Shown piece by piece: positions 1 to 64,000 of a stretch of 64,000 nt of DNA. The position numbers and the translations under genes were made by a program. Location of the stretch: positions 62,001-126,000 of the forward strand of contig NZ_LPWG01000010.1 of NCBI RefSeq assembly GCF_001723285.1, read 5' to 3'. The DNA comes from Methyloceanibacter methanicus (GTDB lineage: Bacteria > Pseudomonadota > Alphaproteobacteria > Rhizobiales > Methyloligellaceae). Every line of letters begins with the position of its first letter. The stretch's first letter is position 1. The notes under the pieces are model-generated. The model had not been told where the DNA came from, ran no database searches, and saw nothing but the letters and a program-made list of their open reading frames with translations.

Positions 1-411
1 GGCATAGCGCTGAAGCGCAACCCCATGAACATCATCTGGAAGGTGCTCGCGCCCATGGTGATCCTGGTGTCGCTCATGTGGGCCGTCTTCTGGATGGACA
101 TCAACGATCTGTCAGACCGGTTGAATGTTTCGTTCATCGGCATCCTCACGATTGTCGCGTACCAGTTCCTGATCGACGGGACCATGCCGCGGATCTCGTA
201 CTTCACGCTCACCGATACGGTCGTGCTGTACTCCTTCGTCGTCATGTGTCTGACGATCCTGGAGAGCCTTGTCGTGGTGTCCCTCTCCAGGGCCGATCGG
301 GATTCGCTTGCCCGCAAGGTCGATACCACCGCCCAGTGGCTGTTCCCGGTCACGTATTTCTCCGGGCTGATTCTTATTTTTGCGATCTTCTTCTTCTTCA
401 TCAGGGGTTGA
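1..411 (+). CDS. Pentameric ligand-gated ion channel (Cys-loop type), C-terminal part
   Basis: The frame is open from base 1, so this is the 3' end of a longer gene. The visible 136 residues are the channel domain of a prokaryotic Cys-loop receptor homologue (GLIC/ELIC class). Counting from the Met at base 25, four membrane segments are seen at about 5-27 (M1), 31-50 (M2, the pore), 63-86 (M3) and 105-127 (M4). The M2-M3 loop DGTMPRISYFTLTD has the conserved Pro of the family, and the M3-M4 loop is short as in bacterial members. The protein ends right after M4, as in GLIC. Members are inner-membrane pentamers gated by protons or small ligands; the extracellular ligand domain lies outside the window, so ligand and ion selectivity cannot be judged. 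Direct family motifs make the call fairly firm. Confidence 0.85.
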   Translation, partial: GIALKRNPMNIIWKVLAPMVILVSLMWAVFWMDINDLSDRLNVSFIGILTIVAYQFLIDGTMPRISYFTLTDTVVLYSFVVMCLTILESLVVVSLSRADRDSLARKVDTTAQWLFPVTYFSGLILIFAIFFFFIRG

Positions 412-484
412 GACCGGCTTGGTTCCCGATTTCGCCGCGTACGCGATGTCCACGAACGCGGCTGGTACCGATCTCTCTTTGTGT

Positions 485-628
485 GCGCTACCGCGCTTCG
501 CGCTGCTTGAGCGTGTGTTTGTTTGCGCTACCGCGCTTCGCGCTACTTGAGCGCATGTTTGTTTGCGCTACCGCCTAGCGGCTGCTTGAGCGCTTCTTTG
601 GATGCCCTACCGCTTCGCTGCTTGGGGG
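485..628 (+). repeat. 40-bp tandem hairpin repeats, block A (3' of the ion channel gene)
   Basis: Three copies start at 485, 525 and 565, exactly 40 bp apart, with a fourth degenerate copy at about 604. Each copy has constant outer arms (GCGCTACC on the left, a form of TGCTTGAGCGC on the right) that can pair as GCGCT/AGCGC, and a short variable inner palindrome: GCGCTTCGCGC in copies 1 and 2, CCGCCTAGCGG in copy 3, a CGCTTCGCTG variant in copy 4. Inner stems change on both arms together. Related elements in the opposite orientation lie 3' of ahcY (3131-3375). The block starts about 75 bp after the channel stop codon. Confidence 0.8.
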
Positions 629-663
629 CGCGACCGGACGATGGCGAGGGAGGAGACCGCAGA

Positions 664-743
664 CATCCTTCGAGGCGCGGCGCGTCATGCTGAGGCGCGA
701 GCGCAGCGAGCCTCGAAGCACGCGCCGCGCACCTCAGGATGAC
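664..743. repeat. Dispersed intergenic palindromic repeat, copy 1
   Basis: An approximately 80-bp inverted repeat: the left arm reads ATCCTTCGAGGC..CATGCTGAGG and the right arm contains CCTCGAAG..CACCTCAGGATGAC. A second, clearly related copy lies at 17195-17275 downstream of polA. Elements of this look are common intergenic repeats in alphaproteobacteria. No coding content. Confidence 0.7.
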
Positions 744-1532
744 GAGTCGGAGGCATTGCGGGCACGCCAAAGCGTCCCGCAGCCGTTTGGCACGAGGCTT
801 CGCCACACTCTCCCGACGTCTCAAAACTCAAGCCCACGAAGTGGGGACTTGCGGGGCGCTGGTCGGCCGCCGTCCGATTGTTTTGTGTGGGCAGCCTTCC
901 GGCGCCCCGCATGGCGTTTGGACGGTGCTTCGCAAGAGAGCGAAACACGCCTCGACGCCGCAGCGATGTTTTAGAGCCTCATGCCGCGCGCTTATCTCCG
1001 GTGGCACAGACATACGCATGGAGATCGTATGCCTCACCCGACGGCCCACGCGTTACGTCGCAGGCGGGCGGAGTAGAGACCCCCGAGGCCGGTCCGTTAG
1101 CCGCGACGCGGTGGTCCGGGCTTGATCATTCACCTCGGGCCCTTCGGTACCGCGCCACCTCGGGCGCTGCGTCCCCCGCCCCGAGAGCAGACGGTCTGCA
1201 GCTCGCGTCCTCACGAACGAGGGATGGCTACATCGTAGCTCAGGTTTGGCGGGTGGGGATAAGGTTGACGTCCAGCTTGGCTGGTCGGTTGGCCCGGCCA
1301 TGGGTAGCAAGAGCACCAAGCTATCCCGTCCGCATCGCCAAAAAATTGTGATTACACACAGCATGTTACGCAACGGCCCCAATTTCGTCACATGCCGGCC
1401 CATCGGCAGCCAGATTAGACCGTACGCTTCCTATCGTAGCGTCTGAGTCGAGATGTTGTGGTTCATGAGGGCATTAACCCCCAGAGGGGTTGTCGGATTA
1501 GCACTCGCCGCCTCATACTGCTACGAGCGATT
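744..1532. other. Gene-free stretch upstream of the tRNA
   Basis: I see no protein that I can support here. The open frames on both strands are short, Arg/Pro-rich and overlap each other, which is typical of chance frames in GC-rich DNA. A small hairpin (AACCCC/GGGGTT) sits near 1476-1491 and could belong to the leader of the tRNA transcript. Nothing resembles rRNA. Confidence 0.5.
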
Positions 1533-1557
1533 CGCCCCGCCTTTAAGGGGCGGGGCG
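1533..1557 (+). other. Strong GC hairpin immediately 5' of the tRNA
   Basis: CGCCCCGCC at 1533-1541 pairs perfectly with GGCGGGGCG at 1549-1557 around a 7-nt loop. It ends 5 nt before the first tRNA base. There is no T tract after it, so it is not a standard intrinsic terminator; it may be a 5' processing or leader structure of the tRNA precursor. Confidence 0.55.
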
Positions 1558-1562
1558 CATAT

Positions 1563-1680
1563 GGAGACGTGACTGAGTGGCTTAAGGTGCCCGGTTTAGG
1601 TCCGGGTGAGCCGTGTTCCCGTAAGCTGTGAGAGGTGGACCGGGGTAAAGGCTCCGGGGGTTCGAATCCCTCCGTCTCCG
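1563..1680 (+). tRNA. Atypical class II tRNA, anticodon UAG (Leu-type), 118 nt with an enlarged variable region
   Basis: A full cloverleaf can be drawn. The acceptor stem GGAGACG/CGTCTCC has 7 bp. The D arm is GACTGAGTGG..GGT with a 3-bp stem. The anticodon stem CCCGG/CCGGG closes the loop TTTAGGT, giving anticodon UAG (reads CUA, Leu). The T arm has loop TTCGAAT and a 5-bp stem. Two things are odd. The discriminator base is G and the D arm looks Ser-like, whereas bacterial tRNA-Leu normally has A73. The region between anticodon and T stems is 49 nt instead of the usual 13-20; its ends pair (GAGCC/GGCTC) and an inner TCCCG/CGGGG stem is possible. CCA is not encoded. An intrinsic terminator follows, so it looks like an expressed single-gene unit. 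Charging identity (Leu, Ser or none) is uncertain. Confidence 0.7.
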
Positions 1681-1693
1681 CACTCAAATCCTC

Positions 1694-1727
1694 GGGGGTG
1701 GTTCCTAGTGAGCCTCCCCCTTTTTTT
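1694..1727 (+). terminator. Intrinsic terminator of the tRNA transcript
   Basis: A stem beginning GGGGG and closing with CCTCCCCC (one internal mismatch) is followed directly by seven T residues at 1721-1727. It begins 13 nt after the tRNA 3' end. Confidence 0.85.
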
Positions 1728-1776
1728 ATCCAAACACCTGCATGTGGCGGAGTCTAGGCAAACTGATTCGCTAGTT

Positions 1777-1796
1777 AATGTACATTAATGTACATT
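1777..1796. promoter_or_regulatory. Double palindromic operator upstream of the RHH gene
   Basis: Two perfect, directly adjacent copies of the 10-bp palindrome AATGTACATT occupy 1777-1786 and 1787-1796, so the same DNA face is presented twice, one helical turn apart. The array lies 32 bp before the start codon of a ribbon-helix-helix protein. RHH repressors (Arc/CopG/ParD class) characteristically bind such tandem palindromes cooperatively and autoregulate; the assignment to this protein is inference. Confidence 0.65.
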
Positions 1797-1828
1797 GATA
1801 CGCAACGAGTAGTGCGTTGCGGGGTGGT

Positions 1829-2002
1829 ATGGCGCGTGAATTTAAGGGGTCGAGGCACTGCCTCGGCGACGACCTTGCCGCTGAACTAAAGACCCTATGC
1901 GAGGAACGGGGAATGACCGCGAGCAAGGTCATACGGATCGCTGTCAAAGAGTTCGTGGCACGGGAGAAAGCCAAGGACGCTAAGGCAAAGTCCAAATCCT
2001 GA
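1829..2002 (+). CDS. Small ribbon-helix-helix (CopG/Arc-type) DNA-binding protein
   Basis: The protein has 57 residues. The segment from about residue 14 to 47 (LAAELKTLCEERGMTASKVI) has the helix-turn-helix pattern of RHH proteins: a charged helix, a GM-T/S turn and a second helix leading to VKEFVAREKA. The C-terminus is a short Lys/Ala-rich tail. The ATG at 1829 is preferred over a TTG four codons upstream; GGGG lies just before it. No toxin gene follows, so an antitoxin role is not supported; a stand-alone regulator bound to the double palindrome upstream is the simplest reading. It sits alone between the long tRNA and an outer-membrane protein gene on the other strand. Confidence 0.6.
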   Translation: MAREFKGSRHCLGDDLAAELKTLCEERGMTASKVIRIAVKEFVAREKAKDAKAKSKS

Positions 2003-2185
2003 TACCACCCCGTTTCTCGGGGCTCTCAATCTTGCCCTCTTCCACTACAGTCGAAGGGCTTGCACAATCCGATAGGTGATGGACTGTCGAAGTCCCTCGT
2101 TGTCTTCGTCCAGCCAGTACGCGCGGAGCACACGCAATACAAGCGCTGGCGCTATCAGCGGTCCGTGTTCGAACTTTCCTTTCCT

Positions 2186-2926
2186 CTACCACCCGCCCCC
2201 GAACCGCAGATTGATCCCGGCACGGACGACATTGGCTGTGTCTTCGATGTCCACGTAGGCGGTGGGCAGGAAGTTGTATTGCGGGTCGAGGGTGATGCGG
2301 TCCGTGCCGAAGTCGTAGTGGGCGTATTCGACGAAGGCCGAGAGGTGCTGCGTGAGCGCGTATTCGCCGCCGCCGCCGATGGTCCAGCCTTCGCGCGTGT
2401 CCGATGCGCGGTAGGCGGTGCCGATCTGCGTGGTCGCGGCCGCGTAGGAAACCCGCTCCCAGGCCGCGCCCCCTTCCACATAGACAAGCAGGGTATCGAA
2501 GGCGTAGCCGATGCGGCCCGTGAGCGTGCCGAGCCCGTCCATCTCGCTGCGATAGGTGACGCCGGTCTCGCGAGCGGACGGATGGCTGCCGTTCGCGTCG
2601 GTCCAGCCGTAGTCGCCGCCGATGCCGAGCACCACGCGGTTCGCCAGCTGAACGTCGCAACCCGCCTGCACGCCGCCGATGACCCCGTCGACGTCATGGC
2701 CGCCGAGGGACACACCTTGGAACGCACCGCCCGGCGTGCGCGGGATCCATTTGCTGCTCGTGCCCCAGGCTCCGCCGAGATGACCGCCGGCGTAGCAGCC
2801 GGTCCAGTTCGCGGTCTCTCGCGTGGCGGTCTCGGGCGCGGCGGCGTGCTCCACGAGCATGCCGCCCGCGCGGGCATGTCCCGCGAGAGCGGTCAGGATC
2901 GCAACGGCAGTCAGGACTGTGCGCAT
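2186..2926 (-). CDS. Outer-membrane beta-barrel protein (Omp25/OmpA-like porin family)
   Basis: The protein has 246 residues. The Met at 2926 starts a clean signal peptide (MRTVLTAVAILTALAGHARA), so I prefer it to the upstream frame start. After TGCYAGGHLGGAWG, which is the usual first strand of Omp25-like proteins of Rhizobiales (W-G-CY-x-G), alternating glycine and aromatic strands follow and the chain ends in INLRFGGGW, an aromatic C-terminus for BAM recognition. Expected location is the outer membrane; function is structural or porin-like. Isolated gene with intergenic repeats upstream. Confidence 0.8.
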   Translation of the reverse strand: MRTVLTAVAILTALAGHARAGGMLVEHAAAPETATRETANWTGCYAGGHLGGAWGTSSKWIPRTPGGAFQGVSLGGHDVDGVIGGVQAGCDVQLANRVVLGIGGDYGWTDANGSHPSARETGVTYRSEMDGLGTLTGRIGYAFDTLLVYVEGGAAWERVSYAAATTQIGTAYRASDTREGWTIGGGGEYALTQHLSAFVEYAHYDFGTDRITLDPQYNFLPTAYVDIEDTANVVRAGINLRFGGGW

Positions 2927-3017
2927 GACATCGGCCCCCGGCGATGAGCCGTCAGTATATCCCAGCCGCGCGGCGCGCCAAACGTCGGCGCCCGTTCCAA
3001 TGGTCCGTGACACATCC

Positions 3018-3113
3018 CATCATTGTCATGCCCGGACTTGATCCGGGCATCCACGAAAGGCGGAACTTGCTGCAAATCGTGGACCCCCGGGTCAAGCCCG
3101 GGGGTGACGAGTC
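3018..3113. repeat. Intergenic inverted repeat (CCCGG-rich)
   Basis: The left arm TGTCATGCCCGGACTTGATC and the right arm (GGACCCCCGGGTCAAGCCCG, then GGGGTGACGA) are imperfect inverted copies, each also internally palindromic (CCCGG..CCGGG). This form (TCATGCCCGG..GGGTGACGA) is a frequent alphaproteobacterial intergenic repeat. It lies between the outer-membrane protein gene and hairpin block B. Confidence 0.65.
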
Positions 3114-3130
3114 AGAGTAAGGACCCGCTT

Positions 3131-3375
3131 CTCAAACAAGAGGCAACGAAGTTGCGCGCTCAAGTAGCCGCTAGGCGATAGCGCATCAAGAGCAACGACG
3201 TTGCGCGCTCAAGTAGGCCAACGGCCTCAAGCAGCGAAGCGGTAGGCCGAACAAGATGGCCGATAGCGCAAACAAGCGCTCAAGTAGGCCAACGGCCTCA
3301 AGCAGCGAAGCGGTAGGCCGAACAAGATGGCCGGTAGCGCAAACTAGCGCTCAAGCAGCCGCTGGGCGGTAGCGC
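3131..3375 (-). repeat. Modular hairpin repeats, block B (3' of ahcY)
   Basis: Read on the minus strand these are the same elements as block A (left arm GCGCTACC, right arm CTTGAGCGC). On the plus strand, constant arms GCGCTCAAG(T/C)AG and GGTAGCGCAAAC flank small inner stems with 3-nt loops: GCAAC-GAA-GTTGC, GCAAC-GAC-GTTGC, GGCC-AAC-GGCC and CCGC-TGG-GCGG. A 71-bp unit is duplicated in tandem at 3205-3275 and 3276-3346. The block begins about 4 bp after the ahcY stop codon, so it would be transcribed as its 3' UTR. Confidence 0.8.
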
Positions 3376-3378
3376 AAA

Positions 3379-4767
3379 CTAGTAGCGATAATGCTCCGGC
3401 TTGTAGGGGCCATCCACGCTCACGCCGATATAGGCGGCCTGTTCCTCGTTGAGCTTGGTGATCTGTGCGCCGAGCTTGGCCAGGTGCAGCTGGGCGACCT
3501 TCTCGTCGAGATGCTTCGGCAGCACATACACCTGGTTCTCGTACTTGCCGGCATATTGCCAAAGCTCGATCTGGGCCAGAACCTGGTTGGTGAAGGAGGC
3601 GCTCATGACGAAGCTCGGATGGCCCGTGGCGCAACCGAGATTCACGAGGCGCCCTTCGGCCAGAAGGATGATGCGCTTGCCGTCGGGGAACTCGACCTCG
3701 TCCACCTGCGGCTTCACGTTGTGCCAGACGAAGTTCTTGAGCGCGGCAACCTGAATCTCGCTATCGAAATGGCCGATATTGCAGACGATGGCCCGGTCGT
3801 GCATCTCCCGCATATGGTCGACGGTGATGACGTCCTTGTTGCCGGTGGTGGTGACGAAGATGTCACCGCGCGGCGCGGCGGCCTCCATGGTGGTCACCTC
3901 GTAGCCTTCCATCGCCGCCTGCAGCGCGCAGATCGGATCGATCTCGGTGATGGCCACGCGCGCGCCCTGGCTCTTCAGGCTCTCGGCGCAGCCCTTGCCC
4001 ACGTCGCCATAGCCGCAGACGACGGCGAACTTGCCGGCGAGCATCACGTCCGTGGCGCGCTTGATGCCGTCGGGCAGGCTCTCGCGGCAGCCATAGAGGT
4101 TGTCGAATTTCGACTTGGTGACGCTGTCGTTCACGTTGATCGCGGGGAAGGGGAGCTTGCCCTTCTTCTGCATCTCGTAGAGGCGGTGAACGCCGGTGGT
4201 GGTCTCTTCGGAGACGCCCTTCAGATTGTCCCGGACCTTGGAATAGAAGCCGGGATCGCGTGCGAGGCGCTTCTTGATGGTGGCGAAGAAGGCTTCCTCT
4301 TCCTCGTTGGACGGGTTGTCGAGAACCGACGGGTCGACTTCCGCCTGGGCGCCGAGAATGACCATCATGGTCGCGTCGCCCCCGTCGTCGAGGATCAGGT
4401 TGCAGGTCTCGCCGCCCGGCCATTCCAGGATGCGGTCCACATAGTCCCAATATTCCTCGAGCGTCTCGCCCTTGACGGCGAACACCGGCGTGCCCGTGGC
4501 GGCAATGGCCGCCGCGGCATGGTCCTGGGTGGAGAAGATGTTGCACGAGGCCCAGCGGACCTCGGCGCCCAGCGCCTGCAACGATTCGATCAGAACCGCC
4601 GTCTGGATGGTCATATGCAGGCAGCCGGCGATGCGCGCGCCCTTCAGCGGCTGCGCGGCGCCGTATTCCTCGCGCACGGCCATGAGTCCGGGCATCTCGG
4701 TCTCAGCGATGGCGATTTCCTTGCGGCCCCAATCGGCGAGCCCGATATCCTTGACGTAGTAGTTCAT
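3379..4767 (-). CDS. ahcY: Adenosylhomocysteinase (SAH hydrolase)
   Basis: Hydrolyses S-adenosylhomocysteine to adenosine and homocysteine, clearing the product inhibitor of methyltransferases. The 462 residues cover the whole family length. Seen: the N-terminal substrate region ending in [13 protein letters not shown], the Asp of ILDDGGDAT, the [14 protein letters not shown] loop with its catalytic Lys and Asp, the NAD-binding GYGDVGKG, and the C-terminal KPEHYRY tail, whose Lys and Tyr reach into the partner subunit's NAD site. It heads the block ahcY, ptsH, EIIA, hprK, chvG, chvI, all on the minus strand and typical for Rhizobiales, but has its own promoter region and operator 150 bp downstream of ptsH. 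The start is followed upstream by an AT-rich palindrome (separate entry). Confidence 0.98.
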
Positions 4768-4782
4768 GCCGTCCTCTGACTG

Positions 4783-4813
4783 TATAAAGATATAAAGAAG
4801 TCCTTATATCTTA
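4783..4813 (-). promoter_or_regulatory. AT-rich palindromic operator in the ahcY promoter
   Basis: The pseudo-palindrome ATATAAAGAAGTCCTTATAT (4790-4809) sits 22 bp before the ahcY start. On its left the half-site TATAAAGA is repeated directly (4783-4790, 4791-4798). It stands out in otherwise GC-rich DNA. ArsR-type regulators sensing SAH or SAM (SahR/SamR) are known to bind ATAAAGA/TCTTTAT-type palindromes upstream of methionine-cycle genes in Proteobacteria; that link is by motif resemblance only. Confidence 0.6.
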
Positions 4814-4917
4814 TAGCCCCGCCGGGGAGTCAAGGCGGATGGCCCTCCGTCCAGGGGGCAAAAGGCTGCAGCGGGGGACCCGATTTCCCGGCCGCGCGGC
4901 ACTGAATGGCCGGGGCG

Positions 4918-5235
4918 CTAGTCGTCCTCGCCGAAGCCGTTCTCGACCAGGGCCACCAGCGCCTGAATGGCCGCCTTCGCATTCTCGCCGCTCGCCTCGA
5001 TATGGATGAAATGGCCTTGGCCGGCGGCGAGCATCATGAGCCCCATGATCGAGGTCCCCCCCACCGTCTGGCCTTCGCGGCTCACCGTGACGTCGGCTTC
5101 GTATTCGCCCGCGGTGCGCACGAACTGCGCCGAGGCCCGGGCGTGGAGGCCCTTCTTGTTGGGGATCAGCACATCGGCGGCATAGGCCCCGTTGGCGGGG
5201 TCGGCGAGTTTGATGCGGGCCTTCGTGCCGGACAT
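4918..5235 (-). CDS. ptsH: Phosphocarrier protein HPr
   Basis: Histidine-containing phosphocarrier of the phosphotransferase system. The 105 residues contain the phospho-His site in NKKGLHARASAQFV and the regulatory Ser in GTSIMGLMMLAA, the residue modified by HPr kinase. A 15-residue N-terminal extension precedes the HPr fold. The start ATG directly abuts the stop codon of the upstream EIIA gene, so the two are probably translated together. With no sugar permease nearby, this is the regulatory PTS found in Rhizobiales, which passes phosphate to EIIA-type proteins rather than transporting sugar; enzyme I is not in the window. Confidence 0.96.
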   Translation of the reverse strand: MSGTKARIKLADPANGAYAADVLIPNKKGLHARASAQFVRTAGEYEADVTVSREGQTVGGTSIMGLMMLAAGQGHFIHIEASGENAKAAIQALVALVENGFGEDD

Positions 5236-5637
5236 CTAGTGCGCCGCCAGGATCTGGCTCGCCACGCTGATATATTTGCGTCCGGCTTCCTGCGCCTGCG
5301 TGATGGCTTCTTCCAGGCCGCACTCGCCGCGCACGCTCGCCAGCTTCACGAGCATCGGCAGATTGACGCCGGCCACGACCTCGACATCGGGCTTCTCCAT
5401 GGCCGAGATCGCAAGGTTCGACGGCGAACCGCCGAACATGTCCGTGAGCACGACGACGCCGTCGCCGGAATCGACCTTGGCGAGGGCCGCGAGCATGTCC
5501 GCGCGCCGCGCATCGAGGTCGTCGTCCGGTCCGATGGAAATAGTCTCGACTTGCTCCTGGGGACCGACCACATGCTCTAGCGCCGCCCGAAACTCGCAAG
5601 CCAGATTTCCGTGGGTCACGATGACAACGCCGATCAT
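5236..5637 (-). CDS. PTS EIIA component, mannose family
   Basis: The 133-residue protein starts at MIGVVIVTHGNLACEF, with the phospho-accepting His in VTHGN, and continues with the EIIA-Man Rossmann-like fold (VVVLTDMFGGSPSNLA, VEVVAGVNLPMLVKLA). The ATG at 5637 is chosen because the 23 residues upstream in the frame are low-complexity and not part of the family. Only the IIA domain is present; no IIB, IIC or IID gene is nearby, so a regulatory role with HPr and HPr kinase is likely. Lies between hprK and ptsH on the same strand. Confidence 0.93.
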   Translation of the reverse strand: MIGVVIVTHGNLACEFRAALEHVVGPQEQVETISIGPDDDLDARRADMLAALAKVDSGDGVVVLTDMFGGSPSNLAISAMEKPDVEVVAGVNLPMLVKLASVRGECGLEEAITQAQEAGRKYISVASQILAAH

Positions 5638-5730
5638 GCTACCTCTGGGATGAATGTCGCCCGGCTGTGGGCCGCTATCTTGGTCGGGCGAATGGGGACT
5701 GTGCAAGTCCGAACCGCGCCTTCCTAAACC

Positions 5731-6144
5731 CTATTGTTCCGCCTCACGCAAGTGTGCCGTCGCGGCCACAATCGCCATTCGGAGCTTCAACGGCGCCGAT
5801 GCCTCGAAAGGCGCCAATTTCAGCACGGGAAGTGCGATTCCGGCGAGCCTCGTGCGGGGCCACGGATCGGGGAGCATGCGCGGCACCTCCGCCGCGGCGA
5901 CGAGATCGCACACGAGCACCAGCCGCGCGGCGGGGATCGAAGAAACCGGCTGAATGCCGAGCCCTCGGACTTCGATCAGGCCTGCAAGGTTCGCTGGCGG
6001 CGAGGCCGTGACGCCCTCACCCGTTGCGTCCAGGCAAACCTGGTCGTCTGCGACGAGCCTGGCCGGGCCCGCATCGCCGTCCGGCAATGCGAGAAAGCGC
6101 AAAGCAAGATCCGATTTCCCGGACCCGGACTTACCACGCAACAA
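5731..6144 (-). CDS. hprK: HPr kinase/phosphorylase, short alphaproteobacterial form
   Basis: Phosphorylates HPr on its regulatory Ser and removes the phosphate. Seen: Walker A GKSGSGKSDLAL near the N-terminus, VADDQVCLD, and the signature region GLIEVRGLGI. Rhizobial HprK lacks the N-terminal domain of Firmicutes enzymes, and this one fits that short form. The start is a problem. Family-like residues (LVHGTCVALGAHAALLRGKS) continue in frame up to about 6183, yet between the chvG stop at 6238 and the TTG at 6144 there is no ATG, GTG or TTG in this frame. An ATG in another frame at about 6203 suggests a one-base error, so the true protein is probably about 15-20 residues longer. Confidence 0.88.
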   Translation of the reverse strand: MLRGKSGSGKSDLALRFLALPDGDAGPARLVADDQVCLDATGEGVTASPPANLAGLIEVRGLGIQPVSSIPAARLVLVCDLVAAAEVPRMLPDPWPRTRLAGIALPVLKLAPFEASAPLKLRMAIVAATAHLREAEQ

Positions 6145-6237
6145 TGCCGCGTGGGCCCCGAGCGCGACGCATGTCCCATGAACGAGGGTGCTGACGCTTG
6201 GCGGGCGGGTTCGCGCGTCATCGCCTGTACCGGCGCC

Positions 6238-8049
6238 TCACGCGGCGGCAAGGCGAATGACGAAGCGCGCACCGCCGCTGCGCTTGCCGCTTCCGTCCGG
6301 CTCGCCGTCGCGCGGCGGCCGGTTCTCGGCGTAGAGGCGGCCGCCATGCGCCGCGACGATCTGCCGGGAGATGTTGAGGCCGAGCCCGGAATTCTGGCCG
6401 AAGGTCTCGTGCGGCCGGTCGGTGTAGAAGCGCTCGAAGATGCGCTCCAGATTCTCCGGCGGAATCCCCGATCCCTCGTCCTCGACCGCCACTTCGATCT
6501 GGTCTCCCCGCCGTTGGGCCTTGATGGTCACGCGCCCGCGCGGCGGCGAGAAGGAGATCGCGTTCTCGATCAGGTTCACCATGACCTGGTGCAGCCGGCT
6601 GTCGTGGCCCATCACGCGATAGGGGTACGGGCCGGGCGCCGGCGCGACCTCGAGCGACACTTCCGGCAGGTCGTCGCGATGGATGTCGTTGTAGAGCGAC
6701 ACGGTCGCCCGCAGCAGATCGTCCATGTCGACCTGGCTTGCATCTTCGCGGGCCAGTTCCGCGTCGAGACGGGAGGCATCGGAGATGTCGCTGATCAAGC
6801 GGTCCAGCCGTTTCACGTCGTGCTGGATGATGTCCATCAGGCGCTCGCGCGATTCGGAGTCCTTCACCAACGGCAGGGTCTCGGTGGCGCTTCGCAGCGA
6901 GGTCAGAGGATTCTTCAACTCGTGCGCCACATCGGCCGCGAAGCTCTCGATCGCATCGATCCGGTGATAGAGGGCCGTCGTCATGTCCCGCAACGCGCCG
7001 GACAGATGGCCGATCTCGTCGGATCGGTCCGTGAAGTCCGGAATCTCGGCGCGGGGCCTGACGCTGTGCCGCACGCGTTCCGCGGCCACCGCGAGCCGCT
7101 GCATGGGCCCGGCGATCGTGTTGGCCAAAATGAGCGACAGGACGATGGTCACGGCCGCGGCAAAGATCGACACGCGGAAGATGCTCCAGCGTTCCGCCGC
7201 AACGATCTTGTCGATGTCGCCGCCACGGGTGGACAGGAGCAGCACGCCGAGCACCGCGCGCATCCGCTCCACGGGGATCGCCACCGACACGACAATCTCG
7301 CCCTTGTCGTTCTTGCGGACGATCGGCACCGAGGTGCCCGTCAGCGCGGTCGCGACTTCAGGGTAGGCCTTGCCGTTGAGCGTCCCGATCTCCTTGTAGA
7401 TCGGCAATTCGGTGGGCTGGAACTGATTGGCCACCGCGTTCCAGAATGTCGTCAGGGCGTCGGGCTCCGTGGTCTCGGGCGGCGGCAGATCGTAGCGCAA
7501 GACCTCGCCACGCGAATAGAACGTATCGGAATCGAGGATCAGCGCGCCGTCGCGATCGTAGATCCGCGCCCGGCTGCCGGTCGGCTTCACCAAGGGCCGC
7601 AGGATCGGCGCGGCCCGTTCGGGATCGATGGTGAACCCGAGCGCGGTCGACAACGCATCGCCGGTGGAAAAGCCCGTCTGGTCGAGCTCTTTCTCCAGAA
7701 GCGCTTCCGCATCGACCTCGGACGGGTCGGCGTCGACGCCGGCGGAGGCGGCAATCGCGCGCGCGATGATCTCGCCTTGCGTCTGCAGGCTCTGCACTCG
7801 TGCGTCGATCAAGCCGGCGCGGAACTGATTGAGATAAAGGATGCCCGAGACGAGGATCGCAAGGCCGATGAGGTTCAGCACGACGATCCGGCGCGTGAGG
7901 CTCGAGAAGCCGTGTCGGAACGGCCGGTGCTGCCCGAGCCAGCGCGACAGGCGCTTGAGCCAATAAAGCCCGGCGCGTCCCATGCGCATGGCGCGGGCGC
8001 GCAGCGTCGCGGGGTCCTGCTGCCAGGACCTTTCGGCCTCGGCAGTCAT
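6238..8049 (-). CDS. chvG: Sensor histidine kinase ChvG (ExoS)
   Basis: Membrane sensor of the ChvG/ChvI system, which in Rhizobiales responds to acid and envelope stress and controls exopolysaccharide, motility and host interaction. 603 residues: a first membrane segment at about 53-75 (RIVVLNLIGLAILVSGILY), a periplasmic sensor region to about 280, a second membrane segment (FAAAVTIVLSLILANTIAG), a HAMP domain, the H-box FAADVAHELKNPLTSL, then the ATPase core with N box HQVMVNLIENAISFS, G1 DEGSGIPP and G2 NSGLGLNISRQI. All catalytic motifs are intact. It is transcribed 12 bp after chvI and directly before hprK. Confidence 0.96.
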   Translation of the reverse strand: MTAEAERSWQQDPATLRARAMRMGRAGLYWLKRLSRWLGQHRPFRHGFSSLTRRIVVLNLIGLAILVSGILYLNQFRAGLIDARVQSLQTQGEIIARAIAASAGVDADPSEVDAEALLEKELDQTGFSTGDALSTALGFTIDPERAAPILRPLVKPTGSRARIYDRDGALILDSDTFYSRGEVLRYDLPPPETTEPDALTTFWNAVANQFQPTELPIYKEIGTLNGKAYPEVATALTGTSVPIVRKNDKGEIVVSVAIPVERMRAVLGVLLLSTRGGDIDKIVAAERWSIFRVSIFAAAVTIVLSLILANTIAGPMQRLAVAAERVRHSVRPRAEIPDFTDRSDEIGHLSGALRDMTTALYHRIDAIESFAADVAHELKNPLTSLRSATETLPLVKDSESRERLMDIIQHDVKRLDRLISDISDASRLDAELAREDASQVDMDDLLRATVSLYNDIHRDDLPEVSLEVAPAPGPYPYRVMGHDSRLHQVMVNLIENAISFSPPRGRVTIKAQRRGDQIEVAVEDEGSGIPPENLERIFERFYTDRPHETFGQNSGLGLNISRQIVAAHGGRLYAENRPPRDGEPDGSGKRSGGARFVIRLAAA

Positions 8050-8061
8050 CGGCGCTGCCTG

Positions 8062-8757
8062 TTATTCTTTGAAACGGTAGCCCACACCATAGAGTGTCTC
8101 GATCACATCGAAGCTTTGGTCGACGGCCTTGAATTTCTTCCGCAACCGCTTGATGTGGCTGTCGATCGTACGGTCGTCGACATAGACTTGGTCATCATAG
8201 GCCGCATCCATCAGTGCGTCCCGGCTTTTTACCACACCGGGCCGCTGGGCGAGGGCCTGCAGGATCAGGAACTCGGTCACGGTGAGCGTGACCGGAAGCC
8301 CATCCCAGACGCAGGTATGGCGCTCGGAGTCCATCTTCAGCTTGCCACGCTCCAGGACCTTCGACTTGTCCTCGACCGCCTGGGCCGTATCGCGCGGCTG
8401 CGCGCGCCGCAGCACGGCCTTGACGCGCTCGATCAGCAGCCGCTGCGGAAAAGGTTTGCGGATATAGTCGTCCGCGCCCATCTTGAGGCCGAACAACTCG
8501 TCGATTTCCTCGTCCTTGGAGGTGAGGAAGATCACGGGCATTTCCGTGCGCTGCCGCAGGCGCCGCAGGAGTTCCATGCCGTCCATGCGCGGCATCTTGA
8601 TGTCGAGAATGGCGAGGTCGGGCGGGCTGTCGAACAGGCCGTCCAGCGCACTTGCGCCGTCGTTGTAGGTTTGGGTCTTGTACCCCTCCGCCTCGAGCAC
8701 CATGCGCAAGGAGGTGAGGATGTTTCTGTCGTCGTCGACAAGAGCGATAGTTGGCAT
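8062..8757 (-). CDS. chvI: Response regulator ChvI, OmpR family
   Basis: Partner of ChvG. The 231 residues start at [13 protein letters not shown]; the upstream open frame is not family-like and runs across the divergent promoter. Receiver domain: acidic pair DDD, phospho-acceptor Asp in [17 protein letters not shown], Thr in FLTSKD and Lys in IRKPFPQ. From about residue 130 a winged-helix OmpR DNA-binding domain follows ([50 protein letters not shown]). The 141 bp to the divergent HugZ-like gene hold both promoters. Confidence 0.96.
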
Positions 8758-8898
8758 AGGGGGGCCTTTATTGCGCGCTGTACGCGATCTACTGGGTATT
8801 ATGCTCCTAGGGCTGCGCGAAAACAGTGGCAGCATCGGGGCAGAGCGAGGGGCGCTTGGCGCCCGACCCATCGATACCGGGATGCAACAAAAACCGTT

Positions 8899-9705
8899 AT
8901 GGCGCAAGTAAATAACTCTCCAGAATACCCCGATACGGCGGAGATCGCGGCAGAAGCGCGCAAGCTGATCCGCCAAGCGATCAAAGCCTCGCTTGCAACT
9001 TTGGATACCCCGGACGGCGCGCCCTATGCCTCGCTCATCACCCTGGCCACGGACGCGGGCGGCGCGCCCGTTTTTCTGATCTCGACCCTGGCCCGGCATA
9101 CGCGCAATCTGATGAACGAACCGCGTGCGGCGATCCTGGTGGACGGGACCGGTCAGGGGGCCGCGGAGGGCGGCGATCCGCTACAAGGCGCGCGCCTCAC
9201 GCTGAGCGGCAGGGCCGAAAAGACCGAAGACCCGGCCGTACGCCGCCGCTTCCTGGCACGCCAGGCCGAGGCGTCGTTTTACGCCGATTTTCCGGACTTT
9301 TCCTTCTGGCGGCTCAAGGTCGAGAACGCCCATTTCATCGGCGGCTTCGGACGTATCGTGGATTTGGAGCCCCAGGACCTGTCGATCCCTCTGACAGGCG
9401 CGGAGGCGGTCGTGGAGGCCGAAGAGGGGATTGTGGCGCATATGAACGCCGATCATGCCGACGCCGTTGCGCTCTATGCCCAGAGCCTTGGCGGCGAAAC
9501 GGCGGCCCCGGACGCGCCGCCTCGGCGCGGGACTGGAGCGGGGGCTTGGCGCATGACCGGTCTCGACCCGGAAGGCTGCGACCTCGTGCGCGGAACCGAG
9601 GCCTTGCGGATGACCTTTCCGAGGCGCGTCGAGACGCCTCAGGACGCACGAAAGGCGCTCGTCCGCCTTGTGGACGAGGCCAGGGCCAAGATAGGGTCCA
9701 CCTGA
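8899..9705 (+). CDS. HugZ/HutZ-like flavin-reductase-fold protein (PNPOx-related, DUF2470)
   Basis: 268 residues, ATG at 8899. The N-terminal 150 residues have the split-barrel FMN-binding fold of the pyridoxamine-phosphate-oxidase superfamily ([48 protein letters not shown]). The C-terminal part ([18 protein letters not shown]) is the DUF2470 domain, which carries the heme-contacting His in HugZ/HutZ haem-utilisation proteins. Such proteins bind or degrade haem, but many homologues are annotated only as general flavoproteins, so the substrate is not certain. Transcribed divergently from chvI and in the same direction as pckA. Confidence 0.85.
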
Positions 9706-9732
9706 CGATTGCCGTGGGCCTTACCCCTGGCC

Positions 9733-9752
9733 GGTGCTTTCTCGAAAGCACC
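9733..9752. terminator. Hairpin between the HugZ-like gene and pckA
   Basis: GGTGCTTT (9733-9740) and AAAGCACC (9745-9752) form a perfect 8-bp stem with a CTCG tetraloop, 27 bp after the upstream stop codon. There is no T run, so it may be a factor-assisted terminator or mRNA stabiliser, or an operator for pckA. Confidence 0.45.
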
Positions 9753-9815
9753 CATAATGGGGTATGCTCAACCGATCAAAAAAGTCACGAGTTCAAGATA
9801 TAGGGACGGAAACGC

Positions 9816-11620
9816 ATGAATGTTCAGTCGAAAGTGGCCCCGACCACCAATCCAAAAGTGCTGGAATTCGTCGAGGCGGCGAAAGAGTTGTTCAAGCCCG
9901 AGCAGGTCCAGTGGTGCGACGGCTCCAAGGAGGAGTATCAGGAGCTTCTGAAGGCGATGGTGGACAGCGGCTCCGCCATGTGGCTGAACCCGGAAAAGCG
10001 TCCGAATTCCATTCTCGTCCGCTCCGATCCCAAGGACGTCGCGCGGGTCGAGGACCAGACCTTCATCTGCTCCGAGAAGGAGGAGGACGCGGGCCCGACC
10101 AACAACTGGTCCGATCCCGCCACGATGAAAGAGACCCTGTCGAAGCTCTATGACGGCGCCATGCAGGGCCGCACCATGTATGTGGTGCCCTATTCCATGG
10201 GCCCGGTCGGCTCGCCCATCGCCGGCATCGGCGTGATGGTCACCGATAGCGCCTACGCGGTCGCCAACATGCATATCATGACCCGTGTGGGAGACGCGGT
10301 CTGGAAGGCCCTCGGCGATTCGGACGATTTCGTGCGCGGCATGCACACGGTCGGAGCGCCCTTGACCTCCGAGAAACAGGCCGACGTGCCGTGGCCCTGC
10401 AGCGAGACCAAGTACATCTCGCACTTTCCCGAGACGCGGGAGATCTGGTCCTACGGGTCCGGTTATGGCGGCAACGCCCTGCTCGGCAAGAAGTGCCACG
10501 CCTTGCGCATCGCAAGCGTGAAGGCGCGCGACGAGGGCTGGCTCGCCGAGCATATGCTGATCCTCAAGCTCACCAATCCGGAAGGCCGGGTGAAGTACAT
10601 CGCCGCCGCCTTCCCGAGTGCGTGCGGCAAGACCAACCTTGCCATGCTCAACCCCACGATCCCGGGCTGGAAGGCCGAGACCATCGGCGACGACATTTGC
10701 TGGATGAAATTCGGCGACGACGGACGGCTCTACGCGATCAACCCGGAGACCGGCTTTTTCGGCGTCGCGCCCGGCACGTCCGACAAGTCCAACGTCAACG
10801 CCATGCGCACGCTCGATGCCAACTGCATCTTTTCCAACGTGGCGCTGACGGACGACGGCGATGTCTGGTGGGAGGAAATGTCGAAGGAGCCGCCCGCGCA
10901 TACCACCGATTGGCTGCGCCGGTCCTGGACGCCGGATTCGGAGCGTCCCGCGGCGCATCCGAACTCGCGCTTCACCGCGCCTGCCGGCCAGTGCCCGGTC
11001 ATCGCGCCCGAATGGGAAGACCCGAACGGCGTGCCGATCGATGCGATTTTGTTCGGCGGCCGCCGCGCCTCGGTGGTCCCGCTGGTGATGGAAGCCTCAT
11101 CCTGGCAGCAGGGCACGTTCCTCGGCTCGATCATGGCCTCGGAGAAGACGGCGGCGGCCACGGGCGGGCTCGGCGATCTGCGCCGCGATCCCATGGCGAT
11201 GCTGCCGTTCTGCGGCTACCACATGGGCGACTATTTCGCCCATTGGCTGAAGATCGGCGAAAAGGGCGGCGACAAGATGCCGAAGATCTTCTACGTGAAC
11301 TGGTTCCGCAAAAGCCCTGAAGGCAAGTTTCTCTGGCCGGGCTTTGCCGAGACTCCCGCGTCCTGAAATGGATCTTCGAACGTTGCGACGGCACAGCCGA
11401 GGCCGTGGATACGCCGCTCGGCAAGATACCGACAACGGATGGGCTCGATACCGAGGGCCTGGAGGTCGACGAGGCCGACATGAAGGAACTGCTCCGCGTC
11501 GACTCCGAAGGCTGGAAGGCGGAGATCCCCTCCATCAAGGAGCACTATGCGACCTTCGGCGACAAGTTGCCGGCCGGCCTGAACGAAGAGCTCGGCGAGC
11601 TGGAGAAGCGGCTGAGCTAG
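9816..11620 (+). CDS. pckA: Phosphoenolpyruvate carboxykinase, GTP-dependent type (one frameshift)
   Basis: Makes PEP from oxaloacetate for gluconeogenesis. About 600 residues after repair, the length of GTP-type enzymes. Seen: [18 protein letters not shown], the metal/substrate region [16 protein letters not shown], the P-loop [12 protein letters not shown], which is diagnostic for the GTP family, and the omega-loop region. One base (an A in GAGAACTCC) is missing near 11352; after it the frame continues as [20 protein letters not shown] to the stop at 11620. The frame otherwise ends at 11366. Placement beside chvI-chvG and the PTS genes is typical for pckA of Rhizobiales, but there the gene normally encodes the unrelated ATP-type enzyme. 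Confidence 0.95.
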
Positions 11621-11745
11621 TGCCCCGTCGCATCGGACGAATCGTGATCATGGCCGGGCGCGCGTCCGGCCATGAGTCGATTTGAGGCCCATTTCGGGGC
11701 AGCGCGCCCTTGCTCCGGACGGCAGCGCCCCTTACGGACACCCGC

Positions 11746-13278
11746 ATGAGTAAAGCCCAAAGTGTCGTCGCGGCCGGTCATGCCCTGACCGCCGAGGCCG
11801 CCGCCGAGATACTGGCCGACGGCGGCAATGCCTTCGATGCGGCCATCGCCGGTGTCTGCATGAGTTTCGTCGCCGAAGCGGTGTTCGCCTCCCCGGGCGG
11901 CGGGGGATTCCTCATGGCGCGCGCGGCCGGGGACCGCACCGCGAAACTGTTCGACTTCTTCGTGGAGACGCCCCTCAAGCGCCGGTCCCGGGGCAAGGTG
12001 TCCTTCTTTCCGATCCAGGCCGATTTCGGTCCGGCCACCCAGGAATTCCATATCGGCCTTGGGTCGAGCGCGACGCCGGGCCTGGCCCAAGGCCTGTTCG
12101 CCATGCACGAGGCCTATGGGCGCCTGCCGATGACACGGCTGGTGGAGCCGGCGGTTCGGGCGGCAAAGAAAGGCTTTCCGCTCTCCGACTTCCAGGCCTA
12201 TCTCTTCACCGTGATCGCGCCGATCCTGACCGAAAGCGCCGAAGCGCGGGCGATCTTCGCGCCGGGCGGCACGCTGATGAAGGCGGGCGAGACCTTCCGC
12301 AACGAAGGGCTTGCCGAAACGCTGGCCTGGCTCGCCGAGGACGGCGCGCGGCTCTTCACCGACGGCGATATCGGTCGGGCCATCGCGGCCCAGTCCCGCG
12401 ACCGGGGCGGGCATCTCACGCTGGAGGACTTGAAGGGCTACGCGGTGTGCCTGCGGGACCCGCTTCTGTGGCGGTTCGGCCGCGCCACCGTCGCCCTCAA
12501 CCCGCCGCCGAGTGCGGGCGGCGCACTGATCGCCTACGGCCTTGCCTTTCTCGAAGCCCATGCGCCTTAGGCAAGCCCATCGATGCGGGCGCGCTGGGCG
12601 CGGCCATGATCGCGACCAACGAGATGCGCGGCACCCACGGCGCGCATCTGGGTGCCCGCCTCGCAAGCGGCCTGATGGCGCAAGACATCGCCGCGACCGT
12701 GGCCGCGTCTGCGGCCGCGCCGCCAGCCTATCGCGGCACGACCCATATCAGCGTGATCGCGCGGAGGGCAATGCTGCGCCGTCAGCCTCTCCAACGGCGA
12801 GGGCAACGGCTTCGTCGTGGGCGATCACGGCTTCATGCTGAACAACATGCTGGGCGAGGAGGACGTGGTGGACGAGACGCCGGGACACTTCCGCGAAGGC
12901 GTCCGCATGTCCTCCATGATGGCCCCCACCATCATCGCGGAGGCCGACGGCACCGTCACGGCGCTCGGCACCGGCGGGTCCAACCGCATCCGCACCGCCA
13001 TCCTCCAGGTGGCGGTCAATCTCCTGGCCCATCGCATGGATGTGGAGGCGGCCGTGCTTGCGCCCCGGCTGCACGTGGAACGCTGCGGCACGGTGAGTTT
13101 CGAGCCGGACTTTTCGGGGGAAGAGGAAGCGGCGCTGCGCACGCTTGCCGAAGAAGCCAAGGCCTGGCCCGAGCGCAACCTCTTCTTCGGCGGTGTGCAT
13201 GTGGCGCGCTGGCATCAGAAGGGCGGCGCGCACGGCGCGGGCGATCCCCGCCGCCAAGGCGTCGCGATCGTCGTTTAG
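11746..13278 (+). CDS. Gamma-glutamyltransferase family protein (broken by several indels)
   Basis: Ntn-hydrolase that cleaves or transfers gamma-glutamyl groups of glutathione and related compounds. Starts MSKAQSVVAAGHALTAEAAA. The large subunit (ILADGGNAFDAAIAG, FASPGGGGFLM, LNPPPSAGGALIAYGLAFLE) runs to about 12560. It continues in another frame as GKPIDAGALGAAMIATNEMR up to YRGTTHISVI, which contains the Thr at which the precursor self-cleaves. It then continues in a third frame as VSLSNGEGNGFVVGDHGFML to the stop. Breaks are near 12565, 12758 and 12778, the last two looking like single missing bases. All key motifs are present, so the gene is probably intact in the cell. No signal peptide is visible, unlike periplasmic Ggt. 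Confidence 0.85.
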
Positions 13279-13308
13279 GCTTCGCTCTGGTCCGGTACGG
13301 AGGCAAAG

Positions 13309-14004
13309 ATGAAAACGGCCGTTGCGATCTATCACGTGGCGTTCGAGGACGCGGGCACGCTGCAGCCGGTGCTCGAGGAACGGGGCTACTACGTCACCTA
13401 TCTTCAAGCGGGGCGCGACGATCTGGCGCCTGCGCGCGAGGCCGACCTCGTTCTGGTTCTGGGCGGCCCCATCGGCATCTACGAGCTCGACCGCTACCCC
13501 TTCCTCAAGGACGAGCTGAAGCTCATCGAGGCCGTGATGAACAAGGGCACGCCCGTCATCGGCATCTGCCTCGGCGCGCAGGCGCTTGCCGCGGTGCTGG
13601 CCGCGCGCGTCTATCCGGGCGCGGAAAAGGAGATCGGCTGGAGCGCGCTCCACCTGACGGACGAGGGCAAGGCCTCGCCGTTGGCGGCGCTCGACGGCCT
13701 GCCCGTGCTCCACTGGCATGGCGACATCTTCGACCTGCCGGCCGGCGCCACGCGCCTCGCCGCGACCGACATCACGCCCACGCAGGCCTTTTCGTTCGGA
13801 CCGAACGTCCTGGCGCTTCAGTTCCACGTGGAATTGCCGGCCCGCGACATCGAGCGCTGGCTGATCGGTCATACGGTGGAACTGGCGAACGCGCATATCG
13901 ATCTGGCGCAGATGCGCGCCGACACCGCCCGTTACGCCCCCGCCGTGAATGCGGCCAGCCGCACGCTGGTCGACGCGTGGCTCGACGCGCTGCCGCACGG
14001 TTGA
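13309..14004 (+). CDS. Class I glutamine amidotransferase (GMP-synthase-like domain protein)
   Basis: 231 residues with a complete class I GATase triad: nucleophile Cys in VIGICLGAQALAAVL, His in VLALQFHVELPARDIERW and the following Glu. Also LVLGGPIGIYELDRYPFL. It lacks a synthetase domain, so it is one of the stand-alone GMP-synthase-like amidotransferases whose acceptor is unknown; some such proteins hydrolyse gamma-glutamyl compounds. It begins 30 bp after the gamma-glutamyltransferase gene on the same strand, which makes a shared role in gamma-glutamyl metabolism plausible but unproven. Confidence 0.88.
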   Translation: MKTAVAIYHVAFEDAGTLQPVLEERGYYVTYLQAGRDDLAPAREADLVLVLGGPIGIYELDRYPFLKDELKLIEAVMNKGTPVIGICLGAQALAAVLAARVYPGAEKEIGWSALHLTDEGKASPLAALDGLPVLHWHGDIFDLPAGATRLAATDITPTQAFSFGPNVLALQFHVELPARDIERWLIGHTVELANAHIDLAQMRADTARYAPAVNAASRTLVDAWLDALPHG

Positions 14005-14007
14005 GCG

Positions 14008-15215
14008 TTATTCGCTGCCGCCCTCGACCGGCGTGCCGTAGAGCGTGATGGCAAGCCCGAGCACGGCGAGCGCGGCGTAGGAGATGCATAAGGGCCCGAA
14101 CGGCTTGTTGCGGTGGGCGAAATGCGCGGCGATCCCGGCCTGGATGGCGTAGTACAGCGCGAACGCCCGCGAGGCGTAGGCAATGATCTCGAAAACGTTC
14201 GCGGTCCAAGTCAGGGCGATGCCGAGAACGATGAGCAGAAGATAGCCGGCCCGGCTCGAGACCCTGCCATGCGTCAGCTCTTCGAACAGCCCGCCCGATC
14301 CGCTCGTGTCGGCCACGGCCGCGCTGAACTGCGCGCTGAGCGCCGCCACCACCAGCAGCACGGTGAGGATCGGCGCGACCATGCCCATCATGTCGACCAC
14401 GGCCGTCTCGGAGAAGTGCAGTTCGCTGCGCGCGAACACGAACGTGACCAGGCCGATATAGACCATATAGATCGCCGTCGAGATGACTTGCGCGAGCCGC
14501 ATGGAGGCGATGCGCGTCGTGGCCGAATAGGTCTCGCCCAGATAGCGCGAGGTTTCGAAGCCCTGCACGGTGACGATCAGGCCGAACACCATGCGACGGC
14601 GTTCCAACCGGTCACCTGGGGTGGGTTCAGGACGAGCGCGCCCGAGGCCGCCTTGGTGCCGAAATAGCTGGCGAGGCCGACCAGGAGTCCCGCGATGACC
14701 GCGAGCTTCAGGCCGACGGACACCTGCTCGAGACGTTCGAGCGCGTGGAACCCCCGCGTCCATCCGATCACCAGGATGAACACGAACATCGCGGTGGTGA
14801 GCAGCTTGGCCGAGAACGCCTGATCGACATCGGCAAGACTGACGCCAAAGGCCCCGAACAGGTTCAGGTAGTAGGCGACCGAGATGATGTAGGCGAAGGC
14901 GAGCACCCAGGACGAGACCGCCTCCAGCCGCTCGATCGGCGAGCCGGCGATCCATCCGTCGCGCTCATAGGCGGCAATGTTGAAGCGGATGGCCGAGCCG
15001 AACATGGCGGCCATGGCGCACAGGGCGGCCATGACGAGGAGCCCATAGGCGCCGAAACGGTCGTCGAGGACGGGGCCGAGCACCAGGAAGCCCGAGCCGA
15101 TGATCGAGGCAAGCGGCGTCAGCGTCGCGCGCCACAGCCGGTTGTTGGCCAGTTTCGGCCACGCCATCAACGCGGCGAACGCTGCTGTGGTCAGGAGAAT
15201 GACGGCGCTGAGCAT
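14008..15215 (-). CDS. APC-like multi-pass permease (one frameshift)
   Basis: About 400 residues with 11-12 hydrophobic segments. N-terminal frame: MLSAVILLTTAAFAALMAWP, IIGSGFLVLGPVL (a glycine-rich first helix break as in APC transporters), then several helices to GWNAVA. After one missing base near 14594 it continues in a second frame, MVFGLIVTVQGFETSRYLGE to the end TLYGTPVEGGSE. The FETSRYLGE stretch after an amphipathic helix resembles the region of amino-acid permeases that follows helix 6. Inner-membrane solute transport is likely; the substrate is not recognisable. Confidence 0.65.
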
Positions 15216-15283
15216 CGAGACACCTGATAGCGATTGACTCGTCCGTGTTCGGGTCGATCCACGGTCGCGCGAACGTTCGGCGG

Positions 15284-16545
15284 CTAGCGCTCCGGAACGT
15301 GCCAGTCCGCAGGCGGATCATGGCGGCGCCGAAGCCTGATGGCGAGGCCGACGGCGACACCCACGCCGATGGCGACGGTCAGGTCGGTCATGACGGTCAA
15401 GACCAGCGTGAGGAGCAGCAGGAACCGGTCCGATGGCCGTTCGCTCATATAGCCGCGCCATTTATGCGGTTCGCTCATATACCAAGCGGTCAGGATCAAC
15501 AACGCGGCGAGCGCCGGAAGCGCCAGATGCCCGGCCAAGGGCGCGGCCACCATCATGATCGCGAGCACGGCAAGCGCGTGGATGATGCCGGCAACCGGCG
15601 TGCGCCCGCCCGCCCGGACGTCTTCGCCGTCCGCGCGATGGCGCCCGTGGCCGGCAAGCCGCCGAACAGCGCCGAGCCGACATTGGCGGCGCCTTGTGCG
15701 AGGACCTCGGCGTTGGGGCGGTGCGCGCTGCCGATCATGCGATCGGCCACCATCGCCGACAGGAGGGATTCCACGCCGGCCAGGAAGGCGATGACGATCG
15801 CGCTCGGCAACATTTCGAGGACCTTTTCGAGCGAGAAGGACGGGAGCGCCGGCATCGGCAATTGCTGCGGTAGCGCGCCGTACCGGGACTCGATCGTGTC
15901 GACCGGCAGTCCGGCGAGAAAGATCACGGTCGAGACGATGGCGACGATGATGATCGTGCACGGTGCCCGCGGGATGACGCGCCGCAACAACACGATGGCG
16001 ACCAAGGTCGTGACGCCCGCCAGGAGGGCCACGAGGCTTGCCGTGTCCCGCGCGGCCCACAGCGCCGGAACCTTCTCCAGGAAGTCCGCCGGAAGCTGCG
16101 CCACGTCGATCCCGAAGAAATCCTTCAACTGGCTCGTGGCGATGATGACGGCGATGCCGATGGTGAAACCGTTGATGACGGATTCGGGCACGTATTGGAT
16201 GAGATTTCCGACCCGAAGCACGCCGGCCAGCAGGAGGATCAGGCCGGCCATGAAGGTCGCGAGCACCAGCCCGTCATAGCCATGCTCCGCGATGACGCCG
16301 TAGACCACGACGATGAACGCGCCGGTGGGACCGCCGATCTGGACCCGGCTGCCGCCCAGCAAAGACACGAGCATGCCCGCGACGATGACGGTCACGATCC
16401 CTTGCGCGGGTTCCGCGCCCGAGGCGATGGCGATCGCGATGCTGAGCGGGATCGCCACCAGGGCCACGGTCAAGCCGGCGATCGTGTCCTGGAGGAAGTC
16501 CTCGCGCGTATAGGTTTCGAGGGTGGTGAGGAGCTTGGGCTTCAT
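15284..16545 (-). CDS. SulP family anion transporter without STAS domain (one frameshift)
   Basis: About 420 residues. N-terminal LLTTLETYTREDFLQDTIAG is the usual SulP entry, followed by TVALVAIPLSIAIAIASGAEP (first helix) and the family signature LLGGSRVQIGGPTGAF. The membrane domain proceeds to GLPATGAIARTA, breaks near 15613, and continues in the next frame as GRTPVAGIIHALAVLAIMMV to the final helix and stop at 15284. SulP proteins are inner-membrane transporters or channels for sulfate, bicarbonate or dicarboxylates. The usual C-terminal cytoplasmic STAS domain is absent: the chain ends about 15 residues after the last helix. Substrate not determinable. Confidence 0.85.
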
Positions 16546-16688
16546 ACGCCCGTGTCGCGCAAGCGCCTACGCGGCGTCAATTGCGCGAATTGTCCAGATG
16601 CCGCGAAATGTCCGGATGCCATGGTTTGCCGGGATACCGCGGCACGCAGCGCGCGCCCGGCCCGGCGCGGGCCCCGAGGGGCCCCGTC

Positions 16689-17161
16689 TCAGGGCGCTTC
16701 ACGCGCCATGACGGACTGGCCGACCACGGTCGGCAGGTCCTTGGTCTCGGGCGCTTCGCCTGGTCGCGCTTGGCGTTCCACCAGGTGGTGGCGTAGGTGG
16801 CGCCGCCGTCGCGCTTGTAGAGATGCGTCCACACCTCCTCGCCGGGATAGTAGTAGACGGTCCAGGGGCCGAGGATCCCCCGGGGAAGTGCGTGGAACGT
16901 CACCAGCACCTCGCCGCCGGGCTTCACGTCGCCCTTCTTCGCTTCGATCACGCGGAGCTTGGCGAGATAGGCGGGGAGCCGTTCGCCCGTCGTCTTGTCC
17001 GTCGTGACGCTGGTGCAGGTCACCGACATCACGCGCACCAGCGCGACGACGTCGCTCTTGGCCACCAGCTCCGCGTCCGACATCGGCGCCGGCACCGCTT
17101 GCGCGGACAGGGTGACAAGGTAGAGACCGATCGCGGTCAGAAGGCAAACGGCATATCGCAT
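16689..17161 (-). CDS. Secreted protein of unknown function (one frameshift)
   Basis: Not a family I recognise. The N-terminus MRYAVCLLTAIGLYLVTLSAQAV.. is a signal peptide. The mature part (AELVAKSDVVALVRVMSV, YLAKLRVIEAKKGDVKPGG, VLVTFHALPRGILGPWTVYY, GEEVWTHLYKRDGGATYATT) looks like a small beta-rich periplasmic domain. The original frame runs on to 16577 with an Arg/Pro-rich tail; inserting one base near 16756 instead gives the sensible ending KAPETKDLPTVVGQSVMARE and a stop at 16689, which I prefer. About 155 residues. Single gene upstream of the SulP gene on the same strand. Confidence 0.6.
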
Positions 17162-17194
17162 GGGGCCTCCTTAGCCTTTCAGCCTTTGGAGCAT

Positions 17195-17275
17195 ATCCTT
17201 CGAGGCCCGGCGCGTCATGCTGAGGTGTGAGCGCAAGCGAGCCTCGAAGCCCACGCCGGGCACCTCAGGATGACG
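17195..17275. repeat. Dispersed intergenic palindromic repeat, copy 2
   Basis: Same element as at 664-743: left arm ATCCTTCGAGGCCCGGCGCG, then TCATGCTGAGG; right arm GCCTCGAAG..CACCTCAGGATGACG. Lies between polA and the secreted-protein gene. Confidence 0.7.
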
Positions 17276-17318
17276 GACGCATAGGGGACCGAGACAAACA
17301 TTAACGCCCAAGCGCACC

Positions 17319-20265
17319 CTAATGCGCGGCCTCCCAGTTGTCGGCGGCGCGGGCGTCGACCTGCAGCGGCACTTTGAGCTCGAGCGCGGGCGCGGGCGCG
17401 GCCTCCATCACCGTGCGCGCGACTCCATGGTCTTCTTGGCTTCTTTTTCCGGCGCTTCGAAGATCAGTTCGTCATGGACCTGCAGCAGCATGCGTGCTTC
17501 GAGGCCCGCATCGCGCAAGGCCTCCGGCATGCGGATCATGGCGCGGCGGATGATGTCCGCGGCCGAGCCCTGGATCGGCGCGTTGATGGCCGCGCGCTCG
17601 TAATTGCCGCGCAAGGACGGGTTCTTGATGTTGATTTCGGGGTAGTGGACCTTCCGCCCGAACAGCGTGGACACGTAGCCCGAGTGCCGCGCCTCCGCCT
17701 TCGTCGCTTCCATATAGTCCTTGATGCCGGGGAAGCGCTCGAAATAGGTCTTGATATAGGCGGCCGCCTCCCCGCGCGGAATGCCGAGCTGCGCGCCGAG
17801 CCCCACCGCCGAGATGCCGTAAATGATGCCGAAATTGATCGCCTTGGCCCGCCGGCGGACCCCAGGATCCATGCCCTCGATGGGCACGCCGAACATTTCC
17901 GATGCCGTCATGGCGTGGATATCGAGGCCGTCCGCGAAGGCCTGGCGGAGCGTGGGCGTGTCGGCCATATGGGCCAGCACGCGCAGCTCGATCTGGCTGT
18001 AGTCGGCGCTGATGAGCGTCTTGCCCTTCTCGGCCACGAAGGCCTTGCGGATCTCGCGGCCTTCCTTGGTGCGCACGGGGATGTTCTGGAGGTTCGGCTC
18101 TTGGCTCGCGAGACGCCCCGTCGTGGTCGAGGCCAGCACGTAGCGCGTATGCACGCGGCCCGTGTCCGCGTTGATGTAGGCGGGCAAAGCATCCGTATAC
18201 GTACTTTTCAGCTTGGCGAGTTGCCGCCATTGCAGGATCTTTTGCGGTAGATCGTGGCCCTCGGCGGCGAGCTCCTCGAGCACGGCCGCGTCGGTGCTCC
18301 AGGCGCCGGTCTTGGTCTTCCGCCCGCCGGGAAGGCTCATCTTGTCGAACAGGATCTCGCCGAGCTGCTTGGGCGAACCGATATTGAAGTCCTCGCCCGC
18401 AAGTTCGCGGATCTCGTCTTCGAGCCGCGCGATCTCTTGCGCGAACGCGCCGGAGAGGCGCGCCAGCATGGCGCGGTCCACCTTGATCCCGGCGCGCTCC
18501 ATCTCGGCGAGGACCGGTTGCAACGGCCGCTCCAGCGTCTCGTAGACGGTGGTGACGCCTTCGGCGGGCATGCGGGGCTTCAGCACGCGCCACAGCCGCA
18601 TCGCCACGTCGGCCTCCTCGCCCGCGGCTTCGGTCGCGCGGGCCACGTCCACGCGGTCGAAGGTGATCGCCGATTTGCCGGTCCCCAGCACCTCTTTCTC
18701 GGTGAGGCAGGTATGGCCGAAAAGGACGGACGCACGCTTGGCGAGGCCGTGGTCGGCGCGCCCCGCATCGAGCGCGTAGGAGATCAGGGTGGGATCGTCG
18801 ACCGTTTGTAGCGCGATGCCGTAACGGGCCAACGCGACCATGGCGGGCTTGGCGTCGGCGGCGATCTTGAGCACGGCGTCGTCTTCGAGCAGCGGCTTCA
18901 GGATCGGCCACGCATCCCCAAGTGGGACCTGCACGATGTTCGCATCGCCCCCGAGGTCGAGCCCGTCGCCCGCCCGGTGCGACAAGGGCACATAGGCGCC
19001 CTGGCCCGGCGCCACCGACAAAGCGATGCCGGCGATGTCGCCCGTCATGGGATCGGCGCAGGCGCGCTTGACCGACAGGGCCACGTAAGCCTGATCGCGC
19101 GCGCCGCCACGAGCTCGATGAGCCGCGCGGCGTCCGTCACGGTCTCGTAGGCCGTCCGATCGAAGGGGATGTCCTCGATCCGGCTCTGACGCTCGGCGGC
19201 GAGTTCGCGCGGCGAGCCGCCTTGCGCGGGCGTACGCGGGCGGGGCCGGCCGCGCCGCGCGGCTTTGCCGCAAGGGATGGTCGTAGTTGTCCTTCTTCTT
19301 GGCCGGCGTCTTCTTGGGCTTGTCCGTGCCTTCGGGCAACGGCGCGCCGAGCCCTTCGGCCACGCGCTTGGTGAGGGTCGTGAACTCCATCTCGCGCATG
19401 AAGCCGAGCAGGGCCTCGGGCTCCGGCGGCCGCACGGCCGTCTCGGCCAGCGGCACGTCGAGTGGTGTCTTCGTATCGAGCGTCACGAGCGTGCGCGACA
19501 GCCGCGCCTGGTCGGCATATTCGATCAGGTTCTCGCGGCGCTTCTGCTGCTTGATCTCGGCGCGCGGGCCAGCAGCGTGTCGAGATCGCCATACTCGCCG
19601 ATCAGCAGCGCGGCGGTCTTGACGCCGATCCCCGGGACCCCGGGCACGTTGTCGGACGTATCGCCGATCAGCGCCTGCACCTCGATGACCTTGTCGGGCG
19701 GAACGCCGAACTTCTCGATCACACCCTCTTCGCCGATCACCTTGTTCTTCATGGTGTCGTACATGATGATGCCGGGCTGGACCATCTGCATCAGGTCCTT
19801 GTCGGACGACACGATGGTCACGTCCGCGCCGGCCTCGCGCGCCTCCATCGCGTAGGTGGCGATCAGGTCGTCGGCCTCGTAGCCTTCCTTTTCGATACAG
19901 GCGACGTTGAAGGCCCGCACGGCGTCACGCACCAGCGGGAACTGGGGTATGAGATCTTCCGGCGCCTCCGGCCGGTTGGCCTTGTAGCCGTCGAACAGGT
20001 CTGAGCGGAACGTCTTGGCCGAATAGTCGAAGATCACCGCCATATGCGTGGGCGGGGCGAGTTCACCGGTCTCGCGGAGCAGCTTCCACAACATGGCGCA
20101 AAAGCCGTGCACGGCCCCGACGGGCAGGCCGTCGGAGGGCCGGGTCAGCGGCGGCAGTGCATGATAGGCGCGGAAAATATAGCCCGACCCGTCGATCAAA
20201 TAGACGTGGTCGCCGGGCGCTGCCGGCCTGCTCGCGCCAGCCGATGCGGTCTTCTTCTGGGTCAT
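17319..20265 (-). CDS. polA: DNA polymerase I (about four frameshifts)
   Basis: Gap filling, primer removal and repair. Start MTQKKTASAGASR at 20265. The 5' nuclease domain (YLIDGSGYIFRAYHALPPL, FDYSAKTFRSDLFDGYKANR, EADDLIATYA, IVSSDKDLMQ, IGDTSDNVPGVPGIGVKTA) runs to about 19570. It continues as LVTLDTKTPLDVPL, then a 3'-5' exonuclease-like domain. The polymerase domain has motif A SADYSQIELRVLAH, motif B RRRAKAINFGIIYGIS and motif C LLQVHDELIFEAP. Breaks are near 19563, 19265, 19100 and 17424; after the last, the chain ends KVPLQVDARAADNWEAAH with stop at 17319. In the exonuclease region the first catalytic Asp-Glu site falls in a garbled stretch, so its state cannot be read. Confidence 0.93.
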
Positions 20266-20355
20266 GACCGGGGGACTATACGGACTGCATGCCCGGCGCG
20301 GAACGGGGAAAGGCCACGCATCCACGGGGCGCCGGCACGCGGGGCGAGCCTGGCC

Positions 20356-22026
20356 TCACGCCTGCGGTTCGTGCTCGTCTTCCTTTTCGTCCCCGACGTT
20401 TCCGGGCGCGAAGGTCTTGTCGGGGCCGCCGAAGGTCTCGTCGATATAACTCCGGAAATACTTCTCCAGAGGCGGGAAGGCCCGGGCGAAGCGCCGGAAG
20501 TCCTTCTGGGCGGTGAACAGAAGAAGCCCGTCTTCGAGGGCGACGACGAGCCCCGTCCGCAAATGGGATTTGAGCAGGACCCGCTCGCCGAAATGCTCGC
20601 CCGGGCCGAACTCCTTCTCGAAATGCTCGCCCGTGTCGGGATTGTCGATGGTCAGCCGAAAGCGGCCCTTGACGACCGTGTAGAAGCCGTCGATCAGCAT
20701 GCCCGGCTCGAACACCTTGTCGCCCTTCCAGAAATGGATGTAGCGCGTGGCCGGCGCGGGCATGCGGAGCTGCACGATATTGGGCGGCATCACCGCGTTG
20801 ATCATCCAGTTCAGTCCGACGCGGACCTTCGCGACGAGCCCCGGCAGGAAGGACAGATAGAAGCCCCGCCACAAGAGCCACGCGAAGATGCCGTGCATCT
20901 TGACGCCGTAGACGTCCGCCACCGCCTTGCTCATGCCGAGCGAGGCCAACGAGCCCTTCGATGTGTAGGCAAAGGGTTTCAGCGGTTCGCCCTTGAGCTT
21001 CGCCACGATATTGACCGCGAGCTGGTAGCCTTCGCGCACGGCGAACTGCGCGGTCTGCGTGGCGTAGTCGGCCGGGTCTTCCTTGGGATCGTCGTTGAGG
21101 GGGATCAGCGCGGCATCGCCCAGCGCCCAGACATCGTCGTGTCCGGGGACCTGCATGAAGCGGTTCGTCTTGATGCGGCCCCAATGCATGTCGAGGCCGA
21201 GCGACTGCACCAGCGGGTGCGGCCCGTTGCCGATGGTCGCCACCACGGTCGAGGCATTGATGACCCGTCCGTTGGTCAGCTCGACGCCCGTGGACGTGGC
21301 CGACTTCGTGCCGACGCCGGTCAGAACGTCCACCCCGTTGGCACGCAGATTCTTGGTCGCGTATTCGGCAAGGTCGGCCGGGAAGGTCGGCAGGATGCGC
21401 GGCGCGAACTCGACGAGATACATGCGGATCTCTTCGGGCTTGATGTTGTGGTAGTAGCGCAGCGCCCGGCTGATCAGCTCGTTGGTTTCCGCGGCGGTTT
21501 CGACGCCCGAAAAGCCCGCGCCCACGACGATAAAGGTCAGGAGCTGATCCTTGACCAGCGTGTCGGTGGTCACGTCGGCGGTCTCCAGGCAGCCGATCAC
21601 GTGGGTGCGCAGCATGTGCGCGTCCGTCAGGTCCTTCATGGTCAAGGCGTGATCCGCCATGCCCGGGATCCGGGCGAGATCCACGCCCGTGCCGAGCGCG
21701 ATCACGAGTTCGTCGTAAGGCAGTTCCACGGGCGTCATGCGGGCGCCCTGCATCACGATGACGATCTTCCGTTCGAAATCGATGCCCATGACGCGGGCCT
21801 GGCGCACCTGGACCCGGGTCAGGAGCTGCCGCAGCGGCACCACCGCGTCGGAGGAGTTCAGGTTCGAGGAGGCCACCTCCGGCAGGAGGGGCTGAAAAAC
21901 GAAATAGTTGTTGTTGTTGATGAGCTCGACATCGACCAAGCCGCGGCCCAGCTTTTCCAAGGACTTGGCGGCGAAGACACCGCCAAAGCCGCCGCCGATC
22001 ACGATGACCTTCTTCTTGTCCGCCAT
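20356..22026 (-). CDS. Type II NADH dehydrogenase fused to a cyclic-nucleotide-binding domain
   Basis: 556 residues. The N-terminal 430 form a non-proton-pumping NADH:quinone oxidoreductase: FAD-binding VIVIGGGFGGVFAAKSLEKL, NNYFVFQPLLPEVA, NAD-binding FIVVGAGFSGVETAAE, WALGDAALIP, and the membrane-association region GIFAWLLWRGFYLSFLPG. From about residue 435, IHFWKGDKVFEPGMLIDGFY, FGPGEHFGERVLLKSHLRTG and LLLFTAQKDFRRF make a cNMP-binding (Crp-like) domain. Its cassette keeps the FGE and RTG residues where ligands usually bind. The fusion suggests respiratory entry of electrons could be tuned by a nucleotide signal. Transcribed on its own between polA and tRNA-Arg. Confidence 0.9.
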   Translation of the reverse strand: MADKKKVIVIGGGFGGVFAAKSLEKLGRGLVDVELINNNNYFVFQPLLPEVASSNLNSSDAVVPLRQLLTRVQVRQARVMGIDFERKIVIVMQGARMTPVELPYDELVIALGTGVDLARIPGMADHALTMKDLTDAHMLRTHVIGCLETADVTTDTLVKDQLLTFIVVGAGFSGVETAAETNELISRALRYYHNIKPEEIRMYLVEFAPRILPTFPADLAEYATKNLRANGVDVLTGVGTKSATSTGVELTNGRVINASTVVATIGNGPHPLVQSLGLDMHWGRIKTNRFMQVPGHDDVWALGDAALIPLNDDPKEDPADYATQTAQFAVREGYQLAVNIVAKLKGEPLKPFAYTSKGSLASLGMSKAVADVYGVKMHGIFAWLLWRGFYLSFLPGLVAKVRVGLNWMINAVMPPNIVQLRMPAPATRYIHFWKGDKVFEPGMLIDGFYTVVKGRFRLTIDNPDTGEHFEKEFGPGEHFGERVLLKSHLRTGLVVALEDGLLLFTAQKDFRRFARAFPPLEKYFRSYIDETFGGPDKTFAPGNVGDEKEDEHEPQA

Positions 22027-22213
22027 CCTCTTGTTTTTCCCCGGCTGCCCAGCCTTATCCAGCGTTAGGCCGCATAGGTGACGCCTCTGGCCGAGCGCGT
22101 CAAGTGAGCCGTGGGAGCAGGGAACGCCCCGGCCGGCGCGACCGGGCAGCCTTGCGAAGCGAGCGTTGCTTACGCTTCACGGTTTGGGTAGGTTCGCGCC
22201 CACAGTCTGCTCA

Positions 22214-22290
<77 letters not shown>

Positions 22291-22568
22291 AAAAACGACA
22301 TAAAAATCAATATCTTATTATAAGCGGGCAATCGACACATTTGTCTTGGGACAATTCTGGGACACTTTTTGGGAGCCTCCAGGCCCGTGCCCGCTCTCTA
22401 TGCAGTAGCGGACATGGTGGATGGCTCCGACCATGTCCACTAAGTGCCAGAAGCAGAACTCTGAACTGAGGCGTTGACGCCGCTCATTTCGGCCAAGCGC
22501 CAATTGAGTTGGCGCACCGGTTGCCAACCCGTTTGGTGGGGCGTGGCGCTGGGAATGTTGGATACCAT

Positions 22569-23672
22569 CTAGCTCGCAGGACGTAGCAGGCGCGGCAATT
22601 GATGCCGTGCAATGCCTCCCCCCAAAATTCGTCGGACCGGATTCTCGAACAGGCGATAGCTGAGCATGGCCACAGCCGTGGTTATGCCCAGGGCTATTCC
22701 TCCGAGCCCAAACATCCATGCCCCTTCAATCTCGATGATCTTGGGCAGTATTCTGAACATTCCAGCGGCCACCAGCGGATGCAGCATATAAACGCCATAG
22801 GACGCGTTGCTGAAATTGCGCAACAGCGGTCGGGAAAAGAGCTTTGGTCGAGCCGAGAGTTCCATCCGGGCGGTGAGCAAGACCACGACGGCAAATGCGA
22901 CCAGTACTATTTCGTCAGGGGCGCCAACGACCATAAGGCCAATGGGGATCAATGCCGCGGAATAGCCAATCCACCTGGGCACCGAGACATGGGCGAGGCG
23001 TTGAGTCACCAACAGATAGATCACCATTCCGGCAAAGAACGATGGGAGCGCACGCAAGCATCCAAACTCCGCAGTGGCGCGTGTCCACGGAGAGTCCCCG
23101 CAGAAGCTGATGAACGCAGCGACAAAGGCCGCCATAGCGATCACCAGTGTCAGACAACTGATTTCTCCCAACCGGCGGGTCGCCAAGAGCAGCACGGGGA
23201 ACAGCAGGTAGACAAAGAATTCCGCGCTAATGGACCATGAGGGGTAGTTGAAAGTCAGGTCGTCGGTGACACCCCAGGCATGGACCAGAAGGAGATTTGG
23301 GACAATCGCGTCGGCGGGGTACCGGTCTGGGTTCTCGAATGAAAAGAGGCCATACGCAGCACAAACGGCAAGCGCTATGTAGACCATCAACGTAAGGAGG
23401 TGGAGGGGATAGATTCGCGCTAGGCGCTTTCGCAGGTAGACGAGATAATCGGAATTGGAGGTCATGCGCGTGCGGTAGACGTGCATGATTACGAAGCCAG
23501 AAAGTATAAAGAAGAAATCGACGAGAAGCTGCAGCGGAGCGACCGCATCTTCAGCTTGGCCCAGCGGCATGTAAGCGGCGAAATGGAAGATAACGACACC
23601 TACCGCAGCCACGTAGCGGTAGAAATCGAGTACGTCGAAATGCCAGTTGAGTGTCTGTTCGGATTCTCCCAT
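22569..23672 (-). CDS. Acyltransferase 3 (OafA/YrhL-type) membrane O-acyltransferase
   Basis: 367 residues, about ten membrane helices. Family marks: LDFYRYVAAVGVVIFHFAAY, with the catalytic His in helix 1; FFFILSGFVIMHVYRTRM; YLRKRLARIYPLHLL (the Arg-rich R-x10-P motif); SWSISAEFFVYLLFP; and YGVYMLHPLVAAG. These enzymes transfer acyl (often acetyl) groups from the cytoplasm to O-antigen, exopolysaccharide or lipids across the inner membrane. Being the only gene in the tRNA-bounded island, it looks like a surface-modification cargo gene. Codon use is visibly less GC-biased than that of its neighbours, consistent with transfer. Confidence 0.9.
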   Translation of the reverse strand: MGESEQTLNWHFDVLDFYRYVAAVGVVIFHFAAYMPLGQAEDAVAPLQLLVDFFFILSGFVIMHVYRTRMTSNSDYLVYLRKRLARIYPLHLLTLMVYIALAVCAAYGLFSFENPDRYPADAIVPNLLLVHAWGVTDDLTFNYPSWSISAEFFVYLLFPVLLLATRRLGEISCLTLVIAMAAFVAAFISFCGDSPWTRATAEFGCLRALPSFFAGMVIYLLVTQRLAHVSVPRWIGYSAALIPIGLMVVGAPDEIVLVAFAVVVLLTARMELSARPKLFSRPLLRNFSNASYGVYMLHPLVAAGMFRILPKIIEIEGAWMFGLGGIALGITTAVAMLSYRLFENPVRRILGGGIARHQLPRLLRPAS

Positions 23673-23987
23673 CGACCTATCTGCTTATAGGGCAAGAAAA
23701 ACCTCAACTTTAGAGACAGGTTAACCCTAACTTACGCGTGCGTTGATGTCCTCTATGGTTTCCCGCTCTGATAGTTAGGCGGATAAATCGCGCCAGCATT
23801 CGGTGCGCCACGAGGGCGGCCCTTCCTCCCCCGAATAGGTCCGCTTTGGGTCGGTAGCAGACGATGTTGGCGGACATCAGGGAGGACCGCTCTGACTAGG
23901 ATAGTGGACATGGTCTGCGTGAGGCCAATGTCCGCCTATCACCTGCTCCAAGTGTCGCAAGTGTGAGCGCACGATATCGACCAAGGG
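23673..23987. other. Non-coding part of the island, 5' of the acyltransferase
   Basis: No gene is visible. The stretch next to the start is AT-richer and must hold the acyltransferase promoter. Around 23840-23935 short inverted copies of TGTCCGC/GCGGACA occur; similar TGTCC motifs appear near 22405-22440 at the other end of the island. Confidence 0.4.
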
Positions 23988-24033
23988 CCTCCGAAGGCAG
24001 AGGTCAGAGCTTCGAATCTTGTCGGGTGCGCCA
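23988..24033 (+). repeat. Degenerate copy of the tRNA-Arg 3' end (candidate attachment site)
   Basis: 43 of 46 bases match 22245-22290, from the anticodon loop to CCA. The three changes fall in the 5' half of the T arm and destroy its pairing, and there is no 5' half, so it cannot be a tRNA. Confidence 0.75.
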
Positions 24034-24099
24034 GAATTTCTCCTCAAAATCAAGAGCCTAAAGAGCCGTTGGCTGCCGCGCGTCATGGCCTGGGGCGAG

Positions 24100-24345
24100 T
24101 CCGGACGCGAGGCCGCGACCGACTCTGCCTCGTGATCGACAAGGTCGCGGTGAAGGGGCGCAAGGGAGGGACTTCTCGTCTACGAATTGCTCGGCGATAC
24201 CGCCCGCGTCCCGGAAGCGGACCGTGAGCGGGCAAACTTCTATGCCGAAGCGTTCGGACTGTATCTCAACCGTCGACGGACCGCGGCTCAGGAAGAACTC
24301 GCGTCGGTGGTGGAACGGGCGCCGTCGGCCATGCGTACCACGACC
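24100..24345 (+). pseudogene. Decayed fragment of an adenylate/guanylate cyclase C-terminus
   Basis: Translated on the plus strand, this reads VIDKVAVKGRKG, then after one extra G LLVYELLGDTARVPEADRER..NFYAEAFGLYLNRRRTAA. This closely follows the end of the intact cyclase encoded on the minus strand at 24895-27066 (VIDKVAVKGRK, LLVYELLGETAHVPEAERER, LYTEAFERYLNRQWTAA). Differences are spread over the whole match, so it is a diverged paralogue, not a recent copy. Only about 80 codons remain, the catalytic domain is gone, and the right-hand island boundary lies 70 bp upstream, which suggests the island or a deletion cut the gene. Confidence 0.8.
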
Positions 24346-24358
24346 TCCGATCGGCCCA

Positions 24359-24580
24359 CTAGGGCAGGCGTCGTGCCTCGCCGGGTACGAGATCATTCGC
24401 GATCCGCTGATCCAAGTCCTCCGGTTCCCGTCGAACGGCTTCTATGTGATGAGGCTGAAACCGAAGGCGCCTCGCGACCGTCGCCACCGCATCCTGCACA
24501 GTCTCCGCATTCGCCGCCCATCGTTCGCTGGCCTCGGCTTCGTCTTCGTACCAAGTCGCCTTCACCAACCAGAATGGCAT
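24359..24580 (-). CDS. Small conserved hypothetical protein
   Basis: 73 residues: MPFWLVKATWYEDEAEASER then WAANAETVQDAVATVARRLRFQPHHIEA. The composition (Trp-containing beta-strand, helix, RFQPHH) looks like a folded soluble domain, and I recall similar short proteins in Bradyrhizobium-type genomes, but I know no function. ATG at 24580 starts 7 bp after the stop of the small membrane protein gene upstream, so the two probably form a unit. Confidence 0.55.
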   Translation of the reverse strand: MPFWLVKATWYEDEAEASERWAANAETVQDAVATVARRLRFQPHHIEAVRREPEDLDQRIANDLVPGEARRLP

Positions 24581-24587
24581 GGCCGTC

Positions 24588-24791
24588 TCACTTTTGGCTT
24601 ATGAAGGTCAGGTACATGAGCACCAGGTAGACAATCGGAATAACCGTCAGGACGCCGATCTCAATGATGCCTGGCGCAGGACAGTTTCCTTCCCACATGC
24701 GATAGCCAACGAAAAGGACTGCCGCAAAGACAAGGACAAGGCCGATGTACCAGGGACGTAAGCGATGATTTTGTGGAACGCCTTCGCTCAT
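24588..24791 (-). CDS. Small two-helix membrane protein
   Basis: 67 residues with two hydrophobic segments at about 14-31 (WYIGLVLVFAAVLFVGY) and 40-62 (IIEIGVLTVIPIVYLVLMYL), joined by a short loop with a Cys-Pro. GGAGGAG lies at a good distance before the ATG at 24791. No family recognised. First gene of a likely two-gene unit downstream of the cyclase gene. Confidence 0.6.
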   Translation of the reverse strand: MSEGVPQNHRLRPWYIGLVLVFAAVLFVGYRMWEGNCPAPGIIEIGVLTVIPIVYLVLMYLTFISQK

Positions 24792-24894
24792 TTGCTGTGC
24801 TCCTCCATCAAGCGGTGACTCGATCTTGATTGGACGAACTTACACCGTGCCTTGCGTTGATTCCCATCAATCCAACGCGCCGTGAAACGCGGGC

Positions 24895-27066
24895 TTACTT
24901 CGGCGGGTGAAAGATCCCGTCCCAGTCGGGTGGAGGCGGCGAAGCGGCATAGGCCTCGCATCGGTCGAGCATGATGCGGGCCGCGGCGTCCCCGGGGACC
25001 TGCTCCAACACCGTCGCGAATCCGTCTCGTGCCGCCGTCCATTGCCGGTTGAGATACCGTTCGAACGCCTCTGTATAGAGGCTCGCGCGCTCGCGCTCCG
25101 CTTCCGGGACGTGGGCGGTTTCGCCGAGCAGTTCGTAGACGAGAAGTCCCTCCTTGCGCCCTTTCACCGCAACCTTGTCGATCACGCGCGTGAACAGCTG
25201 GTCCTCGACCACCGCGCGCGTCACGCCGCTGATCAAGATCTCAGTGTTGTACACGCGGTTGAGGCCTTCGAGCCTGCTGGCGACGTTCACCGTGTCGCCG
25301 ATGGCCGTGTAGTCGAGCCGGTCCGGGCTGCCGAAATTGCCGACCGTGGCCACGCCGGTATGGATGCCCGTGCGCGCGCGAAGGGCGGGCAGGCCGGCCC
25401 GCGTCCAGTCCGCGCGGAGTTCGTCCAGCTTCGCGCGATTGGCGAGCGCCGCGCGGCACGCCGCGAGCGGGCAATCGTCGGACGGTTGCGGGGCGCCCCA
25501 AAACGCCATGATCGCATCGCCCATGAACTTGTCGACGGTCCCGCCGTTGCGAAGAATTTCACCGGTCATTTGCTCGAAATATTGCGACAGGAGGTCCGCG
25601 AGCACTTCGGGGGTGAGGCTCTCGGAAATCGAGGTGAAGCCCACGATGTCGGAGAAGTAGATCGTGATCTCTTTCCGCGCGCCGCCGAGCTTCGCTTCTT
25701 CTCCGGACTCGAGCAGCAGGCGCACGAGATCGGCGGGGACGTATTTCTGGAAGGACCGCAAGCCCGTCTTCATTTCCTCGACCGCGGCGGCGAGCGTGCT
25801 GATCTCCCGGATCCGGCTTTGAACAGGGGCCTTCGGCTCCAATTCGAACTGGCCGATCTCGCGGGTCTCCGCGGCGATCTTGCTGAGATTGCCGGCGATG
25901 CGCCGCGACAGCAGGACCGAGAGCGCGATGGCCATCAACACGCCGCCCAGTCCGAAATACAGCATGAGTTGAGCCATACGGTCGACATCGCCGAAGACCT
26001 CGTCTTCCGGCAACAACATGCCGATGATCCAATTGGGGCCGCCCTCACGGCCAAGATGCCGGAAGCCGCCGATATAGGTCCGGCCGTCCGTTTCAAATCG
26101 TACGCGCTGCAGCTCCGCCGGTATCGCAGACAGGTCCAGACCGAGCACTTCGAGGAATTTGACGACGCGCGGATCCTTGATCTCGTCCGCGCGAATGGTG
26201 ACGCGGCCTTCGCCGTCCGGAGACGGCTCGGTGAGGTCAAGGCGCCCATCCGGGTCGGGAGCGGCCGCGGCCGGGTGCGCGATGATCCGCCGGCTCCCGT
26301 CCGATGCGATCTCCACCAAGAAGGGGAACCCTTCCGAACCCAAGGTCACATCGCGCAGGAAGCGGCTGAGCGCAAAGAGATCGAAATCGGCGGTGAGCAC
26401 CCCGGCGAAGTCGCCGCCCGGCGGTTGCGTCGCGGGGACCGCCCGGCTGACACCGGGAACGTCCAGGGACTCGCCGGAGCCGAGAAACACATACGATTCC
26501 GTCCAGATCGGCACCCCGGCCTCGTCGGCCGCGCGATAATACGGCCGGTCGTAGGGCGGGGTGCGCGTGGATTGAGGAATGTCGCGAACCTGCTCCTCCG
26601 TCCCATCGGGCAAGATGTTGAACTCGTAGAGGTCGCGCGTTCCGTCCGGCTGAGGTGTCAGCCACAACACGCTGAGCCCGCCATCGCGATCGCGGAAGGC
26701 GTGATAGTACTTCCCGCTCGGCATGCCGAACGAGAGGTAGGACAAGCTCGGCCGTGCTTTGAGCGCTTCGAGAAAGTAGGCGCTGACGCGCTCTTGGTCG
26801 TCGGGATCCAGCCAGCCGTCGGCAATGAGCGCTGCGACAGTGGCCGCCTCGTTCTCCGCGACGTCCAGCGCATGTTCCACATGTTGCTCGACGCGCGCGG
26901 CGGCCTGATCCAGCACTTGAGCGCCAAGGTCCTGGACCGCGAATTTCGCATAAAGGTAGGCCGCCGTTCCGAGCAGGGCCACTGCCGTCAGCAGCACGGC
27001 CAGCATCAGCGTGAGAAGCGTTGCCCGAAAGCTAAAGTTCACGGTGCGTGTCCGAGGTATCACCAA
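24895..27066 (-). CDS. Membrane class III adenylate/guanylate cyclase with double-Cache sensor
   Basis: 723 residues. A first membrane segment (TLLTLMLAVLLTAVALLGTA) is followed by a periplasmic double-Cache-like sensor domain to about 360 (SYLSFGMPSGKYYHAFRDRD, PYDRPYYRAADEAG). Then come a second membrane segment (LMLYFGLGGVLMAIALSVLL), a HAMP segment, and a class III cyclase domain from about 480. Catalytic residues are all visible: metal-binding Asp in IYFSDIVGFTS and VDKFMGDAIMAFWG, the Lys of DKFMGD, the Asp of DYTAIGDTVNVASRLEG and the Asn/Arg of NVASR. It should therefore make cAMP from ATP in response to an external ligand. Single gene with a long 5' gap to the porin gene. Confidence 0.95.
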   Translation of the reverse strand: MVIPRTRTVNFSFRATLLTLMLAVLLTAVALLGTAAYLYAKFAVQDLGAQVLDQAAARVEQHVEHALDVAENEAATVAALIADGWLDPDDQERVSAYFLEALKARPSLSYLSFGMPSGKYYHAFRDRDGGLSVLWLTPQPDGTRDLYEFNILPDGTEEQVRDIPQSTRTPPYDRPYYRAADEAGVPIWTESYVFLGSGESLDVPGVSRAVPATQPPGGDFAGVLTADFDLFALSRFLRDVTLGSEGFPFLVEIASDGSRRIIAHPAAAAPDPDGRLDLTEPSPDGEGRVTIRADEIKDPRVVKFLEVLGLDLSAIPAELQRVRFETDGRTYIGGFRHLGREGGPNWIIGMLLPEDEVFGDVDRMAQLMLYFGLGGVLMAIALSVLLSRRIAGNLSKIAAETREIGQFELEPKAPVQSRIREISTLAAAVEEMKTGLRSFQKYVPADLVRLLLESGEEAKLGGARKEITIYFSDIVGFTSISESLTPEVLADLLSQYFEQMTGEILRNGGTVDKFMGDAIMAFWGAPQPSDDCPLAACRAALANRAKLDELRADWTRAGLPALRARTGIHTGVATVGNFGSPDRLDYTAIGDTVNVASRLEGLNRVYNTEILISGVTRAVVEDQLFTRVIDKVAVKGRKEGLLVYELLGETAHVPEAERERASLYTEAFERYLNRQWTAARDGFATVLEQVPGDAAARIMLDRCEAYAASPPPPDWDGIFHPPK

Positions 27067-27281
27067 ACCGAGCCGAGCCTACATGGTAGACGAAGCAAGC
27101 TCATGCTTGTTGGATTTCGAATCCAAGGTCAACCGGGAGGCCAGTACGAAGGGTCATGACCGCGGGTCGTGACTTCGAACCGGCGGGCGCTCGATGTGGC
27201 CCAAGTCTCCACGCAACGGCCTCTGCGCAACGGTCCCGGCGCAACGATCTCCGCGCAACCAAACGGGCAGTGTCAGGGGAA

Positions 27282-28649
27282 TCAGAAATAGAGCCCGACA
27301 TTGATGTTGAAGCGGGCGTGCCAGGAGCCGTTGTCGCCGCCCTCCGCAAGGGAGGTCGTCCACTCGCCGCCGAGCCAGGGATGATATTTCCCCATGGCGA
27401 GGTCGATGTAGATGTAGAGAGGCTCCGCATCCACGGCGCATCCGACCACGTTCTGCAGGCTGTTCTGAAAGCCGCTTTCGTCTTTCACCATCAGGCTGAA
27501 GTCGTTGTAGAAGGTCAAAGACGTGACGCGCTGCCAATCGACCGGAAGTGTGTAGGCAAGCCCCGCCGTGTAGACCGTCGCCTCCGATGCCACGTAGTAG
27601 AAGGCATCGTACGCGCCGAAGACGACGAAGCTCCCGTCGGGACTGGCGTCGCGGTTGGGATCGTTGTCCACGTTGAAATCGTAGTGGAGCGCTTGGAGCA
27701 TGAGGTTCCAGCGGTCGTAGTTCCCGACGAGATGCGCGGCGACCGCGTACCGGTCGCCCGATCCGCCTTGCGGGTTGTCGTTCGAAATGCCGCCGGCCAT
27801 CACCGAGACGCCGACCTCCGTGCTGTAGTCCTCCCGGTGTTCCATCGTGTAGGCCAGGCGCATGTTGAACTGGTTCCGCTCGGCGTTGCCGTTGGGGCCC
27901 TCGCGCACGAGATCGTAGGAGTAGCGCGCGCTGTCGCCGCTATCGCCGAAATAGTTCCCCTCGTCCGTCGGGAAATAGGCCGCCTGGAAGTTCCAGGGCG
28001 CGAACGCGCCGATATATTTGACGCCGAGGTCGTAGTCGTCTTCGAACCCGACATAGTAGGGCAACTGAAAGAACCAGTTGTGCGAGGCGTAGGGCAGGAT
28101 TCCGAAGGGGACTTTCGTGACACCGGCCTGGACTTGCTGCTGGTCGTCGAACGCCCAGCCGAGCCAGGCGTGATGGATCATCGCGTAGTCGTGTCCGTCC
28201 GCGAACTTGTCCTGGTAGTAGCGGAACTCGAACGACCCGGTCATCCGGTTCTTGTCCAGGTCCACATTGACGCGCGCGGTATCGAACGCCAGTTCGCCGA
28301 GATCCTTGTAGGCGTCGTCCCAGTCTTTCATGATGTAGTTCACGCGAAACGCGCCGCCGACCTGAAACGGTCCGATCTTGAGTGGCTCCCAGCCCTCGTC
28401 GACGACGTCGTACGGATCGCCCGCCTCGACGGCGGACGCCGCGGGCGCATCGATCCACTCGGTCGGCTCGGACTGTGCCACGAACGCCTCCCAGCTCGCA
28501 TGCGCCGTGGCTGCGTCTTCTGCGTCGCGAGTCTGTTGGGCATCGCGAGTCTCTTGCGCGGCCAGCGGGCACGGCAGCAGAGCAACGGCGATGAGGGGGA
28601 GCCAGAGCCGCGCGTTGCCGAGCCTTCCGACTGTCGTGGCGAGCTTCAT
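27282..28649 (-). CDS. Outer-membrane porin, OprP/OprO (phosphate-selective) type
   Basis: 455 residues. Start at MKLATTVGRLGNARLWLPL, giving a signal peptide cut after PCPLAAQ. The mature N-terminus has acidic repeats (ETRDAQQTRDAEDAATAHAS), then barrel strands with the pattern of OprO/OprP-type porins (LAFDTARVNVDLDKNRMTGS, YAMIHHAWLGWAF, QAGVTKVPFGILPY). The chain ends FNINVGLYF with the aromatic terminus. Anion or general solute uptake across the outer membrane is likely; phosphate selectivity cannot be inferred. Downstream of the OprB-like gene on the same strand. Confidence 0.8.
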   Translation of the reverse strand: MKLATTVGRLGNARLWLPLIAVALLPCPLAAQETRDAQQTRDAEDAATAHASWEAFVAQSEPTEWIDAPAASAVEAGDPYDVVDEGWEPLKIGPFQVGGAFRVNYIMKDWDDAYKDLGELAFDTARVNVDLDKNRMTGSFEFRYYQDKFADGHDYAMIHHAWLGWAFDDQQQVQAGVTKVPFGILPYASHNWFFQLPYYVGFEDDYDLGVKYIGAFAPWNFQAAYFPTDEGNYFGDSGDSARYSYDLVREGPNGNAERNQFNMRLAYTMEHREDYSTEVGVSVMAGGISNDNPQGGSGDRYAVAAHLVGNYDRWNLMLQALHYDFNVDNDPNRDASPDGSFVVFGAYDAFYYVASEATVYTAGLAYTLPVDWQRVTSLTFYNDFSLMVKDESGFQNSLQNVVGCAVDAEPLYIYIDLAMGKYHPWLGGEWTTSLAEGGDNGSWHARFNINVGLYF

Positions 28650-28780
28650 TGTGAAGGGCGCTCCCTTCCCGGACACGGACGTCAGTCTCTCTCACCCATC
28701 ATAGCGGCATTTCAGAAACGGAGCGCTCGGCTCTTAGGGGAGCATGTCATATAGGATGGCGTTCTGACCAGCACTCGGGG

Positions 28781-30179
28781 TCAGAACGCGACCGTGGTGC
28801 GCAGCCCCACCAGCAGCGCATCGCCGACCGGCCGTGGCAGGCCGTCGGGACCGATCGGCGCAACCCCGGGATAGGTGATGTATTGCAGGTCGGGCTGAAG
28901 GCTCCACCAGGGCGTGAGCTTTGCCGTGTATGTGAGCTCGTACACGATGTTGCCGCTGCGGACCTTGGTCGGATAGCCGAACAGGCGCCATGCCGAGCGC
29001 ACCAGCGCGGCTTCGTCCCGGCTGACGTTGGAATGGGCCACACCGAACGTGAGGACGTCGTCGGCCGGCCCGAGACAAGCCCGGTAATCCCGAACCCGCC
29101 GTCCATGTACCACGAGACGAAGTTGCGGTCGGGCGGAGCGATGCCGCCGCGCCAAAACGCCATGACGCGCGCCGTATCGCTTTGCCAAAGGAGCTGGTCG
29201 ACGACGGCGTAGAGGCCCCAATTCGTCTGGTGTTCGATGGGACTTGCCGGATTCTCGGCGATGGCGATGATCGTGCCGTCATTGCCGTTCCCGATCGCCT
29301 GGTCCGCGAACTTGCCCGTATGGTACCAGCCGCCAATCCGATAGGCGCTGCCGGTCTCGTCCTCCCGCGAGGGGTTCGGGCGGTATTGAAGTTCTCCCAT
29401 GAAGATCGCCCCGCCCGTAAAGCTGAAGGTTGTGCCGTGCGGGTTGCAGGACTGCGGGTTCTGCAGGAGCGGGCATTCTCCGGCGGGGTCACCGCTGAAG
29501 ACCGCTCCCATGACCTTCGTTTCGTTCGTGGGGGTCAGCGCCAGCCGGCGCCCGGCGTCGCCAGCGGGTAGACCGGTCCGCCGCGCGGAAAGTCGGCGGC
29601 GGCGATGCCGGGCCAGCCGAATGTGCTGGCGATCAGCGGTGCGGCGGTGGAACTGATCAGGAACTCGTCGTCGGCCGCGATCTGCCCTGCGCGCAGGGAG
29701 CCAACGCGGCCAAGCTCTTGTTCGAGATACACCGTAAACAGACGAAATGTGGGCGACGCGTCGATATTGCTCGGGTCGGTGAGCGAGCCCACCAGGTCGG
29801 CTGCGTTTCTGCCGCCGTTGTCGATCTGATAGAGCGAGACGTGCGCGGATCCCCCTGTCCAGCCCACGAGCTTTTCAAGGTCGGCGTTCACCTCGAGGTC
29901 GATGAGGTCTTCATAGGATGCCCCGGTCGTGGCGCCGCCGGACAGAAGGCCGAAGACCTCGCCGGTATAGGTGAGGCGGAGGTCGATACCGCGATCCCAA
30001 AGCCTCGTCCGCGCGCCGCCCCAATCGCCGGTCAGCGTGCCGCGCGTCCGCAGATCGCGCTCGCCGGCGCTGGCGGGCAGGGGCGGGAGCAAGACCGCGG
30101 CCAAGCCCGCGGCCAGACCCATGAGCCCGGCGGCGCATGGGCCGAGTCGCCTTAGGCGATCCTGTCCCGGGCTAACCAT
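28781..30179 (-). CDS. Carbohydrate-selective porin, OprB family (two frameshifts)
   Basis: About 465 residues after repair. Signal peptide (LMGLAAGLAAVLLPPLPASA), then the OprB signature TLTGDWGGARTRLWDRGIDL. The next frame (from about 29530) carries TFSFTGGAIFMGELQYRPNP and AYRIGGWYHTGKFADQ; a third (from about 29075) gives VRSGNIVYELTYTAKLTPWW, LQPDLQYITYPG and the end LLVGLRTTVAF, with a terminal Phe. All OprB landmarks are in order across the three frames. Outer-membrane sugar uptake. First gene of a porin pair, divergent from the nucleoside transporter. Confidence 0.87.
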
Positions 30180-30394
30180 CTGCGCTCCCTCGATGCGACC
30201 TTCCGGTCCGGCTCGGGCGGTTCCCGCGGAACGCCGCGCGGACCATACGATATCAGACGGTTGCGCCGGGAGTGATGCTCATCGTGCGCCGCCCGGTCCG
30301 GGAACGGCGGCTTCCGCGCGGCGGTTGACGCCGCCGCAGCGAAACGCGTACGCCATCCGGCAGCGACCAGGCCTGGACCAAAAGGGGCAAGACC

Positions 30395-31651
30395 ATGTGG
30401 CAGGGCATACTCCAAGCGGGGCTCGGACTGATTGTCCTCTTGGGGTTCGCGTGGGCCGTCAGCGAGGACCGGCGGGCGATTCCCGTGCGGGTCGTGGCGA
30501 GCGCCATGGCCTTGCAATTCGCGCTGGCCGTGCTGCTCTTGCGCCTGCCGCCCGTCACGGCCGCGCTATCTTGGCTCAACAAGGCGGTCGAGGCGCTGCG
30601 TCAGGCGACGCTCGCCGGAACCTCCTTCGTGTTCGGCTATCTGGGCGGGGGGCCGGTACCCTTCGAGCCCACCGCCCCCCAGAACATGTTCATCCTGGCC
30701 ACGCAAGGGCTGCCGCTCATCCTGATCGTGAGCGCCCTCAGCGCGCTGCTGTTCTATTGGCGGATCCTGCCGAAGATCGTAGAGGGCTTCGCTTGGCTCC
30801 TCGAGCGGACAATCGGGCTCGGCGGCGCGACCGGTGTCGCCTCGGCGGCCAATGTCTTCGTCGGCATGATCGAGGCGCCTCTTCTGATTCGCCCTTATTT
30901 GCGCGACCTGACCCGCGCAGGGCTGTTCCTCGTGATGACCGTCGGCATGGCGACCATCGCGGGCAATATGTTCGTGCTCTATGCGACCGTCCTGTCGCCC
31001 GTGCTCACCGACGCGGCGGGGACGCTGATGGTCGCTTCGGTGATCAGCGCGCCGGCCTCGGTCGCCATTGCCGCGCTGATGGTGCCCGGCGACTATACGG
31101 GCGATGCGGTGGAGCAGCCGGGCCCTGGCGAGGATGCAACCGGCGCCGTCGAGGCCATCGTCAACGGCACGCTGGCGGGTGTTCGAATCATCGTCGCCGT
31201 GGTGGCGGTGCTGATCGTGGCCATCGCGCTCGTGCATCTCGTCAATCTGTTCCTTGGCCTATTGCCCGAGATTGGCGGCTTCAGGGTGAGCCTTCAGCGC
31301 ATTCTGGGCTGGCTCCTGATGCCCGTCGCCTGGCTCATCGGGATTCCCTGGAACGAGGCGGGGCTCGCGGGCGAGCTCATGGGCACCAAGATCGTGCTCA
31401 ACGAGCTGGTCGCGTATCTGTCCATGGCCGAACTCCCGGCGGACGCCCTGTCGCCCCGCAGCGCCACGATCCTGACCTATGCGCTGTGCGGTTTCGCCAA
31501 TCTCGGCAGCCTCGGCATCATGCTGGGCGGCCTTGCCGCCCTCGTGCCGGAGCGGCGCGCCGAGATCGTTGACCTCGGCCCTAAGGCGCTGGTTGCCGGC
31601 ACGATGGCCTGCTTCATGACCGGGGCCATGGCCGGGCTGTTGTTGACCTAG
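30395..31651 (+). CDS. Concentrative nucleoside transporter (NupC family)
   Basis: 418 residues, about ten membrane segments. CNT family marks: PVRVVASAMALQFALAVLLL, FVFGYLGGGPVPF, the transport-core motifs GVASAANVFVGMIEAPLLIR and GNMFVLYATVL, MGTKIVLNELVAY, and FANLGSLGIMLGGLAALVPE. Takes up nucleosides with Na+ or H+. Stands alone; its stop codon overlaps the stop of the convergent serine hydrolase gene by three bases (CTAG). Confidence 0.93.
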   Translation: MWQGILQAGLGLIVLLGFAWAVSEDRRAIPVRVVASAMALQFALAVLLLRLPPVTAALSWLNKAVEALRQATLAGTSFVFGYLGGGPVPFEPTAPQNMFILATQGLPLILIVSALSALLFYWRILPKIVEGFAWLLERTIGLGGATGVASAANVFVGMIEAPLLIRPYLRDLTRAGLFLVMTVGMATIAGNMFVLYATVLSPVLTDAAGTLMVASVISAPASVAIAALMVPGDYTGDAVEQPGPGEDATGAVEAIVNGTLAGVRIIVAVVAVLIVAIALVHLVNLFLGLLPEIGGFRVSLQRILGWLLMPVAWLIGIPWNEAGLAGELMGTKIVLNELVAYLSMAELPADALSPRSATILTYALCGFANLGSLGIMLGGLAALVPERRAEIVDLGPKALVAGTMACFMTGAMAGLLLT

Positions 31652-33107
31652 GAGCCGCTCGCCCGAGCCGTGTCCGGGAACGCGTTGACGAGCGGCGAAA
31701 GGTCCCGCGCCGTGTCCCAATCGCCGCCGCTCAGGGTTTGCCCCAGCCGCACCACCACCAGGTCCTTGGACGGGACCATGGCCACAACCTGCCCGTTGTG
31801 GCCGAGCATGTAGAAGGAATCGGCCGGCATTGGCGGTTCGCCAAGATTCTCTGACTTCTCCAGTTTCAGCCAGACCTGCGCCCCGTATTTGTCTTCGGGA
31901 GACTGAACCGTCGGCTTGGTCGTATAGGCGACCCAGCTTCGGGAAGGATCTGCTCGCCGCGCCATTTGCCGTCCTGCAGGTACAGAAGTCCGAGCCGCGC
32001 CCAATCGCGCGCAGAGGCATAGAGAAAGGCCCCGCCCATCAACGTGCCGGAGGCGTCGGGCGCGAGTTGCGCCGTGCGCATGCCGAGCGGGCCGAACAGG
32101 CGTTCCCGGGGGTAGCGCAGATAGTCCCTCTCGTCGTCGAACGTTTCACGCAGAACGCCCGACAGTATCGCCGCCGCCCCGGTCGAGTAGTGCCAATGGG
32201 TCCCGGGCGCGTAGGCGAGCGGTTTGGAGGCGGCGAACGCCGCGGTGTTGGGCTGCACGAACATCATCTGGGACACGTCGCTGAGCTTGTCGCCGGGGTC
32301 TTCGTCGAAGGCCAGTCCCGATGTCATGCGCAACAGCGCGTTGAGCGTGATCTCCCCGCGCATGTCGTCGCGCCCAAGCCATTCGGGCATCAGGCGCTTG
32401 TCGTCGAGAGAAAGCGCCCCATCCTTGACCCGAAGGCCGATGAGCGCGTTCGTGCCCGTCTTGCTCATGGACCAGCCGACGAGCGGCATCTGCGCGTCGA
32501 AACCGGGCGCATACCGTTCGGCGACGATACGGCCTTTGTGCACCACCACGAGCGCCCGCGTGTTTCGCGGGCGTGCCGGATCCGGGTCCGCGAAGATGGC
32601 ATCCACGGCCCCGGACGCAGCCTGTCCATCCACGCCGTCGGGCCATTCGAAGTCCGTGTCCCGAGCCCCTGCCGCAACGATCGACCCGTCCGGCCACTCC
32701 AAGTCGAATGCCGCCAGCGGTTCTGCGGCAAACAGATCGCCTGTGCGCGCGCGAAAGCCGTCGGGCGATCGATGCCGGATCAGCGTGCAGCCCAGGCCGT
32801 CCTGGTAGACCGCCGTTTGGCCGGCAATGCCGTAGGCCGAGGCGCGTACGGTCTTGGCCTCCGCGTCAACATGGGGCGTGAAGAGCGCCAAGGCGCCGAA
32901 GCCGGGCCCCGACAAGTCCTCGCCCATCACGTGGTCGAAGCTGCGGTCCGAGACGAAGATCCCCGCGCAAAGCTGCTCGGCCATGTAGCCGGAGCCGAGC
33001 AGGGCGATGCGGTAAAGCGGCGGCACCACGACCAGCGCGACCGCCGCCAGCGCAACGGTCGCGGCGGCGAGCCAAAGCCTACCTCGGAGCAACAGAGCCT
33101 TGGGCAC
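31648..33107 (-). CDS. Beta-lactamase-fold serine hydrolase (one frameshift)
   Basis: About 485 residues. An N-terminal membrane anchor (LWLAAATVALAAVALVVVPP) precedes a periplasmic class C beta-lactamase-related domain. The nucleophile motif is SMSK in LVGWSMSKTGTNALIG, the second is YSTG in GTHWHYSTGAAAILSG, and after a break near 31940 the third is HNG in LGHNGQVVAMVPSKDLVVV. The general architecture matches esterase/6-aminohexanoate-dimer-hydrolase-like proteins rather than true antibiotic-resistance enzymes; the YxT form of the second motif instead of YxN also argues against that. Substrate unknown. Confidence 0.85.
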
Positions 33108-33126
33108 GAGACGCCGTCACGCCCTC

Positions 33127-33591
33127 CTACAGTTCTTGCGCCGCCTTCAAAACCTCATCGACATGGCCGGGCACTTTCACCTTGCGCCAGATCGCACGGA
33201 TGACGCCTTTGCCGTCGATCAGAAAGGTCGAGCGCTCGATGCCCATATATTTGCGGCCATACATGCTCTTCTCGACCCAGGTCCCGTAGGCGTCGCAGAT
33301 CTTGCCGTCCTCGTCCGAGGCGAGCGGGAAGGTGAGGTCGTATTTCTCCTTGAACTTGTCGTGCTTCTTCACCGGGTCCTTGGAGACGCCGATGACCTTG
33401 GCCTTCGCTTTGGAGAAATCCGGGAGCGCGTCGCGGAAAGCGCAAGCCTCGGCCGTGCAGCCGGACGTGTCGTCCTTGGGATAGAAATACAGGATGACGG
33501 CTTCGCCCTTGCAGTCCTTCAAGGAGATCTCACCACCGCCGTCGGTGGGAAGGGTGAAACTGGGCGCTTTGTCGCCAACCTGTAAAACCAT
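33127..33591 (-). CDS. bcp: Thioredoxin-dependent peroxiredoxin Bcp
   Basis: 154 residues, full BCP/PrxQ length. Reduces hydrogen and organic peroxides. The peroxidatic Cys lies in YPKDDTSGCTAEACAFRD and the resolving Cys five positions later, the arrangement of PrxQ enzymes; the catalytic Thr and distal Arg (IERSTFLIDGKG) are present. Starts MVLQVGDKAPSFTLP. Thirteen bases separate it from the acetyltransferase gene upstream on the same strand. Confidence 0.96.
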   Translation of the reverse strand: MVLQVGDKAPSFTLPTDGGGEISLKDCKGEAVILYFYPKDDTSGCTAEACAFRDALPDFSKAKAKVIGVSKDPVKKHDKFKEKYDLTFPLASDEDGKICDAYGTWVEKSMYGRKYMGIERSTFLIDGKGVIRAIWRKVKVPGHVDEVLKAAQEL

Positions 33592-33604
33592 GCCGTGTGG
33601 CCTC

Positions 33605-34054
33605 CTATCGCAGTCGCTTGGTGACCCGCATATGCGGGATCGTCTGTTCGAAAAACACGCCGCCTTCCTGCGCGTAGCCGTGCTTGAGGTAGAACCCTTC
33701 CGCGCCGATGCGGGCGTGGGCGATCATAAGCCGAAAGCCGGCGGATGCGCCCCAGCGCTCCGCATGGGCGACCAGGCGCGAGCCGATACGGGCGGCCCGT
33801 TTGGGCTCGGCGACGGCCATTTGCTTGAGGTGTAGCGTCGTCTCGTCCAGCGGCCGCAAGGACACCGTGCCCACCACCGCGCCGCAGTCGACCGCGCAGA
33901 AATGCTGACGCATGGTGTCGTCGGCGAGTTCCTCACGGCTCACGGCAAGACCCAAGGGCCGGCGCAGGATGTGCTCCCGCAAGCGCAAGGCGTCGCGGTA
34001 GAGGGCGGAATCGAGCGGCGCCTCGAAGATCAGGACGGTCGTGCCGCGATCCAT
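33605..34054 (-). CDS. GNAT family N-acetyltransferase
   Basis: 149 residues, starting MDRGTTVLIFEAPLDSALYR at 34054 with AGGAG upstream; the longer open frame is not family-like. GNAT features: TLHLKQMAVAEPKRAARIGS, containing the acetyl-CoA pyrophosphate loop in a diverged R-x-x-R/GSRL form; MIAHARIGAEGFYLKHGYAQ; and a C-terminal strand HMRVTKRL. This resembles ElaA-like acetyltransferases. The substrate is unknown. Its start overlaps closely with the end of the PHB depolymerase gene (5 bp gap). Confidence 0.85.
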   Translation of the reverse strand: MDRGTTVLIFEAPLDSALYRDALRLREHILRRPLGLAVSREELADDTMRQHFCAVDCGAVVGTVSLRPLDETTLHLKQMAVAEPKRAARIGSRLVAHAERWGASAGFRLMIAHARIGAEGFYLKHGYAQEGGVFFEQTIPHMRVTKRLR

Positions 34055-34059
34055 GATTG

Positions 34060-35152
34060 TCACTCCTGTCCCGGCTCGGCCTCCGCCTGCGCCGGAGGCT
34101 CCGCGAGGCGTTGGACCATTTTCCAAAGCGCGCTGATCTGTGGCGCATCCTTGCCGAGATAGTCGAGGCCCGTATAGCCCCACCAGTCCCAGCAGCCTTG
34201 CGGGTTCACCGCGCTGGAGGCGATTTGCGGAAACAGGATAATCAAGCGGTTCGTGTCGGCCAACTCCGCATAGCCGGTGTCCTCGATGAAGGTGCCGCCG
34301 ACCCGGGCGCGGGACTGCTGGCAGCCATGGAGCGCCACATGGATGCGGCAGCCGGGCGTTTGCCGGCACGAGGGCGGGACATAGACCACGCCCTCATCGG
34401 CAAGCCCCTCGCCGGACTCGGTGAACTCGGCCTGTTCGAATACGATGAATTCGCCTTCCGGTTTCGCATTGGCCGGCGTCAGGGGACCGTAGATCCACCC
34501 CAGAATAGCGCGGGCCTGGTCGTAGTCGCAGTCGCTTACGAAGGGCGTCTCCGACAGGCCGCAGGCGGCGCCCCCTTCCTCGGTGATGAAGGCGTGGCCC
34601 CCGTCGCCCTCGATATAGGACAGATTGCCTTGGGGCACGCCCGCGAGCTCGTAGAAGCGCTTGGCGGCCTCGACCACGGGCCGGCTCACCGTGGAGTCCT
34701 TGTCGCCGGAATAGAGGTACACGTTGTGCGTGGCGAGCCCGGAGAGCGGATCGATCTCGCCGTCCTCGGCCAGCTCCTTCGCCCGCGCGAGCAGCTTCTC
34801 CGGGTCCGGCTCCCCGAGTGTCGTCTTCATGCAGCTTTGCGCGGCCTGGACCGCGTTCTGTGCCACGCCCGTGAACCAGTAGGGGAACAGCCGCGCCGCC
34901 GCCGATTCGGCGCAGGCATAGGGGCCGCCGGCGACGATGCCGGCCCCCACGATGTCCTTCGAATGCGCGATCTCGAACTGTCCGGCCATGAACGCGCCGG
35001 AGGACAGGCCCGAAACGGACGTCTGCGACAGCGCCGCGCGACCTTCGGCAGGGCTTCCGCGGCGGCCGGGTTCGGAGAGAGGAGGGCGGCCCCGAGAAGG
35101 GCACCGAGAACGGCGCCTTTCGCGCCGCCGGCCGTCGTGGCCTGAAGGTCAT
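34060..35152 (-). CDS. Secreted PHB depolymerase-family esterase, type 1 order (two frameshifts)
   Basis: About 360 residues. ATG at 35152 with GAGGAG upstream; a frame change a few codons later gives a signal peptide (GAVLGALLGAALLSPNPAAA), and another near 35040 leads into SVSGLSSGAFMAGQFEIAHS. The lipase box is GLSSG (Ser nucleophile). The acidic residue is probably in YLYSGDKDSTVS and the catalytic His in EGDGGHAF. The oxyanion motif HGCQQ comes last (IHVALHGCQQSRARV). In poly(3-hydroxybutyrate) depolymerases an oxyanion His after the lipase box defines the type 1 catalytic domain, which fits here. No substrate-binding or linker domain follows, so soluble ester substrates are also possible. 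Confidence 0.85.
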
Positions 35153-35387
35153 GGCAGAATGGTCTCCTCGCGCGTGAGTCCCCGGCATGGGCCTATCCTG
35201 TTGCCGTCACACTGGAAGTTAAAGCGTGGATGGCACGTCCATAACACGCGTCACGGGTCCCAATATGATCGCAGGCCCCAAATACCACTTGCAAGCGGGA
35301 CTCGCGCGGTGCAAATAGCGCCTCTTATCCGAACGGGGCCCACGCCCTGTGTTCGTCTGGATCTATCTGCTGGTTGGGGAGGACGCC

Positions 35388-35927
35388 ATGTCCCGTGACG
35401 CCCTCTTCCAATTGGGGATGGACTTGGATCATGGTTCAAGCACCGCCCAAACGGAAGAAAACCATTCCCGGTGCCTCGATCCCGAAATGGGAGAGGAGCG
35501 CAAGGACTTTTTCTGTGAGCGAGATGGTGTGCGCTATGCGGGCACACATCTCATAATCGATCTCGTCGGGGCGGAGCGGCTCGACGACTTGGATCACATC
35601 GAGACGACGCTGAGGGGGTGTGTGGACGCAGCGGGCGCGACGCTCCTGCATATCCACCTGCACCATTTCGAGCCCAATGGCGGTGTGTCCGGGGTCGCGG
35701 TGCTCGCCGAGTCGCATATTTCGATCCATAGCTGGCCCGAATACGGCTACGCGGCCCTGGACGTCTTCATGTGCGGCGCGGCCGATCCGAACGCGACCAT
35801 CGACGTGATGAAGCAAGCCTTTTCGCCCGACAAGGTCGTTGTGAAAACCGAACTTCGCGGCAGGGAGCTCGAGCGATGGAACGCTGGGTCGAAGAGACAC
35901 TCCATAACGGCTTCCGCGTCCGCCTGA
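35388..35927 (+). CDS. speD: S-adenosylmethionine decarboxylase proenzyme
   Basis: Makes decarboxylated SAM, the aminopropyl donor for spermidine. 179 residues from the ATG at 35388 (GGGGAGG upstream). The self-cleavage site is in LAESHISIHSWPEYGYAALD, where the Ser after Glu becomes the pyruvoyl group; the conserved region THLIIDLVGAERLDDLDHIE precedes it and FMCG follows. The N-terminal 50-residue extension (LFQLGMDLDHGSSTAQTEEN) is usual for alphaproteobacterial forms. The C-terminus runs 50 bp into speE, in a different frame. Confidence 0.96.
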   Translation: MSRDALFQLGMDLDHGSSTAQTEENHSRCLDPEMGEERKDFFCERDGVRYAGTHLIIDLVGAERLDDLDHIETTLRGCVDAAGATLLHIHLHHFEPNGGVSGVAVLAESHISIHSWPEYGYAALDVFMCGAADPNATIDVMKQAFSPDKVVVKTELRGRELERWNAGSKRHSITASASA

Positions 35928-36730
35928 AGGCGGACGAGGTTCTGTTCGACAGCCAGACCGACCATCAGCAGCTGATCATCTTCGAAAACGGGGATTTCGG
36001 CCGGGTGATGATGCTGGACGGCGTGGTTCAGCTCTCGACGCGGGACGAGTTCGTCTATCACGAGATGATGGCCCATGTGCCGCTCTTCGCCCATGCCGAG
36101 GCGAAGGACGTGCTCATCGTGGGCGGCGGCGACGGCGGGGTCTTGCGCGAAGTCTTGCGGCACCCGGACGCGGAGCGCGCGACCCTGTGCGAGATCGACC
36201 GCAGCGTCATCGATCTGTGCCGTGCGCATTTTCCGGAGATCAGCCAAGGGGCATATGACGACGCCCGTACGCGCATCGTCATCGCCGACGGCACCAAGTT
36301 CGTGGCCGAAACCGACGACCGCTTCGACGCGATCTTGGTGGATTCGACCGATCCCATCGGGCCGGGCGCGGTTCTCTTCACCGAGGCGTTCTACACGAGC
36401 TGCCGCCGGGCGCTGAAACCGGGCGGCGTGCTCGTCACCCAGAACGGGTTGCCGTTCCTGCAAGGCCCGGAACTGGCGGAGTCGGTGGGCTATTTCCGCA
36501 AGCTGTTCAAGGACGCGTTCGCCTATTTGGCGACCACGCCGAGCTATTTCGGCGGGTCCATGTCGTATGGCTGGGCCAGCGACGACGCCACGCTCCGCCA
36601 GCAGACCAGCGGCACGATCGCACGGCGCTACGAGGCGGCCGGAGCGTTCCCCACGCGCTATTGGAATCCCGACCTGCAGGTCGCAGCCTTCGCGCTGCCC
36701 AACTACATTCGCGATCTGGTCGAGAAATAG
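35876..36730 (+). CDS. speE: Spermidine synthase
   Basis: 284 residues. Transfers the aminopropyl group from decarboxylated SAM to putrescine. Seen: the N-terminal beta domain (LFDSQTDHQQLIIFENGDFG), the nucleotide motif VLIVGGGDGGVLREVLRH, the substrate motif ILVDSTDPIGPGAVLFTEAF, and TPSYFGGSMSYGWAS. Its start codon lies inside the end of speD (52-bp overlap) with GGGAG just upstream, so the pair forms a coupled operon. Convergent with the phosphofructokinase gene. Confidence 0.97.
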   Translation: MERWVEETLHNGFRVRLKADEVLFDSQTDHQQLIIFENGDFGRVMMLDGVVQLSTRDEFVYHEMMAHVPLFAHAEAKDVLIVGGGDGGVLREVLRHPDAERATLCEIDRSVIDLCRAHFPEISQGAYDDARTRIVIADGTKFVAETDDRFDAILVDSTDPIGPGAVLFTEAFYTSCRRALKPGGVLVTQNGLPFLQGPELAESVGYFRKLFKDAFAYLATTPSYFGGSMSYGWASDDATLRQQTSGTIARRYEAAGAFPTRYWNPDLQVAAFALPNYIRDLVEK

Positions 36731-36739
36731 CCCCGCCGG

Positions 36740-37990
36740 TTACAGCGTCCCGAACTCCGGCAGGTCGCCGACCAGAGGCATGCAATAGTCGTAGAAGCTG
36801 GCGCTGATATTGTTGCCGTTGTCGGAGAAGTCCTCGGGCATGTGGCGCGCGTAGCGCGCGACCGCGGAGAGCTCGGCACGGCCGAAGGCGCTGCGATACT
36901 CGCCCGGCACGTTCGAGGTCCGCTCGATGGTGATGGATGCGCCCGTGTCCCCCTCGGCGGCAAGGGCCGCCGCATGACGGCCGACGCCACGCGCCTCCCT
37001 GGCATCGACCGGGGAGGTCACCGGCCAGCAGCGCTGCAGATAGCCGAACGTGTCGGCGCGCACGCGCGGCGCTTTGCCGCCCGCGGGCGTCAGCGCCTTC
37101 TTGACCGCATCGGCCAGCCCGTCGCCCAGCGCGCCGGAGCCGGATAGCTGCACATTGCCGTGCGCGTCCACCTCGCCCGAGCGCATCAGCTGCGGCCCGA
37201 TCTCCTCGCCGTTGGCGTCCCGAATTCCTTCGCTCACGGCGACCTGGCAGCGCCCGAGCTTGGTGTAGACGGAGTCCACGTCGTGGAGGAAGTGATCCAT
37301 CACGAAGGGCACTTCGGGCACGTAGACCAGATGCGGTGCCGGCCGCTTGGCCGCGTCCTTGTCCGTCTCCCGCGCGCGCCGTGCGAGCGAGGCCGCTGCG
37401 GTCAGGAAGCCCGCATTGCGGCCCATGACGACGTTGATCTTGATGCCTCCGAGGCTGGCATTGTCCAGAGCGTCCCCCATATGGGCGAGCGTCACGAAGC
37501 GGGCGGCAGAGGCAAAGCCCGGCGTGTGATCGTTCTCTTTCAGGTCGTTGTCGATGGTCTTGGGCACGTGAAAGCAGCGCATCTCGTACCCGGCCTCGGC
37601 CGCCTTCTCGCTCACGATGCGGCAGGTGTCGGCGGAGTCGTTGCCGCCGATATAGAAGAAATAGCGGATCTCGTTCTGGCGGCAGCCTTCCAGAATCTGC
37701 GCGCAATAGGCATCGTCGGGCTTGTCGCGGGTCGAGCCCAGCGCCGCGGAGGGCGTCTGCGCGACGGCCTCGATGGTCGCGGCCGGCAGGTGTGAAAGGT
37801 CGACCAGGTCGCCGCCATCCTTGGCGATCCCGCGCACGCCATGGCGCATGCCGAAAATCTTCTTCACCTTGCCCGACGCGACAAGGCCCGTTTGCAGGCC
37901 CTCGACCACGCCGGCCAGCGACTGGTTGATGACGGCGGTCGGCCCGCCCGATTGGCCGATGGCCGCATTGCCGGTTGGAAGATCGGACAC
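36740..37990 (-). CDS. 6-phosphofructokinase, probably pyrophosphate-dependent
   Basis: 416 residues. Interconverts fructose 6-phosphate and fructose 1,6-bisphosphate. N-terminal AAIGQSGGPTAVINQSLAGV and the phosphoryl-donor loop YFFYIGGNDSADTCRIVSEK have the GGNDS form seen in bacterial PPi-type enzymes rather than the GGDGS of ATP-PFK. The catalytic loop is VPKTIDNDLKENDHTPGF, with the Lys that marks PPi use (PKTIDND), followed by VVMGRNAGFLTA. A reversible PPi-linked enzyme is common in methylotrophs and in bacteria lacking ATP-PFK. The donor is inferred from motifs, not proven. Confidence 0.9.
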   Translation of the reverse strand: MSDLPTGNAAIGQSGGPTAVINQSLAGVVEGLQTGLVASGKVKKIFGMRHGVRGIAKDGGDLVDLSHLPAATIEAVAQTPSAALGSTRDKPDDAYCAQILEGCRQNEIRYFFYIGGNDSADTCRIVSEKAAEAGYEMRCFHVPKTIDNDLKENDHTPGFASAARFVTLAHMGDALDNASLGGIKINVVMGRNAGFLTAAASLARRARETDKDAAKRPAPHLVYVPEVPFVMDHFLHDVDSVYTKLGRCQVAVSEGIRDANGEEIGPQLMRSGEVDAHGNVQLSGSGALGDGLADAVKKALTPAGGKAPRVRADTFGYLQRCWPVTSPVDAREARGVGRHAAALAAEGDTGASITIERTSNVPGEYRSAFGRAELSAVARYARHMPEDFSDNGNNISASFYDYCMPLVGDLPEFGTL

Positions 37991-38076
37991 GCGCTACTCC
38001 TCCTGGTTCTGGTGATGGCGGCACCATGCCCCGGAGCCTTGCCCCGTTGCAAGGCGAAGCTGGCAAGGGCTGCCGT

Positions 38077-39069
38077 TTAAGCCGCCTGCAGGAGATGGAG
38101 GCTGAAAAGATCTGCCTCGTCGGTCCAAACCCGGGCCGGTTTCCAGCCCGCCTCGGAGGCGAGGCCCCGGAAACCCTCGACGGTGTATTTGTGGGAGTTC
38201 TCGGTGTGGATACGCTCCCCTTCCGCGAAGGTGAAGCGCTGGCCGAGAACGTGGACCGTCTGGTCCGCGAGGCTCTCGAGATAGATCTCGATCCGCCCTT
38301 CGCGCGCGTTGTAGAGCGCCCGGTGGGCGAACCGGTCCGTGTCGAAGTCGCCGTCGAGCTCGCGGTTGATCCGCGCCAACAGGTTGAGGCTGAACGCGGC
38401 GGTCACGCCGTCCGGGTCGTCATAGGCGGGAATCAGGATGTCGAGGCTCTTTTGCAGGTCGACGCCGATCAGGAAACTCCCTTCCGCGCCCAGCAGCTCC
38501 GCCGCATTTTCGAGGAAGCGCCGCGCCTCGGCGTGGGACAGGTTGCCGATGGTGGAACCGGAGAAGAAACCGAGCGGCCGGTCCGCCCGCACGCCTTCGA
38601 GATCGCGCGGTTCGGTGAAATCGCCGACGACGGGCGTGACGGTCAGCCCGTCGAAATCCGCTTCGAGGCCCTCGGCGGCTTCGGCGAGGAAGGTCTCGGA
38701 AACGTCGATCGGGACGTAGGTCTCAAGCCCGTCAAGAGCCTCGATGAGAAGGCGCGTCTTGCGGCTCGAGCCCGAACCGAACTCGACCAGCGTGTCCACC
38801 TCGGCCACGCAGCGTGCGATCTCATCGCCATGCGCCCGGAGCAGCGCAATCTCCGTCCGTGTGGGATAGTACTCGTCGAGCCGCGTGATCTCCTCGAACA
38901 GGGCCGATCCGGTTTCGTCATAGAGAAACCGCGAGGGAATGCTGCGAGGCGTGGCCGCAAGGCCAGCCAGGACGGCTTCGGCGAACTCCGCGGAACCGGC
39001 AGGCTCCGCCACCCGGGCGTCGCTCGCGATCTCGGCGCTGGCCTGGCGTATGAACGAAGACCGCGCCAT
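38077..39069 (-). CDS. egtD: Histidine N-alpha-methyltransferase EgtD (ergothioneine biosynthesis)
   Basis: 330 residues. Trimethylates histidine with three SAM to give hercynine. SAM site VDTLVEFGSGSSRKTRLLIE; substrate region FFSGSTIGNLSHAEARRFLE; C-terminal sheet IHTENSHKYTVEGFRGLASE, carrying the Glu that binds the His substrate. The N-terminus is FLYDETGSALFEEITRLDEY. Its ATG shares one base with the egtB stop codon (TGATG), so translation is coupled. The egtA, egtC and egtE genes are not in the window. Confidence 0.95.
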   Translation of the reverse strand: MARSSFIRQASAEIASDARVAEPAGSAEFAEAVLAGLAATPRSIPSRFLYDETGSALFEEITRLDEYYPTRTEIALLRAHGDEIARCVAEVDTLVEFGSGSSRKTRLLIEALDGLETYVPIDVSETFLAEAAEGLEADFDGLTVTPVVGDFTEPRDLEGVRADRPLGFFSGSTIGNLSHAEARRFLENAAELLGAEGSFLIGVDLQKSLDILIPAYDDPDGVTAAFSLNLLARINRELDGDFDTDRFAHRALYNAREGRIEIYLESLADQTVHVLGQRFTFAEGERIHTENSHKYTVEGFRGLASEAGWKPARVWTDEADLFSLHLLQAA

Positions 39070-40358
39070 CACGCATCCGCCGCCAGACGAAGCCCCGTGA
39101 ACTGCCAGCGCTGATGGGGGTAGAAGAAGTTGCGGTAGGTCCGTCGCACATGGCCGTCCGGCGTCGCGCAGGAGCCGCCCTTGAGCACGAACTGATTGCA
39201 CATGAATTTGCCGTTGTACTCGCCCACGGCGCCGGGGGCGGGCTTGTAGCCCGGATAGGGCAGATAGGCGCTTCCCGTCCATTCCCAGACGTCCCCGAAC
39301 ATCTGGGTGAGGCCCGGACCGTCCGGCGCGGGCCGAGGCCGCAAATGCCCGGCGCCCAGCGTCTTTCCGCGCTCGGCAAGACCGGTGGACGCACGCTCCC
39401 ACTCGAACTCCGACGGAAGCCGATAGCCCGCCCAGCGCGCGAAGGCATCCGCTTCGAAATAGCTGACATGGGTCACCGGCGCCGCCGGGTCGACGGGGCG
39501 GAAGCCGCGAAGGCTCATTTGGCCGTACCCGCCCTCGGCCGGTTCGAAATAGAGCGGCGCGCGCCAGCCCTCGGCGTTGATCAGGCTCCATCCGTCTGCG
39601 AGCCACAGCGAAGCGGTCTCGTAGCCGCCGTCCTCGATGAAGGCGATCCACTCGGCATTGGTGACGCAGCGATTGGCGAGCTTGAAGGGCCGGATGAGCT
39701 GTTCGTGGCGCGGTCCTTCGTTGTCGTAGGAAAAGCCCGCACCCGCGTGGCCGACCTCGAAGATGCCGCCCTCAAAAGCGGTGAAGGCCAGCGGCGCCAC
39801 TGCGCCCGCGGGAGCCCCGGTGGCATCTTCGCGATAGGCGGGCTTCAGCGGTTGGGACGCGAACAGGCTCAAAATGTCCGTGAGCAGCAATTCCTGATGC
39901 TGTTGTTCGTGGTTGATGCCGAGTTCGATCAGGTTCAGGGCCTCGTCCGGAAGATCGTGCGCGAAAAGCGTCTCGAGGGCCCCGTCCACATGGGCGCGAT
40001 AGGCGCGCACGTCATCGCCGGACGGCCGGGTCAGCAGCCCGCGAAACGGGCGCGGATGGCGTGGGCCGACGCTCTCGTAATAGGAGTTGAAACAATATTC
40101 GAAGCGTTCGTCGAAGCGGACATAGCCGGGGAGGAACTGGGACAGGACGAACGCCTCGAAGAACCATGTCGTATGGGCGAGATGCCATTTCGTCGGGCTG
40201 GCATCGTCCATGGCTTGAACGACCTGATCTTCATCGCTCAAGGGGCGGGCAAGGTCGGCCGAGAGGGCGCGCGTTTGCTCGAGTCTGCCGCGGAGACGAT
40301 CGCGAGGGCTCGGTGTGTCTTGATCTGTTGCGGCGACGGCAAGCTGGGTGAGACTCAT
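39069..40358 (-). CDS. egtB: Hercynine oxygenase / sulfoxide synthase EgtB
   Basis: 429 residues. Non-haem iron enzyme that joins a thiol donor to hercynine using O2. Starts MSLTQLAVAATDQ; the frame upstream is not conserved. The DinB-like N-terminal domain carries the iron ligands: a His in KWHLAHTTWFFEAFVL and the HX3HXE motif HEQQHQE. The C-terminal formylglycine-generating-enzyme fold follows (GHVRRTYRNFFYPHQRWQF, MFGDVWEWTGSAYLPYPGYK, FVLKGGSCATP). Overlaps egtD by one base as first gene of the pair. Confidence 0.95.
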   Translation of the reverse strand: MSLTQLAVAATDQDTPSPRDRLRGRLEQTRALSADLARPLSDEDQVVQAMDDASPTKWHLAHTTWFFEAFVLSQFLPGYVRFDERFEYCFNSYYESVGPRHPRPFRGLLTRPSGDDVRAYRAHVDGALETLFAHDLPDEALNLIELGINHEQQHQELLLTDILSLFASQPLKPAYREDATGAPAGAVAPLAFTAFEGGIFEVGHAGAGFSYDNEGPRHEQLIRPFKLANRCVTNAEWIAFIEDGGYETASLWLADGWSLINAEGWRAPLYFEPAEGGYGQMSLRGFRPVDPAAPVTHVSYFEADAFARWAGYRLPSEFEWERASTGLAERGKTLGAGHLRPRPAPDGPGLTQMFGDVWEWTGSAYLPYPGYKPAPGAVGEYNGKFMCNQFVLKGGSCATPDGHVRRTYRNFFYPHQRWQFTGLRLAADA

Positions 40359-40512
40359 CGTTCCTCCCAATGTTCGCGTAGCTCGTGGTTCGCAGGGCCG
40401 GCGAATCGCGGTGGCTCTTGCCAAGCGGCGTTTCGCTGCTTGTTCCACATCTCGAAACGAGCCACCATGCACAATTCCGTGACGATGGTTTGGCATGCGA
40501 CCGTGAAGGTCC

Positions 40513-41028
40513 GTGCAGAAGGAAACACCGGTGGCAAGCGAAAGGTCCGCGGCCGAGTTAGACCAAGACCCGTTGATCGTCGCCGACGGCCGGCAGTCGG
40601 ACGCCGCGGCCGCGCTTCAGCGCGGCGTTTGCCGGACGCTGCGCGCCTTCGGCCATTCGGTGATCACGGAACTGCCGCTGGCCAATGGACGGCGCGCCGA
40701 CGTGGTGGCGCTGTCCGCCTCCGGCGACATCATGATCGTGGAGATCAAGTCCTGCCTGACCGACTATCGCACCGACGGAAAATGGCACGAATATCTCGAC
40801 TTCTGCGACCGGCTCTATTTCGCCGTGTCCGCGGACTTTCCGAACGAGGTGATCCCGGAACGCGCCGGCCTCATTCTCGCCGATCGTTACGGCGCCGAAC
40901 TCGTCCGTGAACCGACGGAAGAGCGGCTCAATGCCGCCCGTCGCAAGACCATGATGCTGTGCTTCGCGCGCGCAGCGGCGCTCCGGCTCCAGCATCATCT
41001 CGACCCCGGTTGCGGGTTGCGAAGCTGA
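40513..41028 (+). CDS. mmcB: MmcB-family DNA repair protein
   Basis: 171 residues. Matches the small MmcB family of alphaproteobacteria, a PD-(D/E)XK nuclease fold linked to mitomycin C tolerance in Caulobacter. Nuclease-like core: GRRADVVALSASGDIMIVEI then K, giving the D..EIK catalytic pattern, followed by DYRTDGKWHEYLDFCDRLYF and AGLILADRYGAELVRE. The N-terminal 40 residues are variable. Single gene, divergent from egtB; likely SOS- or damage-regulated, though no LexA box was confirmed. Confidence 0.88.
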   Translation: MQKETPVASERSAAELDQDPLIVADGRQSDAAAALQRGVCRTLRAFGHSVITELPLANGRRADVVALSASGDIMIVEIKSCLTDYRTDGKWHEYLDFCDRLYFAVSADFPNEVIPERAGLILADRYGAELVREPTEERLNAARRKTMMLCFARAAALRLQHHLDPGCGLRS

Positions 41029-41066
41029 CCGGTCCGTCTCTTTGCCGGTCTTACCTGTTGCGGGTC

Positions 41067-41642
41067 CTATTTGGGCGCGCGCTTCGCCAGGATGCGCTGC
41101 AGGGTACGACGGTGCATATTGAGCCGCCGCGCTGTCTCCGAGACGTTGCGATTGCAGAGCTCGTAGACCCGTTGGATGTGTTCCCAGCGGACACGATCGG
41201 CCGACATCGGATTTTCCGGCGGGGATGCCTTGTCGTCGGGCGAGGCGACCAGAGCGTTGTACACGTCGTCGGCGTCGGCTGGTTTGGCGAGATAGTCGAC
41301 GGCGCCGATCTTCACCGCGGAAACGGCTGTGGCGATATTGCCGTAGCCGGTCAGGACGACGGCGCGCGAATCGGGACGGATTTCCTTCAGCGCCGCGATC
41401 ACATCGATTCCGTTGCCGTCGTCGAGGCGCATATCCACCACGGCGAAGGCCGGAGGACGCTGCCGGAGCATCGCCAGTCCTTCGTCGACGGATGCCGCCG
41501 CTTCGACGGCGAAGCCACGCGTCTCCATCGCACGCGCCAGGCGCTGCAGAAACGCGCGGTCGTCGTCGACGATCAGCAACGTATTGTCTTGCGGCGCGCC
41601 GCTGAAATCGTCTGACATCGTTGATACCGACTGGATGTCCAT
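41067..41642 (-). CDS. regA: Response regulator RegA/PrrA/ActR (redox control)
   Basis: 191 residues if started at MDIQSVSTMSDD (an ATG eight codons later, at 41618, is also possible). Receiver domain with DDD, Asp in AVVDMRLDDGNGIDVIAAL, Thr in VVLTGYG and Lys in YLAKPADADD. A short linker leads to a Fis-type helix-turn-helix, RVYELCNRNVSETARRLNMH then RRTLQRIL, the nearly invariant RegA DNA-binding helix. Global regulator of respiration, carbon and nitrogen fixation in response to the quinone pool. Downstream of regB on the same strand with a 245-bp gap, so it probably has its own promoter. Confidence 0.95.
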   Translation of the reverse strand: MDIQSVSTMSDDFSGAPQDNTLLIVDDDRAFLQRLARAMETRGFAVEAAASVDEGLAMLRQRPPAFAVVDMRLDDGNGIDVIAALKEIRPDSRAVVLTGYGNIATAVSAVKIGAVDYLAKPADADDVYNALVASPDDKASPPENPMSADRVRWEHIQRVYELCNRNVSETARRLNMHRRTLQRILAKRAPK

Positions 41643-41887
41643 TCGTCTGCTCCCTTCACGGTCGTGGAACCCAACCAAGGGGCGTGTCCTCCCGGACGCT
41701 CGAATAGTTTGCCTTGTATGGCTTGGGGTTAGAGGTAAGGTCTTCTGACGGGCGTGACAAGTCTTGGCCTATTGCGCCAGAAGCTTTTGCATTGAAAAAA
41801 GGCATAAAGCGGGACAAGTCAGCGCCCGTATTTCAGCGGTATGGTGAACAAAGCGCGGCGAAAGCTGTGCGGAAAGGGTATCGGGCC

Positions 41888-43333
41888 CTAAATTGCCATA
41901 TCCGCCCTGTTGCAGGACTGAGGCGTTTCAAACGCTTTTCGCGGCCAAATCACCGTCACGACGGCGCCGGTTTCGGGCTCGGGCCGGTTTGCCAGTTCGA
42001 GGCGCGCGCAAGACCGTTCCAGAAGTGTTTTCGCGATGAAGAAGCCCAAACCCATGCCCGCATGACCCGGCTCGTCATGGTCGAAGGTCGCGGCCGGCCG
42101 CGTGGTCACGAAGGGCTCCCCGAGCTGTTCGAGGACCTCGGGCGGAAAGCCGTCGCCGTCGTCGGTGACGACGATCCGGACTTCGTCGCGTGACCAGGTG
42201 GCCTCGACGCGGACCTCGTCCTTGGCAAAGTCGAGGGCGTTCTCGATGATATTGCCCAGCCCGTAGAGAACGCCGGGATTGCGGTCGGTGACGGGCTCCC
42301 GGGCCGCATCGCTCTTGGCGGGCACGCCCGGCTTCGGGCCGGTGGTGACCGCGATGGGCACGGCGAGGGGCCGGTACGGTTCGACGACCTCGTCGATGAG
42401 GTGGCTCACCGGCAGGCGCGAGAGAATGGTGTCGAGCTCCTCGGCGCGGGCGCTCAGCTCCTTCAGGATGTCGCGGCAGCGCTCGGCTTGATTGCGGACC
42501 AGAAGCAGGTCGTCATAGATCGGTTCGCCTTCCTTGGTCTCGCGGAGGAGTTCCTTGGTCGCGACGGCGATCGTGGCCAGCGGCGTGCCGAGCCCATGGG
42601 CCGCCGCCGCCGCCATGCCGTCGAGGGCGGAGAGCCGCTGCTCGCGCGCGAGCACCATCTCGGTTGCCGCGAGCGCCTCGGCCATGCGCCGGTTCTCCTG
42701 AGCCGTGCGCCAGGTGTAAAAGCCGATGAACACGATGCCGAGGACAACGGCCGTCCAGACGCCGAGAACGTAGAGCCGCGGGATCGCGATCGTCTGCGCG
42801 TAGCACCAGGCGACCGAGTGATGGAAGACCTCAAGCACGGGTTGGCCCTGGTGGCACCAGGGCAGCGGATAGTGAAAGGCGACAAGCAGGCTCGCCGCGG
42901 CAATCGCGAGCAGGCCGAGCGCGATGGTCCAGCGCAGCGGCAGGGCCGAGGCGGACACAGCGACGGGTGCGACCAGGAGAAAGGCAAAAGGGTTTTGCAG
43001 CCCGCCGGTGAGATAGAGCAACGCGGCGAGTTGCAGGATGTCGAAGCCCAGCATCAGGAAGGCGGACCGGGCGGTCAGGCGCTGGCTTTCCGGAAAACGG
43101 ATGCGCAAAGCCACGTTGAGCCAAGCCGACAAGGCGATCACGGCGAAGCACCAGCCGATGGGCACCGTCATGCCCAGTCCCCAATGCACCGCCAGAATGG
43201 TGACGCTTTGGCCGATCACCGCGAGCCACCGCAGGCGGACGATCGTATGCAGGCGCAAACGCGAATCGCCCGCGCGCAGCCATTCGGGGGTTGCGGCCTC
43301 GATATTGGCTTGACCGCTATCGATGAGGCTCAT
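41888..43333 (-). CDS. regB: Redox-sensing histidine kinase RegB/PrrB/ActS
   Basis: 481 residues. Six membrane segments; the quinone-binding loop motif GGLQNPF is present (YLTGGLQNPFAFLLVAP). The H-box reads MAAAAAHGLGTPLATIAV: the phospho-His is there, but the residue after it is Gly where RegB and other HisKA kinases almost always have Glu. The redox-active Cys region is replaced or displaced; a Cys occurs in AERCRDIL. The ATPase domain (N box GNIIENALDFAKDEV, VTDDGDGFPPEVLEQLGEPF, GMGLGFFIAKTLLER) is intact. Divergent from the ABC-Sco1 genes; regB and a senC/Sco gene are also neighbours in Rhodobacter. Confidence 0.94.
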   Translation of the reverse strand: MSLIDSGQANIEAATPEWLRAGDSRLRLHTIVRLRWLAVIGQSVTILAVHWGLGMTVPIGWCFAVIALSAWLNVALRIRFPESQRLTARSAFLMLGFDILQLAALLYLTGGLQNPFAFLLVAPVAVSASALPLRWTIALGLLAIAAASLLVAFHYPLPWCHQGQPVLEVFHHSVAWCYAQTIAIPRLYVLGVWTAVVLGIVFIGFYTWRTAQENRRMAEALAATEMVLAREQRLSALDGMAAAAAHGLGTPLATIAVATKELLRETKEGEPIYDDLLLVRNQAERCRDILKELSARAEELDTILSRLPVSHLIDEVVEPYRPLAVPIAVTTGPKPGVPAKSDAAREPVTDRNPGVLYGLGNIIENALDFAKDEVRVEATWSRDEVRIVVTDDGDGFPPEVLEQLGEPFVTTRPAATFDHDEPGHAGMGLGFFIAKTLLERSCARLELANRPEPETGAVVTVIWPRKAFETPQSCNRADMAI

Positions 43334-43456
43334 GAACGAATCCTAGCATGGGTCCAAAGCTATAATTCCGACAAAGATGTTCCCTATCGCACGGCGACCC
43401 GGCAGGACAAGGCGGCCCAATCGCGCGGCCGGAGCCACAAGAACAGGAGTGAGGTG

Positions 43457-44257
43457 GTGCGAGACAATGTACAGGACGTGAGCGGCGCGGGCGCATTGCC
43501 GGTTGTTGCGCGCGGCCTGACAAAACGATTCGGGTCCGTGACCGCCGTGGACCATCTCGACTTTTGCATCGAAGCCGGTTCCACCGTGGCCCTGCTTGGG
43601 GGCAACGGCGCGGGCAAGACCACGACCATCGCCATGCTGCTCGGCCTGATCCGGCCGAGCGCCGGGGAGGTTCGCATCTTCGGAGCCGACGTCACGCGCA
43701 ACCGCTACGCCGTCGCCCAACGCATGAACTTCCAGAGCCCTTATGTGGATCTGCCCCAGCGGCTCACGGTTCGCCAGAACCTCATGGTCTATGCCGGGCT
43801 CTACGGCATCGCCAACGCACGCGCGCGAATCGCGGGCGTCGCCGCCCAATTGCAGATCGAGACGCTTCTGGACCGGCCGACGGGCAAGCTCTCGGCGGGA
43901 CAGAAGACGCGCGTGGGTCTGGCGAAGGCCCTGTTGAACGCGCCCGAGCTCCTTCTGCTCGACGAGCCCACCGCCTCGCTCGATCCGGACACGGCCGATT
44001 GGGTTCGCCAGAAACTCAAAGCCTACGCGGCGGAGCGCGGAGCGACCTTGCTGATCGCCTCGCACAATATGACCGAGGTCGAACGACTGGCGGACCGCGT
44101 GATCCTCTTGCGCGCCGGGCGGATCGTCGAGGACGAAACCCCGCGCGCACTCATTGCCGCCTATGGCCGCGAAACGCTCGAGGACGTGTTCCTCGACGTG
44201 GTGCGGGGGCGGAGTGCCGCGACTGCGCCCGACGGGGCTGAAAGGAAAGCGTCGTGA
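43457..44257 (+). CDS. ABC exporter ATP-binding protein
   Basis: About 266 residues. A GTG start at 43457 is preferred (AGGAG seven bases upstream; another GTG precedes it by one codon). No ATG fits the family N-terminus. Walker A LLGGNGAGKTTTIAMLL, Q loop NFQSPYVDLPQRLTV, signature KLSAGQKTRVGLAKALL, Walker B ELLLLDEPTASLD, His switch IASHNM. The form (single ATPase of the drug/polysaccharide-export DrrA-like class) pairs with the ABC-2 permease that follows, overlapping by 4 bp. The substrate is unknown; the sco1 gene next in line suggests a role in respiratory assembly or envelope export. Confidence 0.93.
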   Translation: MRDNVQDVSGAGALPVVARGLTKRFGSVTAVDHLDFCIEAGSTVALLGGNGAGKTTTIAMLLGLIRPSAGEVRIFGADVTRNRYAVAQRMNFQSPYVDLPQRLTVRQNLMVYAGLYGIANARARIAGVAAQLQIETLLDRPTGKLSAGQKTRVGLAKALLNAPELLLLDEPTASLDPDTADWVRQKLKAYAAERGATLLIASHNMTEVERLADRVILLRAGRIVEDETPRALIAAYGRETLEDVFLDVVRGRSAATAPDGAERKAS

Positions 44258-45107
44258 GCGTCCGCCAAGCCCCTGACGCCGTCGGCCCCGTTCTTCTCGC
44301 CCCCACGGGCGTGCGGGCGTCCGTGCGCCGCATCGGCGCGCTGCTGCGCCGCTATATCTATCTCCTGAGAAGCTCGAGCGTGCGCCTGGTCGAGCTGATC
44401 TATTGGCCCTTCCTGCAGATGCTGACCTGGGCCTTCCTGCAGAAGTTCCTGGCGAGCACGAACAACCCTTATGCCCAAGGCGCCGGCGTCCTGATCGGCG
44501 CGGTGCTGCTGTGGGACATCCTGTTCCGCTCCAATCTCGGCTTCTTCACCACCTTCATCGAGGAGATGTGGTCCCGCAATCTGGGCAATCTTCTCATCAG
44601 CCCCTTGCGCCCCCATGAGCTTGTCGTGGCGCTTTGCCTGTGGAGCGTCTTGCGGCTTTCCATCGGCATGCTCCCGGTCACGGTGGCCGCGTTCTTCATC
44701 TTCGGCTTCAACCTGCTCGATCTCGGCCTGTGGCTTGCGGTGTTCTTCGCCATGCTGGTGGTGACGAGCTGGTCCTTGGGGCTGATCGCGGCGGGCGTCA
44801 TGCTGCGCTACGGCCTTGGTGCCGAGGAACTGGCCTGGTCGCTCGCCTTCTTGCTGTTGCCGCTGACTGTGTGTATTACCCCCTGTCCGCGCTGCCCGGC
44901 TGGCTCCAGCCCGTGGCGCTCGCGCTTCCCCCGACCCATGTCTTCGAAGGAATGCGCGCGATCCTGTTGGAACACCGCTTCGACGCGGGCGATCTGTGGT
45001 GGGCGCTCGGCCTGAACGCGGTCTACCTGGCCATCGGGTACGGCGTGTTCCGTTGGTTGTTGAGCCGTGCCCGTGACAACGGCTCGCTGTTGCAGCTTGG
45101 TGAGTGA
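44254..45107 (+). CDS. ABC-2 type permease (one frameshift)
   Basis: About 285 residues, six membrane segments. Starts at a GTG overlapping the stop of the ATPase gene (GTGA). N-terminal RYIYLLRSSSVRLVELIYWP, a typical ABC-2 entry helix, then FIEEMWSRNLGNLLISPLRP, the coupling region after the second helix. Near 44870 the frame breaks in the fifth helix (LAWSLAFLLLPL); it continues as YPLSALPGWLQPVALALPPT, the characteristic ABC-2 segment, ending SLLQLGE at 45107. Works with the preceding ATPase. Confidence 0.88.
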
Positions 45108-45111
45108 GGCC

Positions 45112-45717
45112 ATGAAACGTCGACTGATTCTCGTGATTGTGGGGAGTTTTCTGCTTGGATCCCTGATCGGCGTCGGCGCGCTCATGCTCGACCAGCAAAG
45201 CCCAACCAAGAACCGCGTGGTCACCAGCGGGCAAGCGCTGATCGGCGGTCCCTTCGAGCTTGTCGGCAAGGATGGGAAGACCGTCACGGACAAGGATTTC
45301 CTTGGGCGCTACATGCTCGTGTTCTTCGGCTTCACGCACTGCCCCGACATCTGCCCCGCCGAATTGCAGGTCATGTCGGCGGCGCTGGACGATCTTGGGG
45401 ACAAGGCCGATCGGGTGGTCCCGGTCTTCATTACCGTTGATCCGGAGCGGGACACGCCTGAGCTCGTGTCGGCCTATGTGGCGAATTTCGGCGAGAACTT
45501 CGTCGGGCTGACGGGAACGCCGGAAGCCATCGCCAAGACCGCGAAAGCCTACCGGGTCACCTACCAGAAGTTTCAAGAGGAGAACGCCGGGGAGAACTAC
45601 AGCGTCGATCATTCGGCGCTGCTTTACCTCATGGGGCCCGACGGCAAGTTCGTGACCTATTTTCCTTACGGAACATCCCCAGAAAAAATGGCGGAGACGT
45701 TGCGCGGGCTCCTTTGA
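45112..45717 (+). CDS. SCO1/SenC family copper chaperone
   Basis: 201 residues. Membrane-anchored periplasmic thioredoxin-fold protein that delivers copper to cytochrome oxidase. Start MKRRLILVIVGSFLLGSLIG at 45112, which is also the anchor. Copper site: FTHCPDICPAEL (CxxxC) and the His in NYSVDHSALLYL. Four bases after the permease stop, so part of the same operon. SenC next to regB/regA is known from photosynthetic alphaproteobacteria, where it links oxidase assembly to redox signalling. Confidence 0.96.
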   Translation: MKRRLILVIVGSFLLGSLIGVGALMLDQQSPTKNRVVTSGQALIGGPFELVGKDGKTVTDKDFLGRYMLVFFGFTHCPDICPAELQVMSAALDDLGDKADRVVPVFITVDPERDTPELVSAYVANFGENFVGLTGTPEAIAKTAKAYRVTYQKFQEENAGENYSVDHSALLYLMGPDGKFVTYFPYGTSPEKMAETLRGLL

Positions 45718-45820
45718 TCGCGCCAAATTCGCCCTGCGGCCATCTGTCATTGCAGGGCAGCACAATATCACCACCGCATTTTGCGATGCAGCATTAGAAT
45801 GGAGCGAGTCGGAGGCACTC

Positions 45821-47092
45821 ATGCTTTACCATTTCTATGAGCTCAATCAGGCCGCGCTGCATCCGGCCCGGGCGGCGGCTGAAGCCTACCGGATGATGTG
45901 GCGAAATCCCTTGAATCCGGCGTCCCATACGGTCATGGGCCGGGGTGCGGCGGCGGCGCTGGAGCTCTTCGAACGTTCGACGCGCCGCTATCGCAAGCCG
46001 GAATGGGAGATCGACCAGGTGACGGCGCATGGCCGGACCGTCGCCGTGAAGCCGGTCGCGGTCCGCACCAAGCCGTTCTGCAAATTGGTGCATTTCCAGC
46101 GCGATCTGCCCGCATCCGTGCAGAAGAAGGATCCCAAGGTCCTGCTGGTGGCCCCAATGGCGGGGCATTTCGCGACGCTTCTGCGCGGGACCGTGCGGGA
46201 CATGCTGCCCGACCACGATGTCTATATCACCGAGTGGATCGACGCGCGCTTCGTCCCGCGGGCGGCAGGGGTGTTCGATCTCGACACCTATATCGACTAC
46301 ATCATTGAATTCATTCAGTCGTTCGGTGGCGATGTGCATGTCGTGGCCGTGTGTCAGCCCACCGTGCCGGTGTTCGCGGCCGTGGCGTTGATGGAAGCGC
46401 GGGGCGACCGCAACGTGCCGCGCTCCATGGTGCTGATGGCCGGTCCCATCGATGCCCGCAAGAGCCCGACGGCGGTGAACAAATACGCCACGGGCAAGCC
46501 GCTGAGCTGGTTTCGGCAGAACGTGATCACCCAGGTGCCATGGCCCTATCCCGGCCACATGCGGCTGGTCTATCCCGGCTTTCTGCAGCTTTCCGGGTTC
46601 ATGGGCATGAATCTGGAGCGGCACGTGACCGCCCACCGCGATCTTTTCCACAATCTGATCCAGGGCGACGGCGATTCCGCCGACAAGCACCGTGAGTTCT
46701 ACGACGAGTTCCTCGCCGTGATGGACCTGTCGGCCGAGTACTATCTCCAGACCATCGAGTCGGTGTTCATGGAGCACAAATTGCCCAAGGGCGAGATGCG
46801 CCATCACGGGACGCTCGTGGACCCGTCCGCGATCAAGCGCGTGCCCCTGATGACCGTTGAAGGCCACAAGGACGACATCACCGGCGTCGGTCAGACCGAG
46901 GCGGCACACGATCTGTGCACGAGCCTGCCGGACACGATGCGGGCCCACCATCTGCAGGAGGGCGTGGGCCATTACGGCGTGTTCAACGGCTCGCGCTTCC
47001 GCAACGAGATTCTGCCGAAAGTCCGGACCTTTATGCGGGCGCACCAGCGGCGGAAGAGCATGCTCAAGCGCGTTCTGGATCGCGTTGCCTAA
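45821..47092 (+). CDS. phaZ: Intracellular polyhydroxybutyrate depolymerase
   Basis: 423 residues, the length of intracellular PhaZ1-type enzymes. The nucleophile is a Cys in DVHVVAVCQPTVPVFAAVAL instead of the Ser of secreted depolymerases, as in Cupriavidus PhaZa1. Also VLLVAPMAGHFATLLRGTVR, YITEWIDARFVP, the acidic region LMTVEGHKDDITGVGQTEAA and the His in EGVGHYGVFNGSRF. No signal peptide. Degrades stored PHB granules under carbon limitation. Single gene; a weak hairpin (45731-45758) separates it from the sco1 operon. Confidence 0.95.
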   Translation: MLYHFYELNQAALHPARAAAEAYRMMWRNPLNPASHTVMGRGAAAALELFERSTRRYRKPEWEIDQVTAHGRTVAVKPVAVRTKPFCKLVHFQRDLPASVQKKDPKVLLVAPMAGHFATLLRGTVRDMLPDHDVYITEWIDARFVPRAAGVFDLDTYIDYIIEFIQSFGGDVHVVAVCQPTVPVFAAVALMEARGDRNVPRSMVLMAGPIDARKSPTAVNKYATGKPLSWFRQNVITQVPWPYPGHMRLVYPGFLQLSGFMGMNLERHVTAHRDLFHNLIQGDGDSADKHREFYDEFLAVMDLSAEYYLQTIESVFMEHKLPKGEMRHHGTLVDPSAIKRVPLMTVEGHKDDITGVGQTEAAHDLCTSLPDTMRAHHLQEGVGHYGVFNGSRFRNEILPKVRTFMRAHQRRKSMLKRVLDRVA

Positions 47093-47180
47093 AGCACGGG
47101 CACGCGTTCCCGCCGGCCCTCGTGCTAATCTGACGCCCTAAGATTCGGGGGCAATTGGGCTCAATGGCCGGGAACGCCGC

Positions 47181-47990
47181 ATGTTGAAGCGTCTCAAGCT
47201 CGGACGCGTCGGGACGAGGGAGATCCAGATCAACGGTCTGGACGTGCCGCTGGTCCTGCGCCGCAGCGCCCGGGCGCGGCGCTTGAGCCTTCAGGTCAGC
47301 GAAGCCCGCCGGGGCGCGGTGCTCACCGTGCCGGCCCATTCGAGCCTGGCCGATGCCGAGCAATTCCTGTCGCGCCACATGGCCTGGCTCAAGGAGCGGC
47401 TCGCGGGACTGTGCGATCCGGTGCCCTTCACGGACGGCGCGGTCATTCCTTTGCGTGGCCTCGCCCATCGCCTCTATTTCGCGGGTCCCGTCCGCCGCCG
47501 CGGGGTCGTCTGGGTCGAGGATTCGGACGACGTGCCGCTCGCGCCCGTGTGGCCGGAGGGATTGTCCGCCGCCGCCGGGCCGCTGCCGCGGCTGCACGTG
47601 GCCGGGGAAGCGGACCACGCGCCGCGCCGTCTGCTCGATTGGCTGAAGCGGCAGGCCCAAGCCGATCTCAAGCTCCGCGTGGACATTCACGCCAAGCGGC
47701 TCGGTCTCGCACCGAAACGGATCAGCGTGCGCGACCAGACCACCCGCTGGGGGTCCTGCTCATCGACGGGCGCCTTGTCCTTTTCGTGGCGTTTGATTCT
47801 CGCGCCGCCCTTCGTGCTGGACTATCTCGCCGCCCATGAGGTTGCGCATCTGGAAGAGATGAATCACGGGCCGCGGTTCTGGGCACTCGTTGCGCGCACC
47901 ATGCCGCGCCAGACCGAAGCGCGCGATTGGCTCCATAAGCACGGGTCGAACCTCCATGCTTACGGCGCCGACATGCCTCCAGGGCCCTGA
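47181..47990 (+). CDS. YgjP-like metallopeptidase domain protein (M48/DUF45)
   Basis: 269 residues. C-terminal zinc protease domain with HExxH in LAAHEVAHLEEMNHGPRFWA, and before it TTRWGSCSSTGALSFSWRLI, the family signature of YgjP/WLM-like DUF45 proteins. The N-terminal half has a basic, beta-rich region (LRRSARARRLSLQVSEARRG, AVLTVPAHSSL). Many DUF45 proteins act near DNA repair or as SprT-like proteases; the substrate here is unknown. Eighty-eight base pairs after phaZ, same direction. Confidence 0.9.
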   Translation: MLKRLKLGRVGTREIQINGLDVPLVLRRSARARRLSLQVSEARRGAVLTVPAHSSLADAEQFLSRHMAWLKERLAGLCDPVPFTDGAVIPLRGLAHRLYFAGPVRRRGVVWVEDSDDVPLAPVWPEGLSAAAGPLPRLHVAGEADHAPRRLLDWLKRQAQADLKLRVDIHAKRLGLAPKRISVRDQTTRWGSCSSTGALSFSWRLILAPPFVLDYLAAHEVAHLEEMNHGPRFWALVARTMPRQTEARDWLHKHGSNLHAYGADMPPGP

Positions 47991-47999
47991 CGCGGGGGC

Positions 48000-50103
48000 C
48001 TAACCGCCGCCGAAGAAGCTGATCACACGCTGGTAGAAGGGCTGAGAGCCGCCGCGCTCGCCGCGGCCGTTGAGGTTGAACGGAAAGCGCGCGGCGATCG
48101 CGCCCCGGCCCTGCCAGGGAGTGGTGGCCCGCGCTGGCTGGGCAGTGCCGTCGGCCTCAAATCCTTGTGGGCGACGAGCATGACGTCGTGCCACAGCTCC
48201 GCGGGCAGCGAACCGCCCGTGACCTTTTTCATCGGCGTGTTGTTGTCGTTGCCGATCCAGATGCCGGCGACATAGTGCGCCGTGTAGCCGACGAACCAGG
48301 CATCGCGCGAGTTCTGGGTGGTCCCGGTCTTTCCCCCCGCGGGATGCCGGGGAATGGCGGCGCGCTTGCCGGTGCCTTGCCGGACCACCGCGCCCATCAT
48401 GTCGTTCATGGCCGCCACATGGTGTGGCGCGACCACCTGCCCCACGGCCGACCGTTGCCGCGTGTAGAGCACCTTGCCGTCCTCGCTGCGGATGCGGGTA
48501 ATGACATGGGGCAGCACCCGCGCGCCGCCATTGGCGAACGGCGCATAGGCGCCCGTCAGCTCAAGCAACGTCACCTCGGACGTGCCGAGCGCGAGCGAGG
48601 GCTGCGCGTGGAGCTTCGAGCTGATGCCAAGGCGGTGTGCCGTCTGAGCCACCCGGCCCGGTCCCAAATTCGCGGTCAGTTTCACGGCGACCGTGTTGAT
48701 GGAATGGGTCAGCGCGTAGCGGAGCGACACCTGGCCCTTATAGGTGTTCGTATAGTTCGACGGGGTCCAGCCCCGGATATTGACCGGGGTGTCGTTCGCG
48801 ACCGAGGCGGGCGTGTAGCCTGCTTCCAGCGCCGCGAGATAGACGAAGGGCTTGAAGGCCGAGCCCGGCTGGCGCCGCGCGTGAGCGCACGGTCATACGG
48901 GCTGTTTCTGTAGGAGCGGCCGCCGACAAGCGCGCGCACCGCGCCGGATTTGGGGTCGAGCACCACCACGGCGCCTTCGCCCGCGTTCAGCTTTCGCCCC
49001 TTGCCATCCAGAAGCTTGCGCAAGCGCTCTTGGCTCAGCCGCTGCAGTTTGGCATCGATCGTGGTCTGCACGACCAGCGCGTCTTTGTGACGGCCCACAT
49101 ATTCGGGCAGCATCGCGGCGACCCAATCGACCGCGTAAGGATAGCCCGTGGCGTCTCCCTTGGCCTGCAGTCGCAAGGGCTGCCGGCCGGCGTTTTGCGC
49201 TTCGGCCTGCGAGACGAAGCCCGCATCGACCATGTTGTCGAGGACCACCTGGGCCCGCGCGCTTGCCGCCTTGATGCTGCGGGTCGGCGCGTAACGCGAA
49301 GGTGCCTTCAAGAGGCCCGCCAGCACCGCCGCCTGGGCCAGGGTCACGTCGCGCGCCGACCGGCCGAAATAGTGCCGCGCGGCCGCTTCGACGCCATAGG
49401 TGCCGCCGCCGAGATAGACCCGGTTCAGGTAGAGCTCCAGAATTTCGTCCTTGGTGAAGCGCTGTTCGAGCCAGACCGTATAGACCAGCTCCTCGAGCTT
49501 GCGGATCACCGTGCGCTCGGGCTCCAGGAACAGGTTCTTCGCGAGCTGTTGCGTGATGGTCGAGCCGCCTTGCACGACCGACCCGGCGCGAAAGTTCCGA
49601 TAGCTGGCCCGGATCATGCCGCCGACATCGACGCCCCAATGATCGTAGAAGCGCCGGTCCTCGGTCGCCAGAACCGCTTTGATGAGGTGGTTGGGGAGCA
49701 CGTCGACGCGGATATGCCCCCGGCGGAGGCCCCGCTCGGCGAGGACCGTGCCGTCCGCGGCAAGCACGGTCACGTTCGGCGGCCGGTCGTCCAGCGTCGC
49801 CAGGACCGGATCGGGCACGCGCGAGATGAAGAAGATCACCGCGCCCGCCAGGATGATCGTGCCCCAGAGCGAAGCGAGAAGACCGAAACGGGCCGCCTTG
49901 AAAAGATAGGGATGCCGCTGAGACAGGCGCTTGTAACGCGCCACGAGGCCGTTGCGCTTGCCGCGCGTCCGCCGCGTGGAAGGCGGACGGCGCCGTGCGG
50001 CCGTTTTCGGCCCTGACGTCTTGGGGGCTGACGAACGGGGCCGGGCGCGGCTTTGACCTGTGCCTTGAGGTTTGGGCCTGCGCTTCGCGCCGCTCATACG
50101 CAA
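48000..50103 (-). CDS. Class A penicillin-binding protein (PBP1A type; two or three frameshifts)
   Basis: About 700 residues. Bifunctional peptidoglycan synthase. Basic cytoplasmic tail (SGAKRRPKPQGTGQSRARPR), one membrane segment, then the glycosyltransferase domain with EDRRFYDHWGVD, GGSTITQQLAKNLFLEPERT and LYLNRVYLGGGTYGVEAAAR. The transpeptidase domain starts before a one-base loss near 48880, after which the frame reads SLRYALTHSINTVAVKLTAN with the SxN motif and KTGTTQNSRDAWFVGYTAHY. The SxxK motif falls at the break and reads GSAFKPF when one base is added. A further shift near 48150 restores the ending GGSQPFYQRVISFFGGG. The gene is essential or near-essential in most bacteria, so the breaks are probably errors. 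Confidence 0.93.
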
Positions 50104-50234
50104 CTACACTCCGTGCGAACTATGGAAACCGGTCCAGCCGCCGCCGCGAACGGACCGTGGGGGGTGTCTTCCACCGGGCACACCCTAGGATAGCCATGTT
50201 GCCATCCCGTTAAGGATGCGGTGTGACAGCGCGC

Positions 50235-52670
<2,436 letters not shown>

Positions 52671-52743
52671 CTATGAAAGTACTTTTAGAAGAGGTTTCGA
52701 AGGTCGTCGTAAGGCCAGGCATTGGTGCCGGCGCGCGTCTGAA

Positions 52744-53943
52744 TCATGAACCTATTATACCCCGATTCACGTCCAAGATTTGAGCATCTTGTGCCAGGGG
52801 CGAAAAAAGTTCCTTATCCGTTCCGGTCATCCAGGCCTGCACCTCGAGCCTCAAAATCTCGTCGAACAGCGCCCTGCGCCGAGTTTCGTCCAGATGGGCG
52901 GCCACCTCGTCCAAGAGGACGAGCGGAGCGATGCCGTCCATGGTCTTGATCAGCTCGGCCTTGGCCAGAACCAGGCCCAGCAGCAGGGCCTTTTGCTCGC
53001 CCGAGGAGCAAATTGCGGCCGGGGCGTTTTTCGGTCCATGAACCACCAGCAGATCGCTCCGGTGGGGGCCCTCGAGGGTGCGGGCCGCCGCGCGGTCCCG
53101 CTCCCGGCCCGCCTCCAGAAGGATCCGGAAGGCATCTTCGGCTTCCGTAGCCGAACGCATCGCCAGGTCCGCCTCCAGCGTGCCGTGCAACGACAACACC
53201 GCGTGCGGGAAAGGGGTCTGCCCTTGCGCGGCGAGCCGGTCCTCGATGAGCGCGGCGAGCCGTTCGACCGCGTCGAGCCGGGCCGCGGCGATGGCGACGC
53301 CCGCTTCGGCCATCTGCTCCTCGAGGCCCTCGAACAGGGCCGGCGAATATTCGCGCATCTGGAACAGGCGATTGCGCTGGCGCATGGCCCTGTCGTAGCG
53401 ATTGAGCGAGGTCCGGATGCCCGGCGCGATGGCGACCACGAGACGGTCCAGAAAACGGCGCCGCTCCGAGCCGCCGCCCGTGAACAGCCCGTCCATGGCC
53501 GGGATCAGGAAGACCTGTTTCACGTACTCGCCCAGCGCGCCCGCGCCGCGGTCCTTGCCGGCGATGCGTACGGTCCGGCCGGCGCCGTCCTCGCCCGCGC
53601 CCGGGCCATAGCCGGTTCCGATGTCGAGTTCGCCATGAGGTGTACGGACGGTCGCGGCGATGGCGAAACCGCCGGACCCGTCGTTGCGCGCAAGTTCGGC
53701 GTAAGGGCGGCCGCGCAGCCCATGGCCCGGCCCCAGCAGCGACACCGCCTCGAGGAGATTGGTCTTGCCCGACCCGTTCTCGCCGACGAGAACGACCGGG
53801 CGCGCGTCGAGGTCGAGCCGTGCGGCCGCGTAGTTGCGAAAGTCCGTGAGCTTCAGTGTACGGATCGAAAGCGGCACGGCATCGTGGCCGGGGCCCTGCG
53901 TCTGGCCGATCTCGATGTCGTGCTCGTTTGGGCTCGCGGTCAT
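52744..53943 (-). CDS. recF: DNA replication and repair protein RecF
   Basis: 399 residues. SMC-like ATPase acting in gap repair with RecO and RecR. Walker A LVGENGSGKTNLLEAVSLLG, ABC signature SSGEQKALLLGLVLAKAELI, Walker B LVLLDEVAAHLDETRRRALF. The first 25 residues (ASPNEHDIEIGQTQGPGHD) exceed the family start, so a start at a later codon near IRTLKLTDFRNY is possible. Overlaps the dnaN stop by 4 bp, so translation is coupled. Confidence 0.96.
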   Translation of the reverse strand: MTASPNEHDIEIGQTQGPGHDAVPLSIRTLKLTDFRNYAAARLDLDARPVVLVGENGSGKTNLLEAVSLLGPGHGLRGRPYAELARNDGSGGFAIAATVRTPHGELDIGTGYGPGAGEDGAGRTVRIAGKDRGAGALGEYVKQVFLIPAMDGLFTGGGSERRRFLDRLVVAIAPGIRTSLNRYDRAMRQRNRLFQMREYSPALFEGLEEQMAEAGVAIAAARLDAVERLAALIEDRLAAQGQTPFPHAVLSLHGTLEADLAMRSATEAEDAFRILLEAGRERDRAAARTLEGPHRSDLLVVHGPKNAPAAICSSGEQKALLLGLVLAKAELIKTMDGIAPLVLLDEVAAHLDETRRRALFDEILRLEVQAWMTGTDKELFSPLAQDAQILDVNRGIIGS

Positions 53944-55055
53944 ACCCTCATCGGCATCAGCACGTAGAGGGTCGATGCGTCCTTCACGTCGCGCACCATG
54001 GTGGGCGAGCCGGGATCGGCGAACAGGAACTCGGCCGTCTCGCTCTCGAGCTGCTGGGCGATGTCGAGCAGGTAGCGGGCGTTGAAGCCGATCTCGAGCG
54101 GGTCGGCGTCATAGCTGACCGGCAATTCCTCCGTGGCGCTGCCCGACTCCGGATTGTTCACCGACAAGGTCAACGTGTCGCCGGCCACGGCGAGTTTGAC
54201 GGCACGGCCCTTGTCGCTGGACAGGGTCGACACCCGGTCCACGGCCTGCTCGAACGTGGCGTTGTCCAGCTCGAGGCGCTTGTCGTTGCCTTGCGGGATC
54301 ACACGTTCGTAGTCCGGGAACGTACCGTCGATCAGTTTGGACGTCAGGACCACTTGGCCGGACGTCACGCGGATCTTGGACGGCGACAGTTCGATCCGGA
54401 TTTCGTCCTCGTCGCTTTCCGCAAGCCGCAGCAGATCGGCCACGGTCTTGCGCGGCACGATCACGCCCGGCATGCCCTCGGCGCCCTCGGGAAGAGGGAT
54501 TTCGACCTGGGCCAGACGGTGGCCGTCCGTGGCGACCGCGCGCAGGGTCTCCTTGCCGTCCGTTTCGGCTGCGTGAAGATAGATGCCGTTCAGATAGTAG
54601 CGGGTCTCTTCCGTCGAAATGGCGAAGCGCGTCTTTTCGATGAGGCGCTTGAGGTCCCCTGCCGGCAGGGTGAAGGCGTGGTCGAGGTCCTCCACGGACA
54701 GCGTCGGGAAATCGTCGGCCGGCAAGGTCTGCAGCGAGAACTGCGCGGGCCCCGACGTGATGGTGAGGCGCTCCTGTTTCTCGTCGCGTTCGATCGAGAT
54801 GTCGCCGTCGGGAAGCTTGCGCACGATGTCGTTGAACATATGCGCCGGCACCGTCACGGCCCCGCCGGTCGCGATCGTGCCGTCGACGGTTTCCACGACT
54901 TCCATGTCGAGATCGGTGGCGGTCAGCCGCAAGGCGTTGTCGCCCGCGCTGAGCAGGACGTTCGACAGGATCGGTATCGTGTTCCGGCGCTCGACCACGC
55001 TCGCGATATGGGCGAGGGCTCTGGCGAGTTTCGGCTTCTCGATGGTTAGGCGCAT
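53940..55055 (-). CDS. dnaN: DNA polymerase III beta subunit (sliding clamp)
   Basis: 371 residues, full length. Three similar domains; MRLTIEKPKLARALAHIAS start, TLPADDFPTLSVEDLDHAFT and the C-terminal YVLMPMRV typical of beta clamps (the C-terminal arm near the partner-binding cleft). Forms the ring that tethers polymerase to DNA. 271 bp lie between its start and the end of dnaA; this gap has no gene and must contain the dnaN-recF-gyrB promoter. Confidence 0.98.
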   Translation of the reverse strand: MRLTIEKPKLARALAHIASVVERRNTIPILSNVLLSAGDNALRLTATDLDMEVVETVDGTIATGGAVTVPAHMFNDIVRKLPDGDISIERDEKQERLTITSGPAQFSLQTLPADDFPTLSVEDLDHAFTLPAGDLKRLIEKTRFAISTEETRYYLNGIYLHAAETDGKETLRAVATDGHRLAQVEIPLPEGAEGMPGVIVPRKTVADLLRLAESDEDEIRIELSPSKIRVTSGQVVLTSKLIDGTFPDYERVIPQGNDKRLELDNATFEQAVDRVSTLSSDKGRAVKLAVAGDTLTLSVNNPESGSATEELPVSYDADPLEIGFNARYLLDIAQQLESETAEFLFADPGSPTMVRDVKDASTLYVLMPMRV

Positions 55056-55326
55056 GGTTGGAGAATACCCCGAAAGCTAGCGTCTTTTCCGCTGAATGGT
55101 CCCCGGTCCAACGCCGCCGCTCAGGCTGGGGCCGGGCTCGCGCGGAGCCGCCGCTGTCCTGATGGAGCCTTGGCGAGGCGGGCGAAAAACCCGCGTCAAA
55201 AAAGCCCACTGAACTTGCAGCGCTGTGGAGGAATTTGCAAGAGCGCCAGGCGCTCAAAGGGCCTCGCCGCACCCCGCGAACGGCCCCGGGCCCGAAGTTC
55301 GGAACTCCGGGCCCGAGGCGGTGTCG

Positions 55327-56787
55327 TCAGTCGCGCAGGAGCCGCTTCAAGAGCTCGATCTCCTCGCGGAGCTGGGTGTCGTCGCCCATCAGCTGCTCGA
55401 TCTTGCGGATCGCGTGCAGCACGGTGGTGTGGTCGCGGTTCCCGAACCGGCGGCCGATCTCCGGCAGCGACCGGGACGTCAGCAGCTTGGCCAGATACAT
55501 GCCGATCTGCCGGGGCCGCACGATCGAGCGGTTCCGCCGTCCGGAGAGGAGGTCGCTGCGATTGACGCCATAATGCTTCGACACGGTCCGCAAGATGTCG
55601 TCGATGCGGACACGGCGAGGCTCGGCGCCGCGCATGAGGTCGCGAACGATCTGTTCCGCCACGGCGATGGTGACCGGCTCGTCCGTCAGTTGATAGCTCG
55701 CCCGTAGCCGATGGACCGCGCCTTCGAGCTCGCGCCCGCTTTCCGTCAGGCGCTCGGCGAGGAAGGCAAGCACGGTGTCGGACACTTCGAGCCCGTTCGT
55801 TTCGGCGCAGGCCTCCAGCGCGCGCTTCTGGAGAATCTGATGGCGCAAATCGTAGTCCATGCCCTTCATTTCCGGCGACGAGCCGCCGCCGAGGCGGGAG
55901 CGCATCCGCATGTCGAGCTTGTCGAGGTGCGTCGGCGCGCGATCCGCGGCGACCACGACTTGCCGCCCGCCGTCGATCAGCGAGTTCAACGTGTGGCAGA
56001 ACTCCTGCTGGATCGTCGGCCCTTGCAGGAACTCCATGTCGTCGATCAGCAGAATGTCGATATTGCGCAGCTTCTCCTTGAAGGCGAGGGCGTCGCGGGC
56101 CCGCAAGGCCTGCACGAAGCCCGACATGAAGCGCTCGGCCGTGAGATACAGAACCTCGGCCTCCGGCTTCTGCCGCTTCACCTCCCAGGCGATCGCATGC
56201 AGGAGGTGGGTCTTGCCGAGCCCCACATTGCCATGAAGAAACAAGGGGTTGAATGGCGACTGCGGGCTTGCCGAGGACAGTGCGACCTGATGGGCTGCCG
56301 CATGAGCCAGCTTGTTGGTGTTGCCGACCACGAAGCTTCCGAAACTCAGGCGCGGATCGAGCGGCGAACCTTCGAAGCCGTCATAGCCCGTACGCAGGGG
56401 CATCGGCAGCGAGGCGCGCTGCGCCACCACACTCGCCGAGGCCGCGCGCGGGATGGTAACGTCCTTCGGTGGCTCGGCCGTGAAGTGTGGCTGCCGCACG
56501 GAGAATTCCAGGCGCTCCGCGTCCGGCCATTCGCCCTGCACCTGCCGCAGCACGGTGTCGTAGTAGTGAGTCCTCAGCCAGTTGCGCAGGAAGCGCGTCG
56601 CCACTGTCAGATGGATGACGCCTCCGGCGATGTCGTCGACCTCGACGCCGCGAAACCAGCTGGCATACACGTCCTCTCCCAGCTCGCCGCGTAGCCTGGA
56701 TTTGACTCGCGTCCAGGCTTCGCCCGGCGCGCATGGATCGTCTTGATGGGCCACATGGTTGTGTGCCCGTGCCTGTGCCTCTGCCAC
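55327..56787 (-). CDS. dnaA: Chromosomal replication initiator DnaA
   Basis: 486 residues. Domain I WTRVKSRLRGELGEDVYASW; AAA+ domain with Walker A LHGNVGLGKTHLLHAIAWE, Walker B ILLIDDMEFLQG, sensor region RMRSRLGGG; domain IV with the DnaA-box signature FGNRDHTTVLHAIRKIEQLM. The frame begins at a GTG at 56787; no ATG fits the domain I start better. Located between dnaN and rpsT, as usual for Hyphomicrobiales, where the origin itself may be some distance away near hemE. Confidence 0.98.
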   Translation of the reverse strand: MAEAQARAHNHVAHQDDPCAPGEAWTRVKSRLRGELGEDVYASWFRGVEVDDIAGGVIHLTVATRFLRNWLRTHYYDTVLRQVQGEWPDAERLEFSVRQPHFTAEPPKDVTIPRAASASVVAQRASLPMPLRTGYDGFEGSPLDPRLSFGSFVVGNTNKLAHAAAHQVALSSASPQSPFNPLFLHGNVGLGKTHLLHAIAWEVKRQKPEAEVLYLTAERFMSGFVQALRARDALAFKEKLRNIDILLIDDMEFLQGPTIQQEFCHTLNSLIDGGRQVVVAADRAPTHLDKLDMRMRSRLGGGSSPEMKGMDYDLRHQILQKRALEACAETNGLEVSDTVLAFLAERLTESGRELEGAVHRLRASYQLTDEPVTIAVAEQIVRDLMRGAEPRRVRIDDILRTVSKHYGVNRSDLLSGRRNRSIVRPRQIGMYLAKLLTSRSLPEIGRRFGNRDHTTVLHAIRKIEQLMGDDTQLREEIELLKRLLRD

Positions 56788-56902
56788 GATTTTGTTCTTT
56801 CCCTAATCATTCTTTTGTCGCGCCAACACGCACCGTACGCAGTTACGAGAGCGGCCAACATTTTGGACGCGGACCATCCCGACAGTTTCCATGACCGGTC
56901 CC

Positions 56903-57337
56903 CTAGCCTTGCTGCCAGGGAAGCCCAGTCGCTTTCCAACCAGACAGAGCGCCGCGATGCCGGTCGTCGTCGAGCGGGCCTTCGAACCCCTCCGAGACGT
57001 TGTGACAAGCGCGGTACCCTACGGCCGCCATCGCCTTGGCCGCGGCCAGGCTCCGGCTACCCGAACGGCAAATAAAGAAAAGATCGTCGTCTACTTGGAC
57101 ACCGAGGGCCTGCAGTTCGTTTGCAAGGCGCTCGGCAAAGCGCGGATCGACAGACTGGTCGGGAAACGTCTGCCACTCAACGAGCACAGGCCGTCTCCCA
57201 AGGGTCCCGAGGTCCGGGATTCCCACATACGTCCATTCCGCGCGTGTACGCACATCGACCAATTGCGATCGAGGATTCCCCTGGAGAGCGCTCCAGGTCG
57301 ACGCCACATCAACCTCATCGACCGTGTAATTGTCCAT
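56903..57337 (-). CDS. Rhodanese-domain protein
   Basis: 144 residues from MDNYTVDEVDVASTWSALQG. A single rhodanese domain: NPRSQLVDVRTRAEWTYVGI, then the active-site loop DDLFFICRSGSRSLAAAKAM, whose Cys begins a six-residue CRSGSR loop typical of catalytically competent rhodaneses, and HNVSEGFEGPLDDDRHRGAL. Sulfur transfer to an unidentified acceptor. It lies just upstream of dnaA on the same strand, 115 bp away; I see no functional link to replication. Confidence 0.93.
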   Translation of the reverse strand: MDNYTVDEVDVASTWSALQGNPRSQLVDVRTRAEWTYVGIPDLGTLGRRPVLVEWQTFPDQSVDPRFAERLANELQALGVQVDDDLFFICRSGSRSLAAAKAMAAVGYRACHNVSEGFEGPLDDDRHRGALSGWKATGLPWQQG

Positions 57338-58126
57338 GTGCGCGCCCAAAATCGAGCCTCCTCCTCATATTCATGAGCACGGTACAAGAACAGAATTCGT
57401 GCCACCCACTATCCGTGGTGATCTTGTGCGCTTTGCGCACGCAATATTCACAACTTACGCATAAGCATTCCACAAGATGTTCATGGGACCCCACGCTTAA
57501 GACAAAGAAATCCCGTCTCGGCAACGGCCAAGATCAAGGTACTCAATTGTAAGGAGGGGACGTCCCCGTTCGGATAATTAGACTATACACACGCCTTTCG
57601 CCCCAATCAAGCAGACGAGACTCCGGCACAAATCAGTATTAGTCAGTAGACTCATCGATGACGAGGGTCAGCCAAACCCCTGTGGAGAAAGCCGGAATCG
57701 GCCGGGCTTGGCCGACCGGCGGGCCATGATCGGGCGCTCTGGCGCCGTTGAGGGCTGAAAAATTTTTTTCCGGGTGCAATCGGTGGAAAACTGCGGCGCC
57801 GGAGCAACAGAGTGCGGGCCGCGTCCACATGACAACGCCGTCAAGCAATTGATATCTCAGTGTCAAGCAATTGAGACAATTGCGCACACGGCGGAGTGCG
57901 CCACGGGCCGTGACCACAAACGCACGGTGTCGGTCCGGTGTTCCAGGCAGCGTTTCCAAGATGGAGACGTGAGAGCCGTAGGGCCGCGTGCCGGTCCCGC
58001 AGGCGTGGGTTCGCCGCGTGCGGCCGCACGGGTGCACACCGGGGCCACCCGCCCGACGGTGAGCGGGCTGGCGGCAAAGGGCCGGCGGATCAGGCTGTTC
58101 GTGATGTGAAGCGGCAGAGGCGTGAC
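57338..58126. other. Gene-free region between the rhodanese gene and rpsT, with direct repeats and DnaA-box-like sites
   Basis: No supported gene in nearly 800 bp. Seen: the direct repeat GTCAAGCAATTGA at 57840-57852 and 57862-57874 (22 bp apart, two helical turns), the second running into a CAATTG-AGA-CAATTG palindrome; an AT tract near 57758-57770 (AAAAATTTTTTT); and several sites one mismatch from TTWTNCACA (TTCTCCACA near 57680 and TTTTCCACC near 57783 on the minus strand, ATATTCACA near 57445). Position next to dnaA makes a replication or dnaA-control region possible. The evidence falls short of calling an origin. Confidence 0.4.
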
Positions 58127-58211
58127 GCAGCCGCTAGGCTATGCACCCACTCTGCGACGCACCCAGTTGGCTACGCACCCAGTTGGCTACGCACCCAGTT
58201 GGCTACGCACC
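58127..58211 (-). repeat. 16-bp tandem repeats over and after the rpsT stop codon
   Basis: On the rpsT strand the unit GGTGCGTAGCCAACTG occurs three times exactly (58196-58211, 58180-58195, 58164-58179), followed by a diverged copy GGTGCGTCGCAGAGTG (58148-58163) and GGTGCATAGCC. The first copy contains the last rpsT codons and its TAG stop. The array runs into GCCTAGCGGCTGC (58127-58139), which is identical to part of hairpin block A (573-585) and shared in 11 bases with block B (3166-3176). Confidence 0.85.
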
Positions 58212-58469
58212 CATGGCGCCGACGCGCTTGGAAAGGCGCGAAACCTTCCGCGAGGCGGCGCGGCGGTGGAGGATGCCAAGCTGCGCCGTGCGGGCGACGA
58301 CCGGCTCGGCGGCGCGCAAGGCCGCCTGGGCCGCATCCTTGTCGCCGGTGGCGATGGCTTCTTCGACCTTGCGCAGATAGGTGCGCATATTGCTCCGCCG
58401 CGTCTTATTGTTTGCGGTACGGCGGGTAATCTGGCGAACGGCTTTCTTCGCCGACTTGGTATTGGCCAT
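58203..58469 (-). CDS. rpsT: 30S ribosomal protein S20
   Basis: 88 residues, full length. [20 protein letters not shown], then [40 protein letters not shown]. Binds 16S rRNA early in 30S assembly. A consensus-like promoter lies upstream (separate entry). The stop codon lies inside the first unit of a 16-bp tandem repeat, so the coding end has been caught up in the duplication but the protein remains normal. Confidence 0.98.
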
Positions 58470-58547
58470 GTTCAGGATCCTTGAGGGCAGCTTTCGGTCC
58501 GCGCGCCGCGGCTCTCAAAAAGCGCCATAAATACGAATTTGGCATGC

Positions 58548-58576
58548 TCTATAGCGACCGGCCCCCGAAGCGTCAA
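58548..58576 (-). promoter_or_regulatory. Sigma-70-type promoter of rpsT
   Basis: On the minus strand TTGACG (58571-58576) and TATAGA (58548-58553) are separated by 17 bp, about 79 bp upstream of the rpsT start codon. Confidence 0.7.
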
Positions 58577-58634
58577 CTCCGGGCAGCGCCGCCGCGCGGG
58601 GAAGGGCGCGCGCGGGGAGGGGCGCCCCAAGGTC

Positions 58635-59450
58635 TCAGCGGTTTTGGAAATTGGGCTTCCGCTTCTCGATGAATGCCGCCATGCCTTCCTTCTGATCCTC
58701 GGTGGCGAAGAGCGAGTAGAACTGGTTGCGCTCGAACCGGACCCCCTCGGTGAGCGTCGTGACGAAACCGCGATTGATCGATTCCTTGATCATCATGACG
58801 GTATGGACGGGGTACTCGGCGATCTTGGCGGCGGTCTTCATGGCCTCGTCCCGCAACGACTCCACCGGCACGACCCGGCTGACCAGGTTCGAGCGCTCGG
58901 CTTCGTCGGCGCGCATCTGGCGCCCCGTCAGGCACAGCTCCATGGCCTTGGCCTTGCCCACGGCGCGGGTCAGGCGTTGGGTGCCGCCGGCACCCGGCAT
59001 GATGCCGAGGCTGATTTCTGGCTGGCCGAACACCGCGTTCTCTGCCGCGAGGATGATGTCGCAGGACATGGCCAGCTCGCAGCCGCCGCCGAGCGCGTAG
59101 CCCGCCACGGCCGCGATGATCGGTTTGCGGGTCGCGGCGATCGTATCGTAAGGCGCCAGAAACGCGGTGCTGTAAGCCTCCACGGACGTCTTGCTCTGCA
59201 TCTCCTTGATGTCGGCGCCGGCGGCGAACGCCTTCTCGCCGCCGGTGATGACGATGCAGCCGATTTCCGGGTCCTTGTCGAAGGTGTTGAGGACCTCGCA
59301 AAGCTCGCCGACGAGCTGCGAATTGAGCGCGTTGAGCGCCTTCGGGCGGTTGAGCGTAATCAGCCCCACCTTGCCCTCGCGCGTCACGATGAGCGTTGCA
59401 TAGGTCTTGGTGGCCGGCTCTCCGCCCACGGTGGCCTGATCCATATACAT
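58635..59450 (-). CDS. Enoyl-CoA hydratase
   Basis: 271 residues from the ATG at 59450 (a second ATG lies two codons later). Crotonase fold with oxyanion-hole segments [16 protein letters not shown] and [20 protein letters not shown], and both catalytic Glu residues in GGGCELA and [20 protein letters not shown]. Hydrates 2-trans-enoyl-CoA in fatty-acid oxidation or PHB-linked metabolism. In Hyphomicrobiales this gene is commonly found between rpsT and mutM, as here. Confidence 0.95.
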
Positions 59451-59464
59451 GTGCGTCAGTTCCC

Positions 59465-60364
59465 TTATCTCTGGCAGTTTGGACAATAGAAGGTCGATCG
59501 GCCGCCTTGAGCGATCCGGCGGATCGTGCCGTCGCAGGCGCGGTTCAGGCAGCGTTCGCCGGTGCGGCCATAGGTCTGGAAGCGATGTTGGAAACGGCCG
59601 AGCCGCCCATCCGTATGGCGGTAGTCGCGCAAGGACGACCCGCCGGCGCGAATGGCATCGCGCAGCACGGACGTGATGCTCTGGACCAGCGCCGCCGTCT
59701 TTTCGGTGGGGCGCCCCGTTTTCGTCGCGAGCGCGCCCGCCCGCTTTTTCGGCGAGAGGCCGGCGCGGTACAGGGCCTCGCACACATAGATGTTGCCGAG
59801 CCCCGCGATCAGGCGCTGGTCGAGAAGCGCGGCCTTGATCGGCGTGGTCTTTCCTTTCAGCTTCTCCGCGAGCCAGTCCGGTGTGAGGTCGCCGCCAAGA
59901 GGTTCGATCCCGAGCCCCTTGAAGAGCGCGTGGGTCTCGAGTTCGCCCGCCGGGGCCAAGTCCATGACGCCAAAACGGCGGACATCGGAATAGCGGACGG
60001 TCGAACCGTCGCCCAAATGGAAGACGATGTGCTCGTGCTTGGGAAACCCGAACGCGGCCGCGTGGGTCGGTTCGTGAACGAAGTCGCCGGGCGCGGCCCT
60101 GTCGCCGCCGGCCTTGTCGATGGCGAAGCGTCCCGTCATGCCGAGATGCATGATCAGCACCTGGCCGTCGTCGAGGCGGGCCAGCAGATATTTCGCGCGC
60201 CGGTCCAGGCCCTCGATCGTGCGCCCCGTCAAGCGCTCGCCGAACCGTTCGGGCAGGGGAAAGCGCAAGTCGGGCCGGCGCTGTTCCACGCGGGCGAAGG
60301 CGTTGCCCACGAGGACCGGTTCCAAGCCCCGGCGCACGGTTTCAACTTCAGGCAGCTCTGGCAT
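59465..60364 (-). CDS. mutM: Formamidopyrimidine-DNA glycosylase
   Basis: 299 residues. Removes 8-oxoguanine and other oxidised purines. The N-terminus [18 protein letters not shown] gives the catalytic Pro2 and Glu3 after Met removal; Lys in [12 protein letters not shown]; helix-two-turn-helix [21 protein letters not shown]-terminal zinc finger with Cys pairs in [15 protein letters not shown] and [10 protein letters not shown]. The start at 60364 is fixed by the need for Pro2. Divergent from ubiE across 130 bp. Confidence 0.98.
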
Positions 60365-60494
60365 CGCGCTTCTAAAACCTGGTCCCGAAAATTTGGCTCC
60401 AAACAACGGGGATTCGATACATTGCAGTGCAAGGTCATAATCGTTGCACCGCAACAATAGCCTGATCTCGGGCCTTAGGCTATTGTCCGCTGCC

Positions 60495-61280
60495 ATGCCA
60501 GATGATGTGAAGAATCGGGACGAATCGGGCGCCGAGACAAGCTTCGGTTTTGCCCGCGTGTCCCAAAATGCCCGCCAAGGCCTCGTCAACGAGGTCTTCT
60601 CCAAGGTCGCCAGCCGCTACGACCTGATGAACGATCTGATGTCGGGCGGGCTGCACCGGCTTTGGAAGGCCGATCTGATCACCGCGCTCGCGCCCCCGGA
60701 GTCCGGGGCGCCTTTCGCGCTGATCGACGTGGCGGGCGGCACGGGCGACATCGCCACGCGCTTTCTCGATGCGGCCGGGTCCGGCGCCACGGCCACCATT
60801 TGCGACATCTCGAAAGAGATGATGGATGAGGGTAGGAAGCGGGCGGAGGCGCGCGGGATCGGCCGCGACCGGCTGACCTTCGTCCAAGGCAATGCGGAAG
60901 ACCTGCCCTTCGAGGCCGGCCAGTTCGACGCCTATACCATCGCCTTCGGCATCCGGAACGTGACCCGTATCGATGCGGCCTTGGCGGAGGCGTATCGTGT
61001 CCTGAAGCCGGGGAGCCGCTTCCTGTGCCTGGAATTTTCGAACGTCGAAATGCCGCTTCTCGACCGGCTCTACGACGCCTATTCCTTCAACGCGATCCCC
61101 GCACTCGGGCACCTTGTGGCCGGGGACGCGCAGTCCTATCGCTATCTCGTGGAAAGCATAAGACGCTTTCCCGATCAGGAACGCTTCGCCCAGATGATAA
61201 AAGACGCTGGGTTCGAGCGTGTGCGCTACCGGAACCTGACCGGCGGCATCGCCGCCATCCATTCGGGCTGGCGGCTTTAA
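60495..61280 (+). CDS. ubiE: Ubiquinone/menaquinone biosynthesis C-methyltransferase UbiE
   Basis: 261 residues starting [14 protein letters not shown]. Methylates the quinone ring using SAM. Signature [20 protein letters not shown] near the N-terminus, SAM motif [20 protein letters not shown], then [20 protein letters not shown] and [20 protein letters not shown], all specific for UbiE. First gene of ubiE-ubiB-coaBC. Confidence 0.98.
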
Positions 61281-61294
61281 GTGAGGCGGCAAAC

Positions 61295-62869
61295 GTGAAC
61301 GCCATTGCAAATATGGCGCGGCTGACAAAGGCGGGGGCGACGCTCGCCTGGAGCGGCGCGCGCGTTCTGCCCGAAGATGCCCGCGTCTCGGGGCCGCTCG
61401 CCGTGTTCAGCCGGGTGACGGCCCCCTTGCGGCAGAAGCCCGGCACCGAGAACGAGGCGCGGCTGTCGACCGCGCTCACATCGCTCGGGCCCTCCTACAT
61501 CAAGCTCGGCCAGTTCCTCGCCACCCGGGACGACATTGTCGGCCGCGAGCTCGCGCGCGATCTTTCGACCCTGCAGGACCGTTTGCCGCCGTTCTCGCAG
61601 GACGAGGCGGTCAAGCTGGTCGAGGCGGAGCTGGAAGCACCGCTCGCGACGCTTTTCGCGGAGTTCGGCCCGCCCGTGGCGGCGGCCTCCATCGCCCAGG
61701 TGCACAAAGCCAAGGTCCGGAACGCCGACGGGAGCCTCAAGGACGTGGCCGTCAAAGTGCTGCGGCCCGGGATCGAGCAGCGCTTCAAGAAGGACCTCGA
61801 TTCCTACTTCTTCGCTGCGCGGATGATCGAACGCTTCCATGCCCCCTCGCGGCGCCTGCGCCCCATCGCCGTGGTGGACACGCTCGCCAAGTCCGTGGCG
61901 ATCGAGATGGACCTGCGCATGGAAGCGGCCGCCATTTCCGAGATGGCCGACAACACGAAGGACGACATCGGCTTCCGGGTGCCGCGCGTGGACTGGAAGC
62001 GCAGCGCAAGGCGCGTCCTCACGCTCGAATGGATCGAGGGCACGCCCATGAGCGACGTCGACACGCTCAAGGCCAAGGGTCACGACCTCAAGGCGCTGGG
62101 CGCGACGCTCATGCAGGCCTTCCTGCGACACGCGCTGCGCGACGGGTTCTTCCATGCCGACATGCACCAGGGAAATCTCTTCGTCGATGCGGACGGCTGC
62201 ATCGTCGCGGTCGATTTCGGCATCATGGGGCGTCTCGGCATGAAGGAGCGGCGCTTTCTCGCCGAGATCCTTTACGGCTTCATCACCCGCGATTACGCCC
62301 GCGTGGCCCAAGTCCATTTCGATGCGGGCTACGTGCCGCGCAAACATTCGGTGGCTCAGTTCGCGCAGGCCCTGCGCGCGATCGGCGAGCCGATCATGGA
62401 CCGCCCCGCGAGCGAGATCTCCATGGCCCAGCTGCTGGGGCAGCTTCTGCAGTACACGGAAGTCTTCGACATGCAGACCCGGCCCGAGCTGATCCTGCTT
62501 CAGAAGACCATGGTCGTGGTCGAGGGCGTCGGCCGCAACCTCGATCCGGAGCTGAACATGTGGGTCGTCTCCGAGCCGGTGGTGAAGGACTGGCTCGAGA
62601 GCCAGCTCGGGGCCGGCGCGCGGATCGAGCAGGCGGCCGAAGGCGCCGCGTCGGTCGGCCGTTTCGTCGGCGATCTGCCCAAGCTCCTGCGCCAGGCCGA
62701 GCGGACGGCCGATGCGTTCGGCGCCATGGCCGAAGACGGGCTGAAGCTGGACGACGAAAGCGTGGCGCGGCTGGCCCAGGCCCAGAAATCCCAGGACCGC
62801 TGGACGCGGATCGGCATTTGGGTCGGCGCCTTGGCGCTGCTCACCATCGCCGCCACGATGATCTTCTGA
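61295..62869 (+). CDS. ubiB: Ubiquinone biosynthesis protein UbiB (atypical kinase)
   Basis: 524 residues from a GTG at 61295 with GAGG upstream; no ATG matches the family start. ABC1/UbiB atypical kinase needed for coenzyme Q synthesis. KxGQ motif SYIKLGQFLATRDDIVG, Ala-rich nucleotide loop VAAASIAQVHKAKV, VKVLRPGIEQRF, the Glu of IEMDLRMEA, catalytic FHADMHQGNLFVD and VDFGIMGRLG. C-terminal hydrophobic anchor (IGIWVGALALLTIAATMIF). 14 bp after ubiE. Confidence 0.97.
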   Translation: MNAIANMARLTKAGATLAWSGARVLPEDARVSGPLAVFSRVTAPLRQKPGTENEARLSTALTSLGPSYIKLGQFLATRDDIVGRELARDLSTLQDRLPPFSQDEAVKLVEAELEAPLATLFAEFGPPVAAASIAQVHKAKVRNADGSLKDVAVKVLRPGIEQRFKKDLDSYFFAARMIERFHAPSRRLRPIAVVDTLAKSVAIEMDLRMEAAAISEMADNTKDDIGFRVPRVDWKRSARRVLTLEWIEGTPMSDVDTLKAKGHDLKALGATLMQAFLRHALRDGFFHADMHQGNLFVDADGCIVAVDFGIMGRLGMKERRFLAEILYGFITRDYARVAQVHFDAGYVPRKHSVAQFAQALRAIGEPIMDRPASEISMAQLLGQLLQYTEVFDMQTRPELILLQKTMVVVEGVGRNLDPELNMWVVSEPVVKDWLESQLGAGARIEQAAEGAASVGRFVGDLPKLLRQAERTADAFGAMAEDGLKLDDESVARLAQAQKSQDRWTRIGIWVGALALLTIAATMIF

Positions 62870-62928
62870 GGGCCGATCTCGGGCCCCACTGTGATAGACT
62901 AAACCCGACGAACCCAAGGACGGACCCC

Positions 62929-64000
62929 ATGCTTCCCGGCAAGCGCATCCTTCTGATCGTTGGCGGCGGTATTGCCGCCTACAAGGCCCTGGAGCTCGTT
63001 CGCCGTCTGCGCGAGCGGGGCGCGGCCGTGCGCGTGGTCCTCACCAGAGGCGGGGCGGAGTTCGTGACGCCGCTCTCCTTTTCGACGCTCTCCGGCGACA
63101 AGACCTTCACCGATCTCTTCGATCTCAAGGACGAGGCGGAGATCGGCCATATCCAGCTTTCGCGCGAAGCCGACCTTGTGGTGGTGCGCCCGCGACGGCG
63201 GACCTGCTCGCCAAGATGGCGAACGGCCTTGCGAAACGATCTCGCCTCCACCGTGCTCATGGCGACGGACAAGACCGTGCTCGTGGCGCCGGCCATGAAC
63301 GTGCGCATGTGGGAGCATCCCGCGACCATGCGGAACGTCGCCACCTTGCGCGCCGACGGCGTGCGCTTTGTCGGGCCGGACGAGGGCGACATGGCGTGCG
63401 GCGAGTTCGGTCCCGGCCGCATGGCCGAGCCGGAGGCCATCGCCGATGCGATCGAGCGTATCCTGCCGGGTCTGCACGGTGCGTCGCTCGCGGGCCGTCA
63501 CGTGCTGATCACCGCCGGGCCGACCTACGAGCCGATCGACCCCGTGCGCTACATCGCCAACCGCTCGTCCGGCAAGCAGGGCCATGCTTTGGCCCGCGTC
63601 GCCAAGGACATGGGGGCGAAGGTCACCCTCGTTTCGGGTCCGACGAACCTGCCGGACATGCCGGGCGTGACGACGATCAAGGTCGAGACGGCGACGGATA
63701 TGCTGGATGCCGCCCTCGCCGCCTTGCCGGTCGATGTCGCGATCTGCGCCGCGGCCGTTGCCGATTGGCGCGCGGCCCATCAGGCGGCACAGAAGCTGAA
63801 GAAGGAAGACGGCCAGACCGGGCTCAATCTGGCGCTTGCCCGCAACCCCGACATTCTCGCGACCCTCGCGGCACCCGGCGCGCGGCGTCCGACCCTGGTC
63901 ATCGGCTTCGCGGCCGAGACCGAGACCATCATCACCCACGCGCAGGCCAAGCTCAGCCGTAAAGGCGCGGACTGGATTGTCGCCAACGACGTGTCCCCGG
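62929..64000 (+). CDS. coaBC: Bifunctional phosphopantothenoylcysteine decarboxylase/synthetase (3' end outside window)
   Basis: Catalyses two steps of coenzyme A synthesis. N-terminal CoaC flavoprotein part: GGGIAAYKALELVRRLRERG, the catalytic His in IGHIQLSREADLVVV, VLVAPAMNVRMWEHPATM and the Cys motif DMACGEFGPGRMAEP. CoaB part from about residue 190: HVLITAGPTYEPIDPVRYIA, NRSSGKQGHALA, ICAAAVADWRA. Two compensating single-base errors near 63190 (one missing) and 63232 (one extra) garble about 15 residues, where ATADLLAKMANGLAN would be expected; the frame is otherwise open to the window end. Confidence 0.95.
   Translation, partial: MLPGKRILLIVGGGIAAYKALELVRRLRERGAAVRVVLTRGGAEFVTPLSFSTLSGDKTFTDLFDLKDEAEIGHIQLSREADLVVVRPRRRTCSPRWRTALRNDLASTVLMATDKTVLVAPAMNVRMWEHPATMRNVATLRADGVRFVGPDEGDMACGEFGPGRMAEPEAIADAIERILPGLHGASLAGRHVLITAGPTYEPIDPVRYIANRSSGKQGHALARVAKDMGAKVTLVSGPTNLPDMPGVTTIKVETATDMLDAALAALPVDVAICAAAVADWRAAHQAAQKLKKEDGQTGLNLALARNPDILATLAAPGARRPTLVIGFAAETETIITHAQAKLSRKGADWIVANDVSP

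Follow-up and report, generated by a model that had tools for sequence, protein, structure and literature searches.

Covarying hairpin units with a fixed internal loop in Methyloceanibacter methanicus and other Alphaproteobacteria: a probable family of mobile elements

Downstream of two genes in the 64,000-nucleotide stretch of Methyloceanibacter methanicus DNA analysed here (the window), short hairpin repeats are found whose stems differ from copy to copy, raising the question of whether selection maintains an RNA structure in the 3' untranslated region or whether the hairpins are elements that move. Both answers were offered in an initial annotation of this DNA. Many bacterial genomes contain small hairpin repeats, the mover of CGTC REPs and similar elements is not known, and covarying stems alone do not prove a functional RNA. 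Based on sequence comparisons within the genome, the genus and the class, we consider it probable (roughly 60%) that the repeats form a family of non-autonomous mobile hairpins of 36-41 nt, which insert into loops and are moved by some factor acting in trans.

In the window the covariance model identifies eight units, of which block A (475-629, plus strand) and block B (3156-3385, minus strand) contain four each. Their E-values lie between 2.3e-13 and 1.2e-07, and up to E = 10 one more hit appears, at E = 2.3. Block A begins 64 nt beyond a gene whose product has a ligand-gated channel domain (PF02931); block B follows ahcY (PF05221), whose stop codon is overlapped by the leader. Two of the four model hits in block B are guests, each in the inner loop of another unit that serves as its host. 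The individual features are:

475..514, plus strand: block A unit 1, leader 475-484 and GCGC-TACC-GCGC-TTC-GCGC-TGCTTGA-GCGT (48.2 bits)
515..554, plus strand: block A unit 2, leader and GCGC-TACC-GCGC-TTC-GCGC-TACTTGA-GCGC (58.1 bits)
555..593, plus strand: block A unit 3, leader and GCGC-TACC-GCC-TAGC-GGC-TGCTTGA-GCGC (54.1 bits)
594..629, plus strand: block A unit 4, diverged, leader and GCCC-TACC-GC-TTC-GC-TGCTTG-G-GGGC (36.7 bits)
3347..3385, minus strand: block B unit 1, leader over the ahcY stop and GCGC-TACC-GCC-CAGC-GGC-TGCTTGA-GCGC (49.8 bits)
3276..3346, minus strand: block B host unit with a second unit in its inner loop, a 71-nt direct repeat (nested layout read from the sequence)
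3294..3329, minus strand: nested unit in 3276-3346, outer stem GGCC/GGCC (43.9 bits; nested scan)
3205..3275, minus strand: second 71-nt host-plus-guest repeat, 97% identical to 3276-3346
3223..3258, minus strand: nested unit in 3205-3275 (43.9 bits)
3156..3194, minus strand: last unit of block B, leader and GCGC-TATC-GCC-TAGC-GGC-TACTTGA-GCGC (44.0 bits)
3192..3204, minus strand: extra small hairpin GCAAC-GTC-GTTGC, separate from the unit (found as a direct repeat)
3143..3155, minus strand: small hairpin GCAAC-TTC-GTTGC, downstream of the array

The hairpin repeats claimed by the initial annotation at blocks A and B are therefore borne out by eight units, at an abundance far above chance, and several of its details read differently. 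GCAAC-NNN-GTTGC had been taken for an inner stem of the repeat; in the relative G007 (L235) the hairpin GCAAC-TTC-GTTGC followed by TTTT stands alone directly after the ahcY stop, and its counterpart beyond the array in the window (3143-3155) is apparently the old ahcY terminator hairpin. GGCC-AAC-GGCC, read as one stem, joins in the nested reading the arms of two helices: on the sense strand, the nested unit contributes its 3' arm, the host follows with its 3' inner arm, and a 3-nt loop lies between them. The site near rpsT (58127-58139), proposed as a third member, has only the inner module GCCTAGCGGC-TGC in common with the units, lacks the CTTGA arm and gives no hit up to E = 10. Of the proposal that all sites lie beside genes in the same orientation, what stands is that blocks A and B are both 3' of a gene in sense, the rpsT site being no member. 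Just 3' of rpsT, at 58140-58215, there is a tandem repeat of roughly four copies of ~16 bp, unrelated to the units.

Aligned copies define the unit as a 10-nt T-rich leader followed by N3-C-TAYC-G-inner stem-C-TRCTTGA-G-N3', with a total size of 36-41 nt (typically ~40 nt). What stays fixed is an asymmetric internal loop (C-TAYC-G ... C-TRCTTGA-G); the inner stem and the three outermost base pairs differ from copy to copy and keep their pairing. The T-rich leader has its sharp boundary at -10 whether copies are first (86), tandem (51) or nested (12) (149 of the 150 aligned hits, one being unparsed), from which it follows that the leader belongs to the unit. The arrays result from head-to-tail tandem growth in 39-41 nt steps: neighbours at most 100 bp apart are on the same strand in 56 pairs and on opposite strands in 2, and 36 of the 56 are spaced by 39-41 nt. 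This differs from the dimers of GTAG REPs, which are mostly in opposite orientation. GTAG REPs also carry an unpaired GTAG at the end of the hairpin, whereas the antisense GYAG/GRTAG of the unit is enclosed by the outer stem, and the unit has no CGTC end of the kind that defines CGTC REPs (terminal CGTC tag, A/T-pair stem start and CCA-type tail). Miniature inverted-repeat elements (MITEs) have terminal inverted repeats of 15-30 bp and a length of 70-300 bp; the outer stem of the much shorter unit has 5 bp and is set back from the 5' end, because the leader precedes it. Unlike an intrinsic terminator, in which a stable GC-rich stem is followed by a T run, the unit has its T-rich tract 5' of the hairpin, and true terminators are located upstream of, around or downstream of units.

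The outer arms had been described as constant. Among 344 distinct anchored copies they vary and covary, the outer stem being perfect in 312 (shuffled mean 149.8, maximum 170), with GCGC, GCCC, GTCC, GGCC, GTGC, CGGC and others represented; many of these loci were retrieved by an exact GCGC pattern, so that GCGC is inflated and the stem frequencies are biased. The inner stems, as first claimed, differ and keep pairing (perfect in 315 of the 344; shuffled mean 202, maximum 220). Inner GC, GGCC, GCGC and GCC stems are each found with outer GCGC, GCCC, GTCC and GGCC, which amounts to free assortment. The seed alignment of the covariance model was selected for paired outer stems; in a set from M. 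methanicus and related loci for which outer pairing was not required, a perfect 4-bp outer stem is present in 84 of 92 distinct anchored copies, and among the 33 copies that are not GCGC/GCGC there are 25 perfect outer stems (shuffled mean 7.7, maximum 15). The covariation score is 0.316 for the best 150 of 196 hits (58 stretches, five genomes; shuffled mean 0.124) and 0.368 for 41 hits in 19 stretches elsewhere in the class (shuffled mean 0.095), and in both sets 0 of 500 shuffles reach the observed value. Two of the five covariation measures are not clearly above shuffles in the five-genome set, namely the pairs changed on both sides (4 vs 3.5; reached by 241 of 500 shuffles) and the number of pair types (9 vs 9.1; 399 of 500); in the wider-class set these are reached by 2 and 473 of 500 shuffles, respectively. 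Pairing is conserved across the genome and its relatives.

The units extend well beyond the window. The M. methanicus genome (3.14 Mb in 14 contigs) contains the exact two-arm pattern 27 times and a reversed-pattern control 0 times, and the covariance model gives 65 hits in 31 clusters, the weakest of which (C7:40553, E = 0.037, within a called gene) is probably a false hit. Units are present in 17 of 17 genomes of the genus, in 9 of 13 other members of the family and in 4 of 31 genomes from other families of the order. A search of the class found them in at least 20 of 384 other genomes, from 12 families; 17 candidates were scored per genome, which makes this count a lower bound. Named genomes hold at least 120 matching stretches, and among the 80 matches listed a simple rule finds the full architecture in 23, of which 22 are alphaproteobacterial by title and one is an actinobacterial MAG; the alphaproteobacterial carriers among the matches listed include Brevundimonas, Erythrobacter, Qipengyuania, Parvularcula, Robiginitomaculum and Asticcacaulis. 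A stricter pattern occurs in 89 viral-contig stretches, including some prophages that reside in host genomes, and five M. methanicus clusters lie among prophage terminase, portal, protease and capsid genes (C13:52.2-67.1 kb; L218, L219). Part of this C13 prophage region is 100% identical to an IMG/VR contig. The statement of the initial annotation that no described family has this layout agrees with our searches: none of 4227 Rfam covariance models has a match overlapping 475-629 or 3131-3385 (window positions 400-3420, E <= 5), and phrase and sequence-string searches of the open-access literature, with subscription journals outside their scope, found no earlier description of the unit among the papers listed.

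Of the two explanations first offered, an element that moves is the one favoured by orthologous presence and absence, by tandem and nested copies and by insertion in other hairpins. After ahcY, a unit is present in 1 of the 10 relatives examined (G010), several others having an ordinary terminator, and downstream of the channel gene units are absent in 2 of 2 relatives (330 nt compared). At a site in contig C3 (C3:100421), the M. methanicus unit lies within the loop of a perfect intrinsic-terminator stem, and the terminator is plain in G013 and G006. The relatives are ~73-90% identical near the insertion sites, and deletion is an alternative to gain. No target-site duplication is evident by eye at the ahcY, nested and CGTC-loop junctions, where the relatives are too diverged for base-exact junctions. 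Among the relatives compared at this site (L320-L323), the loop of the C3 terminator holds another hairpin of ~35 nt in G004, G005 and G014, and there is a different long loop in G003; with different hairpins in different species, it has the look of a hot spot for insertion.

Enclosure by other hairpins is not confined to that site. A strong inverted repeat encloses 16 of 92 clusters (permuted mean 2.6, maximum 7), 10 of the 16 coming from G018, a complete genome of the same family, and possibly not independent; several of these 10 may derive from a single composite, and two sites in L217 have identical flanks. The 16 hosts comprise 13 palindromes, which fit the text description of CGTC REPs (a match by description), 1 terminator and 2 inverted repeats in the spacer adjoining 23S rRNA (M. 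methanicus and G005). Units also nest in units: there are 15 distinct cases of nesting in the same sense and 0 antisense (the nested copies of M. methanicus C13 are seen again in L423, the two being the same DNA). In none of the 15 does the guest share the outer stem of its host, and inner arms of the host (2 bp or more) are recognisable by script in 11. An earlier set, drawn from the same 149 hits as the leader edge, shows a GCGC outer stem in 0 of 12 nested copies vs 83 of 137 others (Fisher 3e-5). In L268, a guest with a 9-nt leader separates the arm GCC of a common module from that module's intact loop-arm TAGC-GGC, and insertion there was therefore at the 5' edge of the loop. Many unit copies may be old or co-inherited.

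How such a hairpin might move can be sketched from these patterns. A trans-acting factor would recognise the internal loop on a folded single strand, the fixed internal loop being its likely recognition site; leader and hairpin would enter exposed hairpin loops as one piece, often at the 5' edge, leaving no visible target-site duplication (the junctions being reconstructed). During movement or repair, one arm of the outer stem may serve as template for the other; complementary arms, the scarcity of intermediates and the free assortment of the arms with inner modules would then be accounted for. The bias to 3' ends in sense would reflect where hairpins are exposed and insertion is tolerated, with any consequence for the RNA of the host being secondary. 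A more specific version, which we put forward only tentatively and would not ourselves expect to hold, is that the internal-loop motif recognises apical loops (of terminators, REPs, rRNA inserts and the unit itself) in one polarity, the outer stem being rebuilt by arm copying. Insertion in a loop would keep the host hairpin working, and avoiding the stem sequence of the host would keep nested copies from mispairing. This version would need an undescribed enzyme or a re-used host repair activity, for which hairpin-opening nucleases are candidates, e.g. SbcCD, which cuts at the 5' side of the loop. The record of insertion is readable in nested copies, in host palindromes with a known empty form, in a terminator with and without a unit and in an in-frame insertion in a polymerase gene, and the carriers include possibly cultivable organisms (e.g. 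Methyloligella, Brevundimonas), so that a hunt for a factor binding the folded strand is feasible.

The strongest competitor of mobility is a structured RNA element of the 3' untranslated region (for protein binding, stability or termination), selected on the transcript and with duplicated copies retained where useful. The placement of the units speaks for it. Of 92 clusters (the best 150 of 196 hits, five genomes), 36 lie in sense after the upstream gene and 11 antisense in one-way gaps (36 of 47; two-sided binomial 0.00035), a count that omits the 5 clusters at stretch ends, without a neighbour on one side, and the 2 inside called genes; convergent gaps hold 26 clusters and divergent gaps 12. 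Gene positions are from a codon-usage caller, by which small genes may be missed. The preference for 3' ends in sense is real, but not a rule: placement is non-random, as the orientation check proposed for the family required, and the "fixed polarity" first claimed survives as a bias with antisense exceptions. A near-invariant internal loop between covarying stems and the constant sense of nested copies also fit an RNA element, and the T-rich leader beside a hairpin resembles the binding sites of RNA chaperones.

The exceptions speak against a transcript-level role. In the genome G391, one unit is found in antisense orientation ~178 nt into the 23S rRNA gene, and further units lie ahead of 16S and in the interval from 5S to a tRNA. 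These antisense units of the rRNA operon are at L339 4104-4140, 6574-6609 and 9638-9674, and the first two occur, spaced alike, at four locations of the G391 genome. Two 39-nt units are antisense and in frame in an M. methanicus gene of DNA polymerase III alpha type, which we take to be dnaE2-like (L213:5747-9367, contig C11; units at 8331-8409), where they encode a 13-residue repeat; the homologue in G014 (L277) has one unit in the same region. The element is, as described above, not conserved after ahcY or the channel gene. Imperfect outer-stem cells are 9 G-U, 8 A-C and 24 other, of 1376, so that the G-U excess looked for as a sign of selection on sense-strand RNA is absent from the outer stem (these being small numbers). 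Compared with shuffles, the fold of block A is not better (z +0.57) and that of block B is only modestly better (z -1.83). Since G-U is no commoner than A-C and block A folds like its shuffles, selection on RNA is not demonstrated; the earlier suggestion of it is weak, and we regard this explanation as unlikely.

We give still less credence to a local replication error, in which template switching at quasi-palindromes and slippage would make, perfect and multiply hairpins in place, with no mobility. Concerted arm changes with few intermediates, the tandem 39-41-nt steps and the 71-nt duplication in block B are what such errors would produce; against this, one and the same internal loop and T-rich leader turn up in many families of the class at sites with no relation to each other, and an internal loop whose asymmetry such correction should erase is the constant part. 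Least probable of all, and by a reckoning that makes it distinctly improbable, is a REP of the GTAG type whose mobilising RAYT (Y1 tyrosine transposase) has been lost or is encoded elsewhere. In its favour, the antisense strand has GYAG immediately ahead of the inner hairpin and GRTAG behind it, reminiscent of the GTAG tag of REPs, and REPs, too, are enriched downstream of genes, with some located within palindromes (PMC3733652). It is opposed by an internal tag enclosed by a further stem, by arrays that are head-to-tail and not head-to-head, and by the distribution of the transposase. Y1_Tnp is found in 0 of 17 genus genomes (that of M. methanicus being 93% complete) and not in G018, vs 5 of 14 control genomes, and the loci around 13 Y1 matches in relatives contain no unit at E <= 0.1; mobilisation by a RAYT is thus unsupported, and a transposase encoded elsewhere, as the initial annotation suggested, is a possible mover. 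An RVT_1 reverse transcriptase was rejected as a required factor, being absent in 8 of 11 carriers (present in M. methanicus, G005 and G026). IS91-type Y2_Tnp matched 0 of 15 genomes, the control genomes likewise being without a match.

As probable mobile hairpins, the units have several counterparts among known elements. The double-hairpin elements of fungal mtDNA (Allomyces), compared by description, are likewise short and apparently mobile. Nostoc small dispersed repeats (SDR) are very small hairpins with apparent recent insertion, some inside other repeats, as in the unit; by their description, they differ from it in sequence and phylum. Rickettsia palindromic elements (RPE) are palindromes that have entered alphaproteobacterial coding genes in frame, like the units in the DNA polymerase gene, but they lack the CTAYC/CTRCTTGAG core. 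Di Nocera et al. 2013 (PMC3733652) place at least two RPE types in CGTC families. The repetitive hairpin-forming elements of sponge mtDNA (PMC2800124) resemble the unit in being short, apparently mobile, intergenic or in an rRNA gene and sometimes tandem; their stems are conserved and their loops vary, whereas the unit has stems that vary in pairs and a fixed internal loop, and is bacterial, not mitochondrial.

A further likeness is with the GTAG and CGTC REPs themselves. In Di Nocera et al. 2013 (PMC3733652), these are, like the unit, hairpins of 20-40 nt in high copy number, mostly downstream of coding regions and with alternative complementary residues in the stems; GTAG-23 of T. roseum and CGTC-1 of H. 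neapolitanus are examples of families located within other palindromes, and the CGTC families are apparently without a dedicated transposase. Compared with REPs as described there, the unit has no terminal unpaired tag, its conserved part is an internal loop, it includes a T-rich leader, and it forms head-to-tail arrays and nests in its own loops; the CGTC-like palindromes are its hosts, not its relatives. The family joins the REP-like mini-elements, among which its layout, its self-nesting and the lack of a RAYT set it apart.

A second dispersed repeat was observed near the arrays. It is non-coding, ~420 nt long and located in the window at about 846-1262 (plus strand), with strongly conserved copies at M. 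methanicus C12, C14 and C7 and at two places in G005, and further matches in the genus; several copies lie within about 600 bp of a unit array. No Rfam family matches it at gathering score. Its consensus fold has 95 pairs, 9 of them with paired changes, and an unfavourable covariation term, and the repeat is a candidate for a large structured RNA.
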